NCBI RefSeq assembly: GCF_015500095.1
Contig: NZ_CP062983.1
Span: 1,550,001 to 1,614,000, forward strand
Source: Phototrophicus methaneseepsis
GTDB lineage: Bacteria; Chloroflexota; Anaerolineae; Aggregatilineales; Phototrophicaceae
Direction of reading: 5' to 3'
Length of the DNA stretch: 64,000 bases
Both the position numbers and the translations under genes were made by a program. This document shows positions 1-64,000 of this stretch, piece after piece (position 1 is the stretch's first letter; each line of letters starts with the position of its first letter). Under the pieces are notes generated by a model, which was not told where the DNA came from, did no database searches, and worked only from the letters and a program-made list of their open reading frames with translations.

Positions 1-1208
1 TGGAAAGCGTCAATAATCCGGTGCACTTCATTAACAAGGATGGTTGTAACGCCCATATGACGCAAATACTTCGACTGCGTGTGAAGATGTCGGATGAGTT
101 GATCGCCCTGTAAGGACATCTCATAGCCGGAGACGCTATCAATCATGACAATCCGGGCATTCAGGTCTTCCACTTCGTGGGTTACCATGGCTGCGAATTC
201 ATCCTGGGTAAAACGAAGCGGCTCAATTTGCACAATTTGTAATCGCCCCTCATCAATCATATCACGCACGGGGATATTGAGCGCAACCGAGCGTTCGATG
301 AGGGTACGCTCGTCCTCTTCAAAAGTGAAAACAACCGAGCGCTCGCCGCGTGTGGCAGCCGCACTCATAAACTGCATGCCCAGTGTGGATTTGCCCACGC
401 CCGTTGGCCCTGTGAACAAGGTGACAGTCCCACGCTCTAACCCACCATGTAACATCTTATCAATCTGCGGAATACCGGAGGAAATCACTTCTGTTTCAAA
501 AACGCGGTGAGATTGTTCCGGTTCCACAAGGCGCGGATAAACCTTCATACCTGTATCCGTCAGCCGGACGGTGTGGGGACCATAGCGAAAACCGGACCCT
601 CTGAATTTGGGAATAACCAGTTCGCGTTTGTTGCGGCCTGATGTCAGGTGAATGATGCCATCTGCGGCAAAGGTCAATTCACCATCGGATTCACTGTCAT
701 TTTCTTCAGATGTAATCAGCAGGGTTACGCCACGCTTAACCACGTATTCCATCATCGACATCACAAAGCGACGAAACTCAATCGGGTTATTGGTGACGTA
801 GTAGAGCTGTGTGATCGCATCAATGAATATACGCTCTGGGCGAACTTTATCGAGCATTTCTGTGATTTTTTCCGCTAGGGGGCCGCGCTCGATTTCGCTC
901 GGCGAGAAGACCGTATATTGGGTCATATCTGTGAAGATATCCATCCCAGGCGATAAATCCAGGAATGTAATATGGGAGGTATCAATGCTGAGGTTTTCAG
1001 CATTATCAATGATTTGTGATGGCTTCTCGCCAAAAGTAATAAATAAACCATTATCACTATGGCTGAGGAAATGTAAGCCTAGTGTCGTTTTGCCTGATCC
1101 TGCTGAGCCCCTCACTAAATATGTACGACGGGGTATTAAACCCCCGTGTAAAATGATATCTAAGCCCTCAATACCAGTAGACAAACGATTATTTTGGTGC
1201 AGTGCCAC
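1..1208 (-). CDS. KaiC-like double RecA-type ATPase (3' end outside window)
   Basis: At least 402 codons are visible and the end is missing. Two RecA/KaiC ATPase domains are seen: Walker A GSAGSGKTT at residues 34-42 and GPTGVGKST at 267-275. After the second P-loop comes the canonical KaiC glutamate pair (TFEEDER); the first domain has TFGEKP at the equivalent place, so one catalytic glutamate is replaced there. I chose GTG at 1208 because AGGGGG lies five bases upstream and the ATPase fold begins immediately. Proteins of this family hydrolyse ATP as hexamers. Outside cyanobacteria they are usually signalling ATPases of uncertain role, not clocks, and no kaiA or kaiB is visible here. Family assignment is firm; function is not known. 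Confidence 0.9.
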   Translation of the reverse strand, partial: MALHQNNRLSTGIEGLDIILHGGLIPRRTYLVRGSAGSGKTTLGLHFLSHSDNGLFITFGEKPSQIIDNAENLSIDTSHITFLDLSPGMDIFTDMTQYTVFSPSEIERGPLAEKITEMLDKVRPERIFIDAITQLYYVTNNPIEFRRFVMSMMEYVVKRGVTLLITSEENDSESDGELTFAADGIIHLTSGRNKRELVIPKFRGSGFRYGPHTVRLTDTGMKVYPRLVEPEQSHRVFETEVISSGIPQIDKMLHGGLERGTVTLFTGPTGVGKSTLGMQFMSAAATRGERSVVFTFEEDERTLIERSVALNIPVRDMIDEGRLQIVQIEPLRFTQDEFAAMVTHEVEDLNARIVMIDSVSGYEMSLQGDQLIRHLHTQSKYLRHMGVTTILVNEVHRIIDAF

Positions 1209-1710
1209 AGAATCCCCCTCTGTGTTACGATGTGACGGCTTATGATACCGACCGTTCCCTTTTACAAGACCTGTTCTAGAGATAGTATAGCTGTTAACAT
1301 AACATGAGAACAGCATTTGTTAACTTAGAGGAATTATACTGTGACATTTGACATGGGCCTATAAGTAGTCCAATTGACCTATAGCGAATAGTTATATCAG
1401 CCTATCAGGGTTGTCACGTAATTACATTAACGTAGTAAATAAAATTAGAAGTGGTTTATGGTCATTTGCAATGGGCCAGACTGCCTATTTATAATGCATC
1501 ATCTGGGTGTCTCGTAAACTTCATTTACAATTTAATATTTATGATAAGAAACGTAAATGCTCGCCGTGAAGCTCGTCAAAATGAATGTAATAAAGCAGTC
1601 TGTTGGGCAAACTGTGTTTTTTGCATTTCAAACACATTGCGTAGGTTAGCATAAGGCGTGAACCGGACAGATTTAAAATCTGGACTTATGAGCGAGGCAA
1701 ATAGCCCTCA
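1209..1710. other. Intergenic region, about 500 bp, no supported gene
   Basis: AT-rich spacer between the divergent KaiC-like gene and the lipid-kinase-like gene. It presumably holds both promoters, but I could not pick a -35/-10 pair with good spacing. A 67-codon open frame at 1451-1654 has no ribosome-binding site and no recognisable protein character. Confidence 0.5.
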
Positions 1711-2580
1711 ATGACCACAATGACTAGTATGAAAAATGAACATAGGAATCTCACCCACAAATCAGTCCACATCGTGACACGGACGAATAACGCACGCAAT
1801 CACGCTTTGGGTAATGTACTTAAAAATATCTTCTATACGGAACAGCACACCTGGCAGCTCCATGAATGGGATCGATGGGGAGATGGCCTGGGTGCCATTA
1901 CATCGGCCCTGACAAGTGGCGCTGATTTAATTGTTGCATATGGCGATCATACCCTGATCTCAGATGTCGCGAACAGTATTTATCTGCATGATGTACCACT
2001 AGCGATTGTCAACGACTATAACGAACAAATTGCCAGTAATCTGAACCCAGTCATACAACTCAACACCAGCGAACTTGAAAAAACGCTGAGCGCTTTTGCA
2101 GAAGAACGCGGCGAAACGCTCTGGATTGATCTGGGCGATATGCAAGATAGGCGTTTTCTTTTCCACCTGTATATGTCCAGCGCCCATCCAGAACACGCGG
2201 CGACATCAACCTATCAAATCACTGTTGATGATAATTCATACTCTGAAACCGGCCAGGCTTGTTTAATTTCTCGCCGTAGCCAGACACAAGTATCTGCTAA
2301 TGGTGAGGGGCCTTCTCGGCCTTTGTTTGATGTGCTAATTCTTGAAGATGCGAGTGCTGGCTCCCCGGCTGAAATTCTGAAGCGCCTGGATGGCAAGCCA
2401 AATGTCTCACATCATTTTGCCGGCTCAGAAATCCGTATTGATGCCTCTCAAGAACAGAATATTTTCTTGGATGGCAATTTGGATGGTACGTTCGACGGCA
2501 ATACGATGACGGGATCTTCGATGTATATCAAAGCGATTAAGAAAGCCATTCAAATCTTTTTGCCGGATGGGTCTTTTTAA
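1711..2580 (+). CDS. Degenerate diacylglycerol-kinase/YegS-like protein
   Basis: 289 residues, cytosolic, no signal peptide. The order of segments follows the DAGK/LCB5/YegS lipid kinase family: an N-terminal strand (VHIVTRTNNARN) where active enzymes have the NP-x-x-G loop, then ADLIVAYGDHTLISDVANSI where they have a GGDGT nucleotide-binding motif, then PLAIVNDYNEQIASNL in place of the PLGTGNDFA segment, and a C-terminal LDGN resembling the family DGE. The GGDGT glycines and the PLGTGN glycines are lost, so ATP-dependent kinase activity is unlikely. Several ATGs (1711, 1723, 1732) are possible starts; no strong ribosome-binding site decides between them. It stands alone, ended by a strong terminator. 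The family match is by eye and moderate. Confidence 0.6.
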   Translation: MTTMTSMKNEHRNLTHKSVHIVTRTNNARNHALGNVLKNIFYTEQHTWQLHEWDRWGDGLGAITSALTSGADLIVAYGDHTLISDVANSIYLHDVPLAIVNDYNEQIASNLNPVIQLNTSELEKTLSAFAEERGETLWIDLGDMQDRRFLFHLYMSSAHPEHAATSTYQITVDDNSYSETGQACLISRRSQTQVSANGEGPSRPLFDVLILEDASAGSPAEILKRLDGKPNVSHHFAGSEIRIDASQEQNIFLDGNLDGTFDGNTMTGSSMYIKAIKKAIQIFLPDGSF

Positions 2581-2609
2581 TCACTATTCGACCGCTATGA
2601 CCGAGAAAC

Positions 2610-2645
2610 AAAAAGGCCGATTCGTTTACAGAATCGGCCTTTTTT
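2610..2645. terminator. Bidirectional intrinsic terminator
   Basis: Arms AAAAAGGCCGATTC and GAATCGGCCTTTTTT with a short loop (GTTTACA). It ends the rightward lipid-kinase-like gene and, with a T-run on the other strand too, the leftward cutC operon. Confidence 0.92.
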
Positions 2646-2680
2646 ACGACTTGTACTATCTTCCTAACACCCTATTTGAT

Positions 2681-3349
2681 CTAACCATCTAGCAAGTGCC
2701 TGAGTTGGGCGACTTTTTCGATGGTGACGATCCCATGTTTTCGCGCCGCGCTGCCCACGTGAATACCACTAACCCCTGTTTCCTTGATGATCTGTGGCAC
2801 CATTTCTGCACGGATGCTACCGGCTGCGATAAAGGCCATTTGCTGGCCGAACTGCTGCTGCCATGCTTTTAAGCCTTCGCGTCCTGCCCAGGCTGTTGCT
2901 GCTGGGCCAGATGTTAGCACGCGGTCCAGGGTGCCACTTAAGGCCCCTAATCCCTCAGTGGGCTGCCTGGCACTGTCGATGGCACGATGCAGCGTAAAGG
3001 TCGCCGGACCTGCTACAGATGCGACCTGTTTAATCATCGGGACATCCAGCTCGCCGGATGATGTTTGCGCCCCGAAGACGATACCCGTCACGCCAACAGC
3101 GACCAGCGCGGCGGTATCCGCCAGGATGGTCTCTAACTCGTCTGGCGTATAGACGAAGTCGCGGTCGTGAGGCCGCACAATGACGTGTATATCAATCGAC
3201 ACAGCCTCACGAATTTGTTCAATCAACGCGATCGAAGGCGTTAACCCATCATGGGCCAGGTCCTGCGAGACTTCGACGCTATTGGCTCCACCTTTTTCGG
3301 CGGCAATAGCTTCTGCCACGGCCTCAATCGCAACTTCGAGCGTCGTCAT
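2681..3349 (-). CDS. cutC: CutC family protein
   Basis: 222-residue TIM-barrel protein of the CutC family. Typical segments are visible: AAEKGGANSVEVSQDL near the N-terminus, DGLTPS, IHVIVRPHDRDFVY (family I.RPR.GDFVY), GVTGIVFGAQT and FTLHRAID. The name comes from a copper-tolerance phenotype in E. coli; the biochemical role of the family is unsettled, and here it is the last gene of an amino-sugar operon, so a sugar-related role is as likely as a metal one. The start lies one base after the upstream oxidoreductase stop, indicating co-translation. Confidence 0.88.
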   Translation of the reverse strand: MTTLEVAIEAVAEAIAAEKGGANSVEVSQDLAHDGLTPSIALIEQIREAVSIDIHVIVRPHDRDFVYTPDELETILADTAALVAVGVTGIVFGAQTSSGELDVPMIKQVASVAGPATFTLHRAIDSARQPTEGLGALSGTLDRVLTSGPAATAWAGREGLKAWQQQFGQQMAFIAAGSIRAEMVPQIIKETGVSGIHVGSAARKHGIVTIEKVAQLRHLLDG

Positions 3350-3350
3350 C

Positions 3351-4637
3351 TCAGCCCTGGTACTTGGCGCGGGCTTCTGCTTCGACCCTGGCCCGGAACG
3401 TCGGCATATGGATGGTCGTATGGTTCAGGCGCGATTCTTCTGCGGCGAAGGCCAGTAAATGGCTTTCCAGCGATTCGCGCGCTGTCGTGATGCTCTCGTC
3501 CGGCTCACCACGCAGTGCATTGACGAAGCTCTGGACGATGCCCATATCGCCGCCGCCATGCCCGCCTTCACCCACTGTGAAAGTAACCTGTTCTTCTTCG
3601 CCCGTCAGATGGTCGCGGATGGTGATTTTGTCATTCCCATAGGCGAACTTGGCATATAGTGTGGCTTTAGTGCCATCGTAACGCATGGTGCGGCATTCTT
3701 CGTCGCCCTGGCCCTGCATGGTCATGGTGACGGTCGTACCGTCTTCCAGTTCCATATTGATGGTCTGATGATCGACGACATCGTTATCGCAGTGCCACAC
3801 GCAACGCCCATAAGGACCCGTGCGCAGTGCTTCCATACGGGCTTCTACAGTGGGCGTCAGAGTAAGGGCGTTATACGGCCATGCGTTTTCTGCGCTGGCA
3901 TAGCGGCGCGGTGCATAATATTTGCACGTATCAGCGACCGGGCACCCATCCGTACAGCGCAGGGTTGCGCCTTCCGGTGCATTCTCTGGCCGGAAGTACG
4001 TCAGGCTGCCATAGGAACTGAGATAAACGACATCCTTTTGCAAAATCCAATGCAAAATGTCTAGATCATGGCAGCACTTCGCCAGGATCATCGGCCCTGA
4101 GGTGGCTTCTTCGCGCCAGTTGCCGCGCACATAGCTGTGGGCCATATGCCAGTAGATGAGGTTCTCACGGTGATCGACGCTGATGATGCGGCCCAGGCGG
4201 CCCGACTGCACGATCTTGCGGATCGTCTGCCAGAAGGGGGCGAAGCGCAGTACATGGCAGATTTGCAGCAACCGGCCTTGATCTTCTGCCACTTGTACCA
4301 GCCGCACATTTTCTTCCAGGACGGGTGACATCGGTTTTTCCAGCAGGACATCATAGCCCGCATTCAACAGAGCAATCGTACTCTCCATATGCGTGCGGTC
4401 CATGGTGGCATTGATCGCTGTTGGTGCGATCTTCTTGCCATTCGCCAGCAGGCCTTCCCAATCGCTATATAGGTGATCCGGCGCAATGTCATGTTCAGTT
4501 GCCATGCGCATCCGGCGATCTTCTTGCGGCTCCGCGACAGCCGTGACGATCATATCCTGTGGATGCTTCAGGGCATATTGCCCGTAAACACTCCCACGCC
4601 CACCTGCACCAATAATGACTGTTTCGATAGGTGGCAT
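3351..4637 (-). CDS. Gfo/Idh/MocA family oxidoreductase
   Basis: 428 residues. An N-terminal Rossmann fold (VIIGAGGRGSVYGQYA) binds NAD(P), followed by the family EKPM motif (LLEKPMS) near residue 98 and a C-terminal alpha/beta substrate domain. A cysteine group (AKCCHDLD, then RCTDGCPVADTCKYY) in the C-terminal half is a feature of a subset of this family and may bind metal. Enzymes of this type oxidise or reduce sugars, and some act as glycosidases through NAD-dependent redox steps; the substrate cannot be read from the sequence. Start supported by AAGGAG eight bases upstream. It lies between the GH20 hexosaminidase and cutC in one operon, so an amino-sugar substrate is the likely guess. 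Confidence 0.9.
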   Translation of the reverse strand: MPPIETVIIGAGGRGSVYGQYALKHPQDMIVTAVAEPQEDRRMRMATEHDIAPDHLYSDWEGLLANGKKIAPTAINATMDRTHMESTIALLNAGYDVLLEKPMSPVLEENVRLVQVAEDQGRLLQICHVLRFAPFWQTIRKIVQSGRLGRIISVDHRENLIYWHMAHSYVRGNWREEATSGPMILAKCCHDLDILHWILQKDVVYLSSYGSLTYFRPENAPEGATLRCTDGCPVADTCKYYAPRRYASAENAWPYNALTLTPTVEARMEALRTGPYGRCVWHCDNDVVDHQTINMELEDGTTVTMTMQGQGDEECRTMRYDGTKATLYAKFAYGNDKITIRDHLTGEEEQVTFTVGEGGHGGGDMGIVQSFVNALRGEPDESITTARESLESHLLAFAAEESRLNHTTIHMPTFRARVEAEARAKYQG

Positions 4638-4649
4638 CTTTCCCGCTCC

Positions 4650-6518
4650 TTATGCTTTGTAGACGCTGTAAGCAGGGTCAAGATAAGCAACGCTATCATC
4701 CAAGCCACCAGGACGGTTACGGCTCAGCCACACATCCTTGTATTCACGGACGATGTCATCAAGCTGGGACTTTAACTCGCCAGCACTATAGTCCCCGGTG
4801 CCGAGTTGCAACATGGTGTGACGTGCCGCGTGTTGCAGCATCCGTGCACCCTGGGCGAACTCGCGCTGAATCAAATCGCCATCCGGGCGTTGCATCTGGG
4901 CGTCTTCCAGCGGGGCCATGACGCGTTCAATATAAGCGAGGGTGTTCTTAAGCTCGGTGGTAAAGGCGTCTTTGTCGTTGATGATCTGGCGGGAGTCGTC
5001 ATTTGCAAGACGCTGGGACTCTTGAAGGTCATCGAGCGTACGCTGCAAGAGCCAGAACAGGATATTGCCATTATGGACCAGCGCGCCTGGTGCCTGATAG
5101 GCATTGCCCAGGTCATAAGCCAGCTTGCCCATCACACCCGCCTGATCGCGGAAAGCGAAGGCATCCAGTGCAGCGGCAATGTCGATGTCGGCGTTTTGCT
5201 CATAAGCCCAGCTCAGTGCTGCGCCATAAGCATAACCCAGGTAGCTAACTGGTAGCGTCTGCCAGTGGCCGCGGTCGCCCCAGTCCGTATTGAGGACGCC
5301 AATCGCGCCGTATTTCAGGCCATTTTCAACGGCATTGCTGATATTTTTCATGCAGTTGTCGGTGCGGCCTGTGATGGTCGTCCAGCTAGAAGTCCCTGGG
5401 CACACGTAGAAGGGAATGCCGGATTCTGAGAAGAGCTTGCTCTTACCAGGGTAATCGTGGTCGGCTTCGTAACCCCATTCCAGGGCGATTGTGTCTTTGG
5501 GGATCTCCGGCACCAGTTCCGGGTACTGGTTGATAATATCACCCCAGAACTGCATGGTACGGCCCTGTGCGCTGACCAGGGAATAGATTTGTAGCAAGAA
5601 ATCCAGGTAAACGCGGCCTTTGCCTTTGGTGTCGCACCATGCTTTTGTGCGATCGACACCCAGGTCGAAGGTTTCGTCACAGCCGACGTTGAAGTACTGG
5701 CTGGTGAAGTTCGGCAGGAGTTCGTCGAACATCTCGCGCACCAGCGCAATCGAACCTGGAACAGCGGGGGATAGGCTGAAGGGCGGCAGTACGGAGCCCC
5801 AGGGCGACATCGTGTCGTGCTCGGATTCCGCCAGTGCGAGGTACTCCGGCCCCTTCTCAAACCAGCGATGCATATGGCCGAAGCTGTTTTGATTGGGCAC
5901 CAGGTCAATGAAGCGTTCTTTGCAGTAGGCATCCAACAGCAGAATTTCTTCAGCCGTTATCGGGGAGGCATTTTCCCAGACTTTTTTGTGGTTGCGATAA
6001 GCAAAGGTGTGCTCCGTGTAGAGCTGGAACTGGTTAATTTTCCAGCTTGCCAGCATATCAATCAGATCATAAAGCGTTTCCATCGTCGGTACTTTGTCCC
6101 GGCTGATGTCGAGCATCAGGCCGCGATTCGGGAAGTCCGGCGAATCCGTAATTGTGAGCTGGGGCAGGGTCGTGCCCTCTGTCTCCAGGAGTTGAATCAG
6201 TGTGACAACCCCGTAAAAGAGGCCAGCGACATCACTGCCAACGACCATAACGCCATCAGCGTCAATATCGAGTTGGTAGCCTTGTGCAGGCGCGATTGTG
6301 TGATCTATTGTGAGGATAATAGGGGCATCGAAGGGCCCTGCGGAAATGTCATAAGAGAGGTTGGCCTGCGCCTGGAGCGCCGTTTGCAGGCGTTTCGCTG
6401 TGAAGAGTTGATCAGCCGCGTTGTCGGTCTGAATAACGATTTCGCCTGTTTCCGGCAGAGGATAGGTACCCGTCCCCATGTCGACCAGCTTGGGTAATGG
6501 TAACAAACGCAGTTCCAT
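4650..6518 (-). CDS. GH20 beta-N-acetylhexosaminidase
   Basis: 622 residues from the ATG at 6518; a longer reading from a TTG at 6566 is possible but unlikely because the family N-terminal domain starts right after the ATG. There is a GH20b-like N-terminal domain (residues about 1-125), then a catalytic TIM barrel starting at FPNRGLMLDISRDK. The substrate-assisted Asp-Glu pair is D281-E282 (NVGCDETFDLG), as in active GH20 enzymes. No signal peptide is seen, so it acts inside the cell on imported oligosaccharides, removing terminal GlcNAc or GalNAc. It follows the ROK regulator in the same operon and faces a divergent ABC importer, which fits chito-oligosaccharide or glycan uptake and cleavage. 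Confidence 0.93.
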   Translation of the reverse strand: MELRLLPLPKLVDMGTGTYPLPETGEIVIQTDNAADQLFTAKRLQTALQAQANLSYDISAGPFDAPIILTIDHTIAPAQGYQLDIDADGVMVVGSDVAGLFYGVVTLIQLLETEGTTLPQLTITDSPDFPNRGLMLDISRDKVPTMETLYDLIDMLASWKINQFQLYTEHTFAYRNHKKVWENASPITAEEILLLDAYCKERFIDLVPNQNSFGHMHRWFEKGPEYLALAESEHDTMSPWGSVLPPFSLSPAVPGSIALVREMFDELLPNFTSQYFNVGCDETFDLGVDRTKAWCDTKGKGRVYLDFLLQIYSLVSAQGRTMQFWGDIINQYPELVPEIPKDTIALEWGYEADHDYPGKSKLFSESGIPFYVCPGTSSWTTITGRTDNCMKNISNAVENGLKYGAIGVLNTDWGDRGHWQTLPVSYLGYAYGAALSWAYEQNADIDIAAALDAFAFRDQAGVMGKLAYDLGNAYQAPGALVHNGNILFWLLQRTLDDLQESQRLANDDSRQIINDKDAFTTELKNTLAYIERVMAPLEDAQMQRPDGDLIQREFAQGARMLQHAARHTMLQLGTGDYSAGELKSQLDDIVREYKDVWLSRNRPGGLDDSVAYLDPAYSVYKA

Positions 6519-6587
6519 GTCTTCCGGCCTTTCTTGAGTGATGCTGTGAGCAATGAATATAGGCAACGATGGATAAGCAGTTCAGAG

Positions 6588-7811
6588 TTATTCCAAGATA
6601 AAGACACTTTCCAGGGCCAGCAAAACCGCTCCGGCCATGCCTGCCTGATTGGTGACTTCCGACTTATGCACCGTCAGGTGCTGAGACGATAACGGCAGCG
6701 AATACTCCAAAATCGTGCGATGCACTGCCACGACAAACTGCGGGCCTACCTGGCTTACGCCGCCCGCTAATACCACAAGGCTAGGGTTAAAGAAGCCAAC
6801 AATCACAGCCAGGATGCGCCCAATTTCTCGTGCGCTATCCACAATGATGGCATTGGCGATGGGGTCTCCCTGGCTGGCTGCCATGCCGATGTCCTCAGTC
6901 GTCAGGCGGCCATCCCCGGCAGCGAGCATATCCGCCAGGATGTCGCTCTCACCCTTGTTGATAGCCGCCATAGCGCGCTCAACAATCGCTGGGCCAGCCG
7001 CATATTTTTCTAGACAGCCCACATTCCCGCAATAACAAATCGGGCCATCCCGGTCAATGGAGATGTGCCCGATACTGCCGCTAATGCCGTTACTGCCTCG
7101 GAATATCTTGCCATTGCAGATAATCCCGGCCCCGATCCCGGTCCCAATTTTGATGACGACCAGGTTATCGTGCCCCTGGCCTGCACCAATCTTATGCTCG
7201 CCGAGTGCCATCAGGTTGACATCATTTTCGATACGGATCGTCGCTTGCGGGTAATAGGTGCGCAGGTATTCTCGTATATCGAAGCTTTCCCACCCGCTGA
7301 GCTTCGTCGGGCTGGCGACGCGCTCGGTGACTTCATCGACCGGGGCAGGCACGCCGAAGCCAATTGCCCGGACGCTTTCCGTCGTGGCCCCAGCTTCGTG
7401 CAGCAGGCTCACCACCTCATCGTTGACGCTGTCAAGGAATCGCTCCGGCGACACATCATTGATCGTGATCGGCATCTGCTTAGACGCGAGTATATCGCCC
7501 CGGAAGTTCGCAACGCACAGGTTCAAGCGTGTAATGCCCATATCAATGCCGATGACCGTCCCGAAATCAGGATTGATATCCACCAGCACAGGCCGACGCC
7601 CCCCGCTGGATTCTTCGTATTCCTGCTCGACCAGCAGGCCCTGTTCGCACAAGTTAACGACTGCCTTCGTCACGGTCGAGCGCGAAACACCCATCAGTTT
7701 TGTCAGGTCATTACGCGATATCGGCCCGGCCTCCATCACCTTTTCAATGATCTCTCGTCCCTGGGGCGACACCGTGATTCCGATTGTGAATTCTGCTGTA
7801 TTTAGGGGCAT
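6588..7811 (-). CDS. ROK family transcriptional regulator (NagC/XylR type)
   Basis: 407 residues. An N-terminal winged helix-turn-helix (about 15-75; ISRNDLTKLMGVSRSTVTKAV) precedes a ROK sugar-kinase fold (GTVIGIDMGITRLNLCV) with the complete zinc signature GHISIDRDGPICYCGNVGCLEKY. ROK repressors release DNA when they bind a sugar or sugar phosphate. It is divergent from the ABC importer at 7979 and heads the GH20 operon, so it probably controls both from the shared 167-bp gap. The inducer is likely an amino sugar given the hexosaminidase, but this is inferred from context. Confidence 0.92.
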   Translation of the reverse strand: MPLNTAEFTIGITVSPQGREIIEKVMEAGPISRNDLTKLMGVSRSTVTKAVVNLCEQGLLVEQEYEESSGGRRPVLVDINPDFGTVIGIDMGITRLNLCVANFRGDILASKQMPITINDVSPERFLDSVNDEVVSLLHEAGATTESVRAIGFGVPAPVDEVTERVASPTKLSGWESFDIREYLRTYYPQATIRIENDVNLMALGEHKIGAGQGHDNLVVIKIGTGIGAGIICNGKIFRGSNGISGSIGHISIDRDGPICYCGNVGCLEKYAAGPAIVERAMAAINKGESDILADMLAAGDGRLTTEDIGMAASQGDPIANAIIVDSAREIGRILAVIVGFFNPSLVVLAGGVSQVGPQFVVAVHRTILEYSLPLSSQHLTVHKSEVTNQAGMAGAVLLALESVFILE

Positions 7812-7893
7812 CTTCGCATCTCAATCGTGAACTCTGTATAAACAAGACGTTAATCGCAGATAACTTTTGTCGAATTATACCATAAGTTTGTAT

Positions 7894-7922
7894 TTGTAAG
7901 AAAACATTTAACGAGATATGAT
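7894..7922 (+). promoter_or_regulatory. Promoter of the first ABC operon
   Basis: TTGTAA, 17-bp spacer, TATGAT, about 57 bp before the SBP start. The palindrome GATTAATC (7920-7927) overlaps the -10 box and is a candidate ROK operator; that role is only inferred. Confidence 0.6.
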
Positions 7923-7978
7923 TAATCTACGTCACATTTGATGACGCTTTTGTCCTTTTTGGTGAAGGGAATTCGTCA

Positions 7979-9712
7979 ATGTCCAAAAAGTTGTCTGTTT
8001 TAGTCAGTATCCTTCTTTTAGCACTTCTATCCGTCAGCGCCGTTAGCGCGCAGGATAGCAGCGTTTTCGCCGGTGCTTGGCCTTATCAAGTGCCACCAGA
8101 CGGTCACTTCAACACCTTCTCATCCGGTATGATCAACCTGGGCTACTATCAGGACCTGATGGAGCCACCGTTGGCACAATATCATTGGGGCGATGGTGCC
8201 TATGAAGGCATGCTCGCCGAAAGCTTTGGATATGATGAAGACGGCAATTATGTCGTGACGCTGAAAGATGGCATCATGTGGAGCGATGGCAATGCCGTCA
8301 CCTCAGCAGATGTCGTTTCCACGTTTGAAACAGCTTACCTGATTGGCTGGGCCATTTGGGAAGACCTGGAAAGTGTCGAAGCTGTCGATGACCTGACAAC
8401 CAAGTTTACATTGACAACGCAATCCCCCCTGATCGAACGTCGCATCCTGACAACCTACATCCGCCCGGCCAGTGTTTATGGCGAATTCGCCACCATGGCT
8501 GAGGACTTGCTGGCAAGCGGTGCTGAAAGCACTGACGATGCCTTCACGTCAGCTCTGGAAGAACTGACGGCTTTCCGTCCTGAAGCGTATGTGGCATCCG
8601 GCCCCTTCCAAATTCTCCCCGAGAATATCAGCGATGAAAGCATTTTGCTTGTCAAGAACGAGGGCGGTCTCGGCAGCGATACCACTCTGTTTGACGAAGT
8701 CCTGATGTGGAATGGCGAAACAGAAGCGGTGACCCCGCTCGTCAGCAGTGGCGAAGTCTACTATGCAACACATGGCTTCCCCCCGGCGACCGAACAAGCC
8801 TTCATCGACCTGGGCATTGATATCCTGCGCCCGCCGACATACAGCGGCCCGGCTCTCTACTTCAACTACACCGTGTATCCGTTCAACGTCACTGAGTTCC
8901 GCCAAGCTGTGGCGCACGCCATCGACCGTGAAGAAAACGGTTTCGTCAGCCTGGCAGAATCCGGCATTGCGAACGAATGCATGTGCGGCTTCAGCGATAA
9001 CCTCGTTTCTAGCTGGGTGCCGGAAGAAGTTGAAGATCAGTTCGATTACTATGATTACGATCCCGATATGGCTGCGGAAATCCTGGAAGGCATCGGCTTC
9101 ACCAAGGGTGACGATGGCATCTGGGTTGATGACCAGGGCAATCGTATGGCCTTTGAACTGACCTTCCCGGCGGAATACTCCGACTGGGCAGCCGCCGCAG
9201 AAAATGTGACCGCTCAGCTGAATGACTTCGGCTTCGAAATCACCGCTCGCGGTATCCAGTTCCAGCAGCAGCAGCAAGAAGTCTATGATAGCAACTTCCA
9301 GATGGCGATCCGCAACTGGGGCCTCAGCAGCCCATTCCCGGGTGAGTCCTTCCTGGAGCCATTCCGTCGTTACAATGGCCAGGGCGAAGTCGCTGGCGAA
9401 GGTATTGGCGGCGGTATGCAGTTCGATACCAACGTTACCTATAGCGGCGGCGATATCGACCTCGTAGAATCCTCCTTTGAATCCAGCCGTGGCACCGACA
9501 CAGCAGCACAGCAAGAAATCGTTGGCGAAATTGCGCTGGCGTTCAATGAACTGCTGCCCGCCATCCCGCTGTGGGAGCGCTACGGTAACAACCCGATCAA
9601 CCGTGACTTCGTCAGTGCGCCAGCAGGTGACGATCCGGTTTACCTCGATCCAGGTACCGATCACTTTATGCCTTACCTGATCATCACGGGTGGCATCGGC
9701 CCTGCCGAATAA
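7979..9712 (+). CDS. Family 5 extracellular solute-binding protein (ABC importer)
   Basis: 577 residues. A Sec signal peptide is clear: MSKK, a hydrophobic core and cleavage near VSAQ-DSS at about residue 24. The remainder is the SBP_bac_5 fold (oligopeptide/dipeptide/sugar binding). No lipobox cysteine is seen after the signal, so membrane anchoring is not shown. GAAGGGA precedes the ATG. Family 5 proteins bind peptides, nickel or, often in thermophiles and Chloroflexota, oligosaccharides; the neighbouring GH20, ROK regulator and ROK kinase favour an oligosaccharide. It starts the five-gene transporter operon and is followed by a GC-rich hairpin before the permease genes. Confidence 0.93.
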   Translation: MSKKLSVLVSILLLALLSVSAVSAQDSSVFAGAWPYQVPPDGHFNTFSSGMINLGYYQDLMEPPLAQYHWGDGAYEGMLAESFGYDEDGNYVVTLKDGIMWSDGNAVTSADVVSTFETAYLIGWAIWEDLESVEAVDDLTTKFTLTTQSPLIERRILTTYIRPASVYGEFATMAEDLLASGAESTDDAFTSALEELTAFRPEAYVASGPFQILPENISDESILLVKNEGGLGSDTTLFDEVLMWNGETEAVTPLVSSGEVYYATHGFPPATEQAFIDLGIDILRPPTYSGPALYFNYTVYPFNVTEFRQAVAHAIDREENGFVSLAESGIANECMCGFSDNLVSSWVPEEVEDQFDYYDYDPDMAAEILEGIGFTKGDDGIWVDDQGNRMAFELTFPAEYSDWAAAAENVTAQLNDFGFEITARGIQFQQQQQEVYDSNFQMAIRNWGLSSPFPGESFLEPFRRYNGQGEVAGEGIGGGMQFDTNVTYSGGDIDLVESSFESSRGTDTAAQQEIVGEIALAFNELLPAIPLWERYGNNPINRDFVSAPAGDDPVYLDPGTDHFMPYLIITGGIGPAE

Positions 9713-9747
9713 AGCTACGGTACAAAGATACGTTACAATGTGAGTGT

Positions 9748-9766
9748 GGTGGGCTTTTTGCCCACC
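9748..9766 (+). other. Hairpin between SBP and permease genes
   Basis: Arms GGTGGGC and GCCCACC around a TTTTT loop, 36 bp after the SBP stop, with no T-run behind it. Probably protects the SBP transcript 3' end or partly stops transcription so that the SBP is made in excess of the membrane subunits. The second ABC operon has an equivalent at 45934-45957. Confidence 0.6.
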
Positions 9767-9887
9767 CACTTCTTCCGTCAGATTTTGTGCCCCTGTGGGT
9801 AGGTTTCATCATCAATAAGTATGAAGTTCTTTAGGTACGGTGTTTTCCGTGTACCTACCTCGCTAAGGTATTAAGGAGCTGTAGCGG

Positions 9888-10988
9888 ATGGCAGCACAGA
9901 CGACCCCTGAGATGGCGCGCCCCCGATCGGCTGAAACTGTTTCTCAAACGTCAGGTGTCTTTGGAACCGCGCGTAAATTATGGGCCAACTACACCATCAG
10001 GACGATTGTCCAGGCTATTTTTACGATCTGGCTTGTGATTACGTTCATTTTCTTCCTGGTTCGTTTGATGCCGGGTAACCCGGTGGATGTTTACGTCGAT
10101 TACCTCATGAACCAGGAACGCATCACCTATGAGGAAGCTTTTGCGCGCGCTGCTTCTCAATTTCAGTTTGACCCTGATGCACCTGTAACGGAGCAGTACC
10201 TGGAGTATATGGGCCAGCTCGTGCAGGGTGATCTGGGTGAATCTATTACTTCGACTGGCACCAAAGTTCTCGATCAAATCATACGATTTTTGCCCTGGAC
10301 GCTCTTTGCCGTGGGGCTTGGTTTGCTGGTTAGCTTCATCCTGGGCGTGGTTATCGGCCTGCTCATGGCCTATTACCGCAATTCCTGGATAGATGTCTTA
10401 CTCTCACTGATTTCTTCAATCCTCAGTGCTGTGCCCAATTACATATGGGGTTTGCTCATTCTGATCATATTCGGGGTACAGCTCCATTGGTTCGCTATTG
10501 GCGAACTGCGCGGCACGTATGATTCTAGCCTGACCCCTGGCTTCAACCTGCCATTTATCCTCAGTATGCTTCAACATGCCTTCTTGCCTGTGCTGGTATA
10601 TGTTTCCGGTACGTTGGGCAACTGGGTGCTGACCATGCGCAACAGCACCATTAGCGTGCTGGGGGAAGATTATGTGAATGTAGCGCGCGCCCGCGGCCTT
10701 TCGCGCACACGCATCGCGACGGCCTATGTTGGGCGTAATGCCGCCCTGCCGATGTTTACGCTGCTGGCGATTAATATCGGCTTTGTGATAGGCGGTAGCG
10801 TCATTATTGAAGAGCTCTTTGTTTATAAAGGGCTGGGCAGCTTCCTGTACTGGTCCATCACACAGCGTGATTACACCTCCATGCAGGGCGTTTTGCTCAT
10901 CATCGTGATTTCAGTGGTCTTTTCCAACATGCTGGCGGACCTGCTCTACAGTTGGCTCGATCCACGTGTACGCCTGGGTGATAATTAG
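9888..10988 (+). CDS. ABC transporter permease, DppB/OppB type
   Basis: 366 residues, inner-membrane. One N-terminal membrane segment (IVQAIFTIWLVITFIFFLV) is followed by the DppB hallmark LMPGNPVD, an extracytoplasmic stretch, and about five more membrane segments. The EAA-type coupling loop that contacts the ATPase is visible as DYVNVARARGLSRTRI. AAGGAG lies eight bases before the ATG. It pairs with the DppC-type permease starting 11 bases after its stop to form the translocation pore. Confidence 0.93.
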   Translation: MAAQTTPEMARPRSAETVSQTSGVFGTARKLWANYTIRTIVQAIFTIWLVITFIFFLVRLMPGNPVDVYVDYLMNQERITYEEAFARAASQFQFDPDAPVTEQYLEYMGQLVQGDLGESITSTGTKVLDQIIRFLPWTLFAVGLGLLVSFILGVVIGLLMAYYRNSWIDVLLSLISSILSAVPNYIWGLLILIIFGVQLHWFAIGELRGTYDSSLTPGFNLPFILSMLQHAFLPVLVYVSGTLGNWVLTMRNSTISVLGEDYVNVARARGLSRTRIATAYVGRNAALPMFTLLAINIGFVIGGSVIIEELFVYKGLGSFLYWSITQRDYTSMQGVLLIIVISVVFSNMLADLLYSWLDPRVRLGDN

Positions 10989-10999
10989 GAGGCCTGTTG

Positions 11000-12316
11000 A
11001 TGGCGACTTTAGATGTACAGACAGAAACAGCCTCGGAAAATCCAGATAAGATTGCAGCGTATGCCGCATCCCATGAACCCTCACGAGTGCCGATTTTGGG
11101 CGGCTTCCTGGATGCATTCGGCCTCTTGTGGAAGTCTCTACGGCGTAATCTAGCCGGGCTGATTGGCTTTTTGGGCTTGGTGTTCTATTTTTTCTTCACC
11201 GTTGTAGGGCCGCTCATTGTGCCCTTTGATGGCGAACCGAAGCTCGATGCAATTGCAGCCCCGCCCGGCTCTCGGATGGTATTGGTCACCCGCTCCGCTG
11301 ATGCAGACCGCCTCAAGACGATTGACGACTTCGGCCCAGATGATACGCTCGGCTATATCGACAAGACGGGTGGTCAACTGTGGTTTGAGGATTACGAAGC
11401 GTCGCTTGGCGAGGATGCAGAAGTGCCATTCGATACGGAGCTTTTCCGCTTCCGCAGTGGCCGTGGCGTCCCGGATGCACTGGAAGAACTGGCAAATGGC
11501 GAAGCTGACGCACTCATTGTCTTCAGCGAAACCGTCAAGCAGTACCTCGTTAATAACGATGATGAGGCTCAGCGAGAATTATTCTCGGATTTAAGCGTTT
11601 CGAACGATGCCTTTGGCCCATCGCACATCCTCGGTACAGATACCCAGGGCCGCGATATTTTCAGCCATATTGTAAACGGCGGTGCTTCGCTGATCTTCGT
11701 CGCGATGGTAGCGGGCATCTTCTCAACGGTCATTGCTGTCACACTTGGCTCACTGGCGGCCATGATTGGGGGTCCTATTGATCGCTTCCTCGTCAGCAGT
11801 GCCAACTTCGTCCTGACGATCCCACAATTCCCGCTCCTGGTGGTGCTGGCGGTGCTCGTCGGCCAACAACTGAATAATCCCTTCTTGTTAGCAGGCCTGA
11901 TCGCGATTCTCTCCTGGCCGGTGCTGATGCGCGCCGTGCGTGCCCAGGTCCTCAGCTTGCGGGAACGTGAATTTGTAGAAGCGGCCCGGTCGTTGGGGCT
12001 GGGGCTGCCACATATCGTCTTCCGCGAGATTTTGCCCAATATGATGAGCTTCGTCGCGATTAACTTCATCTTCGCCGTGACGAGCGCGATGTATCAGCAG
12101 ATTGGCCTGATCTTCCTGGGGATGGCACCTATCAATGACTATACCTGGGGCGTGATGCTCTTCTTCGGGCGCACCCGTGGCACGCTCTTCAGCGCGGATA
12201 GCATGAGCATGGTGCTCTCGCCAGTTGTGGCGATTGCGCTCTTCCAGGTCAGCATGGTCTTGTTCGCCCGTGCCCTTGAAGAAATGTTCGATCCACGCTT
12301 GCGGACTGTGAATTAA
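11000..12316 (+). CDS. ABC transporter permease, DppC type, with a large extracytoplasmic insertion
   Basis: 439 residues versus about 300 for most DppC proteins. The ATG at 11000 has AGGAGG seven bases upstream; a TTG one codon earlier is less likely. The N-terminal membrane segment (51-76) is followed by PPGS at 88-91, where family members normally reach HxLGTDxxGRD within a few residues. Here about 118 residues (90-207) intervene before HILGTDTQGRDIF. The insertion contains RLKTIDDFGPDDTLGYI and ALEELANGEADALIVFSE, patterns like lobe 2 of family-3 solute-binding proteins. The rest is a normal permease with the coupling loop EFVEAARSLGL. The second DppC in this window (43885-44799) lacks the insertion. 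Confidence 0.92.
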   Translation: MATLDVQTETASENPDKIAAYAASHEPSRVPILGGFLDAFGLLWKSLRRNLAGLIGFLGLVFYFFFTVVGPLIVPFDGEPKLDAIAAPPGSRMVLVTRSADADRLKTIDDFGPDDTLGYIDKTGGQLWFEDYEASLGEDAEVPFDTELFRFRSGRGVPDALEELANGEADALIVFSETVKQYLVNNDDEAQRELFSDLSVSNDAFGPSHILGTDTQGRDIFSHIVNGGASLIFVAMVAGIFSTVIAVTLGSLAAMIGGPIDRFLVSSANFVLTIPQFPLLVVLAVLVGQQLNNPFLLAGLIAILSWPVLMRAVRAQVLSLREREFVEAARSLGLGLPHIVFREILPNMMSFVAINFIFAVTSAMYQQIGLIFLGMAPINDYTWGVMLFFGRTRGTLFSADSMSMVLSPVVAIALFQVSMVLFARALEEMFDPRLRTVN

Positions 12317-12478
12317 CACAGCACCAAGTGAACAAGCGACTGAGCGCGCTAAAGCAGATGCGGCACCAGCTTGTATCGTTAAGGGCTTTGGCGTCGGAAG
12401 TAACGGCCTGTACCCGTCAATGGCATGTACCGGTCACAATCATGCATTGTAATCAGAAGCATTGAGAGTACGAATGTG

Positions 12479-13540
12479 ATGTCTCAATCAGATGTTGTCC
12501 TCGACGTAAAAAATTTATCTGTGGTCTATCACTCGCCCCGTGGCGATGTCAAAGCCACCAGTGATGTCTCCTTTCAGCTTCATTCTGGCGAGGCATTGGC
12601 GCTGATCGGCGAGAGCGGCTGCGGCAAAACAACGCTCAGCCTATCGTTGATCAAGATGCTGCCCGGCATTGCAGAAGTGACGCAGGGAGAGGTGCTCTAT
12701 ACTCGTGATGGCAGTACGCGCGATGTGCTGAACTTCAACGATCATCAAATGCGGTTGTATCGTTGGCAGGATTGTGCGATGGTCTTCCAGGGGGCGCAGA
12801 ATGCCTTTAACCCGGTGCTGAAGATCAAAGATCAATTCCTGGATACAGCCCGCGCACACGAAGGTGATGCGGATAAAATCGTCACCAAGCGCGCCCTGGA
12901 GTTGTTCCGCCTCGTCCGGTTAGATCCTCAGCGTGTGTTGAACAGCTATCCGCATGAACTTAGCGGTGGGATGAAACAGCGTACCTTGCTGGCGTTGGGC
13001 GTTCTGCTCAATCCGCAGATCGTTATCCTCGATGAGCCGACGACAGCGCTAGATATCCTCACACAGCGGGCCATCATTGATGTACTCAACGAGATGCAGC
13101 GCGAGCTGGGCTTTAGCATTATCTTCATCAGCCATGACCTCGCCCTGGCGGCAGAAATGGCCGACCGCGTGGCGACGATGTACGCGGGCCAGATTGTCGA
13201 GCTTGGCCCGGTGAACGATATTTTCTATAAACCGCTGCATCCTTATACGCTGGGCCTGCTGCAATCTGTGCCTAAGTTAGGCACCACTCAGGATGATCTC
13301 GTTAGTATCCCTGGCAGCCCGCCGAACTTAATTAATCCGCCGAGTGGCTGTAAATTCCACCCGCGTTGCCCATTCGCCACGGAAAAGTGTGTGCAGGAGT
13401 CGCCGCCGCTGGTGGAATATGAAGAAGGCCATAGTGCGGCCTGCTGGCATACAGAGGAAGTCATCGCGGCCCATCCCTCACTCAGGGAGCCAGCATCACA
13501 GCCGTCCACAGCACAAACCACAACGGAGCAAGGCGCATGA
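12479..13540 (+). CDS. ABC transporter ATPase, DppD/OppD type
   Basis: 353 residues from ATG 12479. An upstream ATG at 12425 would add 18 residues without a ribosome-binding site and is not preferred. Walker A GESGCGKTT, signature LSGGMKQR, Walker B IVILDEPTTALD and a C-terminal oligopeptide-transporter domain (GSPPNLINPPSGCKFHPRCP with cysteines at CKFHPRCPFATEKC, the region that carries an iron-sulfur cluster in some DppD proteins). It hydrolyses ATP on the cytosolic side of the permease pair. It overlaps the next ATPase gene by four bases (ATGA). Confidence 0.93.
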   Translation: MSQSDVVLDVKNLSVVYHSPRGDVKATSDVSFQLHSGEALALIGESGCGKTTLSLSLIKMLPGIAEVTQGEVLYTRDGSTRDVLNFNDHQMRLYRWQDCAMVFQGAQNAFNPVLKIKDQFLDTARAHEGDADKIVTKRALELFRLVRLDPQRVLNSYPHELSGGMKQRTLLALGVLLNPQIVILDEPTTALDILTQRAIIDVLNEMQRELGFSIIFISHDLALAAEMADRVATMYAGQIVELGPVNDIFYKPLHPYTLGLLQSVPKLGTTQDDLVSIPGSPPNLINPPSGCKFHPRCPFATEKCVQESPPLVEYEEGHSAACWHTEEVIAAHPSLREPASQPSTAQTTTEQGA

Positions 13541-14550
13541 CCCAGCCATTGATGGAACTCAAAAGTATCTATAAGTCTTTCAGCAAAGGGCGGGAAAGAG
13601 TCCCTGTGTTGCAGGATGTGGACCTCAAGGTCAATAAGCTGGAATTTTTGTGCCTGGTGGGGGAAAGCGGCTGCGGCAAGACGACCACAGGGAAGATTTT
13701 ATCCGGCTTGCTCAAGCCGACCAGCGGCAGTGTATCGTTCGATGGGCAGGATATTAGCAAGCTGCGTGGCAAGGCCTACCAGGATTATCGCCGTTCCGTC
13801 CAGATCATCCATCAGGACCCTTATGCATCGCTCAACCCGGCGCATACGATCTATAGTACGCTCAGCTTCCCGCTGCTGCATCACAAGTTGGTGCGTAATA
13901 AGACGGAAGCCCGTAAGCGCGTGCTGGAACTGTTGGAAACTGTCGACCTGACGCCTGCTGCCGATGTGATTGATAAGTACCCGCATGAGCTGAGCGGCGG
14001 CCAGCGTCAGCGTGTGAGCATTGCCCGCGCCCTGACGACAAATCCGTCCCTCATCGTCGCGGATGAATCCGTCAGCATGGTCGATGTGTCGATTCGCATT
14101 GGTTTGCTCAAGATGCTGATGAACATGCGCACGGAGTTTAACGTTACCATTGTGCTCATCACCCATGACCTTGCCCTGGCGAAGTATTTCGCATGGGAAG
14201 GCCGTCTGGCGGTCATGTATCTGGGCCGTGTCGTCGAGGTTGGCAAGACGCAGGACATCATCGCAAATCCGCAGCATCCGTATACGCGCGTGTTGCTTTC
14301 TGCCATCCCAGAAGCAGACCCTGAGCGGACCCGTAACAAGCAGCATATTAACTTACGCAGTGAAGATATTCCCAGTTTGACAGAACTCCCACCTGGCTGC
14401 TCCTTCCACCCACGTTGCCCCTGGTTTGTGCCTGGTGTGTGCGATACAACAGTACCGCAACTCAAGCAGACGCCGTACGACGATAGCCGTGCCGACGTTG
14501 CCTGTATCCCGTTGACGGAGGGGAAAGAACTAGCGCTATATGAATCGTAG
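13537..14550 (+). CDS. ABC transporter ATPase, DppF/OppF type
   Basis: 337 residues. Walker A GESGCGKTT, signature LSGGQRQRVSIARAL, and the C-terminal oligopeptide-transporter cysteine region (GCSFHPRCPWFVPGVC). The Walker B/D-loop reads VADESVSMVD; most relatives have DEPxSALD, so the proline and the alanine-leucine of this segment are changed while the catalytic glutamate remains. It is translationally coupled to the preceding ATPase by an ATGA overlap, and its end overlaps the start of a small membrane protein gene by 11 bases. Confidence 0.92.
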   Translation: MTQPLMELKSIYKSFSKGRERVPVLQDVDLKVNKLEFLCLVGESGCGKTTTGKILSGLLKPTSGSVSFDGQDISKLRGKAYQDYRRSVQIIHQDPYASLNPAHTIYSTLSFPLLHHKLVRNKTEARKRVLELLETVDLTPAADVIDKYPHELSGGQRQRVSIARALTTNPSLIVADESVSMVDVSIRIGLLKMLMNMRTEFNVTIVLITHDLALAKYFAWEGRLAVMYLGRVVEVGKTQDIIANPQHPYTRVLLSAIPEADPERTRNKQHINLRSEDIPSLTELPPGCSFHPRCPWFVPGVCDTTVPQLKQTPYDDSRADVACIPLTEGKELALYES

Positions 14551-14719
14551 TGTGATGCGCGCCTTCTTCCAAGGAGGCGTCTTTTTAACTGTGGTCGCGG
14601 GGCTGCTGATCCTGGTATCGCCGCGAGAAAGTGCGGAATTTGTTGTGTCCGTGTGCACCTTTGGCATTGGCCTCACGCTAATGGCTCTGGTCATTGGCGT
14701 TAACAGAATGCTGCGGTGA
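14540..14719 (+). CDS. 59-residue two-helix membrane protein
   Basis: Short gene (M-N-R-S-V to N-R-M-L-R) wedged between the ABC ATPase and the ROK kinase. It overlaps the ATPase end by 11 bases and the kinase GTG start by four (GTGA). Two hydrophobic stretches (about 12-26 and 34-54) are separated by SPRESAE, giving a predicted hairpin in the membrane. No family is recognised. The tight overlaps on both sides argue that it is translated, though a clear ribosome-binding site is absent, which fits reinitiation from the ATPase stop. Confidence 0.55.
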   Translation: MNRSVMRAFFQGGVFLTVVAGLLILVSPRESAEFVVSVCTFGIGLTLMALVIGVNRMLR

Positions 14720-15699
14720 AGTCGAATATGACAAAATTGAGTATTGGTGTCGACGTCGGCGGTACGAAGATCGCAACGGCCCTGGTCACCCGGAGTGGTC
14801 AGGTCCTGGCACAGGAGCGAATCCCGACCTTGCCAGAGGGCGGTAACAGTGCCGTGTTAGACGCCATCGCAAAGAGTATTGAACGCGTTGCCCACTCTGC
14901 TGCTAATAGCGAGATTGAGGGCATCGGTATTGGCATCCCTGGCGCGGTGGACCCTGGGCGCGGCTTATCATTGTATGCCGTTAACCTGGGGGATTCGTGG
15001 CAGGATGTCGCCCTGCGGGATGAGATCAGCAGCCGCCTGACATTTTCCGCCCCGGTCTTCATTGATAATGACGTCAATGCCGGGGGCCTGGGGGAATTGT
15101 ACTTTGGTGCAGCGTGTGGCTGTACGGATTTCGTCTATGTGACGCTTGGGACGGGAGTCGGCGGCTGTGCTGTTGTGAATCAGCGCTTGCTGCGCGGGAC
15201 GACCTTCACAGCGATGGAAATAGGTCATGCAGTCGTCAATATGGCCGGACGCCCCAGTGATTTTGGGCTGCGCGGCACGCCAGAAGTGTATGCCTCTGGC
15301 AAAGGGTTCGCGCTGGCTGTGGCAGATTACGCGACGGCCTATCCGCAGAGCACCCTGGTGCGCAATGGGGAGTCCTCTGTGCAGGCGATCCTCGACGCGG
15401 CACAGCAGGACGATGCCCTCGCTGTGCGCATCCTGGATGAAGCGGCGGAGACGCTCGGTAGTGCCCTGGCGTGGTGCGCGACGATCCTCAACCCGCAGGC
15501 CATTATTATAGGGGGCGGCCTGGGGTTGGCGGCGCGCGATGCGCTGGACGGACGCTTACATATCGCGATTCGTCAGCGGGTCATCCCGGCGACTTACGAA
15601 GCCCTGCGTCTAGAGTATGCCCAGGTGACGACGAGCGCCTTAGGTCCTGCGGCGCTTGTCTGGCATGAATTGATGGAGCCGGTACAAGTCGGTGAATAA
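14716..15699 (+). CDS. ROK family sugar kinase lacking the zinc cysteines
   Basis: 327 residues with no helix-turn-helix, so an enzyme and not a regulator. The phosphate-binding loop IGVDVGGTKIATALV, the catalytic aspartate segment IDNDVNAGGLGE and the second glycine loop TLGTGVGG are intact. The usual ROK signature CxCGxxGCxE is replaced by MAGRPSDFGLRGTPEVYASG after a conserved GHAVV, so structural zinc binding is lost. Likely phosphorylates a hexose or amino sugar in the cytosol. The GTG at 14716 overlaps the small membrane gene; ATG 14728 is an alternative start. Confidence 0.87.
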   Translation: MKSNMTKLSIGVDVGGTKIATALVTRSGQVLAQERIPTLPEGGNSAVLDAIAKSIERVAHSAANSEIEGIGIGIPGAVDPGRGLSLYAVNLGDSWQDVALRDEISSRLTFSAPVFIDNDVNAGGLGELYFGAACGCTDFVYVTLGTGVGGCAVVNQRLLRGTTFTAMEIGHAVVNMAGRPSDFGLRGTPEVYASGKGFALAVADYATAYPQSTLVRNGESSVQAILDAAQQDDALAVRILDEAAETLGSALAWCATILNPQAIIIGGGLGLAARDALDGRLHIAIRQRVIPATYEALRLEYAQVTTSALGPAALVWHELMEPVQVGE

Positions 15700-15705
15700 G
15701 TTGCT

Positions 15706-15738
15706 AAATCCCTTCTCTAATCAGAGAGGGGATTTTTA
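15706..15738 (+). terminator. Intrinsic terminator of the first ABC operon
   Basis: AAATCCCTTCTCT / AGAGAGGGGATTT around a four-base loop, followed by a T-run, just after the kinase stop. Confidence 0.92.
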
Positions 15739-15844
15739 TAAAAGGGGTCATTTATAGGCCCCTTCTTATAGATTTATAGATAGGTCCTTTTTATTGTTTA
15801 GTCGTCAACGACGTTGCATACAGTGTTGCACACAGTAAGGAATC

Positions 15845-17299
15845 ATGACTATGACGAAACGCATCGCGATTGTTGGTATGGCTATCGAATGTAGTTCCTT
15901 TTCCGTCTGGACTACGCAGCTTGAAAATTTCATTGTCCTGCGTGGCGAAGAAATGGAAGATCGCTACCCGTTCTTGAATGATTACGAGGATATTGAGTTC
16001 GTGCCACTGATCCGCGCGCGATCCCTGCCGGGTGGCCCCGTGGCCTACAATGTCTTCCAAGGCATTAAAGCGGAAATGCTCGCGCTTCTTGAGGAGAACG
16101 GCCCCTGGGATGGCGTCTATCATGATATGCATGGCGCGATGAATGTGCGCGATATGGATGATGCTGAGGGCGAATGGATGCAGGATGCGCGCAAGGTCGT
16201 TGGCCCGGATTGCATCATGGCAGCCAGTTACGACCTGCACGGTAACGTATCGGCGCGCATCATGGAAAACCTGGATATTCTCAGTGGTTACCGCACAGCG
16301 CCCCATATCGACGGCGACGAAACGCGCTTGCGCACAATCAGCCTACTCGTGGAGAGCGTCCGCGAAGGCTACCATCCCAAGAAAGCCTTTATCCCGGTGC
16401 CGATTGCCCTCCCTGGTGAGCGTACCAGCACGGAATGGGAACCGGGTATGAGCCTGTATGCCAAGATTCCGGATGTGCTGGCGCGCGAAGGCGTAACCGA
16501 TGTCACAATCCAAATCGGCTATGCCTGGGCAGACGAGCCGCGCACACATGGGGCTATCATCGCCCTGGGGACGGATCAGGAAGCGGTGAATCAGGCGGCT
16601 AAAGACCTGGCACAGGCTTTCTGGGATGTGCGCGCCGAATTCGATTTTGGTGTTCCTGTGGGGTCGTCTGATGAAGTGATCGAACAGGCCCTGGCCTCGC
16701 CGGAGTCAACTGTGTTCATTAGCGATAGTGGCGATAACCCGACAGCAGGGGGTGTCGGTGATGTGACCTATACCCTCAAACGCTTGATCGAACGTGACGT
16801 ACCCAGCGCTGTATATGCCAGCATCCCCGATAAAGCAGCGGTCGAAGCTTGTTTTGAAGCAGGCGTCGGCGCAGAAATTACGGTGACGATTGGTGGCAAG
16901 CTGGATACCGTCTACAGTGAACCCCTCACCGTCACAGGTACCGTCTTAGCGACTGAAACCTTCGCCCGTGAAGAATACGGCCATGTCGGTCCGGCCAATA
17001 AACAGGCTGTTTTGCAGGTCGGTGGCGTCAAAATCATCCTGACGGAGGTGCGCACACCTTTCCACTTCATCAAGAACTTCCAGCGCCTGGGTATCGAACC
17101 GCTGGAACACAAACTCGTGGTCATCAAGATTGGCTATCTGGAGCCAGACCTCAAGAAGAATGCCCCCAAGGCCTTCTTAGCGCTCAGCCCTGGCGCGGTC
17201 AATCAGGACCTGCCCAAGCTCGGCCATAAGCGCATTGAACGGCCTATGTTCCCCTTTGATGCTGATATGACCTGGGTGCCGGAAGTCGTCGTAAGCTGA
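15845..17299 (+). CDS. MlrC/M81 family protein
   Basis: 484 residues of the MlrC family (DUF1485 N-terminal plus MlrC C-terminal domain). Supporting segments: VYHDMHGAMNVRDMDDAEGEWM, AASYDLHGNVS (family D-x-H-x-N-x-S metal site), YRTAPHIDGDET and GDNPTAGGVGD. The founding member hydrolyses linearised microcystin, but most relatives are in bacteria that never meet the toxin and probably act on small peptides or related amide compounds. Cytosolic, no signal. TAAGGA precedes the ATG; a second ATG six bases on is possible. Being next to an importer of the peptide/opine superfamily, it may process an imported peptide-like substrate. Confidence 0.88.
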   Translation: MTMTKRIAIVGMAIECSSFSVWTTQLENFIVLRGEEMEDRYPFLNDYEDIEFVPLIRARSLPGGPVAYNVFQGIKAEMLALLEENGPWDGVYHDMHGAMNVRDMDDAEGEWMQDARKVVGPDCIMAASYDLHGNVSARIMENLDILSGYRTAPHIDGDETRLRTISLLVESVREGYHPKKAFIPVPIALPGERTSTEWEPGMSLYAKIPDVLAREGVTDVTIQIGYAWADEPRTHGAIIALGTDQEAVNQAAKDLAQAFWDVRAEFDFGVPVGSSDEVIEQALASPESTVFISDSGDNPTAGGVGDVTYTLKRLIERDVPSAVYASIPDKAAVEACFEAGVGAEITVTIGGKLDTVYSEPLTVTGTVLATETFAREEYGHVGPANKQAVLQVGGVKIILTEVRTPFHFIKNFQRLGIEPLEHKLVVIKIGYLEPDLKKNAPKAFLALSPGAVNQDLPKLGHKRIERPMFPFDADMTWVPEVVVS

Positions 17300-17309
17300 T
17301 TTTTCGGGA

Positions 17310-17333
17310 GCCCTCCCTGTTTCTAGGGAGGGC
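17310..17333. terminator. Hairpin between convergent genes
   Basis: GCCCTCCCT / AGGGAGGGC with a six-base loop, between the MlrC stop and the end of the convergent GH67 gene. No long T-run follows, so efficiency is uncertain. Confidence 0.7.
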
Positions 17334-17397
17334 ATCCGTTGTTTTAAGACATCTCCTGAATTTGGGGCATTCCCTAATAGATGCGCGAGAAGTCTAT

Positions 17398-19533
17398 CTA
17401 GAAGCGCCGCTCTGGTATCCCCGGCACATAATAATGTGTGATTGCCATATAGTCCGCGAGCGTCCCACCAGGTTGTTCGATCTGCGCCGGGAAGGGCCTG
17501 CCGCTGATTGACTGGAAATAGAGCAAACAGGCATCTCGCCACCAGCATGCTTCATCAAGCTGGATGCGCAGCAGCGCCTTGATGTGTTCATAGCGTGCGC
17601 TATCAATCAGGCCCTCTAAGGCTGTCCATCGTGCCTGCATCTGGCGCACCATTCCTACGCCCTCATCATAGGCAAAACAGAGTTCTTCCCACAGCGACCT
17701 GCCAGAAGCCATCACATGGTCCCACGAGACATGATGAAACCACAGCAGCAGCGTTTCCGGGCATGTCTCCACAGAGCTGACCATAGCAGCATAAGAGGGG
17801 AAGTACTGGCTGATGGCGTTGCTCCCGCTTGATGTGCGATCAAAGCCAATGCCATCTGCATCAGCTTGATGATAATAAAGGGCGGTCCAATCGGCGCGGC
17901 CCATATCAACCCACGGCCCAGGTCCATAATGGTGGTCCCGTGCCATGATGTGATGCAGCCCCAGCGGCGTCATATAATTCACAACGGCTTCGCGCGAGGG
18001 CAGCATCATCGCCAGTATCTCATCAACGATCTGCAACTCATTGCTGAAGGTCATACGGATCCATTCTTCAGCGATGCCGTCAGATGTCAGGGCTGGGTCC
18101 CATGCCAGCCGCCCGAAGCCGTACCAATTCGCTGCGGCGAAGGGATGCCCGCACCAGTTGCGATCATTGCCGATGTTACTCACGGCAGCGATACCGCTGT
18201 GAGGATGTCCGTCCAGTTCGCCGCTGACGATCTTTGCTACTGTCGAGCCTGGGCCCTGACAGTACGTATCCGCGTCGAGCGTCTCTTTAAAGAGGGGCGC
18301 CAGATAGGCCAGATGCGTCGCAAAGCCCAGATATTCCTGCGTGAGCTGTACTTCCAGCACCAGCGGCGTCTGCGGCATGCGGCCAAACAGCGGATGGAAT
18401 GGCTCCCTTGGTTGGAAGTCAATCGCCCCATTTTTGACCTGCAAAAGCACATTATCCCGGAAAGCGCCATCCAGCGGCACAAGCTGATTATTCGCCTGCT
18501 TATGACGATCTTCCGTGACGTCAGCATCATAGACGAAGGCCCGCCAGATGACCGTACCCCCATAGGGCGCGAGGGCATCAGCCAGCATATTCGCCCCGTC
18601 GGCGTGTGTGCATCCGTAATCGTGGGGGCCGGGTTGGCCTTCCGAGTTGGCTTTCACGACGAAGCCGCCGAAATCGGGGATGGCCTCATAAATCATAGCG
18701 GCAGTTTGCTGCCACCAATGCGCGACATTTGGGTCAAGGGGGTCGGCTGTATCCAGATGCCCAATTTCCAGCGGTGCGCTGAAGCGGGCCGTCAGATAGA
18801 TGCGGATGCCATAAGGGCGGAAGGCATCTGCCAGGGCCGCCGCCTTGGCAATATAGGCCTTCGTCAGCACGAGTGCGTTGGCGTTCACGTTCGTGAGGGA
18901 GGCCGCATTCAAGCCAATAGAGGCCATTGCCCGTGCATAGTCACAATAACGCGGGTCGATGTAATGAGGTAATTTGTGCCAATCCCATAGCGAGAAACCC
19001 GCATAGCCGCGTTCGATTGTGCCATCGAGATTATCCCAGTGGTTGAGCATGCGTAATCGCATCTGTGGGGCGCTGAGTACGTGGAGGTTATGCAGGCTGC
19101 GATGCGTCTGTAAGTGGCGCAGCAAGGCAAAGCTACCATACAGCAGGCCTATATCACTGTTGGCTGTGATGATCGTACAGCGCTTGCCTGCAATAGATTG
19201 GCTCAGCAGGGCATAACCTTCGTCACCGAGTGTTTCCAGCGCGTCGTGCAGTTCCAGCGCGGCGATAGCTGGCTCTGATTGGGGCGTACCAACCAGCAGG
19301 GTGCCATCGTGTATGACGCTGGAAGTGGCAATCGGGCGGCCGGTGAGCAAGCCCGTCATCCCACGCATCAATTCGTCCATAGCGGCTTGCTGCGTGGGTG
19401 AGGTGACATTAAACGTGATCGCCTGGAGCGCATTTTCATATTGCGTACGCAGGACTGTATCTTCTATTAGCGCATAACGCAGCCAGAGTTCATAACCATC
19501 TTCGTCAAGCAGCTTAGGGGTATTCGGGGCCAT
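17398..19533 (-). CDS. GH67 alpha-glucuronidase
   Basis: 711 residues, the usual GH67 length, no signal peptide. Recognisable from the N-terminal DEDGYELWLRY, the barrel start MRLRMLNHWDNLDGTIERGYAG, and GGFVVKANSEGQPGPHDYGCTHADGANM, which carries family-conserved catalytic-site residues. It removes 4-O-methyl-glucuronic acid from the non-reducing end of short xylo-oligosaccharides in the cytosol. AAGGA eight bases upstream supports the start. Downstream partner of the zinc dehydrogenase, GH3, LarA-like and AKR genes; mannonate dehydratase UxuA at 35124-36188 would take the released uronate further. Confidence 0.94.
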   Translation of the reverse strand: MAPNTPKLLDEDGYELWLRYALIEDTVLRTQYENALQAITFNVTSPTQQAAMDELMRGMTGLLTGRPIATSSVIHDGTLLVGTPQSEPAIAALELHDALETLGDEGYALLSQSIAGKRCTIITANSDIGLLYGSFALLRHLQTHRSLHNLHVLSAPQMRLRMLNHWDNLDGTIERGYAGFSLWDWHKLPHYIDPRYCDYARAMASIGLNAASLTNVNANALVLTKAYIAKAAALADAFRPYGIRIYLTARFSAPLEIGHLDTADPLDPNVAHWWQQTAAMIYEAIPDFGGFVVKANSEGQPGPHDYGCTHADGANMLADALAPYGGTVIWRAFVYDADVTEDRHKQANNQLVPLDGAFRDNVLLQVKNGAIDFQPREPFHPLFGRMPQTPLVLEVQLTQEYLGFATHLAYLAPLFKETLDADTYCQGPGSTVAKIVSGELDGHPHSGIAAVSNIGNDRNWCGHPFAAANWYGFGRLAWDPALTSDGIAEEWIRMTFSNELQIVDEILAMMLPSREAVVNYMTPLGLHHIMARDHHYGPGPWVDMGRADWTALYYHQADADGIGFDRTSSGSNAISQYFPSYAAMVSSVETCPETLLLWFHHVSWDHVMASGRSLWEELCFAYDEGVGMVRQMQARWTALEGLIDSARYEHIKALLRIQLDEACWWRDACLLYFQSISGRPFPAQIEQPGGTLADYMAITHYYVPGIPERRF

Positions 19534-19571
19534 TGTCTGGTCCTTCGTGTGCTATGGATGTGCTATAGGCT

Positions 19572-20600
19572 TTAACGAACACGAGACTCAAGCGTCAGCA
19601 TGGCTTTGATGACGCCTGCTTCTGGGTTCAGCCAGCCAGGGAAAACCGTTACCAATTCTTCTGGCGTCGCCTGGTGTGTAATCCACCCTGCCAGCGAGAC
19701 ATCGCCGTTCGTTAGCGCTTCGATCACCCATTCAAAATCGGCGGCTGTGGCATTGCGAGACGATAGAATCGTCATTTCGTGGCTGTGGAAGTAAGGATCG
19801 CTGAAGCTGATCTCGCCTTTGAACAAGCCTACAAAGATGAGACGTCCCCCATGGGCGACGTACATAAAAGCCTGATGCATTGATTTTGAACTACCCGTCG
19901 CGTCGAAGACAGCCGTTGGTAAATCGCCATCACATAAGGCGCGTAGCTGCTCTTCTGGCGAATGGCGCGCATCAATGGTGTGCTCAAAGCCAAGCCCATC
20001 CCGGCAAAAGGCCAGTCGATCTGGGTTAATGTCCATAACGATGACATGGGCCCCGGCAGCCCTAGCGAATTGAGCCACACCCAGGCCAATAGGGCCGGCC
20101 CCAATCACCAGGGTATGTTCGCCTGTTTGGAGTTGTGCCCGCCGTACGGCATGTGCGCCGATGCTCAGCGTCTCCACCAGGGCGACCTGTTCAACAGGCA
20201 GGCCGGGCGTCGGATGCAGTTTATCCAGCGGCACGATGATCTGCTCACGCATGCCGCCATCGTAATGCACGCCAATGACCTGCAAATTTTCGCAGCAGTT
20301 GGTCTTGCCCTGGCGGCAGGCGATGCACTCCCCACAGTTCATATAGGGCCGCACGGCGCAGATGTCGCCTACGGAGAGGGGTGTTTCGCCATTGATCGCA
20401 ACGATCTCAACGGCGAGTTCATGGCCTAAGATACGTGGATAATCGAAGAAAGGTTGTGTGCCTTCAAAAGCGTGCAGGTCTGTACCACAGATGCCCACGC
20501 GCACGACACGCACCAATGCTTCGCCGGGCGCAGGTGATTGGGGTGCATCGGTATCTGTCAGAATAAAGTGGCCGGGTTCCTGGAGGACGAGTGTCTTCAT
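19572..20600 (-). CDS. Zinc-dependent medium-chain dehydrogenase
   Basis: 342 residues of the MDR superfamily. Catalytic zinc ligands at GICGTD and GHE (ILGHELAVE); structural zinc cysteines CGECIACRQGKTNC; Rossmann motif VIGAGPIGLGVAQ. Close relatives oxidise polyols or sugar acids (sorbitol, L-galactonate, threonine types). Sitting immediately upstream of the alpha-glucuronidase, a uronate or aldonate redox step is the most likely role, but the exact substrate is not readable. Confidence 0.9.
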   Translation of the reverse strand: MKTLVLQEPGHFILTDTDAPQSPAPGEALVRVVRVGICGTDLHAFEGTQPFFDYPRILGHELAVEIVAINGETPLSVGDICAVRPYMNCGECIACRQGKTNCCENLQVIGVHYDGGMREQIIVPLDKLHPTPGLPVEQVALVETLSIGAHAVRRAQLQTGEHTLVIGAGPIGLGVAQFARAAGAHVIVMDINPDRLAFCRDGLGFEHTIDARHSPEEQLRALCDGDLPTAVFDATGSSKSMHQAFMYVAHGGRLIFVGLFKGEISFSDPYFHSHEMTILSSRNATAADFEWVIEALTNGDVSLAGWITHQATPEELVTVFPGWLNPEAGVIKAMLTLESRVR

Positions 20601-20681
20601 AAAAAGCCTTATTTATCTTCAAATGCATCAATTTTTGTTAAGAACGCGCATTGTTCAACGCGTGCTAAATGAGTTCGCGAT

Positions 20682-20709
20682 AGGGGCGCGACCGTGAGGT
20701 GACGCCCCT
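20682..20709. other. Hairpin between GH3 and dehydrogenase genes
   Basis: AGGGGCG / CGCCCCT with a 14-base loop in the 131-bp gap of the leftward operon. No T-run; possibly a partial terminator or processing site. Confidence 0.5.
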
Positions 20710-20731
20710 GTGCTGCTGGTTTAAGTGTGTT

Positions 20732-23002
20732 TTAGTCCCCTGCGACGGGGGTTCTGTCGTTGTTCAGGTCTTCCAGGAGGTCTTCCACCTGTTCATCGGG
20801 TGATTTTTCATTGGCTTCTCCACTAAAGCCGATGAGGACCGTCAGTGGTAAATCCTGGAAGAAGGTCATGCTATCCATGCCCAGCGTATCAGATGAGTCA
20901 TCGCCAAACATGTCATCCAGCATGGGCTGGACGATTTTTTCGCCGCGTGGGTCTTGCATCCAGTCGGAGAGCGTGCTCTCTTTGTTCAGGATGGAGGGCA
21001 ACGGTGTGCCTTCTGCGATATGAACCTGTGCGGAAAGGTGGAGTTCGACGCTGGAACGACCCACCAGAATATCGAAGTCGCCAGCTTCTACTAACCATTG
21101 CCCATAGGCCGGGTCGTAATAGCTGAAGGCGCGGTCATCTAATTTCATCGTAACCGTCTTGGTTTCGCCCGGTTGTAACGCCACCTTCGCGAAGGCTTTC
21201 AATTCTTTTGCAGGGCGCTTCAGGCGCGATTCAGCATCGTGTACATAAAGCTGTACGATTTCTTTACCCGCATGCTTGCCTGTATTCGTCACATCAACGC
21301 TGACTTGCAGCGTCTCATCCAGGGCGAAGCTAGATGAAGACAGCTGTAAGTGGCTATATTCAAACTGCGTATAGCTCAGGCCATAGCCGAAGGGGAAGAG
21401 TACCTGCCGCTCTTGCTCGTCATAGGCCCGGTAACCCACGTAGATGCCTTCGCCATAGCGGACTTCTTTGTCATCCCCAGGGAAGTTAAAGTGAGCAGGG
21501 GTATCGCTCAGCTTGAGGGGGAACGTCTCGCCCAGCTTGCCGGAGGGGTTCACATCGCCATAGAGAATGTCGATAATGGCACCCGCACCCGCTTGCCCTG
21601 GTAGCCATGCTTCCAGGACGGCTGGGACGCTGTCGATCCAGGCGCGCATATCAATCGCGGAGCCATTATTGAGGATGACGACAGTACGCGGGTTAGCCTG
21701 TGCCACAGCTAGGATGAGCGCTTCTTGCTGGGCTGTCAGGTGTATATTGGGGCGATCATAGCCTTCAGATTCGATACTGGCAGGGAGGGCGATGAACAGC
21801 AAGGCTACATCGGCATCCTTCGCCACGACGACTGCTTCTTCAATTTCACCCTGGGAGACGGTTTCCGTCACGCTATCGCCTGAAGCATAACGGACTTCGG
21901 CCCGCTCTTTGAGCATATCCCACGGTGAATCAACTTTGGTGGTGTTGATGTGAGAGCTGCCACCACCCTGGAAAACAGGCGTCTGGGAGGCAGTCCCGAT
22001 GACAGCGATTGTCTCTTCACCGCTGAGCGGGAGCAGGTTGTCATCATTCTTCAGCAGGACCATTGATTCCGACGCGATACGGCGAGCCAGCGCATGGTGC
22101 TTTTCAATATCGAAGCTGCCCGTGCCTTTGGGCGTTTCCTGCGCACGCAGGATGATCTTCAGCAGGCGCTCAACAGCCTGATCCAGTATGGCCTCGTCCA
22201 GTTCGCCTGTTTCAACAGCGTCAATCACAGCCTGAACGCTGTGGGCCGCAGGCCCTGGCATCTGTAATTCAAGCCCGGCCTTCACAGCGGCGACGCGGTC
22301 GTGCACAGCGCCCCAGTCAGACATCACAAAGCCTTCATAGCCCCATTGTTCCCGTAAGACATTAGTCAGCAAATAGCGATGCTCTGAGCAGTAATCGCCG
22401 TTGACGCGATTATAGGCACACATCAACGTCCAGGGATTCCCCTTCTTCACCGCAATTTCGAAGCCGCGCAGGTAAATTTCGTGCAGGGCACGCTCATCGA
22501 CTTCTGCATTAATCGTGAATCGGCGCGTCTCTTGGTTATTGACGGCGAAGTGCTTTAGCGAAGTGCCCACGCCCTTGCTCTGGATACCTCTGATGAGGCT
22601 AGCCGCCATCTCACCTGCCAGGGTTGGGTCTTCTGAGAAGTATTCGAAGTTGCGGCCACAAAGCGGCGTCCGTTTGATGTTGTTGCCCGGTCCCAGGAGA
22701 ATATCGACATCCAGCGCGATACATTCATCGGCCAGGGCTTGCCCCATCTCTTCCAGCAACTCCGTATCCCATGACGAGACAATCGTCGCCGCAACCGGGA
22801 AGCATGTCGCTGGATAGCTTTCATTGATCATCTGGCTAGGGTCGACTGCACGGCGTACACCATGAGGCCCATCGGAAACTGTGATATGCTTCAGTCCCAG
22901 ACGCTCAACAGTCAGCGTTTGCCAGGGTGTTGCCCCGGTGCATAGCCCTGCTTTTTCTCTGAGGGTCATGTTACTCAATAACTGATTGATTTTTTCCTGC
23001 AT
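20732..23002 (-). CDS. GH3 beta-glycosidase with fibronectin-like C-terminal domain
   Basis: 756 residues, cytosolic (no signal). N-terminal GH3 barrel with the substrate motif KHF at 150-152 and the nucleophile aspartate D229 in FVMSDWGAVHD, then the alpha/beta sandwich domain and a fibronectin type III-like domain (LQVSVDVTNTGKHAGKEIVQLYV). A further 80 or so residues follow that domain (MDSMTFFQDLPLTVLIGF and an acidic tail), a C-terminal extension seen in a subset of GH3 enzymes. It cleaves terminal beta-glucose or beta-xylose from oligosaccharides; beta-xylosidase activity would suit the neighbouring alpha-glucuronidase but cannot be decided from sequence. Confidence 0.93.
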   Translation of the reverse strand: MQEKINQLLSNMTLREKAGLCTGATPWQTLTVERLGLKHITVSDGPHGVRRAVDPSQMINESYPATCFPVAATIVSSWDTELLEEMGQALADECIALDVDILLGPGNNIKRTPLCGRNFEYFSEDPTLAGEMAASLIRGIQSKGVGTSLKHFAVNNQETRRFTINAEVDERALHEIYLRGFEIAVKKGNPWTLMCAYNRVNGDYCSEHRYLLTNVLREQWGYEGFVMSDWGAVHDRVAAVKAGLELQMPGPAAHSVQAVIDAVETGELDEAILDQAVERLLKIILRAQETPKGTGSFDIEKHHALARRIASESMVLLKNDDNLLPLSGEETIAVIGTASQTPVFQGGGSSHINTTKVDSPWDMLKERAEVRYASGDSVTETVSQGEIEEAVVVAKDADVALLFIALPASIESEGYDRPNIHLTAQQEALILAVAQANPRTVVILNNGSAIDMRAWIDSVPAVLEAWLPGQAGAGAIIDILYGDVNPSGKLGETFPLKLSDTPAHFNFPGDDKEVRYGEGIYVGYRAYDEQERQVLFPFGYGLSYTQFEYSHLQLSSSSFALDETLQVSVDVTNTGKHAGKEIVQLYVHDAESRLKRPAKELKAFAKVALQPGETKTVTMKLDDRAFSYYDPAYGQWLVEAGDFDILVGRSSVELHLSAQVHIAEGTPLPSILNKESTLSDWMQDPRGEKIVQPMLDDMFGDDSSDTLGMDSMTFFQDLPLTVLIGFSGEANEKSPDEQVEDLLEDLNNDRTPVAGD

Positions 23003-23040
23003 GGTAAGTCCCTATTTAAAAACTTGTTAGGATAATAAAT

Positions 23041-24303
23041 CTAACTCACATCATTAAACTGTAAGAGCTGGGGATTATTCATGTGTATAAAATCACGTTT
23101 ACCACGAATTTCATCCCCTAAATTTTCCGAGACAAACGTTGTCTCCAGGGTCATCGTATCACGAATACGGACGACGCGCGCTTGATCGCGCTGTTGGGGA
23201 TTGGCTCTGTAGACATGGTCTATAGCTGCTTCGACAGCTTCCTCTGCCGTTGGATAAACCATGGGCACATAACCGCGCCGCAAAAAGCCGCTTGTGAAGA
23301 CATTTTTGCTCATCAGGGGGAAGTCAATTTTGTCGAATAAGCGCTGTGTAATGAACTCCGCCAGCCCAATGCCAAGGGCGTTGCCATGGGAGGCCTCCGT
23401 CACATCGAGCACGACAATCGCTTTGATGCGCGGTGATTCTGGCTCTGGCAGGCCGTCGATGCGCAGCCGACCAATGATGTTGGTATCCATGCCACAGCCG
23501 CTGATGTCTTTACCCAGCCAATCCACAATCAGGACGTCAATGTCTTCAACGGGCAGCCTGGGCATGAGGGCATGGGCTGTCTTGAGCAGGGCCTTCTCTT
23601 CTTCGACGAGGGTTTCTGGGGCTAATGCCTTGAGTTCAACGGGGCGATGGTAGCCATCTTCGACGGTGGCGAAGCCGCAAATCAGTTTGAGTTCTCGCTG
23701 TACAATGGCGGCGACCTGCGGTAAATCTTCGATCAGGCCGCGCACGCCGCGTTGATGAATGGTGCTGGCCCCATCTTCTTTGCCCAGGCCAATTGCCAGC
23801 ATCTTAACCAGTCCGCTTTCCGTCTCGCTGTGGAAATCCGTATGAGGCTTAACGCGGTTGACGATGATGACACCGTCGGCTTCTGCGGCGTACCTATCCG
23901 TATAGACGGGCACACCGTTTTCTGTCTCGCCCAGGACGACTGTTTCCATGGTGGCGCGGATAGGGCAGCCGACCGCTTCTTCTGTGATGCCGAGGCTGTT
24001 TAATACTTCAATCTGTCCCTGTGGGGTTGCGCCCCCATGGCTGCCCATCGCCGGGACGATGAAGGGATGCCCCCCACTCATCTTAACGAGTGTCACCAGT
24101 TCTTGCGCGATGGTGGCAATTTCTGCCACGCCCCGGCTGCCGAACCCGAGCGCGATATGCTTGTCGCGCACCTGGTCGCCCAATTTCAGCCGCGCCCATT
24201 CGGCGGCCATGCGCGTATGAATATCAACAGGCTCCCCACGGGGCAAGCTGCGTTGAACAGCGCACATCATGGGGAGGCGAGTACGAGTGAGAGGCAGTGC
24301 CAT
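23041..24303 (-). CDS. LarA-like (DUF2088) putative nickel-pincer racemase/epimerase
   Basis: 420 residues. The DUF2088 N-terminal part contains PAMGSHGGATPQGQ (H89) and NRVKPHTDFHSETESGLVKM (H154, H158, K167), positions that match the histidine/lysine set holding the nickel-pincer nucleotide in lactate racemase LarA. Homologues of LarA include racemases and epimerases of other 2-hydroxy acids, including a gluconate 2-epimerase. In a uronate/hemicellulose operon a sugar-acid epimerase is the favoured guess. The cofactor-making genes larB, larC and larE are not in this window. Confidence 0.8.
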   Translation of the reverse strand: MALPLTRTRLPMMCAVQRSLPRGEPVDIHTRMAAEWARLKLGDQVRDKHIALGFGSRGVAEIATIAQELVTLVKMSGGHPFIVPAMGSHGGATPQGQIEVLNSLGITEEAVGCPIRATMETVVLGETENGVPVYTDRYAAEADGVIIVNRVKPHTDFHSETESGLVKMLAIGLGKEDGASTIHQRGVRGLIEDLPQVAAIVQRELKLICGFATVEDGYHRPVELKALAPETLVEEEKALLKTAHALMPRLPVEDIDVLIVDWLGKDISGCGMDTNIIGRLRIDGLPEPESPRIKAIVVLDVTEASHGNALGIGLAEFITQRLFDKIDFPLMSKNVFTSGFLRRGYVPMVYPTAEEAVEAAIDHVYRANPQQRDQARVVRIRDTMTLETTFVSENLGDEIRGKRDFIHMNNPQLLQFNDVS

Positions 24304-24345
24304 GTTTAAAAGCCTTTTCTAACAACGAATTTTTAGCGTCGTGCG

Positions 24346-25320
24346 TTATTGCAATTGTTCTTCCAGGCGATCATTGGCCGGGGGCGGTGTATCGCTTAGC
24401 GCGCTGATTTCCTCGCGCTGTTCCGGCGTCAGATGCAAATCGGCGGCCTGTAAAGAAGGCTCTAGTTGGGCCAGGTTGCGCGCCCCGATGATGGGTGCCG
24501 TTACAGCTGGATGGCTCATCACCCAGGCGACGGCCAGGGTTACAGGGTGCGCCCCCATGTCTTCCGCATAAGCTGTGAAGTTCTCCGCGATTTCAAAATA
24601 GCGTTCAGGGCTATAGCGCTTGCTGTACATTTGGTTCTCGATGATGCGCCCGCTATCTGGGCGTTTGGTGGTGCTGTATTTACCCGTTAGCAAGCCGCCC
24701 CCCAATGGGCTGTACGGAATCACGCCGACTTCTTCGGCCTGGGCCATCGGCAAAATCTCAACTTCTGCCTGCCGTTTGACCAAGTTATACATCGGTTGTA
24801 AGCACTGAATGCGGTTCAGGCTTTCATAAGCGGCCATATCCAGCGCTTTCATGATCTGCCAGGCGGCCCAGTTGCTCACTGCCGGGTACAGAATTTTGCC
24901 TTCCTGCACCAGGTCGGAGAGGGTACGCACGACAGATTCAATCGGTGTGAGCGGATCAAAGCGATGGATGAAATACACGTCAATATGGTCTGTATTCAGG
25001 CTGCGCAGGCTCTTTTCAATCTGCTGGCGGATGTGCAGCCGCGACATGCCCTGGTTATTACGATCTTTGCCCTGTGGGAAGCCGACTTTGCTGGTGATGA
25101 CGACCTCATTACGGCAATCTGCAATGAGCTTGCCCAGAATTTCTTCCGAACGGCCCCCAGCGTAGCCATTGGCACAATCGAAGAAGTTAATACCGGCTTC
25201 GCGGCAGCGGTTGAACATGGCCGCGGAGGTTGCTTCATCGGCTGTATCCCCAAAGGACATGGTGCCCATACATAGTGAGGATACCTGTACACCAGTCCGG
25301 CCTAATACGCGATACTCCAT
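24346..25320 (-). CDS. Aldo/keto reductase
   Basis: 324-residue TIM-barrel NAD(P)H oxidoreductase. The catalytic tetrad is present: D48 and Y53 (FFDCANGY), K78 (ITSKVG), H119 (YFIHRFD). The C-terminal half has the IPYSPLGGGLLTGKY segment usual in AKR families that reduce sugar aldehydes or open sugars. First gene of the leftward AKR-LarA-GH3-dehydrogenase-GH67 operon; AGGGG before the ATG. Confidence 0.92.
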   Translation of the reverse strand: MEYRVLGRTGVQVSSLCMGTMSFGDTADEATSAAMFNRCREAGINFFDCANGYAGGRSEEILGKLIADCRNEVVITSKVGFPQGKDRNNQGMSRLHIRQQIEKSLRSLNTDHIDVYFIHRFDPLTPIESVVRTLSDLVQEGKILYPAVSNWAAWQIMKALDMAAYESLNRIQCLQPMYNLVKRQAEVEILPMAQAEEVGVIPYSPLGGGLLTGKYSTTKRPDSGRIIENQMYSKRYSPERYFEIAENFTAYAEDMGAHPVTLAVAWVMSHPAVTAPIIGARNLAQLEPSLQAADLHLTPEQREEISALSDTPPPANDRLEEQLQ

Positions 25321-25481
25321 GTGTTTTGCCCCTGAATGTATGCATTTTTATCAATCGTTCATTGATAAGAATATTACCGCTTCGCGTCGGAGAAGGCCAA
25401 CGTACCAACCTGACAAATGCTCTATTCTGGCTGATACCCTGTCAAAAGCCACATCTTCTGATGACAAAGTGAAGTCAGTGT

Positions 25482-25509
25482 TTGAAGCGGCATCAGCAGG
25501 TGCTATAGT
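25482..25509 (+). promoter_or_regulatory. Candidate promoter for the PHP/DUF5054 pair
   Basis: TTGAAG, 16-bp spacer, TATAGT, leaving a leader of about 160 bases before the PHP gene. Confidence 0.4.
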
Positions 25510-25623
25510 CATCCCGTTTTGAGCAGATGTCGGGCATTTTCTGACGCTTGTGGATGGATGCTGATTGGCTTCTGCGGATGGTTTATTTGGCAATCAAATT
25601 AAAGCGTTTGTGCCTGTATTTGA

Positions 25624-25650
25624 GATAGATATTTTGGGATAGATATTTTG
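25624..25650 (+). repeat. 14-bp tandem duplication
   Basis: Two copies of GATAGATATTTTG one base apart, 24 bp before the PHP start codon. May be an operator or a replication slip. Confidence 0.7.
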
Positions 25651-25673
25651 AACATTTTTCCAGGATGGTGCTT

Positions 25674-27068
25674 ATGACGATAAAGACCCTGATTTTAGAG
25701 GGCAAAGCCCTACCGGAGCATACCAAGACCTATCTCATGCTCCCCTTTGCAATGCCACCTGGGGCAGCGCGCGTCGATGTCGCCTATGAATATTCCGCCG
25801 CCATCGGCAGCGACCCGCAATTGACGGGTGGGAACACCGTCGATATTGGCATCTTTGATCCGCGCGGCCATACCTTCATGAGCGAAGGCTTTAGAGGCTG
25901 GAGCGGTAGCGCGCGCAGTGCTTTTTACATCAGCACAGATGACGCCACACCGGGCTATATGCCGGGACCTTTGCAGGCGGGCGAGTGGCATGTTTGCCTG
26001 GGGACGTATAAGGTAGCGGATGAGGGCTGTGATTATCGCGTGACGGTCCAGATCACGCTGGATGAAGCTGAGCATATTGAGCGTCACTTCCCGCCACGTT
26101 TACAACTCAGTGCCCAACCTCGCCCGGGTCGTCGTCATGCGGATGGGTGGTATAAAGGTGAATTGCACTGTCATACTTATCACAGCGATGGGGATAGCGA
26201 TCCTTGCGATGTCGTGCGCAAAGCGGAATCGCTCGGCCTGGATTTCTTAGCTATCACAGATCATAACGTACTATCGCAACAGGTTCCGCTCTGTGATGTA
26301 GAAACGCCGCTGATGCTCATCCCAGGGATGGAAGTCACCACTTATCACGGACATTGGAATATCTGGGGTGCCGGGGGCTGGATTGATTTCCGGACGCTTT
26401 CTGAGGCGGATATGCAGCAGGCCGTGACGCAAGCACTGGCACAGGGCTATTTTGTCTCCTGCAATCATCCTAAACCTTATGGGCCGGAATGGGATTATCC
26501 GGCGGTACAGGGCTTTCATAGCATTGAAGTCTGGAATGGTCCCTGGCCCTTCTTCAATGAGCAGGCCCTCGCTTATTGGGAAGATAAGCTGCGCGCTGGT
26601 GAGCATTATGTGGTTGTCGGGGGCAGTGATAGTCACTTTCATCAGCGGGAGCACCCGGCCCAATTAGCACAGCCCACCCTGTATATCTATTGCGAAGACG
26701 ACCCTTCGCCTGCGGCCTTATTAGAAGCCCTCAAAGCAGGGCACGCTTTCATCACAGAAGCGCCTGATGGCCCTCGTCTGACGTTGACCTGTGAGGGCGC
26801 GATGATGGGCGATACCTTGCAGACGGCGGCAGAATTCGTCACCGTGACGGTGCATGTATGGGGTGCCCAGCAGATGCAGGTGGCGTTCTGTGGGTCGGAT
26901 GGCGTCATCGCCCAGTTGGATATTCCCAGCGAAGACTGGCAGCATACGTTGGCCGTTGATGTGCGGCAAACGCCCTATATTCGGGCACAGTTGGTTACAA
27001 CCGGGGTGACAGATCAGGTGATCCATGCCCTGACAAACCCCATTTATTTAAAGTCCCTTACTGAATAG
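25674..27068 (+). CDS. CehA/McbA-like PHP-domain metallohydrolase
   Basis: 464 residues from ATG 25674, which has AGGA eight bases upstream; an ATG at 25665 has none. The first 150 residues form a beta-rich domain of unknown role. The PHP metal site follows: GELHCHTYHSDG (165-173 region), AITDHN, a histidine in SCNHPKPYG, and GGSDSHFH. PHP enzymes of this group hydrolyse phosphoester, carbamate or related bonds using two or three metal ions; the substrate is unknown. The DUF5054 gene begins 17 bases after its stop, so the two are probably co-transcribed and may share a substrate. Confidence 0.85.
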   Translation: MTIKTLILEGKALPEHTKTYLMLPFAMPPGAARVDVAYEYSAAIGSDPQLTGGNTVDIGIFDPRGHTFMSEGFRGWSGSARSAFYISTDDATPGYMPGPLQAGEWHVCLGTYKVADEGCDYRVTVQITLDEAEHIERHFPPRLQLSAQPRPGRRHADGWYKGELHCHTYHSDGDSDPCDVVRKAESLGLDFLAITDHNVLSQQVPLCDVETPLMLIPGMEVTTYHGHWNIWGAGGWIDFRTLSEADMQQAVTQALAQGYFVSCNHPKPYGPEWDYPAVQGFHSIEVWNGPWPFFNEQALAYWEDKLRAGEHYVVVGGSDSHFHQREHPAQLAQPTLYIYCEDDPSPAALLEALKAGHAFITEAPDGPRLTLTCEGAMMGDTLQTAAEFVTVTVHVWGAQQMQVAFCGSDGVIAQLDIPSEDWQHTLAVDVRQTPYIRAQLVTTGVTDQVIHALTNPIYLKSLTE

Positions 27069-27085
27069 GCATTGATAGGCACGCT

Positions 27086-29068
27086 ATGAGACCGGAAATT
27101 GATCTCGTACATGTTATTTTTAAGACACACTTGGACGTGGGCTTCACGGATTATGCTCGCAACGTCATTCACCGCTATATGAACCAGTTCATACCGGGGG
27201 CGATTGCTCTGGCGCGCCAGATGCAGCAGCAGCATCCCGATGAGCCTTTCCGGTGGACGGTTGGCTCCTGGTTGATTTATGAATATCTGGAACACGCCAC
27301 GCCAGAACAGCGCCAACAGATGGAAGATGCCATCCGTGATGAATTGGTCGCATGGCACGCTCTACCCGTGACTACCCATACCGAACTGCTCGACGCTGAG
27401 TTGTTCCGTTACGGCCTCAGCCTTTCGCAGCGCTTAGACGCGCGTTATGGTCGGGAGACGATCGCGGGGAAGATGACAGATGTACCGGGGCATACGCGCG
27501 CGATGGTGCCACTATTGGCCCAAGCGGGTGTGCGCATGTTCCACGTCGGCGTGAACCCGGCGGCTTCTGTGCCGGAAGTGCCTCCTGTGTTCATCTGGCG
27601 CGATGAACCCACACAGACCGAAGTCATCATGATGTATCAACATGTCTATGGGGATACTATGCTCCTGCCGGGCACATCGGAGGCCGTAGCGATTATCTTC
27701 ACAGGCGATAACCTGGGGCCACCATCGCCGGAGAGTGTCCACCAGACTTACGCCGAACTGCGTCAGCAGTTCCCCAATGCGCGCTTCATTGGCTCGACAC
27801 TGGATGCTGTCGCGCGCAGCTTGATCGCTGCGAAGCCGGACCTGCCCATCATCACGGCTGAAATAGGCGATACCTGGATACAGGGGGCTGGCACGGACCC
27901 CACCAAAGTCAGCCAGTATCGTGAATTGCTGCGGCTTCGTACTACATGGCGAGAATCAGGCCGCATTGATGAGGCCCATCTGGATAAGCTCAATGGCGCT
28001 TTGCTCATGATCCCGGAGCACACCTGGGGTATGGACCTCAAGACCCATCTGGCAGATTATGAACAATACGATACGGATATTTTGCCGCAGGCCCGCACGC
28101 AGGAGAACTTCCGTACTTTTGAGGCTTCCTGGCAGGAACAGCGCGATTACGTCACGGCTGCTGTCGAGACGCTCCAGGATACGCCGCTCTATGACGAAGC
28201 TCAGCAGCGCTTACAATCGCTCCGGCCACAAAGGCCGGACCTCAGCCAACATCAGACCACCACAGAGACGCATTTTACGCTAGGAGATTGGGCCGTTGGC
28301 TTAGATGCTGAGACAGGCGCGCTCAATCATCTGGTGTATGTGCCAACCGGGCACACCCTGGCCGATGCCGATCACCCGCTGGCGCTCTTCACATACGAAG
28401 CCTTCTCCACAGATGATTATGAACGCTACTGGCAGCAGTATATCCGCAATCAGGATGATCCTGAAACGCGTGAATGGGCCATCCCGGATAATTTGAAACC
28501 GGGGTTACAGGTCGCTGAACATCAGGATTGGCACCTGACTGTGCAGCAGGTGTATACAGGTGAAGGTGAAATCCTCCTGGAAGCAGCTCTGCCGCCAGAA
28601 AGCCAGTGGATTGGCGCGCCGGAAGTTGTCTATCTGGCATATTCAGCCGCGCCGACAGGTGATCTGGAAGTTACCGTGCGCTGGTTCGATAAACCTGCCT
28701 GCCGCAAGCCAGAAGCATTCTGGCTGACGATGCAGCCGCTCGTCCCGGATGCAGGCCAATGGTGGGTTCGTAAACTCGGCCATCGGATTGACCCGATGGA
28801 TGTCGCTAGCAAGGCGGCTCGCACATTGCACGGCTTTGATAAGGGCGTGTGCTACCAGGGCGATGCCTTCCAACTCGATATGGATTCCCTGGATGCACCT
28901 CTGGTTGCACCGGGCAAGCCTTCTATGTTGGATTTCCACAATCAGCTACCGGATCTCTCTGGCGGGATGCACTTCAACCTGTATAACAATATTTGGGGCA
29001 CCAACTTCCCCATGTGGTTTGAAGACGACGCACAGTTCCGCTTCCGCCTCGGCCTGAAAACGATCTAG
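27086..29068 (+). CDS. DUF5054 protein related to GH38-type glycosidases
   Basis: 660 residues, no signal peptide. The N-terminus HVIFKTHLDVGFTDYA resembles the GH38 alpha-mannosidase metal site (HxHxDxGW-like), and the later KMTDVPGHTRAMVPLLAQAGVRMFHVGVNP resembles the GH38 barrel. The C-terminal half is beta-sandwich-like as in GH38. I recognise the domain as DUF5054, for which activity is not established. Its place in a polysaccharide locus suggests a glycosidase on an unusual alpha-linked sugar. Confidence 0.72.
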   Translation: MRPEIDLVHVIFKTHLDVGFTDYARNVIHRYMNQFIPGAIALARQMQQQHPDEPFRWTVGSWLIYEYLEHATPEQRQQMEDAIRDELVAWHALPVTTHTELLDAELFRYGLSLSQRLDARYGRETIAGKMTDVPGHTRAMVPLLAQAGVRMFHVGVNPAASVPEVPPVFIWRDEPTQTEVIMMYQHVYGDTMLLPGTSEAVAIIFTGDNLGPPSPESVHQTYAELRQQFPNARFIGSTLDAVARSLIAAKPDLPIITAEIGDTWIQGAGTDPTKVSQYRELLRLRTTWRESGRIDEAHLDKLNGALLMIPEHTWGMDLKTHLADYEQYDTDILPQARTQENFRTFEASWQEQRDYVTAAVETLQDTPLYDEAQQRLQSLRPQRPDLSQHQTTTETHFTLGDWAVGLDAETGALNHLVYVPTGHTLADADHPLALFTYEAFSTDDYERYWQQYIRNQDDPETREWAIPDNLKPGLQVAEHQDWHLTVQQVYTGEGEILLEAALPPESQWIGAPEVVYLAYSAAPTGDLEVTVRWFDKPACRKPEAFWLTMQPLVPDAGQWWVRKLGHRIDPMDVASKAARTLHGFDKGVCYQGDAFQLDMDSLDAPLVAPGKPSMLDFHNQLPDLSGGMHFNLYNNIWGTNFPMWFEDDAQFRFRLGLKTI

Positions 29069-29113
29069 GCAGGTTACGAGCGATCTCGACAATTTCAGTC
29101 ACCTTTTGGTCAC

Positions 29114-29144
29114 GGACTGGCTCTTTTACAAAATGGGCCAGTCC
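29114..29144 (+). promoter_or_regulatory. Long hairpin before clpP
   Basis: GGACTGGCTC pairs with GGGCCAGTCC (one G-T), and the loop can pair further (TTTT/AAAA). No T-run follows. It lies 36 bp before the clpP start: either the end of the DUF5054 transcript or a 5' leader structure of clpP. Confidence 0.6.
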
Positions 29145-29180
29145 TCCCCGGCGGCCTATCACGACTGAAAAGGAGTTGAG

Positions 29181-29873
29181 ATGTCTCTCTATAATCATTC
29201 GCTCAACAGCGTCATCCCGATGGTGGTGGAGCAATCCGCCCGTGGGGGTGAACGTGCCTACGATATCTATTCCCTGCTGCTCAAAGAGCGCGTCATCATG
29301 CTGGGTACAGAAGTGAACTCGGATTCTGCTAACCTGATCGTGGCTCAGCTCCTATTCCTCGCACGCGAAGACCCGGACCGCACAATCCAGATGTACATCA
29401 ATTCGCCCGGTGGCAGCGTCTATGCCGGGATGGCAATCTATGACGCCATGCAGACGGTCCCCGCGCCGATTTCCACAACAGCGGTCGGCATGACGGCCAG
29501 CTTTGGTACAGTGGTCCTCACGGCTGGCGAGAAGGGCCTGCGCTATGCGCTGCCGAATGCCACAATCCATATGCATCAGCCGCATGGGGGTGCCCAGGGC
29601 CAGACGTCTGACCTACTCATTCAGGTAGAAGAATCGCAGCGGATGAAAGAGCGTCTCACGGATATCTTCGTCGAGCAAACTGGACAGCCGCGCGATGTGA
29701 TCATCCGCGATAATGACCGTGATCGTTATTTCAGTGCGGAGGCGGCTGTGGAATACGGCCTGGTTGATGCCGTGATCGAACATCAATCCCCGATGCCTAA
29801 GTTAGAAGAGCCAAAGCGTGAATACGGCTTCAGTACCAATGGGCATAGTCACAGTGAAAATGGGCATCAATAG
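29181..29873 (+). CDS. clpP: ATP-dependent Clp protease proteolytic subunit
   Basis: 230 residues. Catalytic triad S107 (GMTASFG), H132 (HMHQPHGG), D181 ([13 protein letters not shown]). The serine box reads [14 protein letters not shown] where most ClpP have GMAASMGA, and the oxyanion region [16 protein letters not shown] is normal. It forms tetradecameric barrels that degrade substrates fed by ClpX, ClpA or ClpC; no Clp ATPase is adjacent, so this may be a second, stand-alone ClpP. AAGGAG five bases upstream fixes the start. Confidence 0.95.
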
Positions 29874-29931
29874 GCCCGTATACGTTGATGTGTCTGGGGC
29901 GGCCTATTGTCGGACCGCTCCATCCATAAAC

Positions 29932-30000
29932 TGACACAAACGAATTGACACAAACGAATTGACACAAACGAATTGACACAAACGAACTGACGCAAATCAT
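29932..30000 (+). repeat. Tandem array of a 14-bp unit before the sigma factor
   Basis: Four near-perfect copies of TGACACAAACGAAT (29932, 29946, 29960, 29974; last ends AAC) plus a degenerate fifth (TGACGCAAATCAT). Every junction recreates a perfect TTGACA -35 hexamer. The array ends 31 bp before the ECF sigma start codon. Confidence 0.92.
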
Positions 30001-30031
30001 ATGAGACATCATGTAGGATAAAGGGCAAAAG

Positions 30032-30667
30032 ATGAGGGAGTTGGCTATGCCCGGTTATAAAACAGCCAGCAGTCAGGCTAGCCCGACTGCGGAAGCTGCC
30101 GAATATGCAGAACTGGTCCAGCGCGCGCAACAAGCGCAGGGCCCTGAGCGTGAGCGCCTCTTTAACGCGCTGGTCGATCAATTTGCTATTGCGGCTCAAT
30201 CCTGGGCTTATGCCAAGCTGGAGAATATCCATGCGGCCCAGGACGCGGTGCAAGAGGCTTTTCTCACGGCTTATAAAAACCTGGATGATTTGCAGGACGC
30301 GGCGGCGTTCCCATCCTGGTTACGGCGCATCGTCTGGACGCAGTGCAACCGCCAGATGCGCAAGGCGAAGCACGTAGTCGCGCTTGATGACGCCAGCTTG
30401 CCAGCTTATGCAGATCTATCGACAGAGGTGGAACAGCGCATGCTGTATCGTCGTCTGAGAGAAGCCGTTCATGCGCTCCCAGCGCACGAACGCGTGGTGA
30501 CGGAACTGTTTTACTTAGAAGAGTACTCTCAGCAAGAAGTCGCGGAGCAGCTTGGCATCCCCTTGACGACCGTCAAGAAGCGCTTACAGCGTGCCCGTGA
30601 ACATCTGCGGGAGACAATGCCGCCACTGAACGGCCTGACAATGCGCCTGCTGATGCGTGCTGCTTAA
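30032..30667 (+). CDS. ECF-type RNA polymerase sigma factor
   Basis: 211 residues. Region 2 (about 60-110; AQDAVQEAFLTAYKNLDDLQD, then FPSWLRRIVWTQCNR) and region 4 (about 140-195; LPAHERVVTELFYLEEYSQQEVAEQLGIPLTTVKKRLQRAREHLR). No anti-sigma gene is adjacent. Two starts are possible, ATG 30032 (AAGGG upstream) and ATG 30047 (GAGGGAG upstream). The 14-bp repeat array just before it is the obvious place for regulation. It converges on the cyclase gene ten bases away. Confidence 0.92.
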   Translation: MRELAMPGYKTASSQASPTAEAAEYAELVQRAQQAQGPERERLFNALVDQFAIAAQSWAYAKLENIHAAQDAVQEAFLTAYKNLDDLQDAAAFPSWLRRIVWTQCNRQMRKAKHVVALDDASLPAYADLSTEVEQRMLYRRLREAVHALPAHERVVTELFYLEEYSQQEVAEQLGIPLTTVKKRLQRAREHLRETMPPLNGLTMRLLMRAA

Positions 30668-30677
30668 TCTGATTGCC

Positions 30678-31355
30678 TTAATCTGGGAATTCTGCGACGA
30701 TAGTGCAAGGGCTGCCGTCGGAGCCTTCAATCAGCAGCGGCCAGGCATAAATCCGGCGAGCATTACCCAGGTCGGCATCAATGCGTAGGTCTTCCAGTAT
30801 CAATAAGAAATGCCCATCATCACGACCGACCCCGGTCAGTGCTTGATGTGTTGCGACGGATTCCGGGTAGGCATAGGGCGCGCCAATCGACACGGCATCA
30901 ATAGCGACGCCTTTCAGTTTAGAGAACGTCATCAGGTAACGGGCTGCTTCCGGGTCCAGATACGGCCCTTCCTGGGGGTAGCGCTTCGGCTCTGATGTGC
31001 GTTTCTCAATCCACCCTGTACGCAGCATTGCCAGGTCAGCCGCCCCAAGTTGCTGGGCATAAGGCTCTAGCTCATATTGATGGATGGGGCCGCCTTCTGG
31101 TTTGGGAACTTCTAATACCAGCGGTGAATGGAAGATATAGCGGTCAATGGGCAGTTGATAGGCGCTGGCTCCAGCATCATTGAAGTGCTTCGGTGCGTCT
31201 AAATGCGTGCCGGAATGCGAAAAGAGATGCAAGATAGTGGTATTGGCATTGTCGCCATTGGCAATGGCGCTGTTGGCTTCGGTCTGGGCGGCGGGTGGGT
31301 TGCCCGGCCAGACAGGTGCACTCGCGCTGAGGGGGAACGATAATAAGCGAAACAT
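30678..31355 (-). CDS. Cyclase family / kynurenine formamidase-like hydrolase
   Basis: 225 residues. The signature HxGTHxDAPxH is present (HSGTHLDAPKHF), giving the metal-binding site of the cyclase/KynB family, and a downstream GIAIDAVSIG-like segment reads GVAIDAVSIGAPYAYPES. Members hydrolyse N-formylkynurenine or other amides and lactones; no tryptophan-catabolism genes are nearby, so kynurenine is not supported specifically. Confidence 0.87.
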   Translation of the reverse strand: MFRLLSFPLSASAPVWPGNPPAAQTEANSAIANGDNANTTILHLFSHSGTHLDAPKHFNDAGASAYQLPIDRYIFHSPLVLEVPKPEGGPIHQYELEPYAQQLGAADLAMLRTGWIEKRTSEPKRYPQEGPYLDPEAARYLMTFSKLKGVAIDAVSIGAPYAYPESVATHQALTGVGRDDGHFLLILEDLRIDADLGNARRIYAWPLLIEGSDGSPCTIVAEFPD

Positions 31356-31412
31356 GCTCTATTTTCCTGGTAACTTGTTGTTAATAAGCGACCATCTGGT
31401 GGGCATATAGCA

Positions 31413-31457
31413 AACCAGCAGGGGGCATCACGTGTGTGATACGATACCCCGCTGGTT
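31413..31457 (-). terminator. Compound hairpin after the aldehyde dehydrogenase
   Basis: AACCAGC/GCTGGTT outer arms, GGGGG/CCCC middle and ATCAC/GTGAT inner arms, 24 bp past the ALDH stop. No strong T-run; called a terminator by position. Confidence 0.55.
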
Positions 31458-31480
31458 GAGCAAATGATTGTTTGCGTGTT

Positions 31481-33925
31481 TTACACCCCTGAAGGCACCC
31501 AGATATTCTTGACCTGTATCGACTCGTGCAAGAAGCGTTCGCCAGCGGCCTTTTCACTGTCGTACCAATCCAGCGGCTCGCCATAGTTGACCCATGTGCG
31601 CTTCATGTTCGACGCGGAGAGATATTCCACAAAGGCGCTGCCTGCTGCACTGCCGAAGTACCACATCGCATCGACATCTTCATGTTCGGCCAGCGTCTGC
31701 GTCAGATGGTCGCGCGTGCCCGTGACGATATTGACCACGCCACCCGGCACATCGGAGGTATCCAGCACCTGATAGAAATCCGTTGCGAGCAGAGGGTACT
31801 TTTCAGATGGGATAGCGACAACCGTATTACCGCGCGCAATCGCCGGCGCTATCAGCGAGATGAACGACAGCAGCGGCGCCTCATCGGGGCAGGCGATGCC
31901 GATCACACCCAGCGTATCGTGGAAGCCGACGACTAAGCCCTGCAATGTCGTCTCCTGTACGGTACCACCATATTTATCAGCCCAGGCGGCATAGGTGAAC
32001 AGGCGATCAATCGAGGCATCGACTTCTCGTTGAGCTTCTTTCTGAGTAGCGCCAAGCAGCGCCACCAACCTATTTGCGAATTCATCGCTGCGCGCGCTCA
32101 GGTTCTCTGCGATGTAATATAGCACCTGCGCCCGGTTGAAGGCGGTACGGTCAGCCCAGCCACGGGCCCCATGGGCTGCTTCTACAGCGTCGCGTATATC
32201 TTTACGATTACCATCCCCAACTTGCCCGACTTCGACACCTTTAGGGCCGAGCACAGGCCGTGTATAAGCGCCATCGGGGCGTTTTTGCTTGCCACCGATA
32301 TACATTTTGGCGGTACGGTCTAATGTGGGTAAGGTGCCATTCGTCGTTGATTTGCCATTAAGCGGCGTGGGCCGTGTTGGTGTATGGGCCGCCCAGGATT
32401 TCACGTCGGGTTTGCCATTGGCATTCATCGGCAGCGTAATATTGGGCGTGGGGCGTGTTTGCCAGATGGGGCGCACGTATTCATAGAGGCCTTCTTTGCC
32501 ACCCTCGCGCCCATAGCCGCTCTCACGATAACCGCCGAAGCCGCTGGCAGCGTCGAATAAGTTGGTGCTGTTGACCCATACGCTGCCCGCCTTGATGCGA
32601 TGAGCGACTTCCAGCGCGACGTTGATATTCTCCGTCCAGATGCTGGCAGCCAGCCCGTAACGGGTGTTGTTCGCCAGGGCGATGGCTTCCTGCGGGGTGC
32701 GGAATGTGAGCGCAGTCAGCACAGGGCCGAAGATTTCTTCCTGCACCACTGTGGACGCAGGCGAGACGTCCGTCAACAGGGTTGGTGGGTAATAACAGCC
32801 TTTTTCTGGCATGGGGATGTCGGGCTGGAATAGAGTTGCGCCTTCTTGCACGCCCAGCTTGACCCAACGATCAATCGTCTCATATTGGACCGGGTCCACC
32901 ACTGCGCCCAGATCCACCGTTTTGTCGAGCGGGTCGCCCGTGCGCAGTTTCGCCATACGTGCCTTTAGCTTCTGGATGAAAGCATCGGCGATATTTTCCT
33001 GTACAAGCAACCGTGACCCGGCACAGCATACCTGCCCCTGATTGAACCAGATCGCATCCACGAGACCTTCAATTGCGCCATCCTGGTCCGCATCTTCAAA
33101 GACGACAAAGGGCGATTTGCCGCCTAGTTCTAGCGAGAGCTTTTTGCCAGTGCCAGCCGTCGCCTGCCGGATGATACGGCCCACCTGGGTGGACCCCGTA
33201 AAGGCAATCTTATCAATATCCGGGTGAGCCACGATGCTCACACCAGCTTCGTCGCCACCTGTAACGATGTTGACGACACCAGCAGGTAGGCCACTCTCGG
33301 CGACGATCTCAGCGAAGACGAGCGCACTCAAGGGCGTATAAGGCGCTGGCTTGAGTACGACCGTGTTCCCCATTGCCAGGGCAGGCGCGATCTTCCAGGC
33401 CAGCATGAGCAGCGGGAAGTTCCAGGGGATGACCTGCCCGATAACGCCAACAGGCTGATAATCGCGTAATTCAGTCCCCATGAGCTGCGCCCAGCCAGCA
33501 TGATAATAAAAATGGCGCGCCACCAGCGGAATATCCAGGTCGCGTGATTCTCGGATAGGCTTGCCGTTATCCATAGATTCGACCACGGATAGTAAGCGGG
33601 CATGCTTCTGAATATTGCGCGCCAGGGCATAGAGATAGCGTGCGCGTTGGTGCCCGCTCAGGGCGGCCCAATCTTTTTGGGCTTTGCGGGCGGCTTTCAC
33701 AGCTTTGTCGATGTCTGCTTCTGCTGCGTCGGCCACCTGGGCCAGCATCTCACCCGTGGCCGGGTTGTGTACATCAAGGTAGGCACCTGCCTCCGGCGCT
33801 TGCCACTTGCCCCCAATAAACAGGTCGAACTGCTCATGATGGTCGGCAAGCCAGGCTTTCGCCGCATCTGCTGATTCTGGCGCAGGTCCATAGTCCATTG
33901 TTTTGAATATTTCCGCTATCGTCAT
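31481..33925 (-). CDS. ALDH16-type double-domain aldehyde dehydrogenase
   Basis: 814 residues from ATG 33925 (AAAGGG eight bases upstream; a TTG one codon earlier is less likely). Domain 1 (about 30-490) is a full aldehyde dehydrogenase with IPWNFPL, FTGSTQVG, E266 (LELGGKS) and catalytic C300 in GQVCCAGSR. Domain 2 (about 530-814) repeats the N-terminal two thirds of the fold (GKQKRPDG, VVGFHDTLGVIGIACPDEAPLLSF) but has no LELGGKS or cysteine motif, so it is catalytically dead. This matches the ALDH16 family. It sits 32 bp after deoC in the same operon, so acetaldehyde from deoxyribose-5-phosphate cleavage is a plausible substrate. Confidence 0.92.
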   Translation of the reverse strand: MTIAEIFKTMDYGPAPESADAAKAWLADHHEQFDLFIGGKWQAPEAGAYLDVHNPATGEMLAQVADAAEADIDKAVKAARKAQKDWAALSGHQRARYLYALARNIQKHARLLSVVESMDNGKPIRESRDLDIPLVARHFYYHAGWAQLMGTELRDYQPVGVIGQVIPWNFPLLMLAWKIAPALAMGNTVVLKPAPYTPLSALVFAEIVAESGLPAGVVNIVTGGDEAGVSIVAHPDIDKIAFTGSTQVGRIIRQATAGTGKKLSLELGGKSPFVVFEDADQDGAIEGLVDAIWFNQGQVCCAGSRLLVQENIADAFIQKLKARMAKLRTGDPLDKTVDLGAVVDPVQYETIDRWVKLGVQEGATLFQPDIPMPEKGCYYPPTLLTDVSPASTVVQEEIFGPVLTALTFRTPQEAIALANNTRYGLAASIWTENINVALEVAHRIKAGSVWVNSTNLFDAASGFGGYRESGYGREGGKEGLYEYVRPIWQTRPTPNITLPMNANGKPDVKSWAAHTPTRPTPLNGKSTTNGTLPTLDRTAKMYIGGKQKRPDGAYTRPVLGPKGVEVGQVGDGNRKDIRDAVEAAHGARGWADRTAFNRAQVLYYIAENLSARSDEFANRLVALLGATQKEAQREVDASIDRLFTYAAWADKYGGTVQETTLQGLVVGFHDTLGVIGIACPDEAPLLSFISLIAPAIARGNTVVAIPSEKYPLLATDFYQVLDTSDVPGGVVNIVTGTRDHLTQTLAEHEDVDAMWYFGSAAGSAFVEYLSASNMKRTWVNYGEPLDWYDSEKAAGERFLHESIQVKNIWVPSGV

Positions 33926-33957
33926 CAAAATAACCCTTTAACTTGGCTTGTGTCGGA

Positions 33958-34932
33958 TTACCCCATTGGCATATGATGCGCGGCGGCATAATGCCCGGTG
34001 GCGTAATGTGAGAGCTGGCGCTCAATATCGGTCAGTAAGCTGCTGGCCCCAAAACGGAACAAATTTGGCATCAGCCAATCATTGCCAAGCTCCTCCTTCA
34101 TCAGGATTTGCCAGTTCAGGGCCTGCTTGGCGCTGCGGATACCACCTGCTGGCTTAAAGCCAACTTTCATATCTGTGCGTTCCAGGTAGTCGCGGATGGC
34201 GCGCGTCATCACCAGGCTGACTTCTAGCGTGGCATTGACGGATTCTTTGCCAGTTGAGGTTTTGATGAAATCTGCCCCGGCCATCATGCAGACTTTGCTG
34301 GCCTTGCTCACATTCCAGATGGGGCCAAGCTCACCCGTTGCCAGGATCGTCTTCATGTGGGCATCGCCGCAGGCCATACGCATTTCGCACACTTCGTTAT
34401 AGAGCGCTTCCCAGTTGCCAGTCAGGACGTGCTCGCGTGAAATCACGATGTCGATCTCGCTGGCCCCGGCTGCAACAGAGGACTTGATTTCTTCAATGCG
34501 CTGTTTGTAAGGGCTTTGGCCTGCCGGGAAGCCCGTCGAAACGGCTGCCACCGGGACCTTATCGCCCACAATGGCGAGCGCATCTTCAATGCGCTCATGA
34601 TAGACGCAGACGGCCCCTGTTGTGATATCGGCATCGCCCATGCCTAAGGCGTCTAAGATGTCTTGCCGGACGGGGTTCAGGGCTTTGGCAGCCAGCCGCC
34701 GGACATTGCCGGGCGTGTCGTCGCCTGCCAGGGTCGTCAGATCAGTGCAGGTGATCGCACGCAGCAGCCAGGCAGCCTGCCATTCTTTTTTGACAGAGCG
34801 CCGTGTGCCCAATGTGGCGGCGCGTCGTGCTGTCGCGCTGGGGTTGATGTGTGTCTCTTCAACCCAGCTTAAATCCAGCGGCGTCCCTGTATTGCGCTTT
34901 TCAGCATGGCGTGTTGCTTGTATCGTTTCCAT
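33958..34932 (-). CDS. deoC: Deoxyribose-phosphate aldolase
   Basis: 324 residues, the long form of the family. The Schiff-base lysine is K224 (DFIKTSTGKE) and the second conserved lysine K260 lies in VGFKPAGGI. It splits 2-deoxyribose-5-phosphate into glyceraldehyde-3-phosphate and acetaldehyde in the cytosol. The N-terminal 50 residues (basic, LGTRRSVKKEW) are an extension relative to short bacterial DeoC. Upstream partner of the aldehyde dehydrogenase; together they form a deoxynucleoside-sugar salvage route. Confidence 0.94.
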   Translation of the reverse strand: METIQATRHAEKRNTGTPLDLSWVEETHINPSATARRAATLGTRRSVKKEWQAAWLLRAITCTDLTTLAGDDTPGNVRRLAAKALNPVRQDILDALGMGDADITTGAVCVYHERIEDALAIVGDKVPVAAVSTGFPAGQSPYKQRIEEIKSSVAAGASEIDIVISREHVLTGNWEALYNEVCEMRMACGDAHMKTILATGELGPIWNVSKASKVCMMAGADFIKTSTGKESVNATLEVSLVMTRAIRDYLERTDMKVGFKPAGGIRSAKQALNWQILMKEELGNDWLMPNLFRFGASSLLTDIERQLSHYATGHYAAAHHMPMG

Positions 34933-35123
34933 AAAATGACTCTTGGCTCTTCCGATAAATTCGGGTGATTTCGTGCGTGGTGTCGTGTCAAAAACAGTGT
35001 GCCCTAAGTATATGCGCCCCTCAGAACCGGGTCAACACAAGCTGATGTCACCCTCATTCAGCACCCATAATTTGGCACGATCTTCATTCCTCATGCTTGA
35101 TTCTCAGATATTCGGCCTCAGTG

Positions 35124-36188
35124 TTATTCGGCACCCATCATCCGCAGGCCTGCCCGCATGTAACCAAGTGCATAGGCCATCCCGGCGTGCCAGGGTGCAT
35201 CACACGCCATACGCGGCGTATGATCAGGGATGAGGACGCCCTCATAGCCATTTTTATGCAGGATTTGCAGCACGCGCAGCATATCGACATCGCCTTCATC
35301 AATGAAGACTTCTTCATAGTGGGGCACTTTGCCGCGCACATTGCGCAGATGAATATAGCCGATCTTATTCTGCTGGCTGTAGCGGTCCACGACATCGTAA
35401 ATATCGCCCTCGGACATCTCCGCCAGGGAACCCACACAAAATTCCATCGTGTTCGATGGGCTGGGCTGAATATCCAGCAGCTTTTGGTAATACTCAGGCT
35501 GATAAACCAAACGCGCCGTGCCGCGAATGGTGGGCATGGGCGGGTCATCTGGGTGTGCTGCCACCTTAACGCCTGCTTCTTCCGCCACGGGGATGATCTC
35601 TTTCAAGAAGCGCTCCAGGCGGTCCCATAATTGTTCATGCGTCACGCTGCCGATGCTACCTGCCGGAGCATCCGGATCATAGACCATATTCCAGACCATG
35701 CCCTGTGGGATAGCTGTTTCTTCCGGGCCATCTGGGCCGAAGAAGCCCACCGATTCCGCGCCCCCGCGTCCGAACGGCCCCGTTACGTGCCCCCATACCC
35801 CCGCAATGCTGAAGTTATAGCCCATCACCGGGATGCCGACTGTGCCCATGTTGCGGATGATGGTCTTGAGATGGGCCATTTGAGCATCGCGGCGAGGCCC
35901 ATCCAGCAGTACATCGTACCAGTACGTCGGGTCGAAGTTCTCAATGGCCTCTAGCGTCAGGCCATGCGATTCAATCTGCGCTTTGAGCTCGGATAAGCCT
36001 TCGACAGTCCATAGGTGGTCCTGCGCTGTGACGATGCCCCATCCGTCATGTTTGGCCCCTGGTAGGCGCGGCCCTTCATTAAAATAATCGACCAGATGCG
36101 CCACAATATGCGTCGCGCCCGCCTGCCGCGCAAAGCGGAAGTTCTCATCAGTCAGCATATTGCGGTAAAAGCCAAGTCCAAGTTTCAT
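35124..36188 (-). CDS. uxuA: Mannonate dehydratase
   Basis: 354 residues with UxuA-family segments VMGYNFSIAGVWG, KVAAHPDDPPMPT, IHLRNVRGKVPHYEEVFIDEGDVDM and VLIPDHTPRM, which include the histidine, cysteine and aspartate metal ligands. It dehydrates D-mannonate to 2-keto-3-deoxygluconate in glucuronate catabolism, linking functionally to the GH67 alpha-glucuronidase. UxuB, UxaC and KDG kinase are not in view; the nearby zinc dehydrogenase could stand in for UxuB. AGAGGA precedes the ATG. Confidence 0.93.
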   Translation of the reverse strand: MKLGLGFYRNMLTDENFRFARQAGATHIVAHLVDYFNEGPRLPGAKHDGWGIVTAQDHLWTVEGLSELKAQIESHGLTLEAIENFDPTYWYDVLLDGPRRDAQMAHLKTIIRNMGTVGIPVMGYNFSIAGVWGHVTGPFGRGGAESVGFFGPDGPEETAIPQGMVWNMVYDPDAPAGSIGSVTHEQLWDRLERFLKEIIPVAEEAGVKVAAHPDDPPMPTIRGTARLVYQPEYYQKLLDIQPSPSNTMEFCVGSLAEMSEGDIYDVVDRYSQQNKIGYIHLRNVRGKVPHYEEVFIDEGDVDMLRVLQILHKNGYEGVLIPDHTPRMACDAPWHAGMAYALGYMRAGLRMMGAE

Positions 36189-36685
36189 GTTGTGTCCTCT
36201 AAGAAGTCGCCATTATTCTGTCAATTTTATTGAAATAAATTCGTTGATTGCCTGTTCTGGCAGGCAAGGTTCATGCCCTAATTGTGCCGTTAAGCAGGAT
36301 ATTTGTGCAAGTCATGGTGTGTTCTTGCTCTAAGGGGGCCAAAAATACATTATTTTGTAATATTCATCGCAATATAAAGCTATATTAATCTGCAACTCAT
36401 CTTATTTGATGCCCTTCTGATGAAGCCTTGAAGGCGCCTTAACGGCGACACGTTACATTATTGTTACCTGATCGTTTATTCAAACAAACCGAAAACATGT
36501 TATGCAGCTCACATATCATAAGTAACTCGCTTGCACATCATGCTCGTTCTGTGTCTTGCTTTGCTTTACGGGTTGGCCTTCGCTCACAAGTCACGACCTG
36601 CAAAGCAACCTTATTTAACTCAACAGGCATGATCTTGAACGATGATGGCAAGCATCCCCCGGTCATCATCAAGGAGAGAAAGATC
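36189..36685. other. Intergenic region, about 500 bp
   Basis: AT-rich gap between the divergent uxuA and the secreted unknown. A 10-bp palindrome AAGGCGCCTT lies at 36431-36440. An in-frame upstream extension of the secreted protein (from 36461) is open but has no ribosome-binding site and would bury the signal peptide, so I do not count it as coding. Confidence 0.5.
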
Positions 36686-38593
36686 ATGTTTAGCCGCCGC
36701 CTACGCTATTTATTCACAGTCCTTATATCTGTTGTGCTGGCCCTGACCGCACAGCCAACCTTCGCACAGGATGCCTCTTACCCTGGCAAACCTTCCTGGT
36801 GGGAATCTTCTATTCGTCTGATTGGCAGCAAACCGGACCATCGGCAGCGCCTCTGGTTCACGGCCTCTCAGGCAGGCAATTATCGCATCAAAATTTGGTG
36901 GGGGCAGGATATTGACCCAGATGGCACCCGCTCTTTTGACTGCGGCACAGGGGAATGCCAGACGGGTGAAACGGGTCATGTCACGCTCAATGGTACGACG
37001 CCCGATGCAGCCATTTACAGCATCGCTGATGGGCGTAGGGGTTGGTATTTAGGCTATACAGAAATTGAAAAGACGCTAGCTGTGGGTGATGCGATTTATG
37101 CTATTTATGGCAGCATGGAATACTCAATTAATGTTTATGTCGAAGTGCAATTGATACCGCCAGAAGCCACACCAGCACCCCCTATCATGCCTTCATTTAG
37201 CTGTGTGATGCCGAACACGGTCGGCCTGGAATGGGGCTATTATTACCTGCATGAGGTTAAACCACAGAATCGTATCGTCCATGTGAAGCACGAAGGCATT
37301 GTTATTTCGCCCTTAGCCTATGCGCAGGATTGGGAGAATGACGGCTTGCCGCATCCCATCTTGGATGAAGAGGGCCATATCCTGATGACGTTCACTATCA
37401 CTTATCATTATGATGAACAGGGGTCTATTGGCTATGTGGAGTGTGCACTGCCCCAGCCAGAATTATCACAACGTGGGCCACAGGTAAGCCCATCACAAAC
37501 GCAATCTCCGCAGCCGATGAGCACCTTCACTGCAACAAGTCTCCCTGTCGTCAGTACGCCTGTTGTGCAGCAGCCCTATAGCTGTTCCAGCCAGGAGACG
37601 ATTGTCAGCACAGCTTACGATCCCCAGCTTTATGATGTCATGGCGAAATCTACAGATGATGAACCACAAAAGATGTGGGAATTGGTCCGCTATGATGTGA
37701 TTGATGAGGATGGCGAGCAGGTTGTCGTCTTAAGTGACATCCTGACGGAAGGCGCTCGTTATGATGATGTGTACTTCAGGGAAGTTGTCAGCCTGGAGCC
37801 AACGCAGAACTGCATTATTGCAACGATTGCAACGCCTATAGAAACGCGCACATCAGAAGAAACAGCACCGCGTAAAGTGTATTTCATGGATTATGGCGGT
37901 TATCTGCTGAGTACGCTGGAGGGCGAGCAGTATGATTATGTGCATGTCGAGTGGACGGCAAATTATACGGTCATTGCTGTTCGTCGTGAGCAGCAGCCTG
38001 ATGGCACATGGAGCGATCCGCGTGCTTACCTGACAGACCGGACGGGCAGCTTCTGGGTGCCGCTTGGCGAGGGAACGAGCCACCAGAGCTTGATCAACAG
38101 CCGCACAGGCGAGCCAATCATTGCGTACACAACGCTGCATCATACTCTGGCCTTTATGACCCTGCGCTACCACGAAGTTGATCATACCTGGGATACGGGC
38201 CTGGCGAGTGACCGCGCTGAATGGATACCGGATGGCAGTGGTATCTTCATCAAAACGCAGGATACATATCATATGCTGGTGTTTGATAACACGCCGGATA
38301 CGCTCTATACAGAGACGTTTGAAGCCATCGACCTAGCAATTGACCCGGATAACGATGGTGATGCGATCGTCAGCACACCGACTATGCAAACGTCTTCGGA
38401 ACCGATCCCGGAATTAAACCGCCTGGAATTGGAAGTTGACCCCGTTGCTCTGCCAATCAACTCCGACTGGGTGGACCCGCAGCATGGTATCTATGAGGCT
38501 AACCCGGTCCCGATCTTCAACTTCCTGAATGCATTGCGCATTGCCAATCAGGCTGATGAGATCAAATACGCTCGCTTTAAAATGGACCGATAA
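36686..38593 (+). CDS. Secreted protein of unknown function
   Basis: 635 residues from ATG 36686, chosen because AAGGAGAG lies upstream and a clean signal peptide follows (FSRRLRYLF, hydrophobic core, TFAQ-DA cleavage near residue 28). An N-terminal beta-rich domain (about 30-155; WWESSIRLIGSKPDHRQRL, four cysteines or fewer) is followed by a short Pro/Thr/Ser linker, a second domain, another Pro/Ser linker (about 265-305) and a C-terminal domain of repeated strand-like segments (about 320-590) resembling a beta-propeller. No family recognised. The linkers suggest a modular extracellular protein. Confidence 0.75.
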   Translation: MFSRRLRYLFTVLISVVLALTAQPTFAQDASYPGKPSWWESSIRLIGSKPDHRQRLWFTASQAGNYRIKIWWGQDIDPDGTRSFDCGTGECQTGETGHVTLNGTTPDAAIYSIADGRRGWYLGYTEIEKTLAVGDAIYAIYGSMEYSINVYVEVQLIPPEATPAPPIMPSFSCVMPNTVGLEWGYYYLHEVKPQNRIVHVKHEGIVISPLAYAQDWENDGLPHPILDEEGHILMTFTITYHYDEQGSIGYVECALPQPELSQRGPQVSPSQTQSPQPMSTFTATSLPVVSTPVVQQPYSCSSQETIVSTAYDPQLYDVMAKSTDDEPQKMWELVRYDVIDEDGEQVVVLSDILTEGARYDDVYFREVVSLEPTQNCIIATIATPIETRTSEETAPRKVYFMDYGGYLLSTLEGEQYDYVHVEWTANYTVIAVRREQQPDGTWSDPRAYLTDRTGSFWVPLGEGTSHQSLINSRTGEPIIAYTTLHHTLAFMTLRYHEVDHTWDTGLASDRAEWIPDGSGIFIKTQDTYHMLVFDNTPDTLYTETFEAIDLAIDPDNDGDAIVSTPTMQTSSEPIPELNRLELEVDPVALPINSDWVDPQHGIYEANPVPIFNFLNALRIANQADEIKYARFKMDR

Positions 38594-38646
38594 GCGGGTT
38601 GGTATCGTCAGTCAAAGGTGCTTCTACGCTATAATAGATTCAACAG

Positions 38647-38678
38647 ACATGTAGATGGTCAGCAGGCCATCTACATGT
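38647..38678. terminator. 12-bp perfect inverted repeat
   Basis: ACATGTAGATGG / CCATCTACATGT with an eight-base loop, 54 bp past the secreted-protein stop and 67 bp before the isomerase start. The tail GTGTTTATCTT is only weakly T-rich, so a terminator or an operator are both possible. Confidence 0.6.
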
Positions 38679-38744
38679 GTTTATCTTGCTGTGGACCCAT
38701 GGGTTTACTTAATAACTTATTCTGAAAACAGAAGGGATTTAGCA

Positions 38745-39305
38745 ATGGCTTTATCACGCGCGGAAGTCAAAAAGTGGCAGCAGGTCGCCCTGGAATACCT
38801 GGAAAAAGCAGGGATTGTCTTGACGGAGGACGAGAAACAGCAGATCGAGATTGCTGACCTGGGATTGAATGAGTATGAACAGACCGGGTTAGCGCTGGTT
38901 GTGTATTATAACGATGAGCTATATTGCGCCAAAGAACTGATCCTCATGCCACACCAGACCTGCCCCCAGCACAAACACCCACCTGTGCCGGAACTCAACT
39001 ATATCGGTAAGCAAGAGACATTCCGCTGCCGTTGGGGTGAGGTCTACTTATATGTTGAAGGTGACCCGGCTGCTAACCCCGTCGCCCAACCACCACAAAA
39101 TCGCAAAGAAACCTATACGGTCTGGCACGAAATTGTGCTCAAACCGGGTGAACAATACACAATTCCGCCGCAGACATGGCACTGGTTCCAGGGTGGGCCG
39201 GATGGCGCTGTCGTGAGTGAGTTCAGCACTCGCAGCCTGGATGAATATGATCTCTTTACGGATGTGGACATTCAGCGTGTGCCGGAGATCATTGATGAGC
39301 TATAG
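38745..39305 (+). CDS. D-lyxose isomerase-like cupin
   Basis: 186 residues from ATG 38745, with GAAGGGA upstream; an in-frame extension back to 38655 lacks a ribosome-binding site. Cupin fold with metal ligands in PHQTCPQHKHPPVPE and PPQTWHWFQGG, a pattern of the D-lyxose ketol-isomerase family, which interconverts D-lyxose/D-xylulose and D-mannose/D-fructose. NamZ follows 30 bases after its stop, suggesting an operon. Confidence 0.82.
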   Translation: MALSRAEVKKWQQVALEYLEKAGIVLTEDEKQQIEIADLGLNEYEQTGLALVVYYNDELYCAKELILMPHQTCPQHKHPPVPELNYIGKQETFRCRWGEVYLYVEGDPAANPVAQPPQNRKETYTVWHEIVLKPGEQYTIPPQTWHWFQGGPDGAVVSEFSTRSLDEYDLFTDVDIQRVPEIIDEL

Positions 39306-39335
39306 CGTGAATACGGGCCGTTGAAAGGGCGTGTC

Positions 39336-40523
39336 ATGGAAGGCAGCAGTACTGTACACACGGGCATTGAGGTTTTGCGAGAAGGCAGCTTTGGGGCCCT
39401 GGCTGGGCAGCGTGTGGGGTTGCTAACCAATCCTAGCGCTGTGGATCGCCAATTCATCAGCACATATGACATCCTCTCGCAAGCCGCCAACGTGGATTTA
39501 GTCGCACTCTATGGCCCGGAACATGGTTTTGCCGCGGCTGCGCCTGATGCGGCTGCTGTCGAAAGCACGCGTGATGGCAAAACGGGCTTGCCCGTCTATA
39601 GCTTATATGGTCAAACGCTGCGCCCGACCCGTGACATGCTGCATGACGTGGATGTACTCGTCTGTGATATCCAGGATATTGGCGCGCGCTTTTATACTTA
39701 TCTCTGGACGCTCTCTTATATCCTTGAAGCCTGTGGTGAGTATGGCGTCGATGTCGTGATTCTGGATCGTCCGAATCCGCTGGGGGATACTGTCGCGGGG
39801 CCACCTCTTGAGCCGAACTTTACGTCATTTGTGGGTCGTTACAATTTGCCGATACAGCATGGCATGACGTTGGGCGAACTGGCCCAGATGATCAACGGCG
39901 AGTGGAACCGTTATCCGGCAAATCTGCGCGTCATTCAGTGTGAAGGCTGGGTGCGTCAGATGACGTGGGATGCTACAGGGCTGCCTTTTGTGACGACATC
40001 CCCGGCGATACCGCACGCCTCGACGGTGATGCAGTATCCAGGGGCTTGCCTGATTGAAGGGACGACGCTATCAGAAGGGCGCGGGACGGCCTTACCCTTC
40101 GAAGTTGTTGGCGCGCCTTATATCGATGGGGCACGGTTGGCAGAGGTGCTCAATGAACAGCAGCATCCCGGTGTGCGCTTCCGGCCACATGCTTTCTTGC
40201 CCACGAGCAGCAAATTCGCCGGTACGACCTGCTATGGCGTCCAGGCCCATATTACGGATACAGCGCGCTTCCTGCCAATTGAAACATGGTTGGCTGTGAT
40301 CATCGCTGTGCGGCGGTTATATCCGGATGGCTTTAACTGGCTGCCACTTTCTCAGGAGCAATATGAACGGGGGGATGTGCTGCACTTCGACCGTTTGATC
40401 GGCAGTGATACGCCCCGCCTCATGATTGAGGATGGCGCGTCACTCGATGAAATAACGGCTGGCTGGAGCGACTTTTGCGCTGAATTCCAGGCCGAGCGCC
40501 AGATTTACCTGCTCTACGATTAA
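39336..40523 (+). CDS. namZ: NamZ-like exo-beta-N-acetylmuramidase (DUF1343, GH171)
   Basis: 395 residues from ATG 39336 (AAAGGG six bases upstream; TTG 39321 less likely). DUF1343 segments are clear: GQRVGLLTNPSAVD, LVALYGPEHGF, GLPVYSLYG, DVLVCDIQDIGARFYTYLWTL, VILDRPNPLGG-like VVILDRPNPLGD, and YPGACLIEGTTLSEGRGTALPFE. Family members release MurNAc from the non-reducing end of peptidoglycan fragments. No signal peptide is seen, so it probably acts on imported muro-oligosaccharides. With NagA next to it, cell-wall recycling or scavenging is likely. Confidence 0.92.
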   Translation: MEGSSTVHTGIEVLREGSFGALAGQRVGLLTNPSAVDRQFISTYDILSQAANVDLVALYGPEHGFAAAAPDAAAVESTRDGKTGLPVYSLYGQTLRPTRDMLHDVDVLVCDIQDIGARFYTYLWTLSYILEACGEYGVDVVILDRPNPLGDTVAGPPLEPNFTSFVGRYNLPIQHGMTLGELAQMINGEWNRYPANLRVIQCEGWVRQMTWDATGLPFVTTSPAIPHASTVMQYPGACLIEGTTLSEGRGTALPFEVVGAPYIDGARLAEVLNEQQHPGVRFRPHAFLPTSSKFAGTTCYGVQAHITDTARFLPIETWLAVIIAVRRLYPDGFNWLPLSQEQYERGDVLHFDRLIGSDTPRLMIEDGASLDEITAGWSDFCAEFQAERQIYLLYD

Positions 40524-40525
40524 AG

Positions 40526-40567
40526 CCTGTATCGGGGGCATCTTGCATGTGGTGCCCCTGATACAGG
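40526..40567. terminator. Bidirectional hairpin between namZ and nagA
   Basis: 15-bp stem CCTGTATCGGGGGCA / TGCCCCTGATACAGG (one G-T) with a 12-base loop between convergent genes; no long T-run. Confidence 0.82.
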
Positions 40568-40586
40568 GCCTTCTCGCCAAAGCTTC

Positions 40587-41744
40587 TTATGATTCAGCCT
40601 GATAGACAATGCGCCCTTCGGCCATGGTCAGGCGGACGTTGATGTCATCATCGACCAGCACAATGTCGGCATCTTTGCCTACTTCCAGGCTGCCCTTACG
40701 ATCAGAGACGCCAATGGACTGTGCAGCGTTCAGGCTGCTGCACCGCCAGATAACCTCTAATGGCTCGCCAGTGACTTGCAGCCAGTTGCGCAGCGCCCGG
40801 TCCATCGTCAGGGAACTCCCGGCCAGGGTGCCGCTCGTTAAGTGGATGGCCCCATCGCGCACCACGACTTGGCGGCCAGCATCTTCGTAGGTGCCATCTG
40901 GCAACCCCGCGACGCGCACGGCATCTGTGATGAGCACAACGCGATCTGGCCCTTTGGCCGCATAGAGGATTTTCGTGGCTGTGGGATGCACATGAATCGT
41001 ATCTGCGATGATCTCACAGAAGACCTCTGGACGTACCATCACAGCGCCCAGACCACCCGGTTCACGATGATGCAGGCCAACCATGGCATTAAATGTATGG
41101 GTGGCGTGTGTCACACCCCGGTCGATGCCTGCCATCATCTGGTCATGAGTGGCGTTGGTATGAGCTGCTGAAACTGTGATGCCCCGGCGACGGCATTCTT
41201 CAATTAACCAGAAATTTTCTTCATATTCCGGCGCTAAAGAGAGCAGCCGAATAACGCCAGCATCCAGGAAGGCTGTCGCCTCCTCCTGATCTGCACGGCG
41301 CACGTATTCTTCAAGTTGTGCCCCACGTTTAGAAACATCCAGATAGGGCCCTTCCAGGTGCACGCCCAGGATTGTCGCACCATCTGACTGGGGACCCTGC
41401 ATTTCCGCGATGTGGTCTAGCGTGGCCTGGATGCGCTCGCGGGAATCTGTCCATGTGGTAGGGAGGTAGCTGGTGACGCCATGCTGGGCATAGAAGCGTG
41501 CCATCGCGCGGGTCGCATCAGGATCATTATCCATAGCTTCGTAGCCGATAGCCCCATGCACATGCACATCAATAAAGCCAGGGAGGAGCGTTAGCCCCTG
41601 TGCGTCAATGCGGTTGATGTTATCAAAGGATGGTGCCTGCCCGTGCCCCATCGCCAGGATCGTCTTTTCGTCTACGAGCAGCCAGCCTGTTTCCCAGGTG
41701 CGGCTTGGCCCGATGATGCGTCCATTTTCAAATAAAGTGGTCAT
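40587..41744 (-). CDS. nagA: N-acetylglucosamine-6-phosphate deacetylase
   Basis: 385 residues from ATG 41744 (GGAG upstream). A longer in-frame reading to 41942 crosses the terminator of the upstream operon and is rejected. Amidohydrolase motifs: GFIDVHVHG, HLEGPYLD, SAAHTNATHDQ, THTFNAM and the catalytic aspartate in LITDAVRVAG. It removes acetate from GlcNAc-6-phosphate in the cytosol, feeding glucosamine-6-phosphate to glycolysis or cell-wall synthesis. NagB is not in view. Confidence 0.94.
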   Translation of the reverse strand: MTTLFENGRIIGPSRTWETGWLLVDEKTILAMGHGQAPSFDNINRIDAQGLTLLPGFIDVHVHGAIGYEAMDNDPDATRAMARFYAQHGVTSYLPTTWTDSRERIQATLDHIAEMQGPQSDGATILGVHLEGPYLDVSKRGAQLEEYVRRADQEEATAFLDAGVIRLLSLAPEYEENFWLIEECRRRGITVSAAHTNATHDQMMAGIDRGVTHATHTFNAMVGLHHREPGGLGAVMVRPEVFCEIIADTIHVHPTATKILYAAKGPDRVVLITDAVRVAGLPDGTYEDAGRQVVVRDGAIHLTSGTLAGSSLTMDRALRNWLQVTGEPLEVIWRCSSLNAAQSIGVSDRKGSLEVGKDADIVLVDDDINVRLTMAEGRIVYQAES

Positions 41745-41904
41745 AATGCTCCAATGGGGCGCGTGAGGTGGATCAATCAAAGGCTCAACGGGCCTTATCG
41801 CTGCCCTGCTGAACAGCCACAGCTTACGCCCAACATGTAGGAGTTTCCAGGGCGGATTGAGTTCATCAGCATAGGTCGATTCATCAGGGAGAAAGCCTAT
41901 CAGC

Positions 41905-41937
41905 AAAAAGGACAACATCGCATGAGATGGTGTCCTT
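41905..41937 (-). terminator. Intrinsic terminator of the second ABC operon
   Basis: On the minus strand AAGGACACCATC pairs with GATGTTGTCCTT (one mismatch) and runs into TTTTT. It lies just past the DppF-type ATPase stop, separating that operon from nagA. Confidence 0.85.
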
Positions 41938-42001
41938 GTCACGTTTACAGATGTGTTTACGTGTTGCTTTGATGCGCTTTAATCGCTTTTTCTTGAGCGG
42001 C

Positions 42002-42820
42002 TCAGACGCCAACAGGCTCATGGGCCCGGTGAAGGCGTGGTACATCCGCCAGCAAACGCCGTGTATATTCGTGCTGTGGGTTGTTTAATACCTCAGCCGT
42101 TGGCCCTTGCTCGACCAATTCACCTTTATACATCACAAGGAGGCGGTCACTGACGTAATTCGCCTGCCCCAGATCATGCGTGATGAAGATGATGCTCATG
42201 TTATGGCGCTTCTGGAGGGCTAAGAGCAGGTTCAGGACGGTCACGCGCAGCGAGGCATCCAACATACTGGTTGGCTCATCCGCGATGAGGAGTTCTGGCT
42301 CGACGGTTAGCGCCCGTGCGATCATCACGCGTTGGAGCTGCCCGCCTGAAAGTTGATGCGGCCACTTTTTGAGGATGTCGCTTGGCTCAAGGCCGACTTC
42401 CAGCAGGGAGTTTTCAATACGCTCCTGCACTTCTTTGTTGGTAAGTGTGCGGTCCAATACATTTAGCGATTTCGCAAGCGTCCGGCGGATGGAATAAAAT
42501 TGGTTAAACGCTGCGAAAGAATCCTGAAAGGCCCCCTGCACCACCTGCCAATATTTTTTGAGGTCTCCATGGTTGTGATAAGACAGGACGTCTTTGCCCT
42601 GTACCCGGATCTCACCAGAGGTTGTATCCAGTAAGCGCAGCAAAAGCCGTGCCAATGTGGATTTACCGCTGCCGCTCTCGCCGACGATAGCCACAACTTC
42701 GCCTTTGTACAGGTCAAAGGAGACGTTATCAACAGCACGTACGATATGATCGCCCGCGCCGAAGGTGCGCGATAAATTGCGAACTTCCAGAAGCGGAGAT
42801 TGTCTATTTTGTGTCGTCAT
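42002..42820 (-). CDS. ABC transporter ATPase, DppF/OppF type
   Basis: 272 residues from ATG 42820, AGGAGG seven bases upstream and overlapping the previous stop by one base (TGATG); ATG 42823 is an alternative. Walker A GESGSGKST, signature LSGGQLQRVMIARAL, Walker B LLIADEPTSMLD. It lacks the long cysteine-bearing C-terminal domain of the other DppF here and ends soon after the NNPQHEYTRRLL segment. Last gene of the second importer. Confidence 0.93.
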   Translation of the reverse strand: MTTQNRQSPLLEVRNLSRTFGAGDHIVRAVDNVSFDLYKGEVVAIVGESGSGKSTLARLLLRLLDTTSGEIRVQGKDVLSYHNHGDLKKYWQVVQGAFQDSFAAFNQFYSIRRTLAKSLNVLDRTLTNKEVQERIENSLLEVGLEPSDILKKWPHQLSGGQLQRVMIARALTVEPELLIADEPTSMLDASLRVTVLNLLLALQKRHNMSIIFITHDLGQANYVSDRLLVMYKGELVEQGPTAEVLNNPQHEYTRRLLADVPRLHRAHEPVGV

Positions 42821-43821
42821 CATCGTACCTCCTGAGCGAGGGCGCTGGCAGCCTCTTGTTTTTCCTGGACCCACCAGCACGTTGCGAATCGTTCTGGCTC
42901 GCCGACAACAGGCGGTTCTTCCCTTGTGCAAATATCCATGGCGTGTTTACAACGAGGATGGAAACGGCATCCGCTGGGTGGGTAGCGCAGATCCGGTGGT
43001 GCACCCGTAATCCCTTCGATCCGCTGTCCGCGTAGGGATGGGTCCAGATCAAGCGTCGCGCCGATCAGCGACTGCGTATAAGGATGTTGTGGCTTGTTAA
43101 CGATTTCTTCCGTTGTGCCGATCTCGACCAGTTCACCAGCGTACATCACGCCAATGCGATGGGCCAGGTTACTCAGCATGGGTAAATCGTGGGTGATATA
43201 GATAATCTGACGGATAACCTGCTGCTCTAACATGCGGTTCAGCAAGGTGATGAGCTGCCTCTGTGAGGAGACATCTAATGCAGAGGTCGGTTCATCCGCG
43301 ATCAACAGCTTCGGATTCAATAGTGTGGAGATGACTGTCACGACGCGTTGACGCATCCCGCCGCTGAGTTGGTGCGGATAGCTGTTGACAACGCGCACAG
43401 GCAGCCCCAACATTTCGAAGCGTTCCTGTGCCAGGCCGATTGCTTCCTTGGCTGGTGTATCCGGGTAATGCCCGCGGACCACATCCACGATGATGTCGCG
43501 GATGCGCGCGGTGGGGTTTAAGGAATTCATGGCGCGTTGTGGCAGCAGGGCCACTAGCTTACCATGCCAATCTTTCGGGATCTTTTTGGGGTCCGTCAGG
43601 TTAACCGTCGTCCCATCAATGATCATCTCGCCGCTTTTAATATTGAGGTTGCGGTCAGGCGTCAGCGATATGACCGATGCAAATGTCGATTTACCACAGC
43701 CGGATTCACCCACGATACCCAGCACTTCACCCTCATTGACTGTCAGTGAGACGTGATCCACTGCCCGGACTGCGGCGCCTGAACCTGTGATGTAATGAGC
43801 TTGAACGTTATTTACGATCAT
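42820..43821 (-). CDS. ABC transporter ATPase, DppD/OppD type
   Basis: 333 residues from ATG 43821 (AAAGG seven bases upstream); ATG 43839 would add six residues and is also possible. Walker A GESGCGKST, signature LSGGMRQRVVT, Walker B LLIADEPTSALD, and the C-terminal oligopeptide-transporter region with GAPPDLRYPPSGCRFHPRCKHAMDIC cysteines split over a short span. It powers the second family-5 importer with its DppF partner. Confidence 0.92.
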   Translation of the reverse strand: MIVNNVQAHYITGSGAAVRAVDHVSLTVNEGEVLGIVGESGCGKSTFASVISLTPDRNLNIKSGEMIIDGTTVNLTDPKKIPKDWHGKLVALLPQRAMNSLNPTARIRDIIVDVVRGHYPDTPAKEAIGLAQERFEMLGLPVRVVNSYPHQLSGGMRQRVVTVISTLLNPKLLIADEPTSALDVSSQRQLITLLNRMLEQQVIRQIIYITHDLPMLSNLAHRIGVMYAGELVEIGTTEEIVNKPQHPYTQSLIGATLDLDPSLRGQRIEGITGAPPDLRYPPSGCRFHPRCKHAMDICTREEPPVVGEPERFATCWWVQEKQEAASALAQEVR

Positions 43822-43884
43822 TTTTGTGCCTTTAACCATAATTTCTTATCTATAATTTTGTGTCTTCAACCAAGCTGATCGTAT

Positions 43885-44799
43885 TTAATTTTGTCTCAAG
43901 CGCGGGTTAAAGATGTCGTCAACGCTCGATTGCAACATGAAGAGCGAAAAAGCAATCAACGTCAGGAACAGCGTCGGCGGGATGAATGCCCACCACGCGC
44001 CCGTGCGGACGGATTCCCATAGCAAGGCCCACTGCAGCATAATACCCAGCGAGATACCTCGGTCGATACCCAGGCCCAGCATGCTCAGGGCTGCTTCTTG
44101 CAAAATGCCGGAGTTGAGCTGGAGTACAAAGGCCATCACGATATAAGAGAGCATATAAGGGATGATCTCCCATAAGATGAGGGGCAGCGTCCGCGTACCG
44201 GAAAGCCGCGCAACATCCACATGCTCACGGGTTCGCAGGCTGCTCGTCTGCGCGCGTACAGCACGAGCTGTCCACGGCCACGATGTCACCCCGATGATGA
44301 AGCCCATGACCCAAATAGATCGATGGCTGAATGCAATCGAGAGCAAAATCAGGATCACAATCGAAGGAATTGTGATGACGACATTGGTAAAGGCCATCAG
44401 CAGTTCTTCAACAATACCGCCTACATAACCTGCAACCGTCCCAATCAGCACGCCAATCAAGGTTGCAATGGTGCCCGCAATCAGGCCAACGGTGAGCGAG
44501 GTCTTGGTACCATGCATCAACTGTGTGAAGATGTCTCGGCCAAAGTTATCTGTACCCAACAATGCCGTTTGTGAAGGCGGATCATAGAGCAACCCCACAA
44601 TTTTGAGTGGATCTGGCCGGTTGAGGATAATCGGCCCAAAAACGCCGAACCCGATGAGGAATAACAACAGAATCAAACCGAATATAAAACGTGGCGTCAG
44701 GTTAAAATTATCCCTGAATGACCGCCACATCCCGGTTGGTGGTACGCCAGGTGTAGAAGCGGCGACGGCTTGTTCTTTGGACTTGGATAGAGTAGCCAT
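43885..44799 (-). CDS. ABC transporter permease, DppC type
   Basis: 304 residues, the normal DppC length. N-terminal membrane segment (FIFGLILLLFLIGFGVFG), then DPPSQTALLGTDNFGRDIF without any insertion, and five further membrane segments. The coupling loop reads EHVDVARLSGTRTL. AAGGAG before the ATG. Serves as the internal comparison for the insertion-bearing permease at 11000. Confidence 0.93.
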   Translation of the reverse strand: MATLSKSKEQAVAASTPGVPPTGMWRSFRDNFNLTPRFIFGLILLLFLIGFGVFGPIILNRPDPLKIVGLLYDPPSQTALLGTDNFGRDIFTQLMHGTKTSLTVGLIAGTIATLIGVLIGTVAGYVGGIVEELLMAFTNVVITIPSIVILILLSIAFSHRSIWVMGFIIGVTSWPWTARAVRAQTSSLRTREHVDVARLSGTRTLPLILWEIIPYMLSYIVMAFVLQLNSGILQEAALSMLGLGIDRGISLGIMLQWALLWESVRTGAWWAFIPPTLFLTLIAFSLFMLQSSVDDIFNPRLRQN

Positions 44800-44822
44800 G
44801 ATTTCTCCTTAACGTCACCCTT

Positions 44823-45839
44823 TTAACGATCACCCGTCGCTTTAGCCCGGATTCGTGGATCAATAAACCCATAGGCGATATCGACCAGGAAGTTTGCGAC
44901 CAATACAGCGATCATAATCAGCAAGGTAATGCCCTGTACAACCGGGTAGTCACTTTGCCGGATTGACGAAAATAACAGGCTGCCAATCCCCGGATACCCA
45001 AACACAATTTCCGTAATCAGCGCGCCACTGACGAGAGAGCCAATCGAAAGCGCCAGCCCTGTGATCTGCGGCAGCATCGCATTGCGGAAGATATAACCAA
45101 TCACGCGGTTATCATCGACGCCCAGGCTGCGCGAGAAGCGCACGTAATCGGCGTCAAGCTCATAAATAGACATGGCCCGCATACCGATAGCTTGCCCACC
45201 GATGAAGACGATGACCAACGATAAGAAGGGCAGCCAGTAGTGCTCCAGGGCGCTGCTAATAAACGACCAGCTTAAGTTGGGGGACATTGAATAGCTGTAG
45301 CCGCCACCTGCGGGGAAGATTTGCCAGTGAACAGCAAAAACATACAGCAAGATAATCGACAAACAATAGTACGGCATACTGGAAACAAACAGGAAGGAGG
45401 GGAACAGCGCCCGGTCGAACCAGCCCTTCTTATAAGCGGTTAGTGCGCCTAATAGGTTCCCTACAATCCAACCAATCAAAATAGCTGGTAGCTGCAGCAG
45501 GACTGTCCAGGGTAAGGCCTCCCCAATTAAGCTCTGGACACGTCGCGGCGATAGCGCAAACGATACGCCAAGATCACCGTGCGCCAGGCGATTCAGATAA
45601 ATGAGGAATTGTTCGCCAAAGGGTTTATCCAGGCCAAATTCTTCAATATAGGAGGCATAGATTTTTTGGAGTGATTCGCCACTGATGCCGCCCCCAGCCC
45701 CCATCTGGCCGACGATGACATCGACCGGGTTCCCTGGGATCAGCCGCGGCAGCAGGAAGTTGAGGATGAGCGCAACGAAAAACGCAATTAAAAACCAGAA
45801 GAACTTGTTTAATAGATACCTTTGAAATTTAGTAGTCAT
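44823..45839 (-). CDS. ABC transporter permease, DppB type
   Basis: 338 residues. N-terminal membrane segment, hallmark RLIPGNPVDVI, an extracytoplasmic loop and about five membrane helices, with coupling loop DYVRFSRSLGVDDNRV. AAAAGG upstream of the ATG. Forms the pore with the DppC-type subunit 23 bp downstream. Confidence 0.93.
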   Translation of the reverse strand: MTTKFQRYLLNKFFWFLIAFFVALILNFLLPRLIPGNPVDVIVGQMGAGGGISGESLQKIYASYIEEFGLDKPFGEQFLIYLNRLAHGDLGVSFALSPRRVQSLIGEALPWTVLLQLPAILIGWIVGNLLGALTAYKKGWFDRALFPSFLFVSSMPYYCLSIILLYVFAVHWQIFPAGGGYSYSMSPNLSWSFISSALEHYWLPFLSLVIVFIGGQAIGMRAMSIYELDADYVRFSRSLGVDDNRVIGYIFRNAMLPQITGLALSIGSLVSGALITEIVFGYPGIGSLLFSSIRQSDYPVVQGITLLIMIAVLVANFLVDIAYGFIDPRIRAKATGDR

Positions 45840-45933
45840 AATAAACCTTTTAAGGATGAGTCACCTATCCTAAAAATAGATCACTCACTTCTTTATCTAC
45901 GACGATACACCAATGTGATGCAAATCACCAAAT

Positions 45934-45957
45934 GAGTGGGCCCGTATGGGCCCACTC
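45934..45957 (-). other. Perfect GC hairpin between SBP and permease genes
   Basis: GAGTGGGCCC / GGGCCCACTC with a GTAT loop, 28 bp past the SBP stop. Very stable, with no long T-run; probably caps the SBP message 3' end or reduces read-through to the permeases. Confidence 0.8.
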
Positions 45958-45984
45958 TGGTGACGAGGTTGCTTATCGTCAGGC

Positions 45985-47709
45985 TTATTGGCCGACGGGT
46001 GTGATGCCGTACAGCATCTGGAAGCCGGAGCCTTCTGGCAGCGGTGATGCATACGGATTATCAGCAGTCGGGAAGCCAGTCCAATGCGTTTCGTTGAATT
46101 CGTAGAATTCGAACGGACGGTACATTAGCGGGATGAGCGGGATATTCTGACGATAGATGGAATCTAACTGCGAGAACAGTTCTGCTTTTTCAGCCGGATC
46201 TGTTGAAGCTGCGGCTGCGTCGAGCAGGTCCGGGACTTCCGCATTGCTGAAGCGTGACCAGTTCCAGAAGGCTGTTTCGCCAAAATCAGGAACGCCACGG
46301 TCATCTAGTGCATCGCGGAAGCGACCCCATGGTGCTGCCGGGCTTGAGCCACCCTGGTCCAGGGACCAGATGAGCAGATCGAAGTCGCCATTGTTACGGC
46401 GGCTGATGATCACCGGTTGTTCAGGATATTCGGTCGTAACATCAATGCCGATTTCCTGCGCACTTTGGGCGACCAGTTCAATCGCTGCGACCCAGTCCGT
46501 CCAACCGAATGTTGCCATTGCGGTGTAGGGGCCAAGCCTCGTGCCATCAGGCAGCACGTAGATGCCATCACTGCCCATGGTTGCGCCAGCGTCTTCTTCC
46601 AGGATGCGGCGAGCTTCGTCTGGGTTATATTCCCAGCCTTCTGCCTCAACTGCTTCTGCGTCGAAGTACTGTTCTTCACCACCACTGGGGATAATCAGGC
46701 TGGCCTGTGCCGGGATGGAGTAGTTAGACATGGCTGTTGCAGCAATCAGCGGATAGTTGATTGCATGGGCCAGTGCACGACGGACATCCACATTATCCAG
46801 ACCAGGCACGGTCGCGTTGATGTGCAGGAATGGAATGGTCCCTGGCAGATAGTATGGTTCTTCATTCAGCCAGGTGTGGACCGGAGCGCCGCTTTCTGCC
46901 ATACGCCAGATCTGCGGGATAAATGTCTGCGAAACATCGACTTCACCACGTTGGAAGGCCAGGTTGGCTTCGTCGTTGCTGTTGAAGATCGGGTGCAGCA
47001 GGTAGGTCGGTGCTGGGGTGCCATAGACATCCATACCCCAATAATTATCGTCGCGTTCCATCACAACGCGCTCAATGCCGAAGTCCATGACCGTATATGG
47101 GCCGGAGCCGACAGGTACATCTTCTTCGACGCTGGAAAGCGGGGTATCGCCAGCAGCACGTTCTGCCCAGATATGTTCTGGCAGAATGCGGATGCGGGTG
47201 AGGAAGTTCTCAAAGAAGCCGATATTCAGTTGATCAGGGTTCAGATCAAATTGAATGGTGCGGTCATCCAGAGCGGTCACGCCGGTGATGTAGTCGAAAA
47301 GTGAACTGTAGGAGAGATCATCATGATCTCTGGCGAGTTCATAGCTGAAGACCACATCTTCGCTGTCGAGGACTTCGCCATCCTGGAAGTGCGTGCCATC
47401 TTGCAGCGTTACAACAGCGGTCGTTTCATCTGTATATTCCAGGCTAGCGCCCAGCACAGGGTCGAGACCACCATTCAGCAAGTTAAAAGCGAACAGGTTT
47501 TCATAAACGAGTTGATGACGACCGCCAGCAGGCCATGTAACATTGCTGGCGAGAGGATTAAATGTGCTCGGTGGCCCCCATTGGAAGCCTGCAATAACGA
47601 GGGTTTCTTCGCGAGGAAGTTCACTTTGTGCCATTGCGGGGGCGATGCCGAGGGCGACAACCAGGAGTGCCACCACAGAGATGAGCCAAAAACGACGTAA
47701 AGCATTCAT
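45985..47709 (-). CDS. Family 5 extracellular solute-binding protein
   Basis: 574 residues from ATG 47709 (AGGAG nine bases upstream; TTG 47715 less likely). Sec signal peptide with a hydrophobic core and APAMAQ-SE cleavage near residue 27. The SBP_bac_5 fold follows (GPPSTFNPLASN, RRALAHAINYPLI). First gene of the second importer. Its ligand is not readable; NamZ and NagA next door suggest amino-sugar or muropeptide oligomers. Confidence 0.93.
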   Translation of the reverse strand: MNALRRFWLISVVALLVVALGIAPAMAQSELPREETLVIAGFQWGPPSTFNPLASNVTWPAGGRHQLVYENLFAFNLLNGGLDPVLGASLEYTDETTAVVTLQDGTHFQDGEVLDSEDVVFSYELARDHDDLSYSSLFDYITGVTALDDRTIQFDLNPDQLNIGFFENFLTRIRILPEHIWAERAAGDTPLSSVEEDVPVGSGPYTVMDFGIERVVMERDDNYWGMDVYGTPAPTYLLHPIFNSNDEANLAFQRGEVDVSQTFIPQIWRMAESGAPVHTWLNEEPYYLPGTIPFLHINATVPGLDNVDVRRALAHAINYPLIAATAMSNYSIPAQASLIIPSGGEEQYFDAEAVEAEGWEYNPDEARRILEEDAGATMGSDGIYVLPDGTRLGPYTAMATFGWTDWVAAIELVAQSAQEIGIDVTTEYPEQPVIISRRNNGDFDLLIWSLDQGGSSPAAPWGRFRDALDDRGVPDFGETAFWNWSRFSNAEVPDLLDAAAASTDPAEKAELFSQLDSIYRQNIPLIPLMYRPFEFYEFNETHWTGFPTADNPYASPLPEGSGFQMLYGITPVGQ

Positions 47710-48634
47710 ATTCAAAAACTCCTATAGATGTAAATAATTTTCGTATGGAAGTTGAATCCCTTTGTGGCCACGAAAAAATACTATTATGGGGATTTCGATG
47801 GTGCAGCCAGCAAATAGACTTCCGACTTAATGTATCTATAAAAGCAATTTATGTTTCTTCGATATGCCTTCCTTTCGTATTTCATTCATAGTTTAAACGA
47901 GATCACCAGAGGCCTATATAGAGAAACGGCTCTCTTCACGGTGCCAGTTATCACTTTCGTAACGAACAAGCCCGCTCACGGCCCCTATCTGCATGACGTG
48001 GGGGCACAATCCTATTTGTTCGTAGGCTGTTACAGTATGCGTCATGAATGTCATGTTCGCGTGTGGAACAAGGATATTCTTAAACAACCGTCTTATGTTG
48101 AACGTAATCAGGACGATAAAATCGTTAAGATCAGGCGCAAAATTGAATATCGCAATGCCGGGAGAGACATCACATGGGGGAATTAAGCGAATGAAAGCGT
48201 CTTTAATCACAACAAAACTAACTTCGGTTACGTGCGAACAAAGCGAACATGTTCGGAAACACTATTTTTCATTACTCCCAATAGTATGTTGAACAGCGTA
48301 TGCTGTCAAGCAATTGGGTGAACGTTCATTGTGCAACCTGTACTATCTAATGATCGCCTCCCATAAGTGAGAAATAATATTTGCTATGAGTTTGTGGCTG
48401 CGATGCGTGTATAGAGTGCTCTTGCTATACGTAAACTGAGTCTATTTTTCTAAAATCGGACTAGGAATTAGGCCTGCTGGAGAAAGTGATATTTGCCGGG
48501 CAGCAAAGGAGAAGGACGCGCAGGTATCGAACAAACTCATTATACCGTGAGTTCGTTTTGCTTCCAACTATTATCTTGTGGTCAAAGTGTTCTTAAAACC
48601 GCCTATAATAGACAAGGATATAAAAGGATAGGCT
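47710..48634. other. Long intergenic region, about 925 bp
   Basis: AT-rich gap between the divergent SBP and kinase genes. Open frames at 47851-48186 (+), 47914-48210 (-) and 48044-48292 (+) overlap each other, lack ribosome-binding sites and look non-coding. It contains CGAAC/GTTCG elements: CGAAC at 48235, the palindrome CGAACATGTTCG at 48244-48255 and TGAACGTTCA at 48319-48328. Confidence 0.5.
48604..48609 (+). promoter_or_regulatory. -10 box of the kinase gene
   Basis: Perfect TATAAT 26 bp before the start codon; no good -35 at standard spacing, so activation by a regulator is possible. Confidence 0.45.
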
Positions 48635-49627
48635 ATGACGCTGATCGTTGGAGAAGTAGTTGACCAATACAAGGTCGTCGATTTTATCGGTGCTGGCGCA
48701 ATCGCTGAGGTTTACCGTGTGCATAATGCCCAAGGTGAGCAGGTCGCGCTCAAGATTCTCAATCCTTCGACTGAAGATGCTACTGTTCTGGCGCGTTTTC
48801 AGCGTGAGGCCGACGTGCTCAAGCAACTTGATCACCCCCACATCATCAAAATATACGATCAAGGTGTTTATGAAGATCGACAGTATATTGTCATGCAGCT
48901 TGCGGAAGGCGGCTGCATGGAAAATACAAGGCAAGCCCTGTCTATGTCGGACGTCGGACGGATAATCACAGAGGTTGCTTTAGCGCTGGATTATGCGCAT
49001 ACGCGCGATATTCTTCATCGCGATATTAAATTAGAGAACATCCTGTTTGATGCGGATGGGCGCACGCTGTTAGCTGATTTTGGCATGGCACGCCCGTTGA
49101 TGGCTGTTTCTGGGCCGACGCGTACCGGGTTTGTCGTGGGCACGCCCCTGTATATGTCACCGGAGCAGTGTAAGGATGAGCCTCTTGATAAGCGAACGGA
49201 TATTTATGCGCTAGGGGTGCTTGCCTACAAACTGCTGACAGGTGTTTTCCCGTTTTATAGCCGGTTGCCCATCGCGATTATGAAGATGCACATCGCGGAG
49301 CTAGCACCTCTTATAACAGAGACCAAGCCAGAGTTACCCCCTGAATTAGATGACATCATTCAGCGTGTGATGGCTAAGCAGCCTGATGACCGCTATCAAT
49401 CCGCAGGGGAATTTGCCAATGCAATACGTCAGGCATTAGGGTTGCCGCCTATCCAATTCCCGGAGCCGGAGCCGACGCCACCAGAGCCAGAAGAAGAACT
49501 TGAGGAGCCCGTGCAACAGGCCCAGCCAACACCCACGCCCTTGATGGTTCTCATCGGCGGCGCGGGTGTGCTGTTGATTATCGTACTGGCTGTCATATTG
49601 CTTGGTGCTATGCAGTCACCTGTTTGA
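48635..49627 (+). CDS. Membrane-anchored Ser/Thr protein kinase
   Basis: 330 residues. Hanks-type kinase domain (about 11-265): glycine loop [12 protein letters not shown] (third glycine is alanine), lysine VALKIL, catalytic loop [13 protein letters not shown] in ADFGMARP, and APE as MSPEQ. A Pro/Glu-rich linker (about 270-300) leads to a C-terminal membrane helix ([22 protein letters not shown]) with almost nothing outside, so there is no external sensor domain. AAAGGA precedes the start. Its 3' end overlaps the convergent hemL by 20 bases. Targets unknown. Confidence 0.94.
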
Positions 49628-50918
49628 TGGCCGATTCTGCGGCGTTGAGGGTGGCCTCAAGCGTTTCGATGTCGTGTGCCGCGCTCAGGAAGCCAGCTTC
49701 GAACTGGCTCGGTGCCAAGTAAACGCCCTGTGCCAGCATCGCATGGAAGAATTGGCCGTAACGAGCTGTGTCTGCATATTGTTTGGCTGTGGCGTAATCG
49801 CGGATGTGGGCCTCCGCTTCTTTGAGGAAGTACATGCCGAACATACTCCCTGCCTGACCGATCTGCACCGGTACGCCCTGCGCTTGCATGATCTCGCCCA
49901 GGCCCTCTGTCAGCTTCTGAGCTTGTTCGGCGATGCTGTCGAACACGCCAGGGCGGCGTAATGCCGTGATGGTTGCCAGCCCGGCAGCCATCGCCAGCGG
50001 ATTGCCGGAAAGCGTTCCCGCCTGATACATCGTCCCCGCCGGGGCGACATGCGCCATAATGTCGCGCTTACCTGCATAAGCACCTACAGGTAAACCGCCG
50101 CCGATCACTTTACCCAGGCAGGTAATATCCGGGTCCAGGTTATAGGCTTCCTGTGCGCCCCCCAACCCCACGCGGAACCCTGTCATGACTTCATCTAGAA
50201 TGAGCAGTGCATCATATTCATGGCATAGGTCGATCAAGCCCTGTAAATAGCCTTCTTCCGGCATGACGAAGCCCATATTTGCGGCGATGGGCTCCACAAT
50301 CGCACCCGCAATGGCGTCAGGGTAACGCTCGAACAAATCGCGGACGGCAGCCAGGTCATTGTAAGGGGCGGTCAGGGTGTTCTCTGTTGTGCCACTGGGC
50401 ACGCCGGGAGAATCTGGCAGGCCTAGGGTCGCGACGCCGCTGCCAGCCTGTACCAGCAACATATCGGCATGGCCGTGATAATTCCCGGCGAACTTGATAA
50501 TCTTCTCACGGCCTGTATAAGCACGTGCCAGCCGCAGTGCGCTCATACACGCTTCCGTGCCGCTGTTGACGAAGCGGATCATCTCAATGGATGGCACTGT
50601 ATCAATGACCAGGTCGGCCAGGTCGTTTTCAATAGCCGTTGGCGCGCCGTAGCTGGTGCCTTTAACGGCTGTTTCTGTAATCGCGTTGATGACGGCTTTG
50701 GGCGCATGCCCCAGGACCAGCGGCCCCCACGAGAGCACATAATCCACATAGCGATTGCCATCCACATCCCATAAATAGGCCCCCTGCCCCCGGTCGATGA
50801 AGCGAGGCGTACCGCCGACGCTGCCAAAAGCGCGTACAGGGCTGTTCACGCCGCCGGGGATGAGCTGCTGGGCTTTTTCATAGAGGGCTTCTGATTGGGT
50901 GGTGATCATGCTCGTCAT
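49608..50918 (-). CDS. hemL: Glutamate-1-semialdehyde 2,1-aminomutase
   Basis: 436 residues from ATG 50918, which overlaps the hemY stop by four bases (ATGA); a longer reading to 50987 lies within hemY and is rejected. PLP enzyme with [34 protein letters not shown] and the PLP lysine K270 ([13 protein letters not shown]). It makes 5-aminolevulinate from glutamate semialdehyde supplied by HemA, confirming the C5 route. Last gene of the haem operon. Confidence 0.96.
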
Positions 50919-52402
50919 GCGGATGTCATCCGTTCTTTGTAACTGGCTAAGAGTTTTCCGGCAGTTTGCTGCCCCTGATGTACGCAATCCGGCAGGCCCA
51001 CCCCGCGATAGGGGCTACCTGTGACGTAGAGGCCTTCAGGCAGGGCGGCTTCGATGGCATCCACATGCTTGAGGTGATCGACATCGTACTGTGGGTTGGC
51101 TTGCCACCAACGATAAATACGGTCGAACAGCGGCTCTGCTGTAATGCCTAGCATGGCCTTGAGTTCTGCACGCACCGTCTGGCGCAGCGTATCGTCATCC
51201 ATGTGCATCGTCTCCGCACTGCGCGACCCACCGAAGAAGACGCGCATCAGCACCATACCCTCTGGCGCGCGTTTATCAAATTTAGTCGATGAGATTGTGA
51301 TGGCATTGATGGGGCGTTTTTCGCTGCTGGGGACCAGTAATCCGGCGCCATCTAGCGGCTTGTGGATATCGGCTTCACGATAAGCCAGGGAAATCGTGCC
51401 TGTGCTCACATAGCGGATATTCTCCAACAGGCGCGCTGCTTCTGGGAGCTTCTCCCCTATCAGATCGGCTGTGACGTAAGCGGGTGTCGCCATAACAACG
51501 GCATCAGCCTGGATTTCAGTCCCATCTACCAGCCTGACCAGATAGCCACCTGCCTCCATAGCGACGGATTCAACCGTCGCGTTCAGGCGCAAATCACCTT
51601 GTAGCTGGGCGATCAGCGCTGTAATCAATTCATCTGTGCCACCGTCGAACGAGATGAAGGCTGATAGCGGCTTACTGCCTGCTGGCCTGTTCGCTTTTGC
51701 GGTTTCTCGCTTGCGCTTGCTGGCGAGCATGCCACGTGTCAGGCTGCCGTATTCTTTTTCCAAGGCGCGATAATGGGGGAACGTCGCCATAATGCTCTGG
51801 CGCTCTGCCGAAGCATTATAAATGCCAGCCATCATCGGCTCAGCGAGCTTATCGACGGCTTCCTTACCCAGGCGCCGCCCGACAAACTGCGATAGCGTTT
51901 CGTCCTCGTCGTCCATCCTGGGCGGTATGAGTAAATCCAGCCCCATACGCAGCTTGCCTAATGGCGAGATCAGCGGCGAGGTTACAAATGGCATGAACTG
52001 AGTCGGTACCATCATCATAATGCCATCTGGCATCACGATGGGCTTGCCCTTGCGCAGCACATAGGTCTTGCGCTTGGCATCGTTTGTCCCCAGGAAGTGA
52101 TCTTCCAGGCCGAGCTGGCGCGCCAATTGCAGCGCCCAGGGCTTCTGAGTCAGGAAAGAATCCGGCCCTGCTTCAATGATGAATGCATCACCATCTGTTT
52201 CAACCTGCTCCGACAGCACCTTGCCGCCCCAGCGATCCGCGCTTTCGAGCACGATGTCGTCCAGGACAATGCCTTGCTGCGCAGCCTGCTGCTCCAGGTG
52301 CCATGCTGTGCTCAGGCCCGCGATACCGCCGCCGATGATGACGATGCGCAGCCTATTTTCAGTGATTGTTGCGTCCGTTGTGACATCTGTGGTGGCGTCC
52401 AT
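50915..52402 (-). CDS. hemY: Protoporphyrinogen/coproporphyrinogen oxidase
   Basis: 495 residues. FAD-binding [18 protein letters not shown] at residues 19-36, then [20 protein letters not shown], and a C-terminal FAD segment ([21 protein letters not shown]). Because ChdC and a coproporphyrin-type ferrochelatase are in the same operon, the substrate here is most likely coproporphyrinogen III (the role named CgoX). The start overlaps the hemE stop by one base (TAATG). Confidence 0.93.
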
Positions 52403-53505
52403 TATGCTTTGCTCGCGTTGCTGCTTGTATATTCATGGACGAAATCCACCAGCCGCCGCACATTATCAACAGGGGTCGTGGGCAGGATGCCATGCCCCAG
52501 GTTGAAGATATGCCCCGGCCTGCCAGCTGCCTGGTCCAGGATACCTTGGGCACGCGTTTTCAGCGCTTCCCATGGCGCGAATAATGCGACCGGGTCCAGG
52601 TTGCCCTGGATAGCAACTGAATCACCGAGTTGTGCCCAGGCATCATCCAGACGGATGCGCCAATCAACGCCAATGACGTCACCGCCTGCATCGCGGATAT
52701 GATGCAGCATGCCGTTGGTATTTGTGCCGAAGTGGATCACAGGGACGCCCGCCTGTTTGGCAATATCCAGGGCGCGCTTGCTATAGGGCATGACGTACTG
52801 TGCGTAATCATCCGGGCTGAGTTCACCGACCCAACTATCGAATAGTTGCAGGGCTTGCGCGCCTGCCTGTGCCTGGGCCAGCAGGTAATGGCCGGCTACT
52901 TCGCTGAGTTTGGTCATAAGGGCATGCCATGCATCGGGATGACCCATCATCATGCCTTTGACGTGCTGCCGGTTACGACTGCCGCCACCTTCTACGGCAT
53001 AGCTTGCCAGGGTGAAGGGCGCGCCGCTGAAGCCAATCAGCGGGATGCTCCGGCTGTCTAGTTCAGCCCGGGCCAGCTTAATCGCCTCTAGCGTGAATGA
53101 GAGCGCTTCTTGCGGCGGACGCACAACCAGCCGCTCAACGTCTGCGGCGGCGCGCACAGGGTTATGAATGACCGGGCCTTCACCTTTGACGAATTCCAAT
53201 TCCAGGCCCATGCCTTCCAATGGCGGCAGAATATCGGCGAAGATAATAGCCGCGTCCAGGTCGAAGGCATTGATAGGCTGCATCGTGACTTCGCAAGCCA
53301 GTTCTGGCGTCTTGATGATCTCAAGAATGGTATATTTTTCGCGCAGTGTGCGGTATTCCACCATGTAGCGCCCCGCCTGCCGCATCAGCCAGATTGGAGT
53401 CGCGTCGCTTGCTTCTCGGCGGCAGGCTTTGAGGAAGCGACTCATCTGCAGCGCGTCATTTGTGTTTGTGGAGTCTGTTGTCATGCTGCTCGGCATATTA
53501 TCCAT
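52402..53505 (-). CDS. hemE: Uroporphyrinogen decarboxylase
   Basis: 367 residues. Family motif PIWLMRQAGRYMVEYR near residue 38 and the catalytic aspartate in INAFDLDAAIIFADILPPLEGMG. It decarboxylates uroporphyrinogen III to coproporphyrinogen III. The ATG at 53505 overlaps the hemB stop by eight bases; about 15 extra N-terminal residues make ATG 53493 a possible start too. Confidence 0.95.
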   Translation of the reverse strand: MDNMPSSMTTDSTNTNDALQMSRFLKACRREASDATPIWLMRQAGRYMVEYRTLREKYTILEIIKTPELACEVTMQPINAFDLDAAIIFADILPPLEGMGLELEFVKGEGPVIHNPVRAAADVERLVVRPPQEALSFTLEAIKLARAELDSRSIPLIGFSGAPFTLASYAVEGGGSRNRQHVKGMMMGHPDAWHALMTKLSEVAGHYLLAQAQAGAQALQLFDSWVGELSPDDYAQYVMPYSKRALDIAKQAGVPVIHFGTNTNGMLHHIRDAGGDVIGVDWRIRLDDAWAQLGDSVAIQGNLDPVALFAPWEALKTRAQGILDQAAGRPGHIFNLGHGILPTTPVDNVRRLVDFVHEYTSSNASKA

Positions 53506-54547
53506 TGAGCCACCTCACGGCATCTTTGGCGAAGTACGTCAGGATCATATCGGCACCAGCCCGTTTGATGCTCGTCAGGCTTTCCAGGGCGCAGCGCGGC
53601 AGGTCCAGCCAACCATTGGCAGCGGCGGCGTGCAGCATGGCATATTCCCCGCTGACCTGATAGGCCGCTGTGGGGAGGTCGTATTCGGCGCGCATAGCCG
53701 CCAGAATATCGAGGTAGGGCATGGCTGGTTTGACCATGAGCATATCCGCACCTTCTGCCACATCAAGCGCAATTTCTTTGAGGGCTTCGCGCTTATTGGC
53801 CGGGTCCATCTGGTATTGGCTGCGGTCGCCGAACTGGGGTGGGCTTTCGGCAGCATCGCGGAAAGGCCCATAAAAGCCGCTGGCGTATTTAGCTGCATAG
53901 CTCATGATGCTGATGTGGTCGAAGCCGTTGACATCTAAGGCACCACGAATGGCCCCCACCATGCCATCGATCATGCCGGAGGGCGCGATAATATCCGCTC
54001 CAGCCTGAGCATGCACCACAGAAGCTTCTCCCAGGATGTCTAGCGTGGCATCGTTGAGCAGATAGCCTTCTGGTAGATTGGGCGTGTAGTGTGTATCGCC
54101 GGGTGTGTTGATAATGCCGCAGTGGCCGTGGTTGGTATATTCGCAGAAGCACATATCAGAAATGACGATCATTTCCGGTACGGCGTCTTTAATGGCACGG
54201 ATAGCCGTTGGCACAATGCCGTTGGGATTGCTGTTATCGTGACCACAGGCGTCTTTTTCGTCAGGGATGCCAAAGAGCACCACGGCAGGGATACCCAGGC
54301 TGGCCGCGTCTTTAATCTCCGTCACCAGGGTATCGACAGAAAACTGATACTGCCCTGGCATGGAGGCAATCGGCTTGCGTATATCTTTGCCAGGGCGCAC
54401 GAACAGCGGATAGATGAAGTCATCCGGCGTGAGGATGATCTCTCGTACCATCCGCCGCAGCGTCTCGGTCCGGCGCAGGCGACGGGGCCGCATCGCCGGA
54501 TAAGCCGCGCTGATAGCTTGCTGGCTTGTCTTTTTGAGTGTGTCCAT
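53498..54547 (-). CDS. hemB: Delta-aminolevulinic acid dehydratase
   Basis: 349 residues. Two active-site lysines in MSYAAKYASGF and MLMVKPAMPYLD. The metal loop DMCFCEYTNHGHCG has the three cysteines of the zinc-dependent type. It condenses two 5-aminolevulinates to porphobilinogen. It starts two bases after the hemD stop. Confidence 0.96.
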   Translation of the reverse strand: MDTLKKTSQQAISAAYPAMRPRRLRRTETLRRMVREIILTPDDFIYPLFVRPGKDIRKPIASMPGQYQFSVDTLVTEIKDAASLGIPAVVLFGIPDEKDACGHDNSNPNGIVPTAIRAIKDAVPEMIVISDMCFCEYTNHGHCGIINTPGDTHYTPNLPEGYLLNDATLDILGEASVVHAQAGADIIAPSGMIDGMVGAIRGALDVNGFDHISIMSYAAKYASGFYGPFRDAAESPPQFGDRSQYQMDPANKREALKEIALDVAEGADMLMVKPAMPYLDILAAMRAEYDLPTAAYQVSGEYAMLHAAAANGWLDLPRCALESLTSIKRAGADMILTYFAKDAVRWLNG

Positions 54548-54549
54548 TC

Positions 54550-55350
54550 TTAAATAATTCCGTCTTCGACTGTCGAAAAGTAGTGTTCCAGGGCGTTAAT
54601 GATGCCTTCGAGCGTATGGGTTTGAGGTACCAGCGAGGCATTGAAGCCCATCTGTTGGGCGGTATCGGCGGTTTTTGGCCCGATGCAGACGATACAAACG
54701 TCCTTGAGCAGGGCAACTTCGCCGCCTTCTTGTTGGAGCCTTTCTACAAAATACTGCACAGTGGAGGAACTCGTAAAGGCCACTGCGTCAATTTGTTTTT
54801 CTCGTAACAATGTTACAAGGTCAGCACCGCCTGTGCCGCGTACTGTCTCATACGCTGTGACGGTCTGCACATTCATCCCGGCGGTTGCCAGGGCATTTGC
54901 CAGGGTGGGCCGTGCAATGGCGGATTCCGGCAGCAGCACCTGCTGGCCTGCTTCAGCATCTGTGATGAGCGCATCAGCCAGGGCCTCTGCAATAGCCTCC
55001 TCAGGGAGCACATCTGCACATAAACCAAGTTGCTCTTGTGCTGCATCGGCTGTTGAGGGACCAATCACGGCCAATTTAAAAGGCGCATTTTCCAGAGAAA
55101 GCTTCATGGCATTCAATCGCTGTGCCATGCTGAGGACCGTATTAGCACTAGTTAGGGCCAGCCAATCATAGCGACCTGCTGCGAGGTCGCCCAGGGCTTG
55201 ATCGAGTGTATGCGTCTCTGTTGGCGGAGCAATGGCAATACAAGGATACGGCACCGGGATCGCGCCAGATGCCTTGAGCAGAGCATCAAAATCCGCTGCC
55301 TGGTGGGTGGCGCGGGTATTGATGACCCGCTTGCCGTGTAGCGCGCTCAT
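54550..55350 (-). CDS. hemD: Uroporphyrinogen-III synthase
   Basis: 266 residues of a two-lobed, poorly conserved family; visible features are the N-terminal GKRVINTRATHQAADF, LALTSANTV and VAFTSSSTVQYFVE, each typical of HemD, and CIGPKTADTAQQMGF. It closes and inverts ring D of hydroxymethylbilane. ATGA overlap with hemC confirms the assignment by position. Uroporphyrinogen III made here is also the precursor of sirohaem made by the divergent cys operon. Confidence 0.93.
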   Translation of the reverse strand: MSALHGKRVINTRATHQAADFDALLKASGAIPVPYPCIAIAPPTETHTLDQALGDLAAGRYDWLALTSANTVLSMAQRLNAMKLSLENAPFKLAVIGPSTADAAQEQLGLCADVLPEEAIAEALADALITDAEAGQQVLLPESAIARPTLANALATAGMNVQTVTAYETVRGTGGADLVTLLREKQIDAVAFTSSSTVQYFVERLQQEGGEVALLKDVCIVCIGPKTADTAQQMGFNASLVPQTHTLEGIINALEHYFSTVEDGII

Positions 55351-56297
55351 TCGGCGGCCTCCAATAAAGGCCCTGCGCCCCGGTCAATGGCCTGCTCAGC
55401 GAGTTCTTTGCCAGCATGGAGCGCGTTTTCGATGCGGTCGCCTGTGAACTTTGTCTCGACTTCAATCAGCATCGATCCATCTACAGCACACACGCGTCCA
55501 ATCAGGTCATACATGCCGTTTGGTTGCTTGAGGGCATAGGCAGCCACAGGCACAGAGCACCCACCCCCCAATGCTGCCAGGAAAGCGCGCTCCGCTGTGA
55601 CGGCCATGGCGGTCTCCAGGTGATGAATCGGAGCGAGCGTTTGCAATGATTCGGGCTCATTGCGGCACTGTATACCTAGCGCCCCTTGCCCAGGGGCGGG
55701 CAGCATCTGCTGCGGCGAGAGCACCTCGCTGATGACGTCATCCATGCCCAGGCGGCTTAAACCTGCCTGTGCTAGGACGATCGCATCATAGGGGCCTTCG
55801 TCGTCGAGCGCTTTCTTGACGCGGGTGTCGATGTTGCCGCGCACATCGATAATATGCAGGTCCGGGCGCTGATGCAGTAGCTGTGCGGCACGGCGTCGGC
55901 TGCTGGTGCCGACTGTGGCTTTCTCCGGTAGGGTATCCAGAGTATGGCCTTTGCGGCTAACGAGCACATCAAAGGGTATGGCACGCTCCGGGATGGCCCC
56001 CACAATCAGGCCGTCGGGGTCGTCTGTCGGCAGATCTTTAAGGCTGTGCACCGCATAATCTATCGCGCCGCTGTGCAACTCAGCTTCTAGCTCCGCTGTG
56101 AAGAGGCCCTTACCGCCCAATAATGGCAGCGGCGTATCCAGCACGCGGTCGCCCTGGGTGGTGATGACGGTCACTTCTACTTGTAAATCGGCATGGGCAG
56201 CTTGCAACAGCTCTTGCACGCGGTTGGTCTGCCAGCGTGCCAATTGAGAGCCACGCGTGCCTATAACGACGGTCATGCCTCTATCTGTATCGGTCAT
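55347..56297 (-). CDS. hemC: Porphobilinogen deaminase
   Basis: 316 residues from ATG 56297, overlapping the hemA stop by four bases (ATGA); a longer reading to 56369 lies inside hemA. Motifs: GTRGSQLARWQ, GGKGLFTAELE, AVHSLKDLPT, GTSSRRRAAQLL and the dipyrromethane cofactor cysteine in LGGGCSVPVAAYA. It polymerises four porphobilinogens to hydroxymethylbilane. Confidence 0.96.
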   Translation of the reverse strand: MTDTDRGMTVVIGTRGSQLARWQTNRVQELLQAAHADLQVEVTVITTQGDRVLDTPLPLLGGKGLFTAELEAELHSGAIDYAVHSLKDLPTDDPDGLIVGAIPERAIPFDVLVSRKGHTLDTLPEKATVGTSSRRRAAQLLHQRPDLHIIDVRGNIDTRVKKALDDEGPYDAIVLAQAGLSRLGMDDVISEVLSPQQMLPAPGQGALGIQCRNEPESLQTLAPIHHLETAMAVTAERAFLAALGGGCSVPVAAYALKQPNGMYDLIGRVCAVDGSMLIEVETKFTGDRIENALHAGKELAEQAIDRGAGPLLEAAE

Positions 56298-57649
56298 TGG
56301 GGTTCGCCTGTCGGCAGGATGCATTGTAGATCGCAGTTGAGGTCCGTATTTGCGCCGCACACATCGCACACAGCATCATCTGCTGGTACTTGTAAGCCGA
56401 ATAATTCTGAAACTGCATGTGCGTAGCCGTGCCCGTTGCCCGCGACAGCCTGCCCCCGCAGCCGCACAGTCGGCTCGTGCAGCAATTTATTCACGATGCG
56501 GTGCGCCATGCGATTGACCACATGCGAGGTGTGATCATCGACGTTTTGCAGCTTATTCAACGCCTGGTTGACTTCCAGCTCAGCGACTTCGTTTGCCCAT
56601 TGGCGCAGATTCTGAATGATAGGCGTGACTTCTCGCCCGTGGTACCACTCCATGAAGCTGTTTTGCTCTGTCTCGATGATGGCTTCGACCTCCGGTACGG
56701 CGGTTTCTCGCTGGGCGGTGTTCGCATCGACAATCGAATGCAGATCGTCAATATCGTAGCGCTCAACGCCCTCTAATTGGGAAACAGCCACATCGACATC
56801 GCGCGGGACGGCGATATCGACGAAGAGCAGCGGGCGACCGTTACGCTTGGGCAGATCATGGGCGAGGTTGTTGGCGTAAATCAGGATGTGTGGCGCACCT
56901 GTCGCCGTGATGACGGCATCGGCCCAGGTGAGTGCTTCTGTCAGTTGATGCCAGTTGAAAGTTTGCCCGCCGAATCCTTCTGCCAGGGTCTCTGCTCGGC
57001 TGCTGGTACGGTTGAAGAACGCGAATTGCGTCACACCGTGCTTACTGAGCGCTTTTGCTGCCAAGAGGGCCATTTCGCCAGCGCCGACCACCAGCACTTT
57101 GGGGTTTTTCGCAGCGGATTTTTCCAGGACCATGAGCGCCCCGGCGTGGCTGACTGATGTTGTAAAACGAGCAATGCTCGTATCCGTACGAGCGCGCTTG
57201 CCAGCATGGATCGCCTGGGCGAATAAGTGATTCAGAAGGGGGCCAGTCAGCCCCGCACTGCGTGCATCATCGAAGGCCTGCCCCACCTGCCCCAGAATTT
57301 GCGGCTCGCCCAGGATCATGGAATCTAGCCCGGAGGCCACGCGCATGAGATGTTGTACGGCGTCATCTTCTTCCAGTTGATAGAGATGAGGCTGTAAATC
57401 CGCGATGGGGATGTCCTGCAATGCCGCCAGGAAGCGGCCCACATGCTGCCAGCCCTGCGTTCGGTTGTGTACCACAGCATAGACTTCAAGCCGGTTACAG
57501 GTGGATAAAATTACGGCTTCATGGATTGGTACCTGTGGTGAGCCGAGCGTCTTTAGGGCCAGTTCCATCGATACACCTGTCAGCGCGAGTTTTTCGCGCA
57601 GGGCGACGGGGGCCGTGCGATGGTTAAGGCCAACGAGGATGATTGTCAC
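56294..57649 (-). CDS. hemA: Glutamyl-tRNA reductase with a cysteine-rich tail
   Basis: 451 residues. N-terminal GLNHRTAPVALREK, catalytic C51 in ILSTCNRLEVYAV, NADPH-binding VLVVGAGEMALLAAKAL, and a C-terminal helical dimerisation domain. The last 26 residues add C428, C431, C439 and C443 (C-x2-C-x7-C-x3-C), a metal-site-like cluster that I do not know from standard GluTR. It reduces glutamyl-tRNA to glutamate semialdehyde, the committed step of the pathway, and is a natural control point. Preceded by a 17-bp direct repeat. Confidence 0.95.
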   Translation of the reverse strand: MTIILVGLNHRTAPVALREKLALTGVSMELALKTLGSPQVPIHEAVILSTCNRLEVYAVVHNRTQGWQHVGRFLAALQDIPIADLQPHLYQLEEDDAVQHLMRVASGLDSMILGEPQILGQVGQAFDDARSAGLTGPLLNHLFAQAIHAGKRARTDTSIARFTTSVSHAGALMVLEKSAAKNPKVLVVGAGEMALLAAKALSKHGVTQFAFFNRTSSRAETLAEGFGGQTFNWHQLTEALTWADAVITATGAPHILIYANNLAHDLPKRNGRPLLFVDIAVPRDVDVAVSQLEGVERYDIDDLHSIVDANTAQRETAVPEVEAIIETEQNSFMEWYHGREVTPIIQNLRQWANEVAELEVNQALNKLQNVDDHTSHVVNRMAHRIVNKLLHEPTVRLRGQAVAGNGHGYAHAVSELFGLQVPADDAVCDVCGANTDLNCDLQCILPTGEPQ

Positions 57650-57676
57650 AATTACAGTCCCACTCTTGTCGTTGCC

Positions 57677-57710
57677 AACGTGTGATTTACAAAAACGTGT
57701 GATTCACAAA
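57677..57710. repeat. 17-bp tandem direct repeat before hemA
   Basis: AACGTGTGATTTACAAA and AACGTGTGATTCACAAA, head to tail with one mismatch, 28 to 61 bp upstream of the hemA start. Candidate operator for the committed step of haem synthesis. Confidence 0.85.
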
Positions 57711-57735
57711 AATTTCAGTGTGTATAGATCGTCAC

Positions 57736-58821
57736 TTAAGAATTCGCCTCTGCATGAACCTTGGGGCGTGATCCTTTTAAGCAGCAATCCAATGGGCAGA
57801 TATCATGGTTTGGCCCGCAATTGCCGAGCGCCCGCCTGACTGGGTTTTCCGTCATGCGCTCCAGAATCAGCTCCCGTATCATGCTAATGAACTTGGGATG
57901 TGTGCCGACTGTTGCCACGCGGACAAGCTTCATCCCAATTTCTTCAGCCACAGCCATGGCTTCCGTATCCAGGTCGAACAGCACTTCCATATGGTCTGAA
58001 ATGAAGCCTATCGGGACCATGACCACGTTCTCGATGCCCTCACTCGCCTTGATCTCACGGAGATAGTCGCAAATGTCTGGCTCCAACCAGGGCATTTGTG
58101 GCGGGCCACTGCGGCTCTGGTAGACGAGGCTGTAGCTATCACGGCCTACACCTTGCGCCACGAGGCGGCTCGCTTCGTGGAGTTGTGCTTCGTAATCGCT
58201 GTTCTTCGCCATGCCCAACGGCACACTGTGCGCTGTAAAGACCAACCGTACAGAATCGCGCACATCCGGGGCGAATTGTTCCAGAGCTTCTTGTGTGTGT
58301 TCGATCACTGGCTCAATGAAGCCAGGGTGGTTATAGAAGGTGCGCAGCTTATCCAGGACCGGGGCCCCTTCGACAGCTTCTGACGCTTCGATAAGGTCTT
58401 CACGGTATTGGCGGCAGCCGCTGTAACTGCTGATAGCCGACGTCACAAAGGTGATGGCTCGTTTCACGCCATCATCGCGCATCTGGCGCAGGGTATCTTC
58501 AATATAAGGGTGCCAGTTGCGGTTGCCATAGTAGATAGGCAGGTCTGGCCCATGTTCTTTGAGTTCAGCTTCCAGAGCGGCAATGAGGGCGAGGTTCTGC
58601 TCATTGATGGGGCTGACGCCACCAAATTGGTAATAATGCTCGCCGACTTCTGCCAGTCGCTCACGCGGGATGCCGCGCCCACGAGTGACATTCTCCAGAA
58701 AAGGCACCACATCATCAGGGCCATCCGGCCCGCCAAAGGACATAATCAGCACAGCGTCATAGTCATGGGCCGCTTGATCGAACTTAGGCGCGTCGGCGCT
58801 GGTTGCACCGTAGATTGTCAT
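57736..58821 (-). CDS. hemH: Ferrochelatase with [2Fe-2S]-type cysteines
   Basis: 361 residues from ATG 58821 (GAGG eight bases upstream); an upstream ATG at 58878 lacks a site. Active-site H198 (FTAHSVPLGM) and E279 (ISDHMEVLFD). Cysteines C136 (SYSGCRQYRED), C335, C342 and C346/C347 (NCGPNHDICPLDCC) match the arrangement that carries a [2Fe-2S] cluster in actinobacterial-type enzymes. With chdC next to it, it most likely inserts iron into coproporphyrin III (CpfC role). It sits 86 bp before hemA. Confidence 0.94.
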   Translation of the reverse strand: MTIYGATSADAPKFDQAAHDYDAVLIMSFGGPDGPDDVVPFLENVTRGRGIPRERLAEVGEHYYQFGGVSPINEQNLALIAALEAELKEHGPDLPIYYGNRNWHPYIEDTLRQMRDDGVKRAITFVTSAISSYSGCRQYREDLIEASEAVEGAPVLDKLRTFYNHPGFIEPVIEHTQEALEQFAPDVRDSVRLVFTAHSVPLGMAKNSDYEAQLHEASRLVAQGVGRDSYSLVYQSRSGPPQMPWLEPDICDYLREIKASEGIENVVMVPIGFISDHMEVLFDLDTEAMAVAEEIGMKLVRVATVGTHPKFISMIRELILERMTENPVRRALGNCGPNHDICPLDCCLKGSRPKVHAEANS

Positions 58822-58987
58822 ATTTGTTTCCTCATTTGCTACAGGTGTGCGTTCACAGCATAGATCGCTGGCGCGCACAACCTTCCGTAGATCGTTGCCA
58901 GATAGCGATGCTCAAACACGAGAAAGCGCAGGATATAGGGACATGCCGCCCCTCTACAAAAGCCCGCTGCTTGAGTGTCAACGCCTC

Positions 58988-60112
58988 CTAGTAAGTAACG
59001 GTCGTGCCAACGTAAATGACGCCGTTACGGACTTCAACAGCATAGGTATCAACGGGCTTGTTCACGACGCCATCAATGGCTTGCCCGGTGCGCAGGTCGA
59101 ATTTGCCATAGTGCCATGGGCACGTCACACTGCATTCGACCGGGTCCACAACGCCTTCGCTGAGCGGCCCTCGTGCGTGTGAGCAGCGATTGTTGAGTGC
59201 ATACAGCGTCCCTTCCACATTGAAGACGCCGACCATCTTGCCTTCCAGGAAGATGGTCTTGCTCTCGCCTGGGCCGAGTTCATCCAATGGGCAGACTTCC
59301 ATCCAGACATCTTCGGATACCCCAGGCGTAACTTCCTGGGCGATGGCTGGACCGCCGAGCGCGTCCAGGGCCTCGTCAAGGCGCATGTTGATGCACGTAA
59401 AGAGGGGCGTGTCTTGCAGAGTGTACATGCTCACCGTGGATTCCCTCAGTTCTTGCACCAGGTCCAGGAAGTCCGACGGTTCATCTGTTTCAAAAGCGAG
59501 GATGAACTCATAGTCATCCAGGCCAAAGCTGTAAGTTGTGTTCAGCCGGACTGCCGGGTATTTGCGACCAATTGCGATGTGCTCGTCCATCATGCCCTGG
59601 CGCGCATACTGCGAAAGCTGGTACCACTCGCGCGTTTTGATGAAAGGATACACGAATAGATACTTCGCTTCTGTGGGGTCGATGATGAGGCGCTCTTCGT
59701 CGTCTTCGTTGCCATCTGGCGTGCGGATTTCGTAAAGGGAGCGCTTCGTCTGGGAAAAGTAAGAGTAGGCCATGGTCAGGTAAGCGCCCATGCGCGTGCG
59801 CATCACCGCGCTGGCTAATTCCCGGAACGGCACCGGGCTTTTTGCGATCTGCCATAATAGGATTTCTGCATCGGCACGTGTGCCCATTAAGCTGTATGGG
59901 CGCAGCAGCATGCGCCGGTTAAAGGACCGAACAACGTCCAATAACTCTTGCTTATGCTCAGCTTGTTCTGGCTCAGGTAAGCGCCGCCAACTCGGGTCAA
60001 CTTTGTAAAAAGCAAAGCGTACGTACTGCCGTTTGGATAAACGTTCGGCACGTTCCTGCATTTTTGCTTGCGTTTCCGGCGATGGGGGACTTTGTGGAAT
60101 TCTCGGACGCAT
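58988..60112 (-). CDS. chdC: Coproheme decarboxylase fused to a Rieske [2Fe-2S] domain
   Basis: 374 residues. Residues about 25-250 are a ChdC/HemQ fold: Y155 in VYPFIKTREWYQL (catalytic tyrosine region), H178 in MMDEHIAIGRKYPAVR (proximal haem ligand by position) and SFGLDDYEFILAFE. Residues about 265-374 are a Rieske ferredoxin domain with C310-x-H312 and C331-x2-H334 (CSHARGP, CPWHYGKFDLRTG). The two are in one unbroken frame. ChdC converts iron-coproporphyrin III to haem b with peroxide; the Rieske part may supply or take electrons. First gene of the leftward haem cluster, divergent from the cys operon. Confidence 0.92.
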   Translation of the reverse strand: MRPRIPQSPPSPETQAKMQERAERLSKRQYVRFAFYKVDPSWRRLPEPEQAEHKQELLDVVRSFNRRMLLRPYSLMGTRADAEILLWQIAKSPVPFRELASAVMRTRMGAYLTMAYSYFSQTKRSLYEIRTPDGNEDDEERLIIDPTEAKYLFVYPFIKTREWYQLSQYARQGMMDEHIAIGRKYPAVRLNTTYSFGLDDYEFILAFETDEPSDFLDLVQELRESTVSMYTLQDTPLFTCINMRLDEALDALGGPAIAQEVTPGVSEDVWMEVCPLDELGPGESKTIFLEGKMVGVFNVEGTLYALNNRCSHARGPLSEGVVDPVECSVTCPWHYGKFDLRTGQAIDGVVNKPVDTYAVEVRNGVIYVGTTVTY

Positions 60113-60332
60113 GGTCGTTATTAGCTCTCAAAATATACAAAAATCTACATAAATATAGGAATTTTTAGAGTCTTTTGCAACCGTAAAAGCATGAGAACTC
60201 GGTGCATATCGTCTTTATTTTTGCGGATATTCACAAAATGTCTTTATGTTTCTTATTTATCCTCTGATAGAGACGTTTCTACAGGGCGGTATGTTCAAAA
60301 TGAACTGAGGCTAAACAATTTTTACCAATCGC

Positions 60333-60359
60333 TTGACACGCTTTCCCATCAGTGATAAT
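60333..60359 (+). promoter_or_regulatory. Promoter of the cys/sirohaem operon
   Basis: Perfect TTGACA (60333-60338); GATAAT at 60354-60359 gives a 15-bp spacer, or TAATCT at 60356 a 17-bp spacer. The region 60113-60332 upstream shows nothing else recognisable and must hold the chdC promoter. Confidence 0.6.
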
Positions 60360-60407
60360 CTCCTTCCATATATAAGGTAAATTTATCTATCGCATAAGGG
60401 ACAGGTA

Positions 60408-60503
60408 ATGTCTGTTGAGCGGCAATTCACAGCAAATATAAAATCGAATACCACGATGATGTGTTGTATTTGCTGTAGCGACGCTTGCCACGGGCACGTT
60501 TGA
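60408..60503 (+). CDS. Cysteine-rich leader peptide (31 residues)
   Basis: ATG at 60408 with AAGGGA seven bases upstream, stop TGA at 60501. The first 16 residues are ordinary (M-S-V-E-R-Q-F...), followed by M-M-C-C-I-C-C-S-D-A-C-H-G-H-V: five cysteines within nine codons (60462-60488). A perfect intrinsic terminator follows 33 bases after the stop, and cysH comes after that. This is the layout of a transcription-attenuation leader: ribosome stalling on cysteine codons when cysteine is short would alter folding and let transcription reach cysH. Translation and regulation are inferred; the sequence layout is seen directly. Confidence 0.72.
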   Translation: MSVERQFTANIKSNTTMMCCICCSDACHGHV

Positions 60504-60536
60504 GTTTGTGTATCTTCCCTGATTGGTAGACATAAC

Positions 60537-60568
60537 AAGCTCCGGCCCGCGCCGGAGCTTTTGTTTTT
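60537..60568 (+). terminator. Attenuator-type intrinsic terminator before cysH
   Basis: Perfect 10-bp stem AAGCTCCGGC / GCCGGAGCTT, four-base loop CCGC, then TTGTTTTT. It lies inside the cysH leader, about 100 bp before the cysH start. A weaker GC-poor hairpin with a T-rich tail follows at 60595-60619. CGGGC in the leader coding region (60491-60495) can pair with GCCCG (60545-60549) in this stem, a possible antiterminator. Confidence 0.9.
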
Positions 60569-60667
60569 CCGGGCTTCTGTTTTTTGAGGGAGCGCCTATT
60601 TTCTAAGGCTTTTGTTTTTCTGGTTAAGTTTTGTTTTATCATATAGCAGACCACATGTGAGGCTATC

Positions 60668-61357
60668 GTGATACCCGAATACACCGATGTCGAAATAAGT
60701 ACGTTGCAGCAGCAGCTCGATGCCGAACATCCGCAGGAAATTCTACGTTGGGCCGTCGAAACCTACGGTGATAAGCTCGTCGTCGTAACCAGCTTCCAGA
60801 TCACGGGTATCGTGACGCTGCACATGCTCAAGCAGATCACAAATAACATCAACGTCCTCACATTAGATACAGGCCTGCTCTTTCCTGAGACAAACCAACT
60901 CATTGAAACGGTCGAAGCGCGTCTTGGTATCAACGTTCAGCGCATCCGCCCACAGCAATCACTGACCGAACAGGCTCGCCAGTATGGTGGCCCCTTGTGG
61001 GAATCCAACCCGGATCAATGCTGCCATCTGCGTAAGCGTATCCCCCTGGATAGCGCACTTGCCGGCTATGATGCCTGGATAACGGGCTTACGGCGCGATC
61101 AATCCGCCACCCGTGCCAACGTCCCCGTTGTGGATTGGGACCCTCGGCATAAGCTGTATAAGCTTTGCCCCTTCGCCACCTGGACTGAAGATATGGTATG
61201 GACTTACGTCAATGCCTATGACCTGCCGTATAACGCCCTGCATGATCGTGGTTACGATAGCATTGGCTGCTATACCTGCACGCTGGCCGCGGAAGGCCGC
61301 GAAGGCCGCTGGGCCAACTTCAATAAGACGGAATGCGGTATCCACTACGCTCGCTAG
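60668..61357 (+). CDS. cysH: Adenylyl-sulfate reductase (CysH family, Fe-S type)
   Basis: 229 residues from GTG 60668 (GAGG upstream). Substrate loop VVTSFQITG, then C118-C119 (DQCCHLRKR) and C201/C204 (GCYTCT), the four cysteines of the [4Fe-4S] APS-reductase class, WITGLRRDQSATRA, and the catalytic C223 in TECGIH. It reduces activated sulfate to sulfite with thioredoxin electrons. First structural gene behind the leader; its product would need sirohaem-dependent sulfite reductase, in line with the sirohaem genes downstream. Confidence 0.94.
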   Translation: MIPEYTDVEISTLQQQLDAEHPQEILRWAVETYGDKLVVVTSFQITGIVTLHMLKQITNNINVLTLDTGLLFPETNQLIETVEARLGINVQRIRPQQSLTEQARQYGGPLWESNPDQCCHLRKRIPLDSALAGYDAWITGLRRDQSATRANVPVVDWDPRHKLYKLCPFATWTEDMVWTYVNAYDLPYNALHDRGYDSIGCYTCTLAAEGREGRWANFNKTECGIHYAR

Positions 61358-61495
61358 GCCTGGGTGATCGCTTTTCAAGATCGTTTTTGAGCTTGTTTTC
61401 ACCGATCATCAATCAGCATCACGAACGAAGCATCACAGAAGTATCACAAATAAAATCATCGCAATAATCAGCTATCGCAATAGGAGTGCGTCTCA

Positions 61496-62059
61496 ATGTC
61501 GCAGTACGAAGGGTATACATTGTGGTTAACGGGCTTATCCGGTGCGGGTAAGACCACTATCGCTAAAGCGCTAGAAGCGCGCCTGAAAGAAGCCGGTTAT
61601 CTCATCGAGCGGCTTGATGGCGATGTGGTGCGTCAATCGCTGACGCGGGACCTGGGTTTTAGCAAAGAAGACCGCGACAAAAATATTGAGCGCGTCACCT
61701 TTGTGGCGAAACTGCTCTCGCGTAATGGTGTCGGTGTGATTTCGTCCTTTATTTCACCGTATCAGGCGACCCGTGACGAAGTCCGCCAGGAGACGACCAA
61801 TTTTATCGAGGTCTTCGTCCATGCGCCGTTAGAAGTCTGTGCGGAGCGCGATGTAAAGGGCCTCTACGCTAAGGCCTTCGCTGGCGAAATCCCTAACTTT
61901 ACGGGCGTCTCGGACCCTTACGAAGCGCCGGAAAATCCAGAACTGGTCGTCAATACGCACCTTGAAACCGTGGACGAGAGTGTGGATAAGATCATCACCT
62001 ATCTGGTGCAACGCGGCTTTATCTCATCGCTGCCTGCACGGACAGAAGCGCTGGCATAG
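61496..62059 (+). CDS. cysC: Adenylyl-sulfate kinase
   Basis: 187 residues. Walker A GLSGAGKTT at residues 14-22, then LDGDVVRQSLTRDLGFSKEDRDKNIERV and ISPYQATRDEVR, family hallmarks. It phosphorylates APS to PAPS. AGGAG eight bases before the ATG. The neighbour cysH carries the Fe-S cysteines typical of direct APS reduction, so PAPS may be an alternative reductase substrate or be used for sulfonation. Confidence 0.95.
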   Translation: MSQYEGYTLWLTGLSGAGKTTIAKALEARLKEAGYLIERLDGDVVRQSLTRDLGFSKEDRDKNIERVTFVAKLLSRNGVGVISSFISPYQATRDEVRQETTNFIEVFVHAPLEVCAERDVKGLYAKAFAGEIPNFTGVSDPYEAPENPELVVNTHLETVDESVDKIITYLVQRGFISSLPARTEALA

Positions 62060-62104
62060 GGCTGTAAGCTGGGTGTACGCTATATATAAGGAACCTGTCA
62101 TCTC

Positions 62105-62785
62105 GTGAATTCGCTCCCCCTGTCTCAGGCGTCACCCTATCTGGTGGCCCTCAATATGGTGCATAAGGCTGTCGTCATCGTCGGCGGTGGTGTCGTTGCC
62201 AGCCGCAAAATAGGCGCGCTGCTGGCGAGCGGTGCACGCGTGACGGTCATCAGCCCGATGGTAACGGAAGCGATTCGCACACAGGCGGCACAGTCGAACT
62301 TGCAATGGATCGCGGCCACCTATGAGCCGGGGTTGCTTGCAGCCTATCAGCCTGTGCTGGTGATCGCTGCGACGGACGACAGCGCTATCAATCAACAGGT
62401 GCGTGACGAAGCGCGCCAACTCGGCGCATGGGTGAATGATGTCTCAGCGCCGGATGAAGCCGACTTCGCCAATATGGCCGTCATCGACCGGGCACCGCTC
62501 CAGATTGGCATTAGCAGCGGCGGCGCATCGCCCGCGCTGCTGCGCTGGCTCAAGCAGCAGTTAACACATATTGTCGACGTGCCTCTGGGCCAGCTTGCAA
62601 GCTGGATGCAGGCATTACGTGGCGTCACCGCCAATTCCGTCACGGAACAGGCCGAGCGCCAACGCCTCTATGATGAGATTCTCGCTTCGGATGTATTGTC
62701 GCTGCTGCGTGACGATCAGCCAGAAGCGGCCCGGCAGCGTTTTGAGCAGATCGTGCAGGCGCATTTGCCACGGGAGCGCTCATGA
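62105..62785 (+). CDS. Precorrin-2 dehydrogenase / sirohydrochlorin ferrochelatase-like
   Basis: 226 residues from GTG 62105 (AAGGAAC upstream). Rossmann motif VVIVGGGVVASRKIGALLASGARVTVISP, VIAATDDSAINQQVRDEA and the family segment FANMAVIDRAPLQIGISSGGASPALLRWLKQQL. This is the CysG N-terminal/Met8 type, oxidising precorrin-2 to sirohydrochlorin on the way to sirohaem. It has no methyltransferase domain. ATGA overlap with the CbiX gene. Confidence 0.93.
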   Translation: MNSLPLSQASPYLVALNMVHKAVVIVGGGVVASRKIGALLASGARVTVISPMVTEAIRTQAAQSNLQWIAATYEPGLLAAYQPVLVIAATDDSAINQQVRDEARQLGAWVNDVSAPDEADFANMAVIDRAPLQIGISSGGASPALLRWLKQQLTHIVDVPLGQLASWMQALRGVTANSVTEQAERQRLYDEILASDVLSLLRDDQPEAARQRFEQIVQAHLPRERS

Positions 62786-64000
62786 GTACGGCTTTGGTCC
62801 TGGCAGGGCATGGCTCACATATCAGCCCGGAGACGGCTGGCATTGTCTGGGGCTATGTGGATGCGCTGCGCCGTATGGGCGTCGCGGAAGAAGTCACGGC
62901 TGCTTTCTGGAAGGAACAACCAGAGTTTGCCCAGGTATTGGGCACTCTCATGGCGGAGACTATCGTCGTGGTGCCGCTGTTCACAGCGACAGGCTTTTAT
63001 ACCAACAAAGTCATTCCAGCCGCGATGGGGCTGGATGGCCCTGTGACGCAGCGTGGCAATCGTACCATTCACTATACGCCTGCTCTGGGGACGCATCCTA
63101 TGCTGGATGATATTGTGACGCGGCGTGTCAAAGACGCCATGCAGGCATATGACCTGCTGCCCCAGCAGACCGCCGTCGCTATCATCGGGCATGGGACCCG
63201 CCGCAGCGAAACCACGCGCTTGACCACACAAAATCAAGCTGAGACGGTCCGGCGAGCAGGGTTAGCGGCTCAAGTCGTGGATGCTTACCTGGATGATGAC
63301 CCCGATATTCCTTCCATTTACCAGCGTACAGAAGCCCAGAATCTGGTTGTCGTGCCTTATTTCCTGGCATCTGGCTCTCATGTAACATATGATGTGCCAC
63401 GTGCTCTGGGCTTGCCAGATGACGAGATGACAGCCCAGGTCCAGGGACGCCATGTGTATTACACGGCACCCATTGGCACAGCGGATGTCATCCTGCAAGT
63501 GATTCTCGAACTTGCACGTGCCACAGGCGTCTCTTTTGAGATCAATGAAGCGCCTTTATGGTATGGTATGCCCCGCGTTGGGGCAGCAGCATTGGTCCAG
63601 GCGGTGCTGCTGAAGAACGCGCAGCAGCGAGGTGCAGTCCAATTCGGGCAATTACGCCTGACGCCCAATGTGGTGCATCCGGTTGGGAGCAGTGATGCGT
63701 ATGTTTTCATCACGCCCAACCAATTGCGAAGCCATATCCGGGAAAATCCTTTCCGGCCCCTGGCAACATCTGACGATTTGCCGCGCGATTGGGTCGTACC
63801 TATTGACGATGTGCAGCAGATCCCGGCTATTGTGGAAACCGTCTATCCTGGTGCACTGGCGGAGTGGGCCAATCATTATGCTCAAGCGGCAACGATCACA
63901 CCGCTGACAGAGGTTGTCAGCCGTCATGAGGGCATGTTTCATCATCTGACGCAGGCTACGGAATCCATGGTGAATCAACTCGTAGCAACCATGTGTGGGC
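62782..64000 (+). CDS. Two-domain CbiX/SirB-type chelatase with C-terminal extension (3' end outside window)
   Basis: At least 406 codons. Two CbiX-like domains: VLAGHGSHIS (about 7-16) with VPLFTATGFYTNKVIP, and IIGHGTRRSETT (about 133-144) with VPYFLASGSHVTYDVP, each with the metal-binding histidine. Residues from about 253 onward are a third region (NEAPLWYGMPRVGAAALVQ) ending in TMCG at the window edge, resembling the iron-sulfur extension of the Deinococcus DR2241-type chelatases. It most likely inserts Fe into sirohydrochlorin. Starts within the previous stop (ATGA). Confidence 0.87.
   Translation, partial: MSTALVLAGHGSHISPETAGIVWGYVDALRRMGVAEEVTAAFWKEQPEFAQVLGTLMAETIVVVPLFTATGFYTNKVIPAAMGLDGPVTQRGNRTIHYTPALGTHPMLDDIVTRRVKDAMQAYDLLPQQTAVAIIGHGTRRSETTRLTTQNQAETVRRAGLAAQVVDAYLDDDPDIPSIYQRTEAQNLVVVPYFLASGSHVTYDVPRALGLPDDEMTAQVQGRHVYYTAPIGTADVILQVILELARATGVSFEINEAPLWYGMPRVGAAALVQAVLLKNAQQRGAVQFGQLRLTPNVVHPVGSSDAYVFITPNQLRSHIRENPFRPLATSDDLPRDWVVPIDDVQQIPAIVETVYPGALAEWANHYAQAATITPLTEVVSRHEGMFHHLTQATESMVNQLVATMCG

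Follow-up and report, generated by a model that had tools for sequence, protein, structure and literature searches.

The stretch of DNA analysed here (64,000 nucleotides of the Phototrophicus methaneseepsis ZRK33 genome, referred to below as the window) carries at its right-hand end a plus-strand operon that starts with cysH, and the features in and before it are listed in Table 1. The cysH, cysC and sirohaem genes, which a preliminary description of this DNA had placed 3' of a terminator, each have a family match above cut-off. Beyond the window (window positions are those of locus L064 plus 59999), the CbiX-type gene is followed by cobA (uroporphyrinogen-III methyltransferase), a TrpD-like gene and a NIR_SIR sulfite/nitrite reductase gene, and there is a further operon gene that has no family match at 1e-5. 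The content of the operon is the reductive steps of sulfate assimilation plus the sirohaem cofactor. We also noted that the TrpD-like gene, of the phosphoribosyltransferase family, lies within this operon (L064 4883-5929, about 65 kb on the window scale). To the left, the minus-strand gene at 58988-60112 encodes a HemQ-like protein, apparently with a C-terminal ferredoxin-type domain fused to it (matches below the curated cut-offs), and adjoins ferrochelatase and glutamyl-tRNA reductase genes.

Table 1. Features of the ZRK33 cysH leader and operon, in window positions.
Feature	Position	Strand	Details
Candidate sigma-70-type promoter, weak	60333..60359	+	TTGACA 60333-60338, 15-nt spacer, GATAAT 60354-60359; sequence reading
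Ribosome-binding site of leader ORF	60396..60405	+	AAGGGACAGG; read from sequence
Leader peptide ORF	60408..60503	+	MSVERQFTANIKSNTTMMCCICCSDACHGHV; 31 codons, stop TGA 60501-60503; read from sequence
Possible 1:2-type hairpin	60429..60476	+	ACAGCAAATA 60429-60438 : TATTTGCTGT 60467-60476; fold of 60366-60575
Regulatory Cys codons, five in nine	60462..60488	+	TGT TGT ATT TGC TGT AGC GAC GCT TGC; read from sequence
Predicted antiterminator, 15 bp	60491..60549	+	60491-60495:60545-60549, 60497-60498:60543-60544, 60502-60509:60535-60542; fold with stalled ribosome
Intrinsic terminator	60537..60568	+	AAGCTCCGGC / CCGC / GCCGGAGCTT, T-tail TTGTTTTT; perfect 10-bp stem 60537-60560
cysH, phosphoadenylyl-sulfate reductase	60668..61357	+	NF002537 254.8 bits, cut-off 154; start GTG 60668
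cysC, adenylyl-sulfate kinase	61496..62059	+	NF002059 269.5 bits, cut-off 244
Sirohaem synthase N-terminal-type precorrin-2 dehydrogenase	62105..62785	+	TIGR01470 143.9 bits, cut-off 62.3
CbiX-type chelatase	62782..64000	+	Continues past the window to 64128; locus L064

The DNA 5' of the operon carries a predicted translatable leader that has its own start codon, ribosome-binding site and stop, and in which codons for the end product are clustered ahead of sulfate-assimilation genes, with Cys codons at 60462-60467, 60471-60476 and 60486-60488. These parts lie at or very near the places that had been given for them. The start codon served by AAGGGACAGG is the ATG at 60408; the ATGATG at 60456 lies inside the frame, and no ribosome-binding site of its own is obvious. 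The promoter that had been proposed fares less well, as its TTGACA is there but the nearest -10 sequence is only 15 nt away; it must be considered weak because a scan with spacers of 16-18 nt does not report it. The leader ATG lies 70 nt 3' of TTGACA and is preceded by a ribosome-binding site, and so does not look like a leaderless start, if this candidate promoter is the one that is used. A hairpin whose 3' arm overlies Cys codons is possible in the modelled fold and may play a 1:2-type part.

Between the leader and the first gene is an intrinsic terminator, and the perfect 10-bp stem with a T-tail previously described can be seen there. We asked whether it might belong to an upstream gene and ruled this out, since the left-hand neighbour is on the minus strand and the intergenic region is therefore divergent. 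Under a loose terminator rule the hairpin, counted on both strands, gives two sites in 1.1 kb where 1.4 are expected, so that it is solely the perfect stem that distinguishes this terminator. To assess how rare the combination is, we defined a signature as an ORF of at most 70 amino acids with at least four Cys in nine codons and a terminator-like hairpin that starts between -12 and +110 nt from the stop codon. On both strands of the window this signature occurs once, at the cysH leader. The 285,175 bases surrounding 20 cysH loci held 16 matches, all of them on the operon strand and 5' of the operon, and a further 159,864 bases gave four, again on the operon strand. Among 80 named loci from the genome scan, mostly from the same organisms, the signature was found 5' of cysH in 48 on the sense strand and in one on the reverse. 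A search of ZRK33 for the Cys-Cys-x-Cys-Cys DNA pattern was discarded as a way of listing all leaders, as it finds 92 places in the genome and is not discriminating; none of the 30 such loci that were picked carried the signature.

To determine whether the leader and its terminator are conserved together, we surveyed the 154 genomes of the order; at a threshold of E <= 1e-40, 85 of them gave a total of 90 cysH matches. The counts that follow cover 89 cysH copies; the ninetieth, in G101, also has a unit. A Cys-dense ORF was found within 600 nt 5' of cysH in 52 copies, as against one on the reverse strand. Leader and terminator are both present in 50 copies and both missing from 35, with two copies having the leader only and two (G018 and G084) having the hairpin without a Cys leader (Fisher p = 6e-20, kinship ignored); on the reverse strand none of the 89 has both. 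The comparison of related cysH leaders that had been called for thus finds the two elements present or absent together, and the case that would count against a cysteine attenuator, namely a terminator with no Cys-rich frame, is confined to the two copies just named. The units found before cysH have four to seven Cys per nine codons, and it is this density that recurs across genera, the peptides otherwise being different; even in the nearest relative, G001 of the same genus, the Cys leader is a different one (MYHHYRSCQTQCCMITCLLCTKHSTVRHG), again with a terminator. A chance run of Cys codons is rejected by the sense and reverse counts in the order, taken with the single signature in the window and its absence from the 30 Cys-Cys-x-Cys-Cys loci.

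All 37 leaderless cysH copies were checked over 2-18 kb of surrounding sequence. In eight of them the unit sits before the first gene of the operon instead, and from these eight it appears that the element goes with the first gene rather than with cysH. That gene codes for a sulfate ABC transporter substrate-binding protein in G031, G037, G059 and G060 (the one tested, from G059, scores 227 bits against TIGR00971, cut-off 155.5), for an assimilatory sulfite reductase haemoprotein in G024, G046 and G065 (NF010029, 722-759 bits, cut-off 457) and for a NirA-like reductase, below cut-off, in G023. Sulfate-binding-protein genes are not a general second target, since just one of 18 such loci in the family has the signature. 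For 29 of the 89 cysH copies, including the second copies of G001, G004 and G106, no Cys leader was found. Outside the order, the signature was present in four of 40 cysH upstream stretches, which were chosen from among 96 genomes with a match and some of which were short, and in none when reversed. Two of the assemblies, L212 (titled Bacteroidetes) and L233 (titled Pleurocapsa minor), have a cysH that groups with these Chloroflexota by identity and are probably mislabelled. In three loci of genus g180, from another family (L309, L311 and L312), there are short Cys- and Ser-rich ORFs about 450 nt 5' of cysH, for example one ending SSSSSCLCTTSSCCCSCCCS, that are followed by no recognised terminator; these may possibly represent a terminator-free type of cysteine leader.

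An explanation that would give the hairpin only a secondary role is that the leader acts on cysH translation or through Rho, as has been proposed for the cysteine leaders of mycobacteria. In the accessible part of one report those leaders are described as having no conserved terminator hairpins, with Rho proposed (PMC1262725), and the accessible parts of two others report translational attenuation in M. smegmatis (PMC13236596, PMC9031893). The two copies of the order that have a Cys-dense ORF without a terminator, and the three loci with similar ORFs in a single genus from another part of the class, would suit such a mode of action. However, the window has a perfect terminator with a T-tail, leader and terminator occur together in 50 of the 54 copies that have one or the other, and the cysH start lies 164 nt away from the leader stop. 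We therefore regard an action through translation or Rho as improbable.

The preliminary description had noted that CGGGC at 60491-60495 could pair with GCCCG at 60545-60549, giving an antiterminator of five base pairs that was put forward as inference. To examine this, the leader was folded as far as the terminator loop with a ribosome placed on the first Cys codon, its footprint being assumed to extend over 13 nt counted from the A-site codon's first base. Both motifs are there and are predicted to pair, but as part of a helix of 15 bp by fold, in which the 5' terminator arm is engaged over its full ten bases. Folding with a masked ribosome footprint, as had been suggested, gives different outcomes for the two ribosome positions: the mean pairing of the 5' arm with upstream RNA was 0.99 when the first Cys codon was occupied (first-Cys state) and 0.39 when the stop was (stop state), as against 0.59 for shuffled spacers, and none of 1000 spacer shuffles matched the occupancy of 0.99. 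With footprints of 10 and 16 nt the first-Cys state remained at 0.99 while the stop state gave 0.20 and 0.46, respectively, and shuffles were as high in 0 of 100 and 2 of 100 cases. When no ribosome was modelled, the whole leader (60366-60575) also favoured the antiterminator, with pairing similar to that in the stalled-ribosome fold. At equilibrium, complete RNA downstream of the ribosome folds into the terminator in both ribosome states, and the switch must therefore be kinetic. Attenuators usually are, and the ZRK33 leader is presumably no exception.

When the two-state folding was extended to 90 units, the 5' arm paired upstream at 0.79 in the first-Cys state, 0.30 in the stop state and 0.57 with shuffled spacers. 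Unit by unit the effect is modest (for the median unit, 7.5% of shuffles pair equally well), and the units are not independent as 62 of the 90 come from one genus; by genus averages, the first-Cys state exceeds both the stop state and the shuffles in 16 of 16 genera (Wilcoxon p = 3e-5 each). It is therefore predicted, for the leaders other than those of cysK described below, that an antiterminator exclusive with the terminator is freed by a stalled ribosome and masked by one at the stop. A structured leader might alternatively be a metabolite-binding riboswitch or be bound by a protein, the Cys-rich ORF being incidental, and the leader does fold better than shuffled sequences (z = -2.58). Against this, the window and six related loci gave no match at the gathering score to any known Rfam leader or riboswitch family, and it is the Cys codon density that is kept from genus to genus, the rest of the peptide differing. 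We consider a riboswitch or protein-bound leader very improbable.

The ZRK33 cysH gene has a single unit, but some of its relatives have more. At least two units with separate terminators precede 33 of the 89 cysH copies (28 in genus g17, three in g12 and one each in g22 and g52), and two separate Cys runs, whether or not a terminator is recognised, are found in 42 copies. Two Cys leaders and two terminators lie in series 5' of cysH in L011 and L091, L212 has two Cys units, and genera g23 and g24 have two units ahead of another first gene. In G124 there are three signature matches, two of which are overlapping frames with a common terminator.

The second unit of g17 allowed the antiterminator to be followed through an alignment. 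Here TTATCCG, just 3' of the Cys run, pairs with CGGATAA at the end of the terminator arm and in the loop. Across 30 relatives, 207 of 210 cells of this helix, counted by alignment column, hold standard pairs, a score reached by 26 of 5000 shuffles and favoured by the choice of the helix from the consensus fold of the same alignment; when it is slid by 1-3 columns, at most 120 of 210 cells are paired. Changes on both sides were seen at two pairs, each in a single case. G114 has G-C in place of A-T, and since the right-hand base of this pair belongs to the terminator loop, it is not the terminator that keeps it; G123 has A-T in place of G-C, with three others showing G-T. We also observed that the g17 codons reading YP, just 3' of the second Cys run, seem to be kept for RNA pairing and not for the peptide. 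Upstream ORFs that respond to copper can be rich in Cys, which raises the question of whether the peptide itself might act here, for instance as a sensor that stalls the ribosome once a metal or redox signal is bound. A copper-responsive upstream ORF does exist in another bacterium, according to the accessible part of the report (PMC9426467). The targets of the present leaders are cysteine-supply genes, though, the peptides have little in common beyond their Cys density, and in g17 it is RNA pairing for which the codons after the Cys run look to be kept, all of which makes an acting peptide most unlikely.

Other ZRK33 genes of cysteine metabolism were also inspected. The best PF00291 gene is a cysteine synthase (TIGR01139, 470 bits, cut-off 351), and upstream of this cysK there is a different Cys leader, MLFCACCLCMCCEDSPPNGCGAMFGY, with a terminator. 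At the cysK loci of the order (30 of 40 matches), the signature is present in nine of 30 when four Cys in nine codons are required and in 21 of 30 at three, with none of the 30 positive at three Cys when reversed. For 21 cysK leaders, however, the antiterminator score was 0.58, the same as for shuffled spacers and hence no better than chance. Among ten ZRK33 PF00291 loci only L287, besides cysK, matches at three Cys, and it does so inside or after the gene match, not upstream. The other two ZRK33 PF01507 loci lack the signature even at three Cys, a PF01747-type ATP sulfurylase gave no match in ZRK33, and no Cys leader with a terminator was found at cysS. At that gene (L329) a short ORF with three Cys in nine codons lies 374-233 nt 5' of the match, followed by no recognised terminator.

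We conclude that the ZRK33 cysH leader very probably senses charged tRNA-Cys and acts as a ribosome-mediated transcription attenuator. As regards the attenuator logic, with cysteine as the amino acid, the first reading of this DNA is borne out at the level of sequence by the comparative co-occurrence and the antiterminator fold. What the sequences show argues for an attenuator: the parts and where they lie, the fact that they are conserved ahead of sulfur-assimilation genes, and their capacity to pair. Leader translation, stalling, the footprint size, a change in read-through and the identity of the signal as cysteine are inferred. In a cell with ample cysteine, the ribosome would get to the stop at 60501 and cover the RNA to about 60513, so that the antiterminator could not form and the terminator at 60537-60560 would, and transcription would stop ahead of cysH. 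With cysteine scarce, a ribosome stalled on the Cys codons at 60462-60476 would leave 60491-60509 free to pair with 60535-60549, capturing the entire 5' terminator arm during synthesis, and the polymerase would then read through into the cysH-cysC-sirohaem-reductase genes.

On balance we lean towards a wider interpretation, in which the Phototrophicales, together with some further Chloroflexota from their class, use several cysteine attenuators to govern the supply of cysteine, from sulfate uptake through the reduction of sulfate and sulfite to sirohaem and cysteine synthase. Where two independent units stand in series, as in many genomes, they would act as a two-step gate with less leakage and a sharper response; a protein regulator would not be needed, and ribosome-mediated amino-acid attenuation would have arisen or persisted in a deep phylum. 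If true, this would provide a candidate mechanism for the control of sulfate assimilation in these bacteria, and serial attenuators that respond to the same signal would be a natural test of the effect of doubling an attenuator. ZRK33 is a deep-sea Chloroflexota bacterium described as cultured in the accessible part of its report (PMC8941918). RNA-seq data for the strain are public under PRJNA1012367, given in PMC11005417, and under PRJNA685946 and PRJNA758590, given in PMC8941918, so that the prediction can be tested directly. According to the accessible part of a further study, ZRK33 media contained 0.7 g/L cysteine (PMC11005417), and the operon is therefore predicted to be largely shut in published laboratory cultures. 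The same source gives changes in CysN, CysD and TST by proteomics with other assimilatory proteins undetected, which its authors ascribe partly to a single sampling time, and reports that Sir, CysN, CysD and TST transcripts were up in dialysis bags in the sea. This expression pattern fits a cysteine-shut operon but may have other causes, and we treat it as an indirect hint.

The classical leader-peptide transcription attenuators, those of trp, his and ilv, pair codons for the end product with alternative antiterminator and terminator structures. The ZRK33 leader appears to follow the same logic, the amino acid being cysteine and the host a member of the Chloroflexota. Canestrari (2020) reportedly described polycysteine leaderless short ORFs in mycobacteria. 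Cysteine leaders are known or predicted in Actinobacteria, to judge from the accessible parts of four reports (PMC1262725, PMC13236596, PMC9031893, PMC9094748). Like the present ones they are Cys-codon ORFs ahead of cys operons, and they are cysteine-responsive, as the preliminary description had said of the mycobacterial ones and as is predicted here. The mycobacterial ORFs, as far as those accounts go, are leaderless and lack conserved terminators, whereas ZRK33 has a ribosome-binding site and, between leader and operon, an intrinsic terminator. A 2010 report, in its accessible part, describes leader-peptide attenuation as confined, on what was known then, to Proteobacteria and Actinobacteria, and adds a histidine case from bacilli (PMC2965389); a conserved cysteine version in Chloroflexota would, if true, extend it to another phylum. 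In keeping with the earlier remark that none was known in this kind of organism, we found no report of a Chloroflexota cysteine leader or attenuator in the literature searched, most subscription papers being outside its reach, and no description there of the serial double Cys-unit arrangement seen in relatives. What appears to be new, judged on sequence, is the lineage and the set of target genes for a known kind of attenuator.

Two further systems are close to this one. The paired ORFs of the Salmonella mgtCBR leader sense different signals, whereas the tandem Chloroflexota relatives have Cys runs in both ORFs and a terminator for each; mgtCBR itself is described, in the accessible part of its report, as having tandem attenuators in which two short ORFs in one leader control transcription (PMC3641672). 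The uORFC-8-2 motif, found 5' of cysS in Rhodobacterales, likewise has a short ORF with conserved Cys codons and an intrinsic terminator, and in the accessible part of its report a stall at low charged tRNA-Cys is proposed to lead to read-through (PMC8632094). That motif controls cysteinyl-tRNA synthetase and has two tandem Cys codons, as far as that source describes it, whereas the ZRK33 unit lies before cysH and cysS has no signature; the Chloroflexota units serve sulfate assimilation and cysK, belong to another phylum, have four to seven Cys in nine codons before cysH and often occur two in series.
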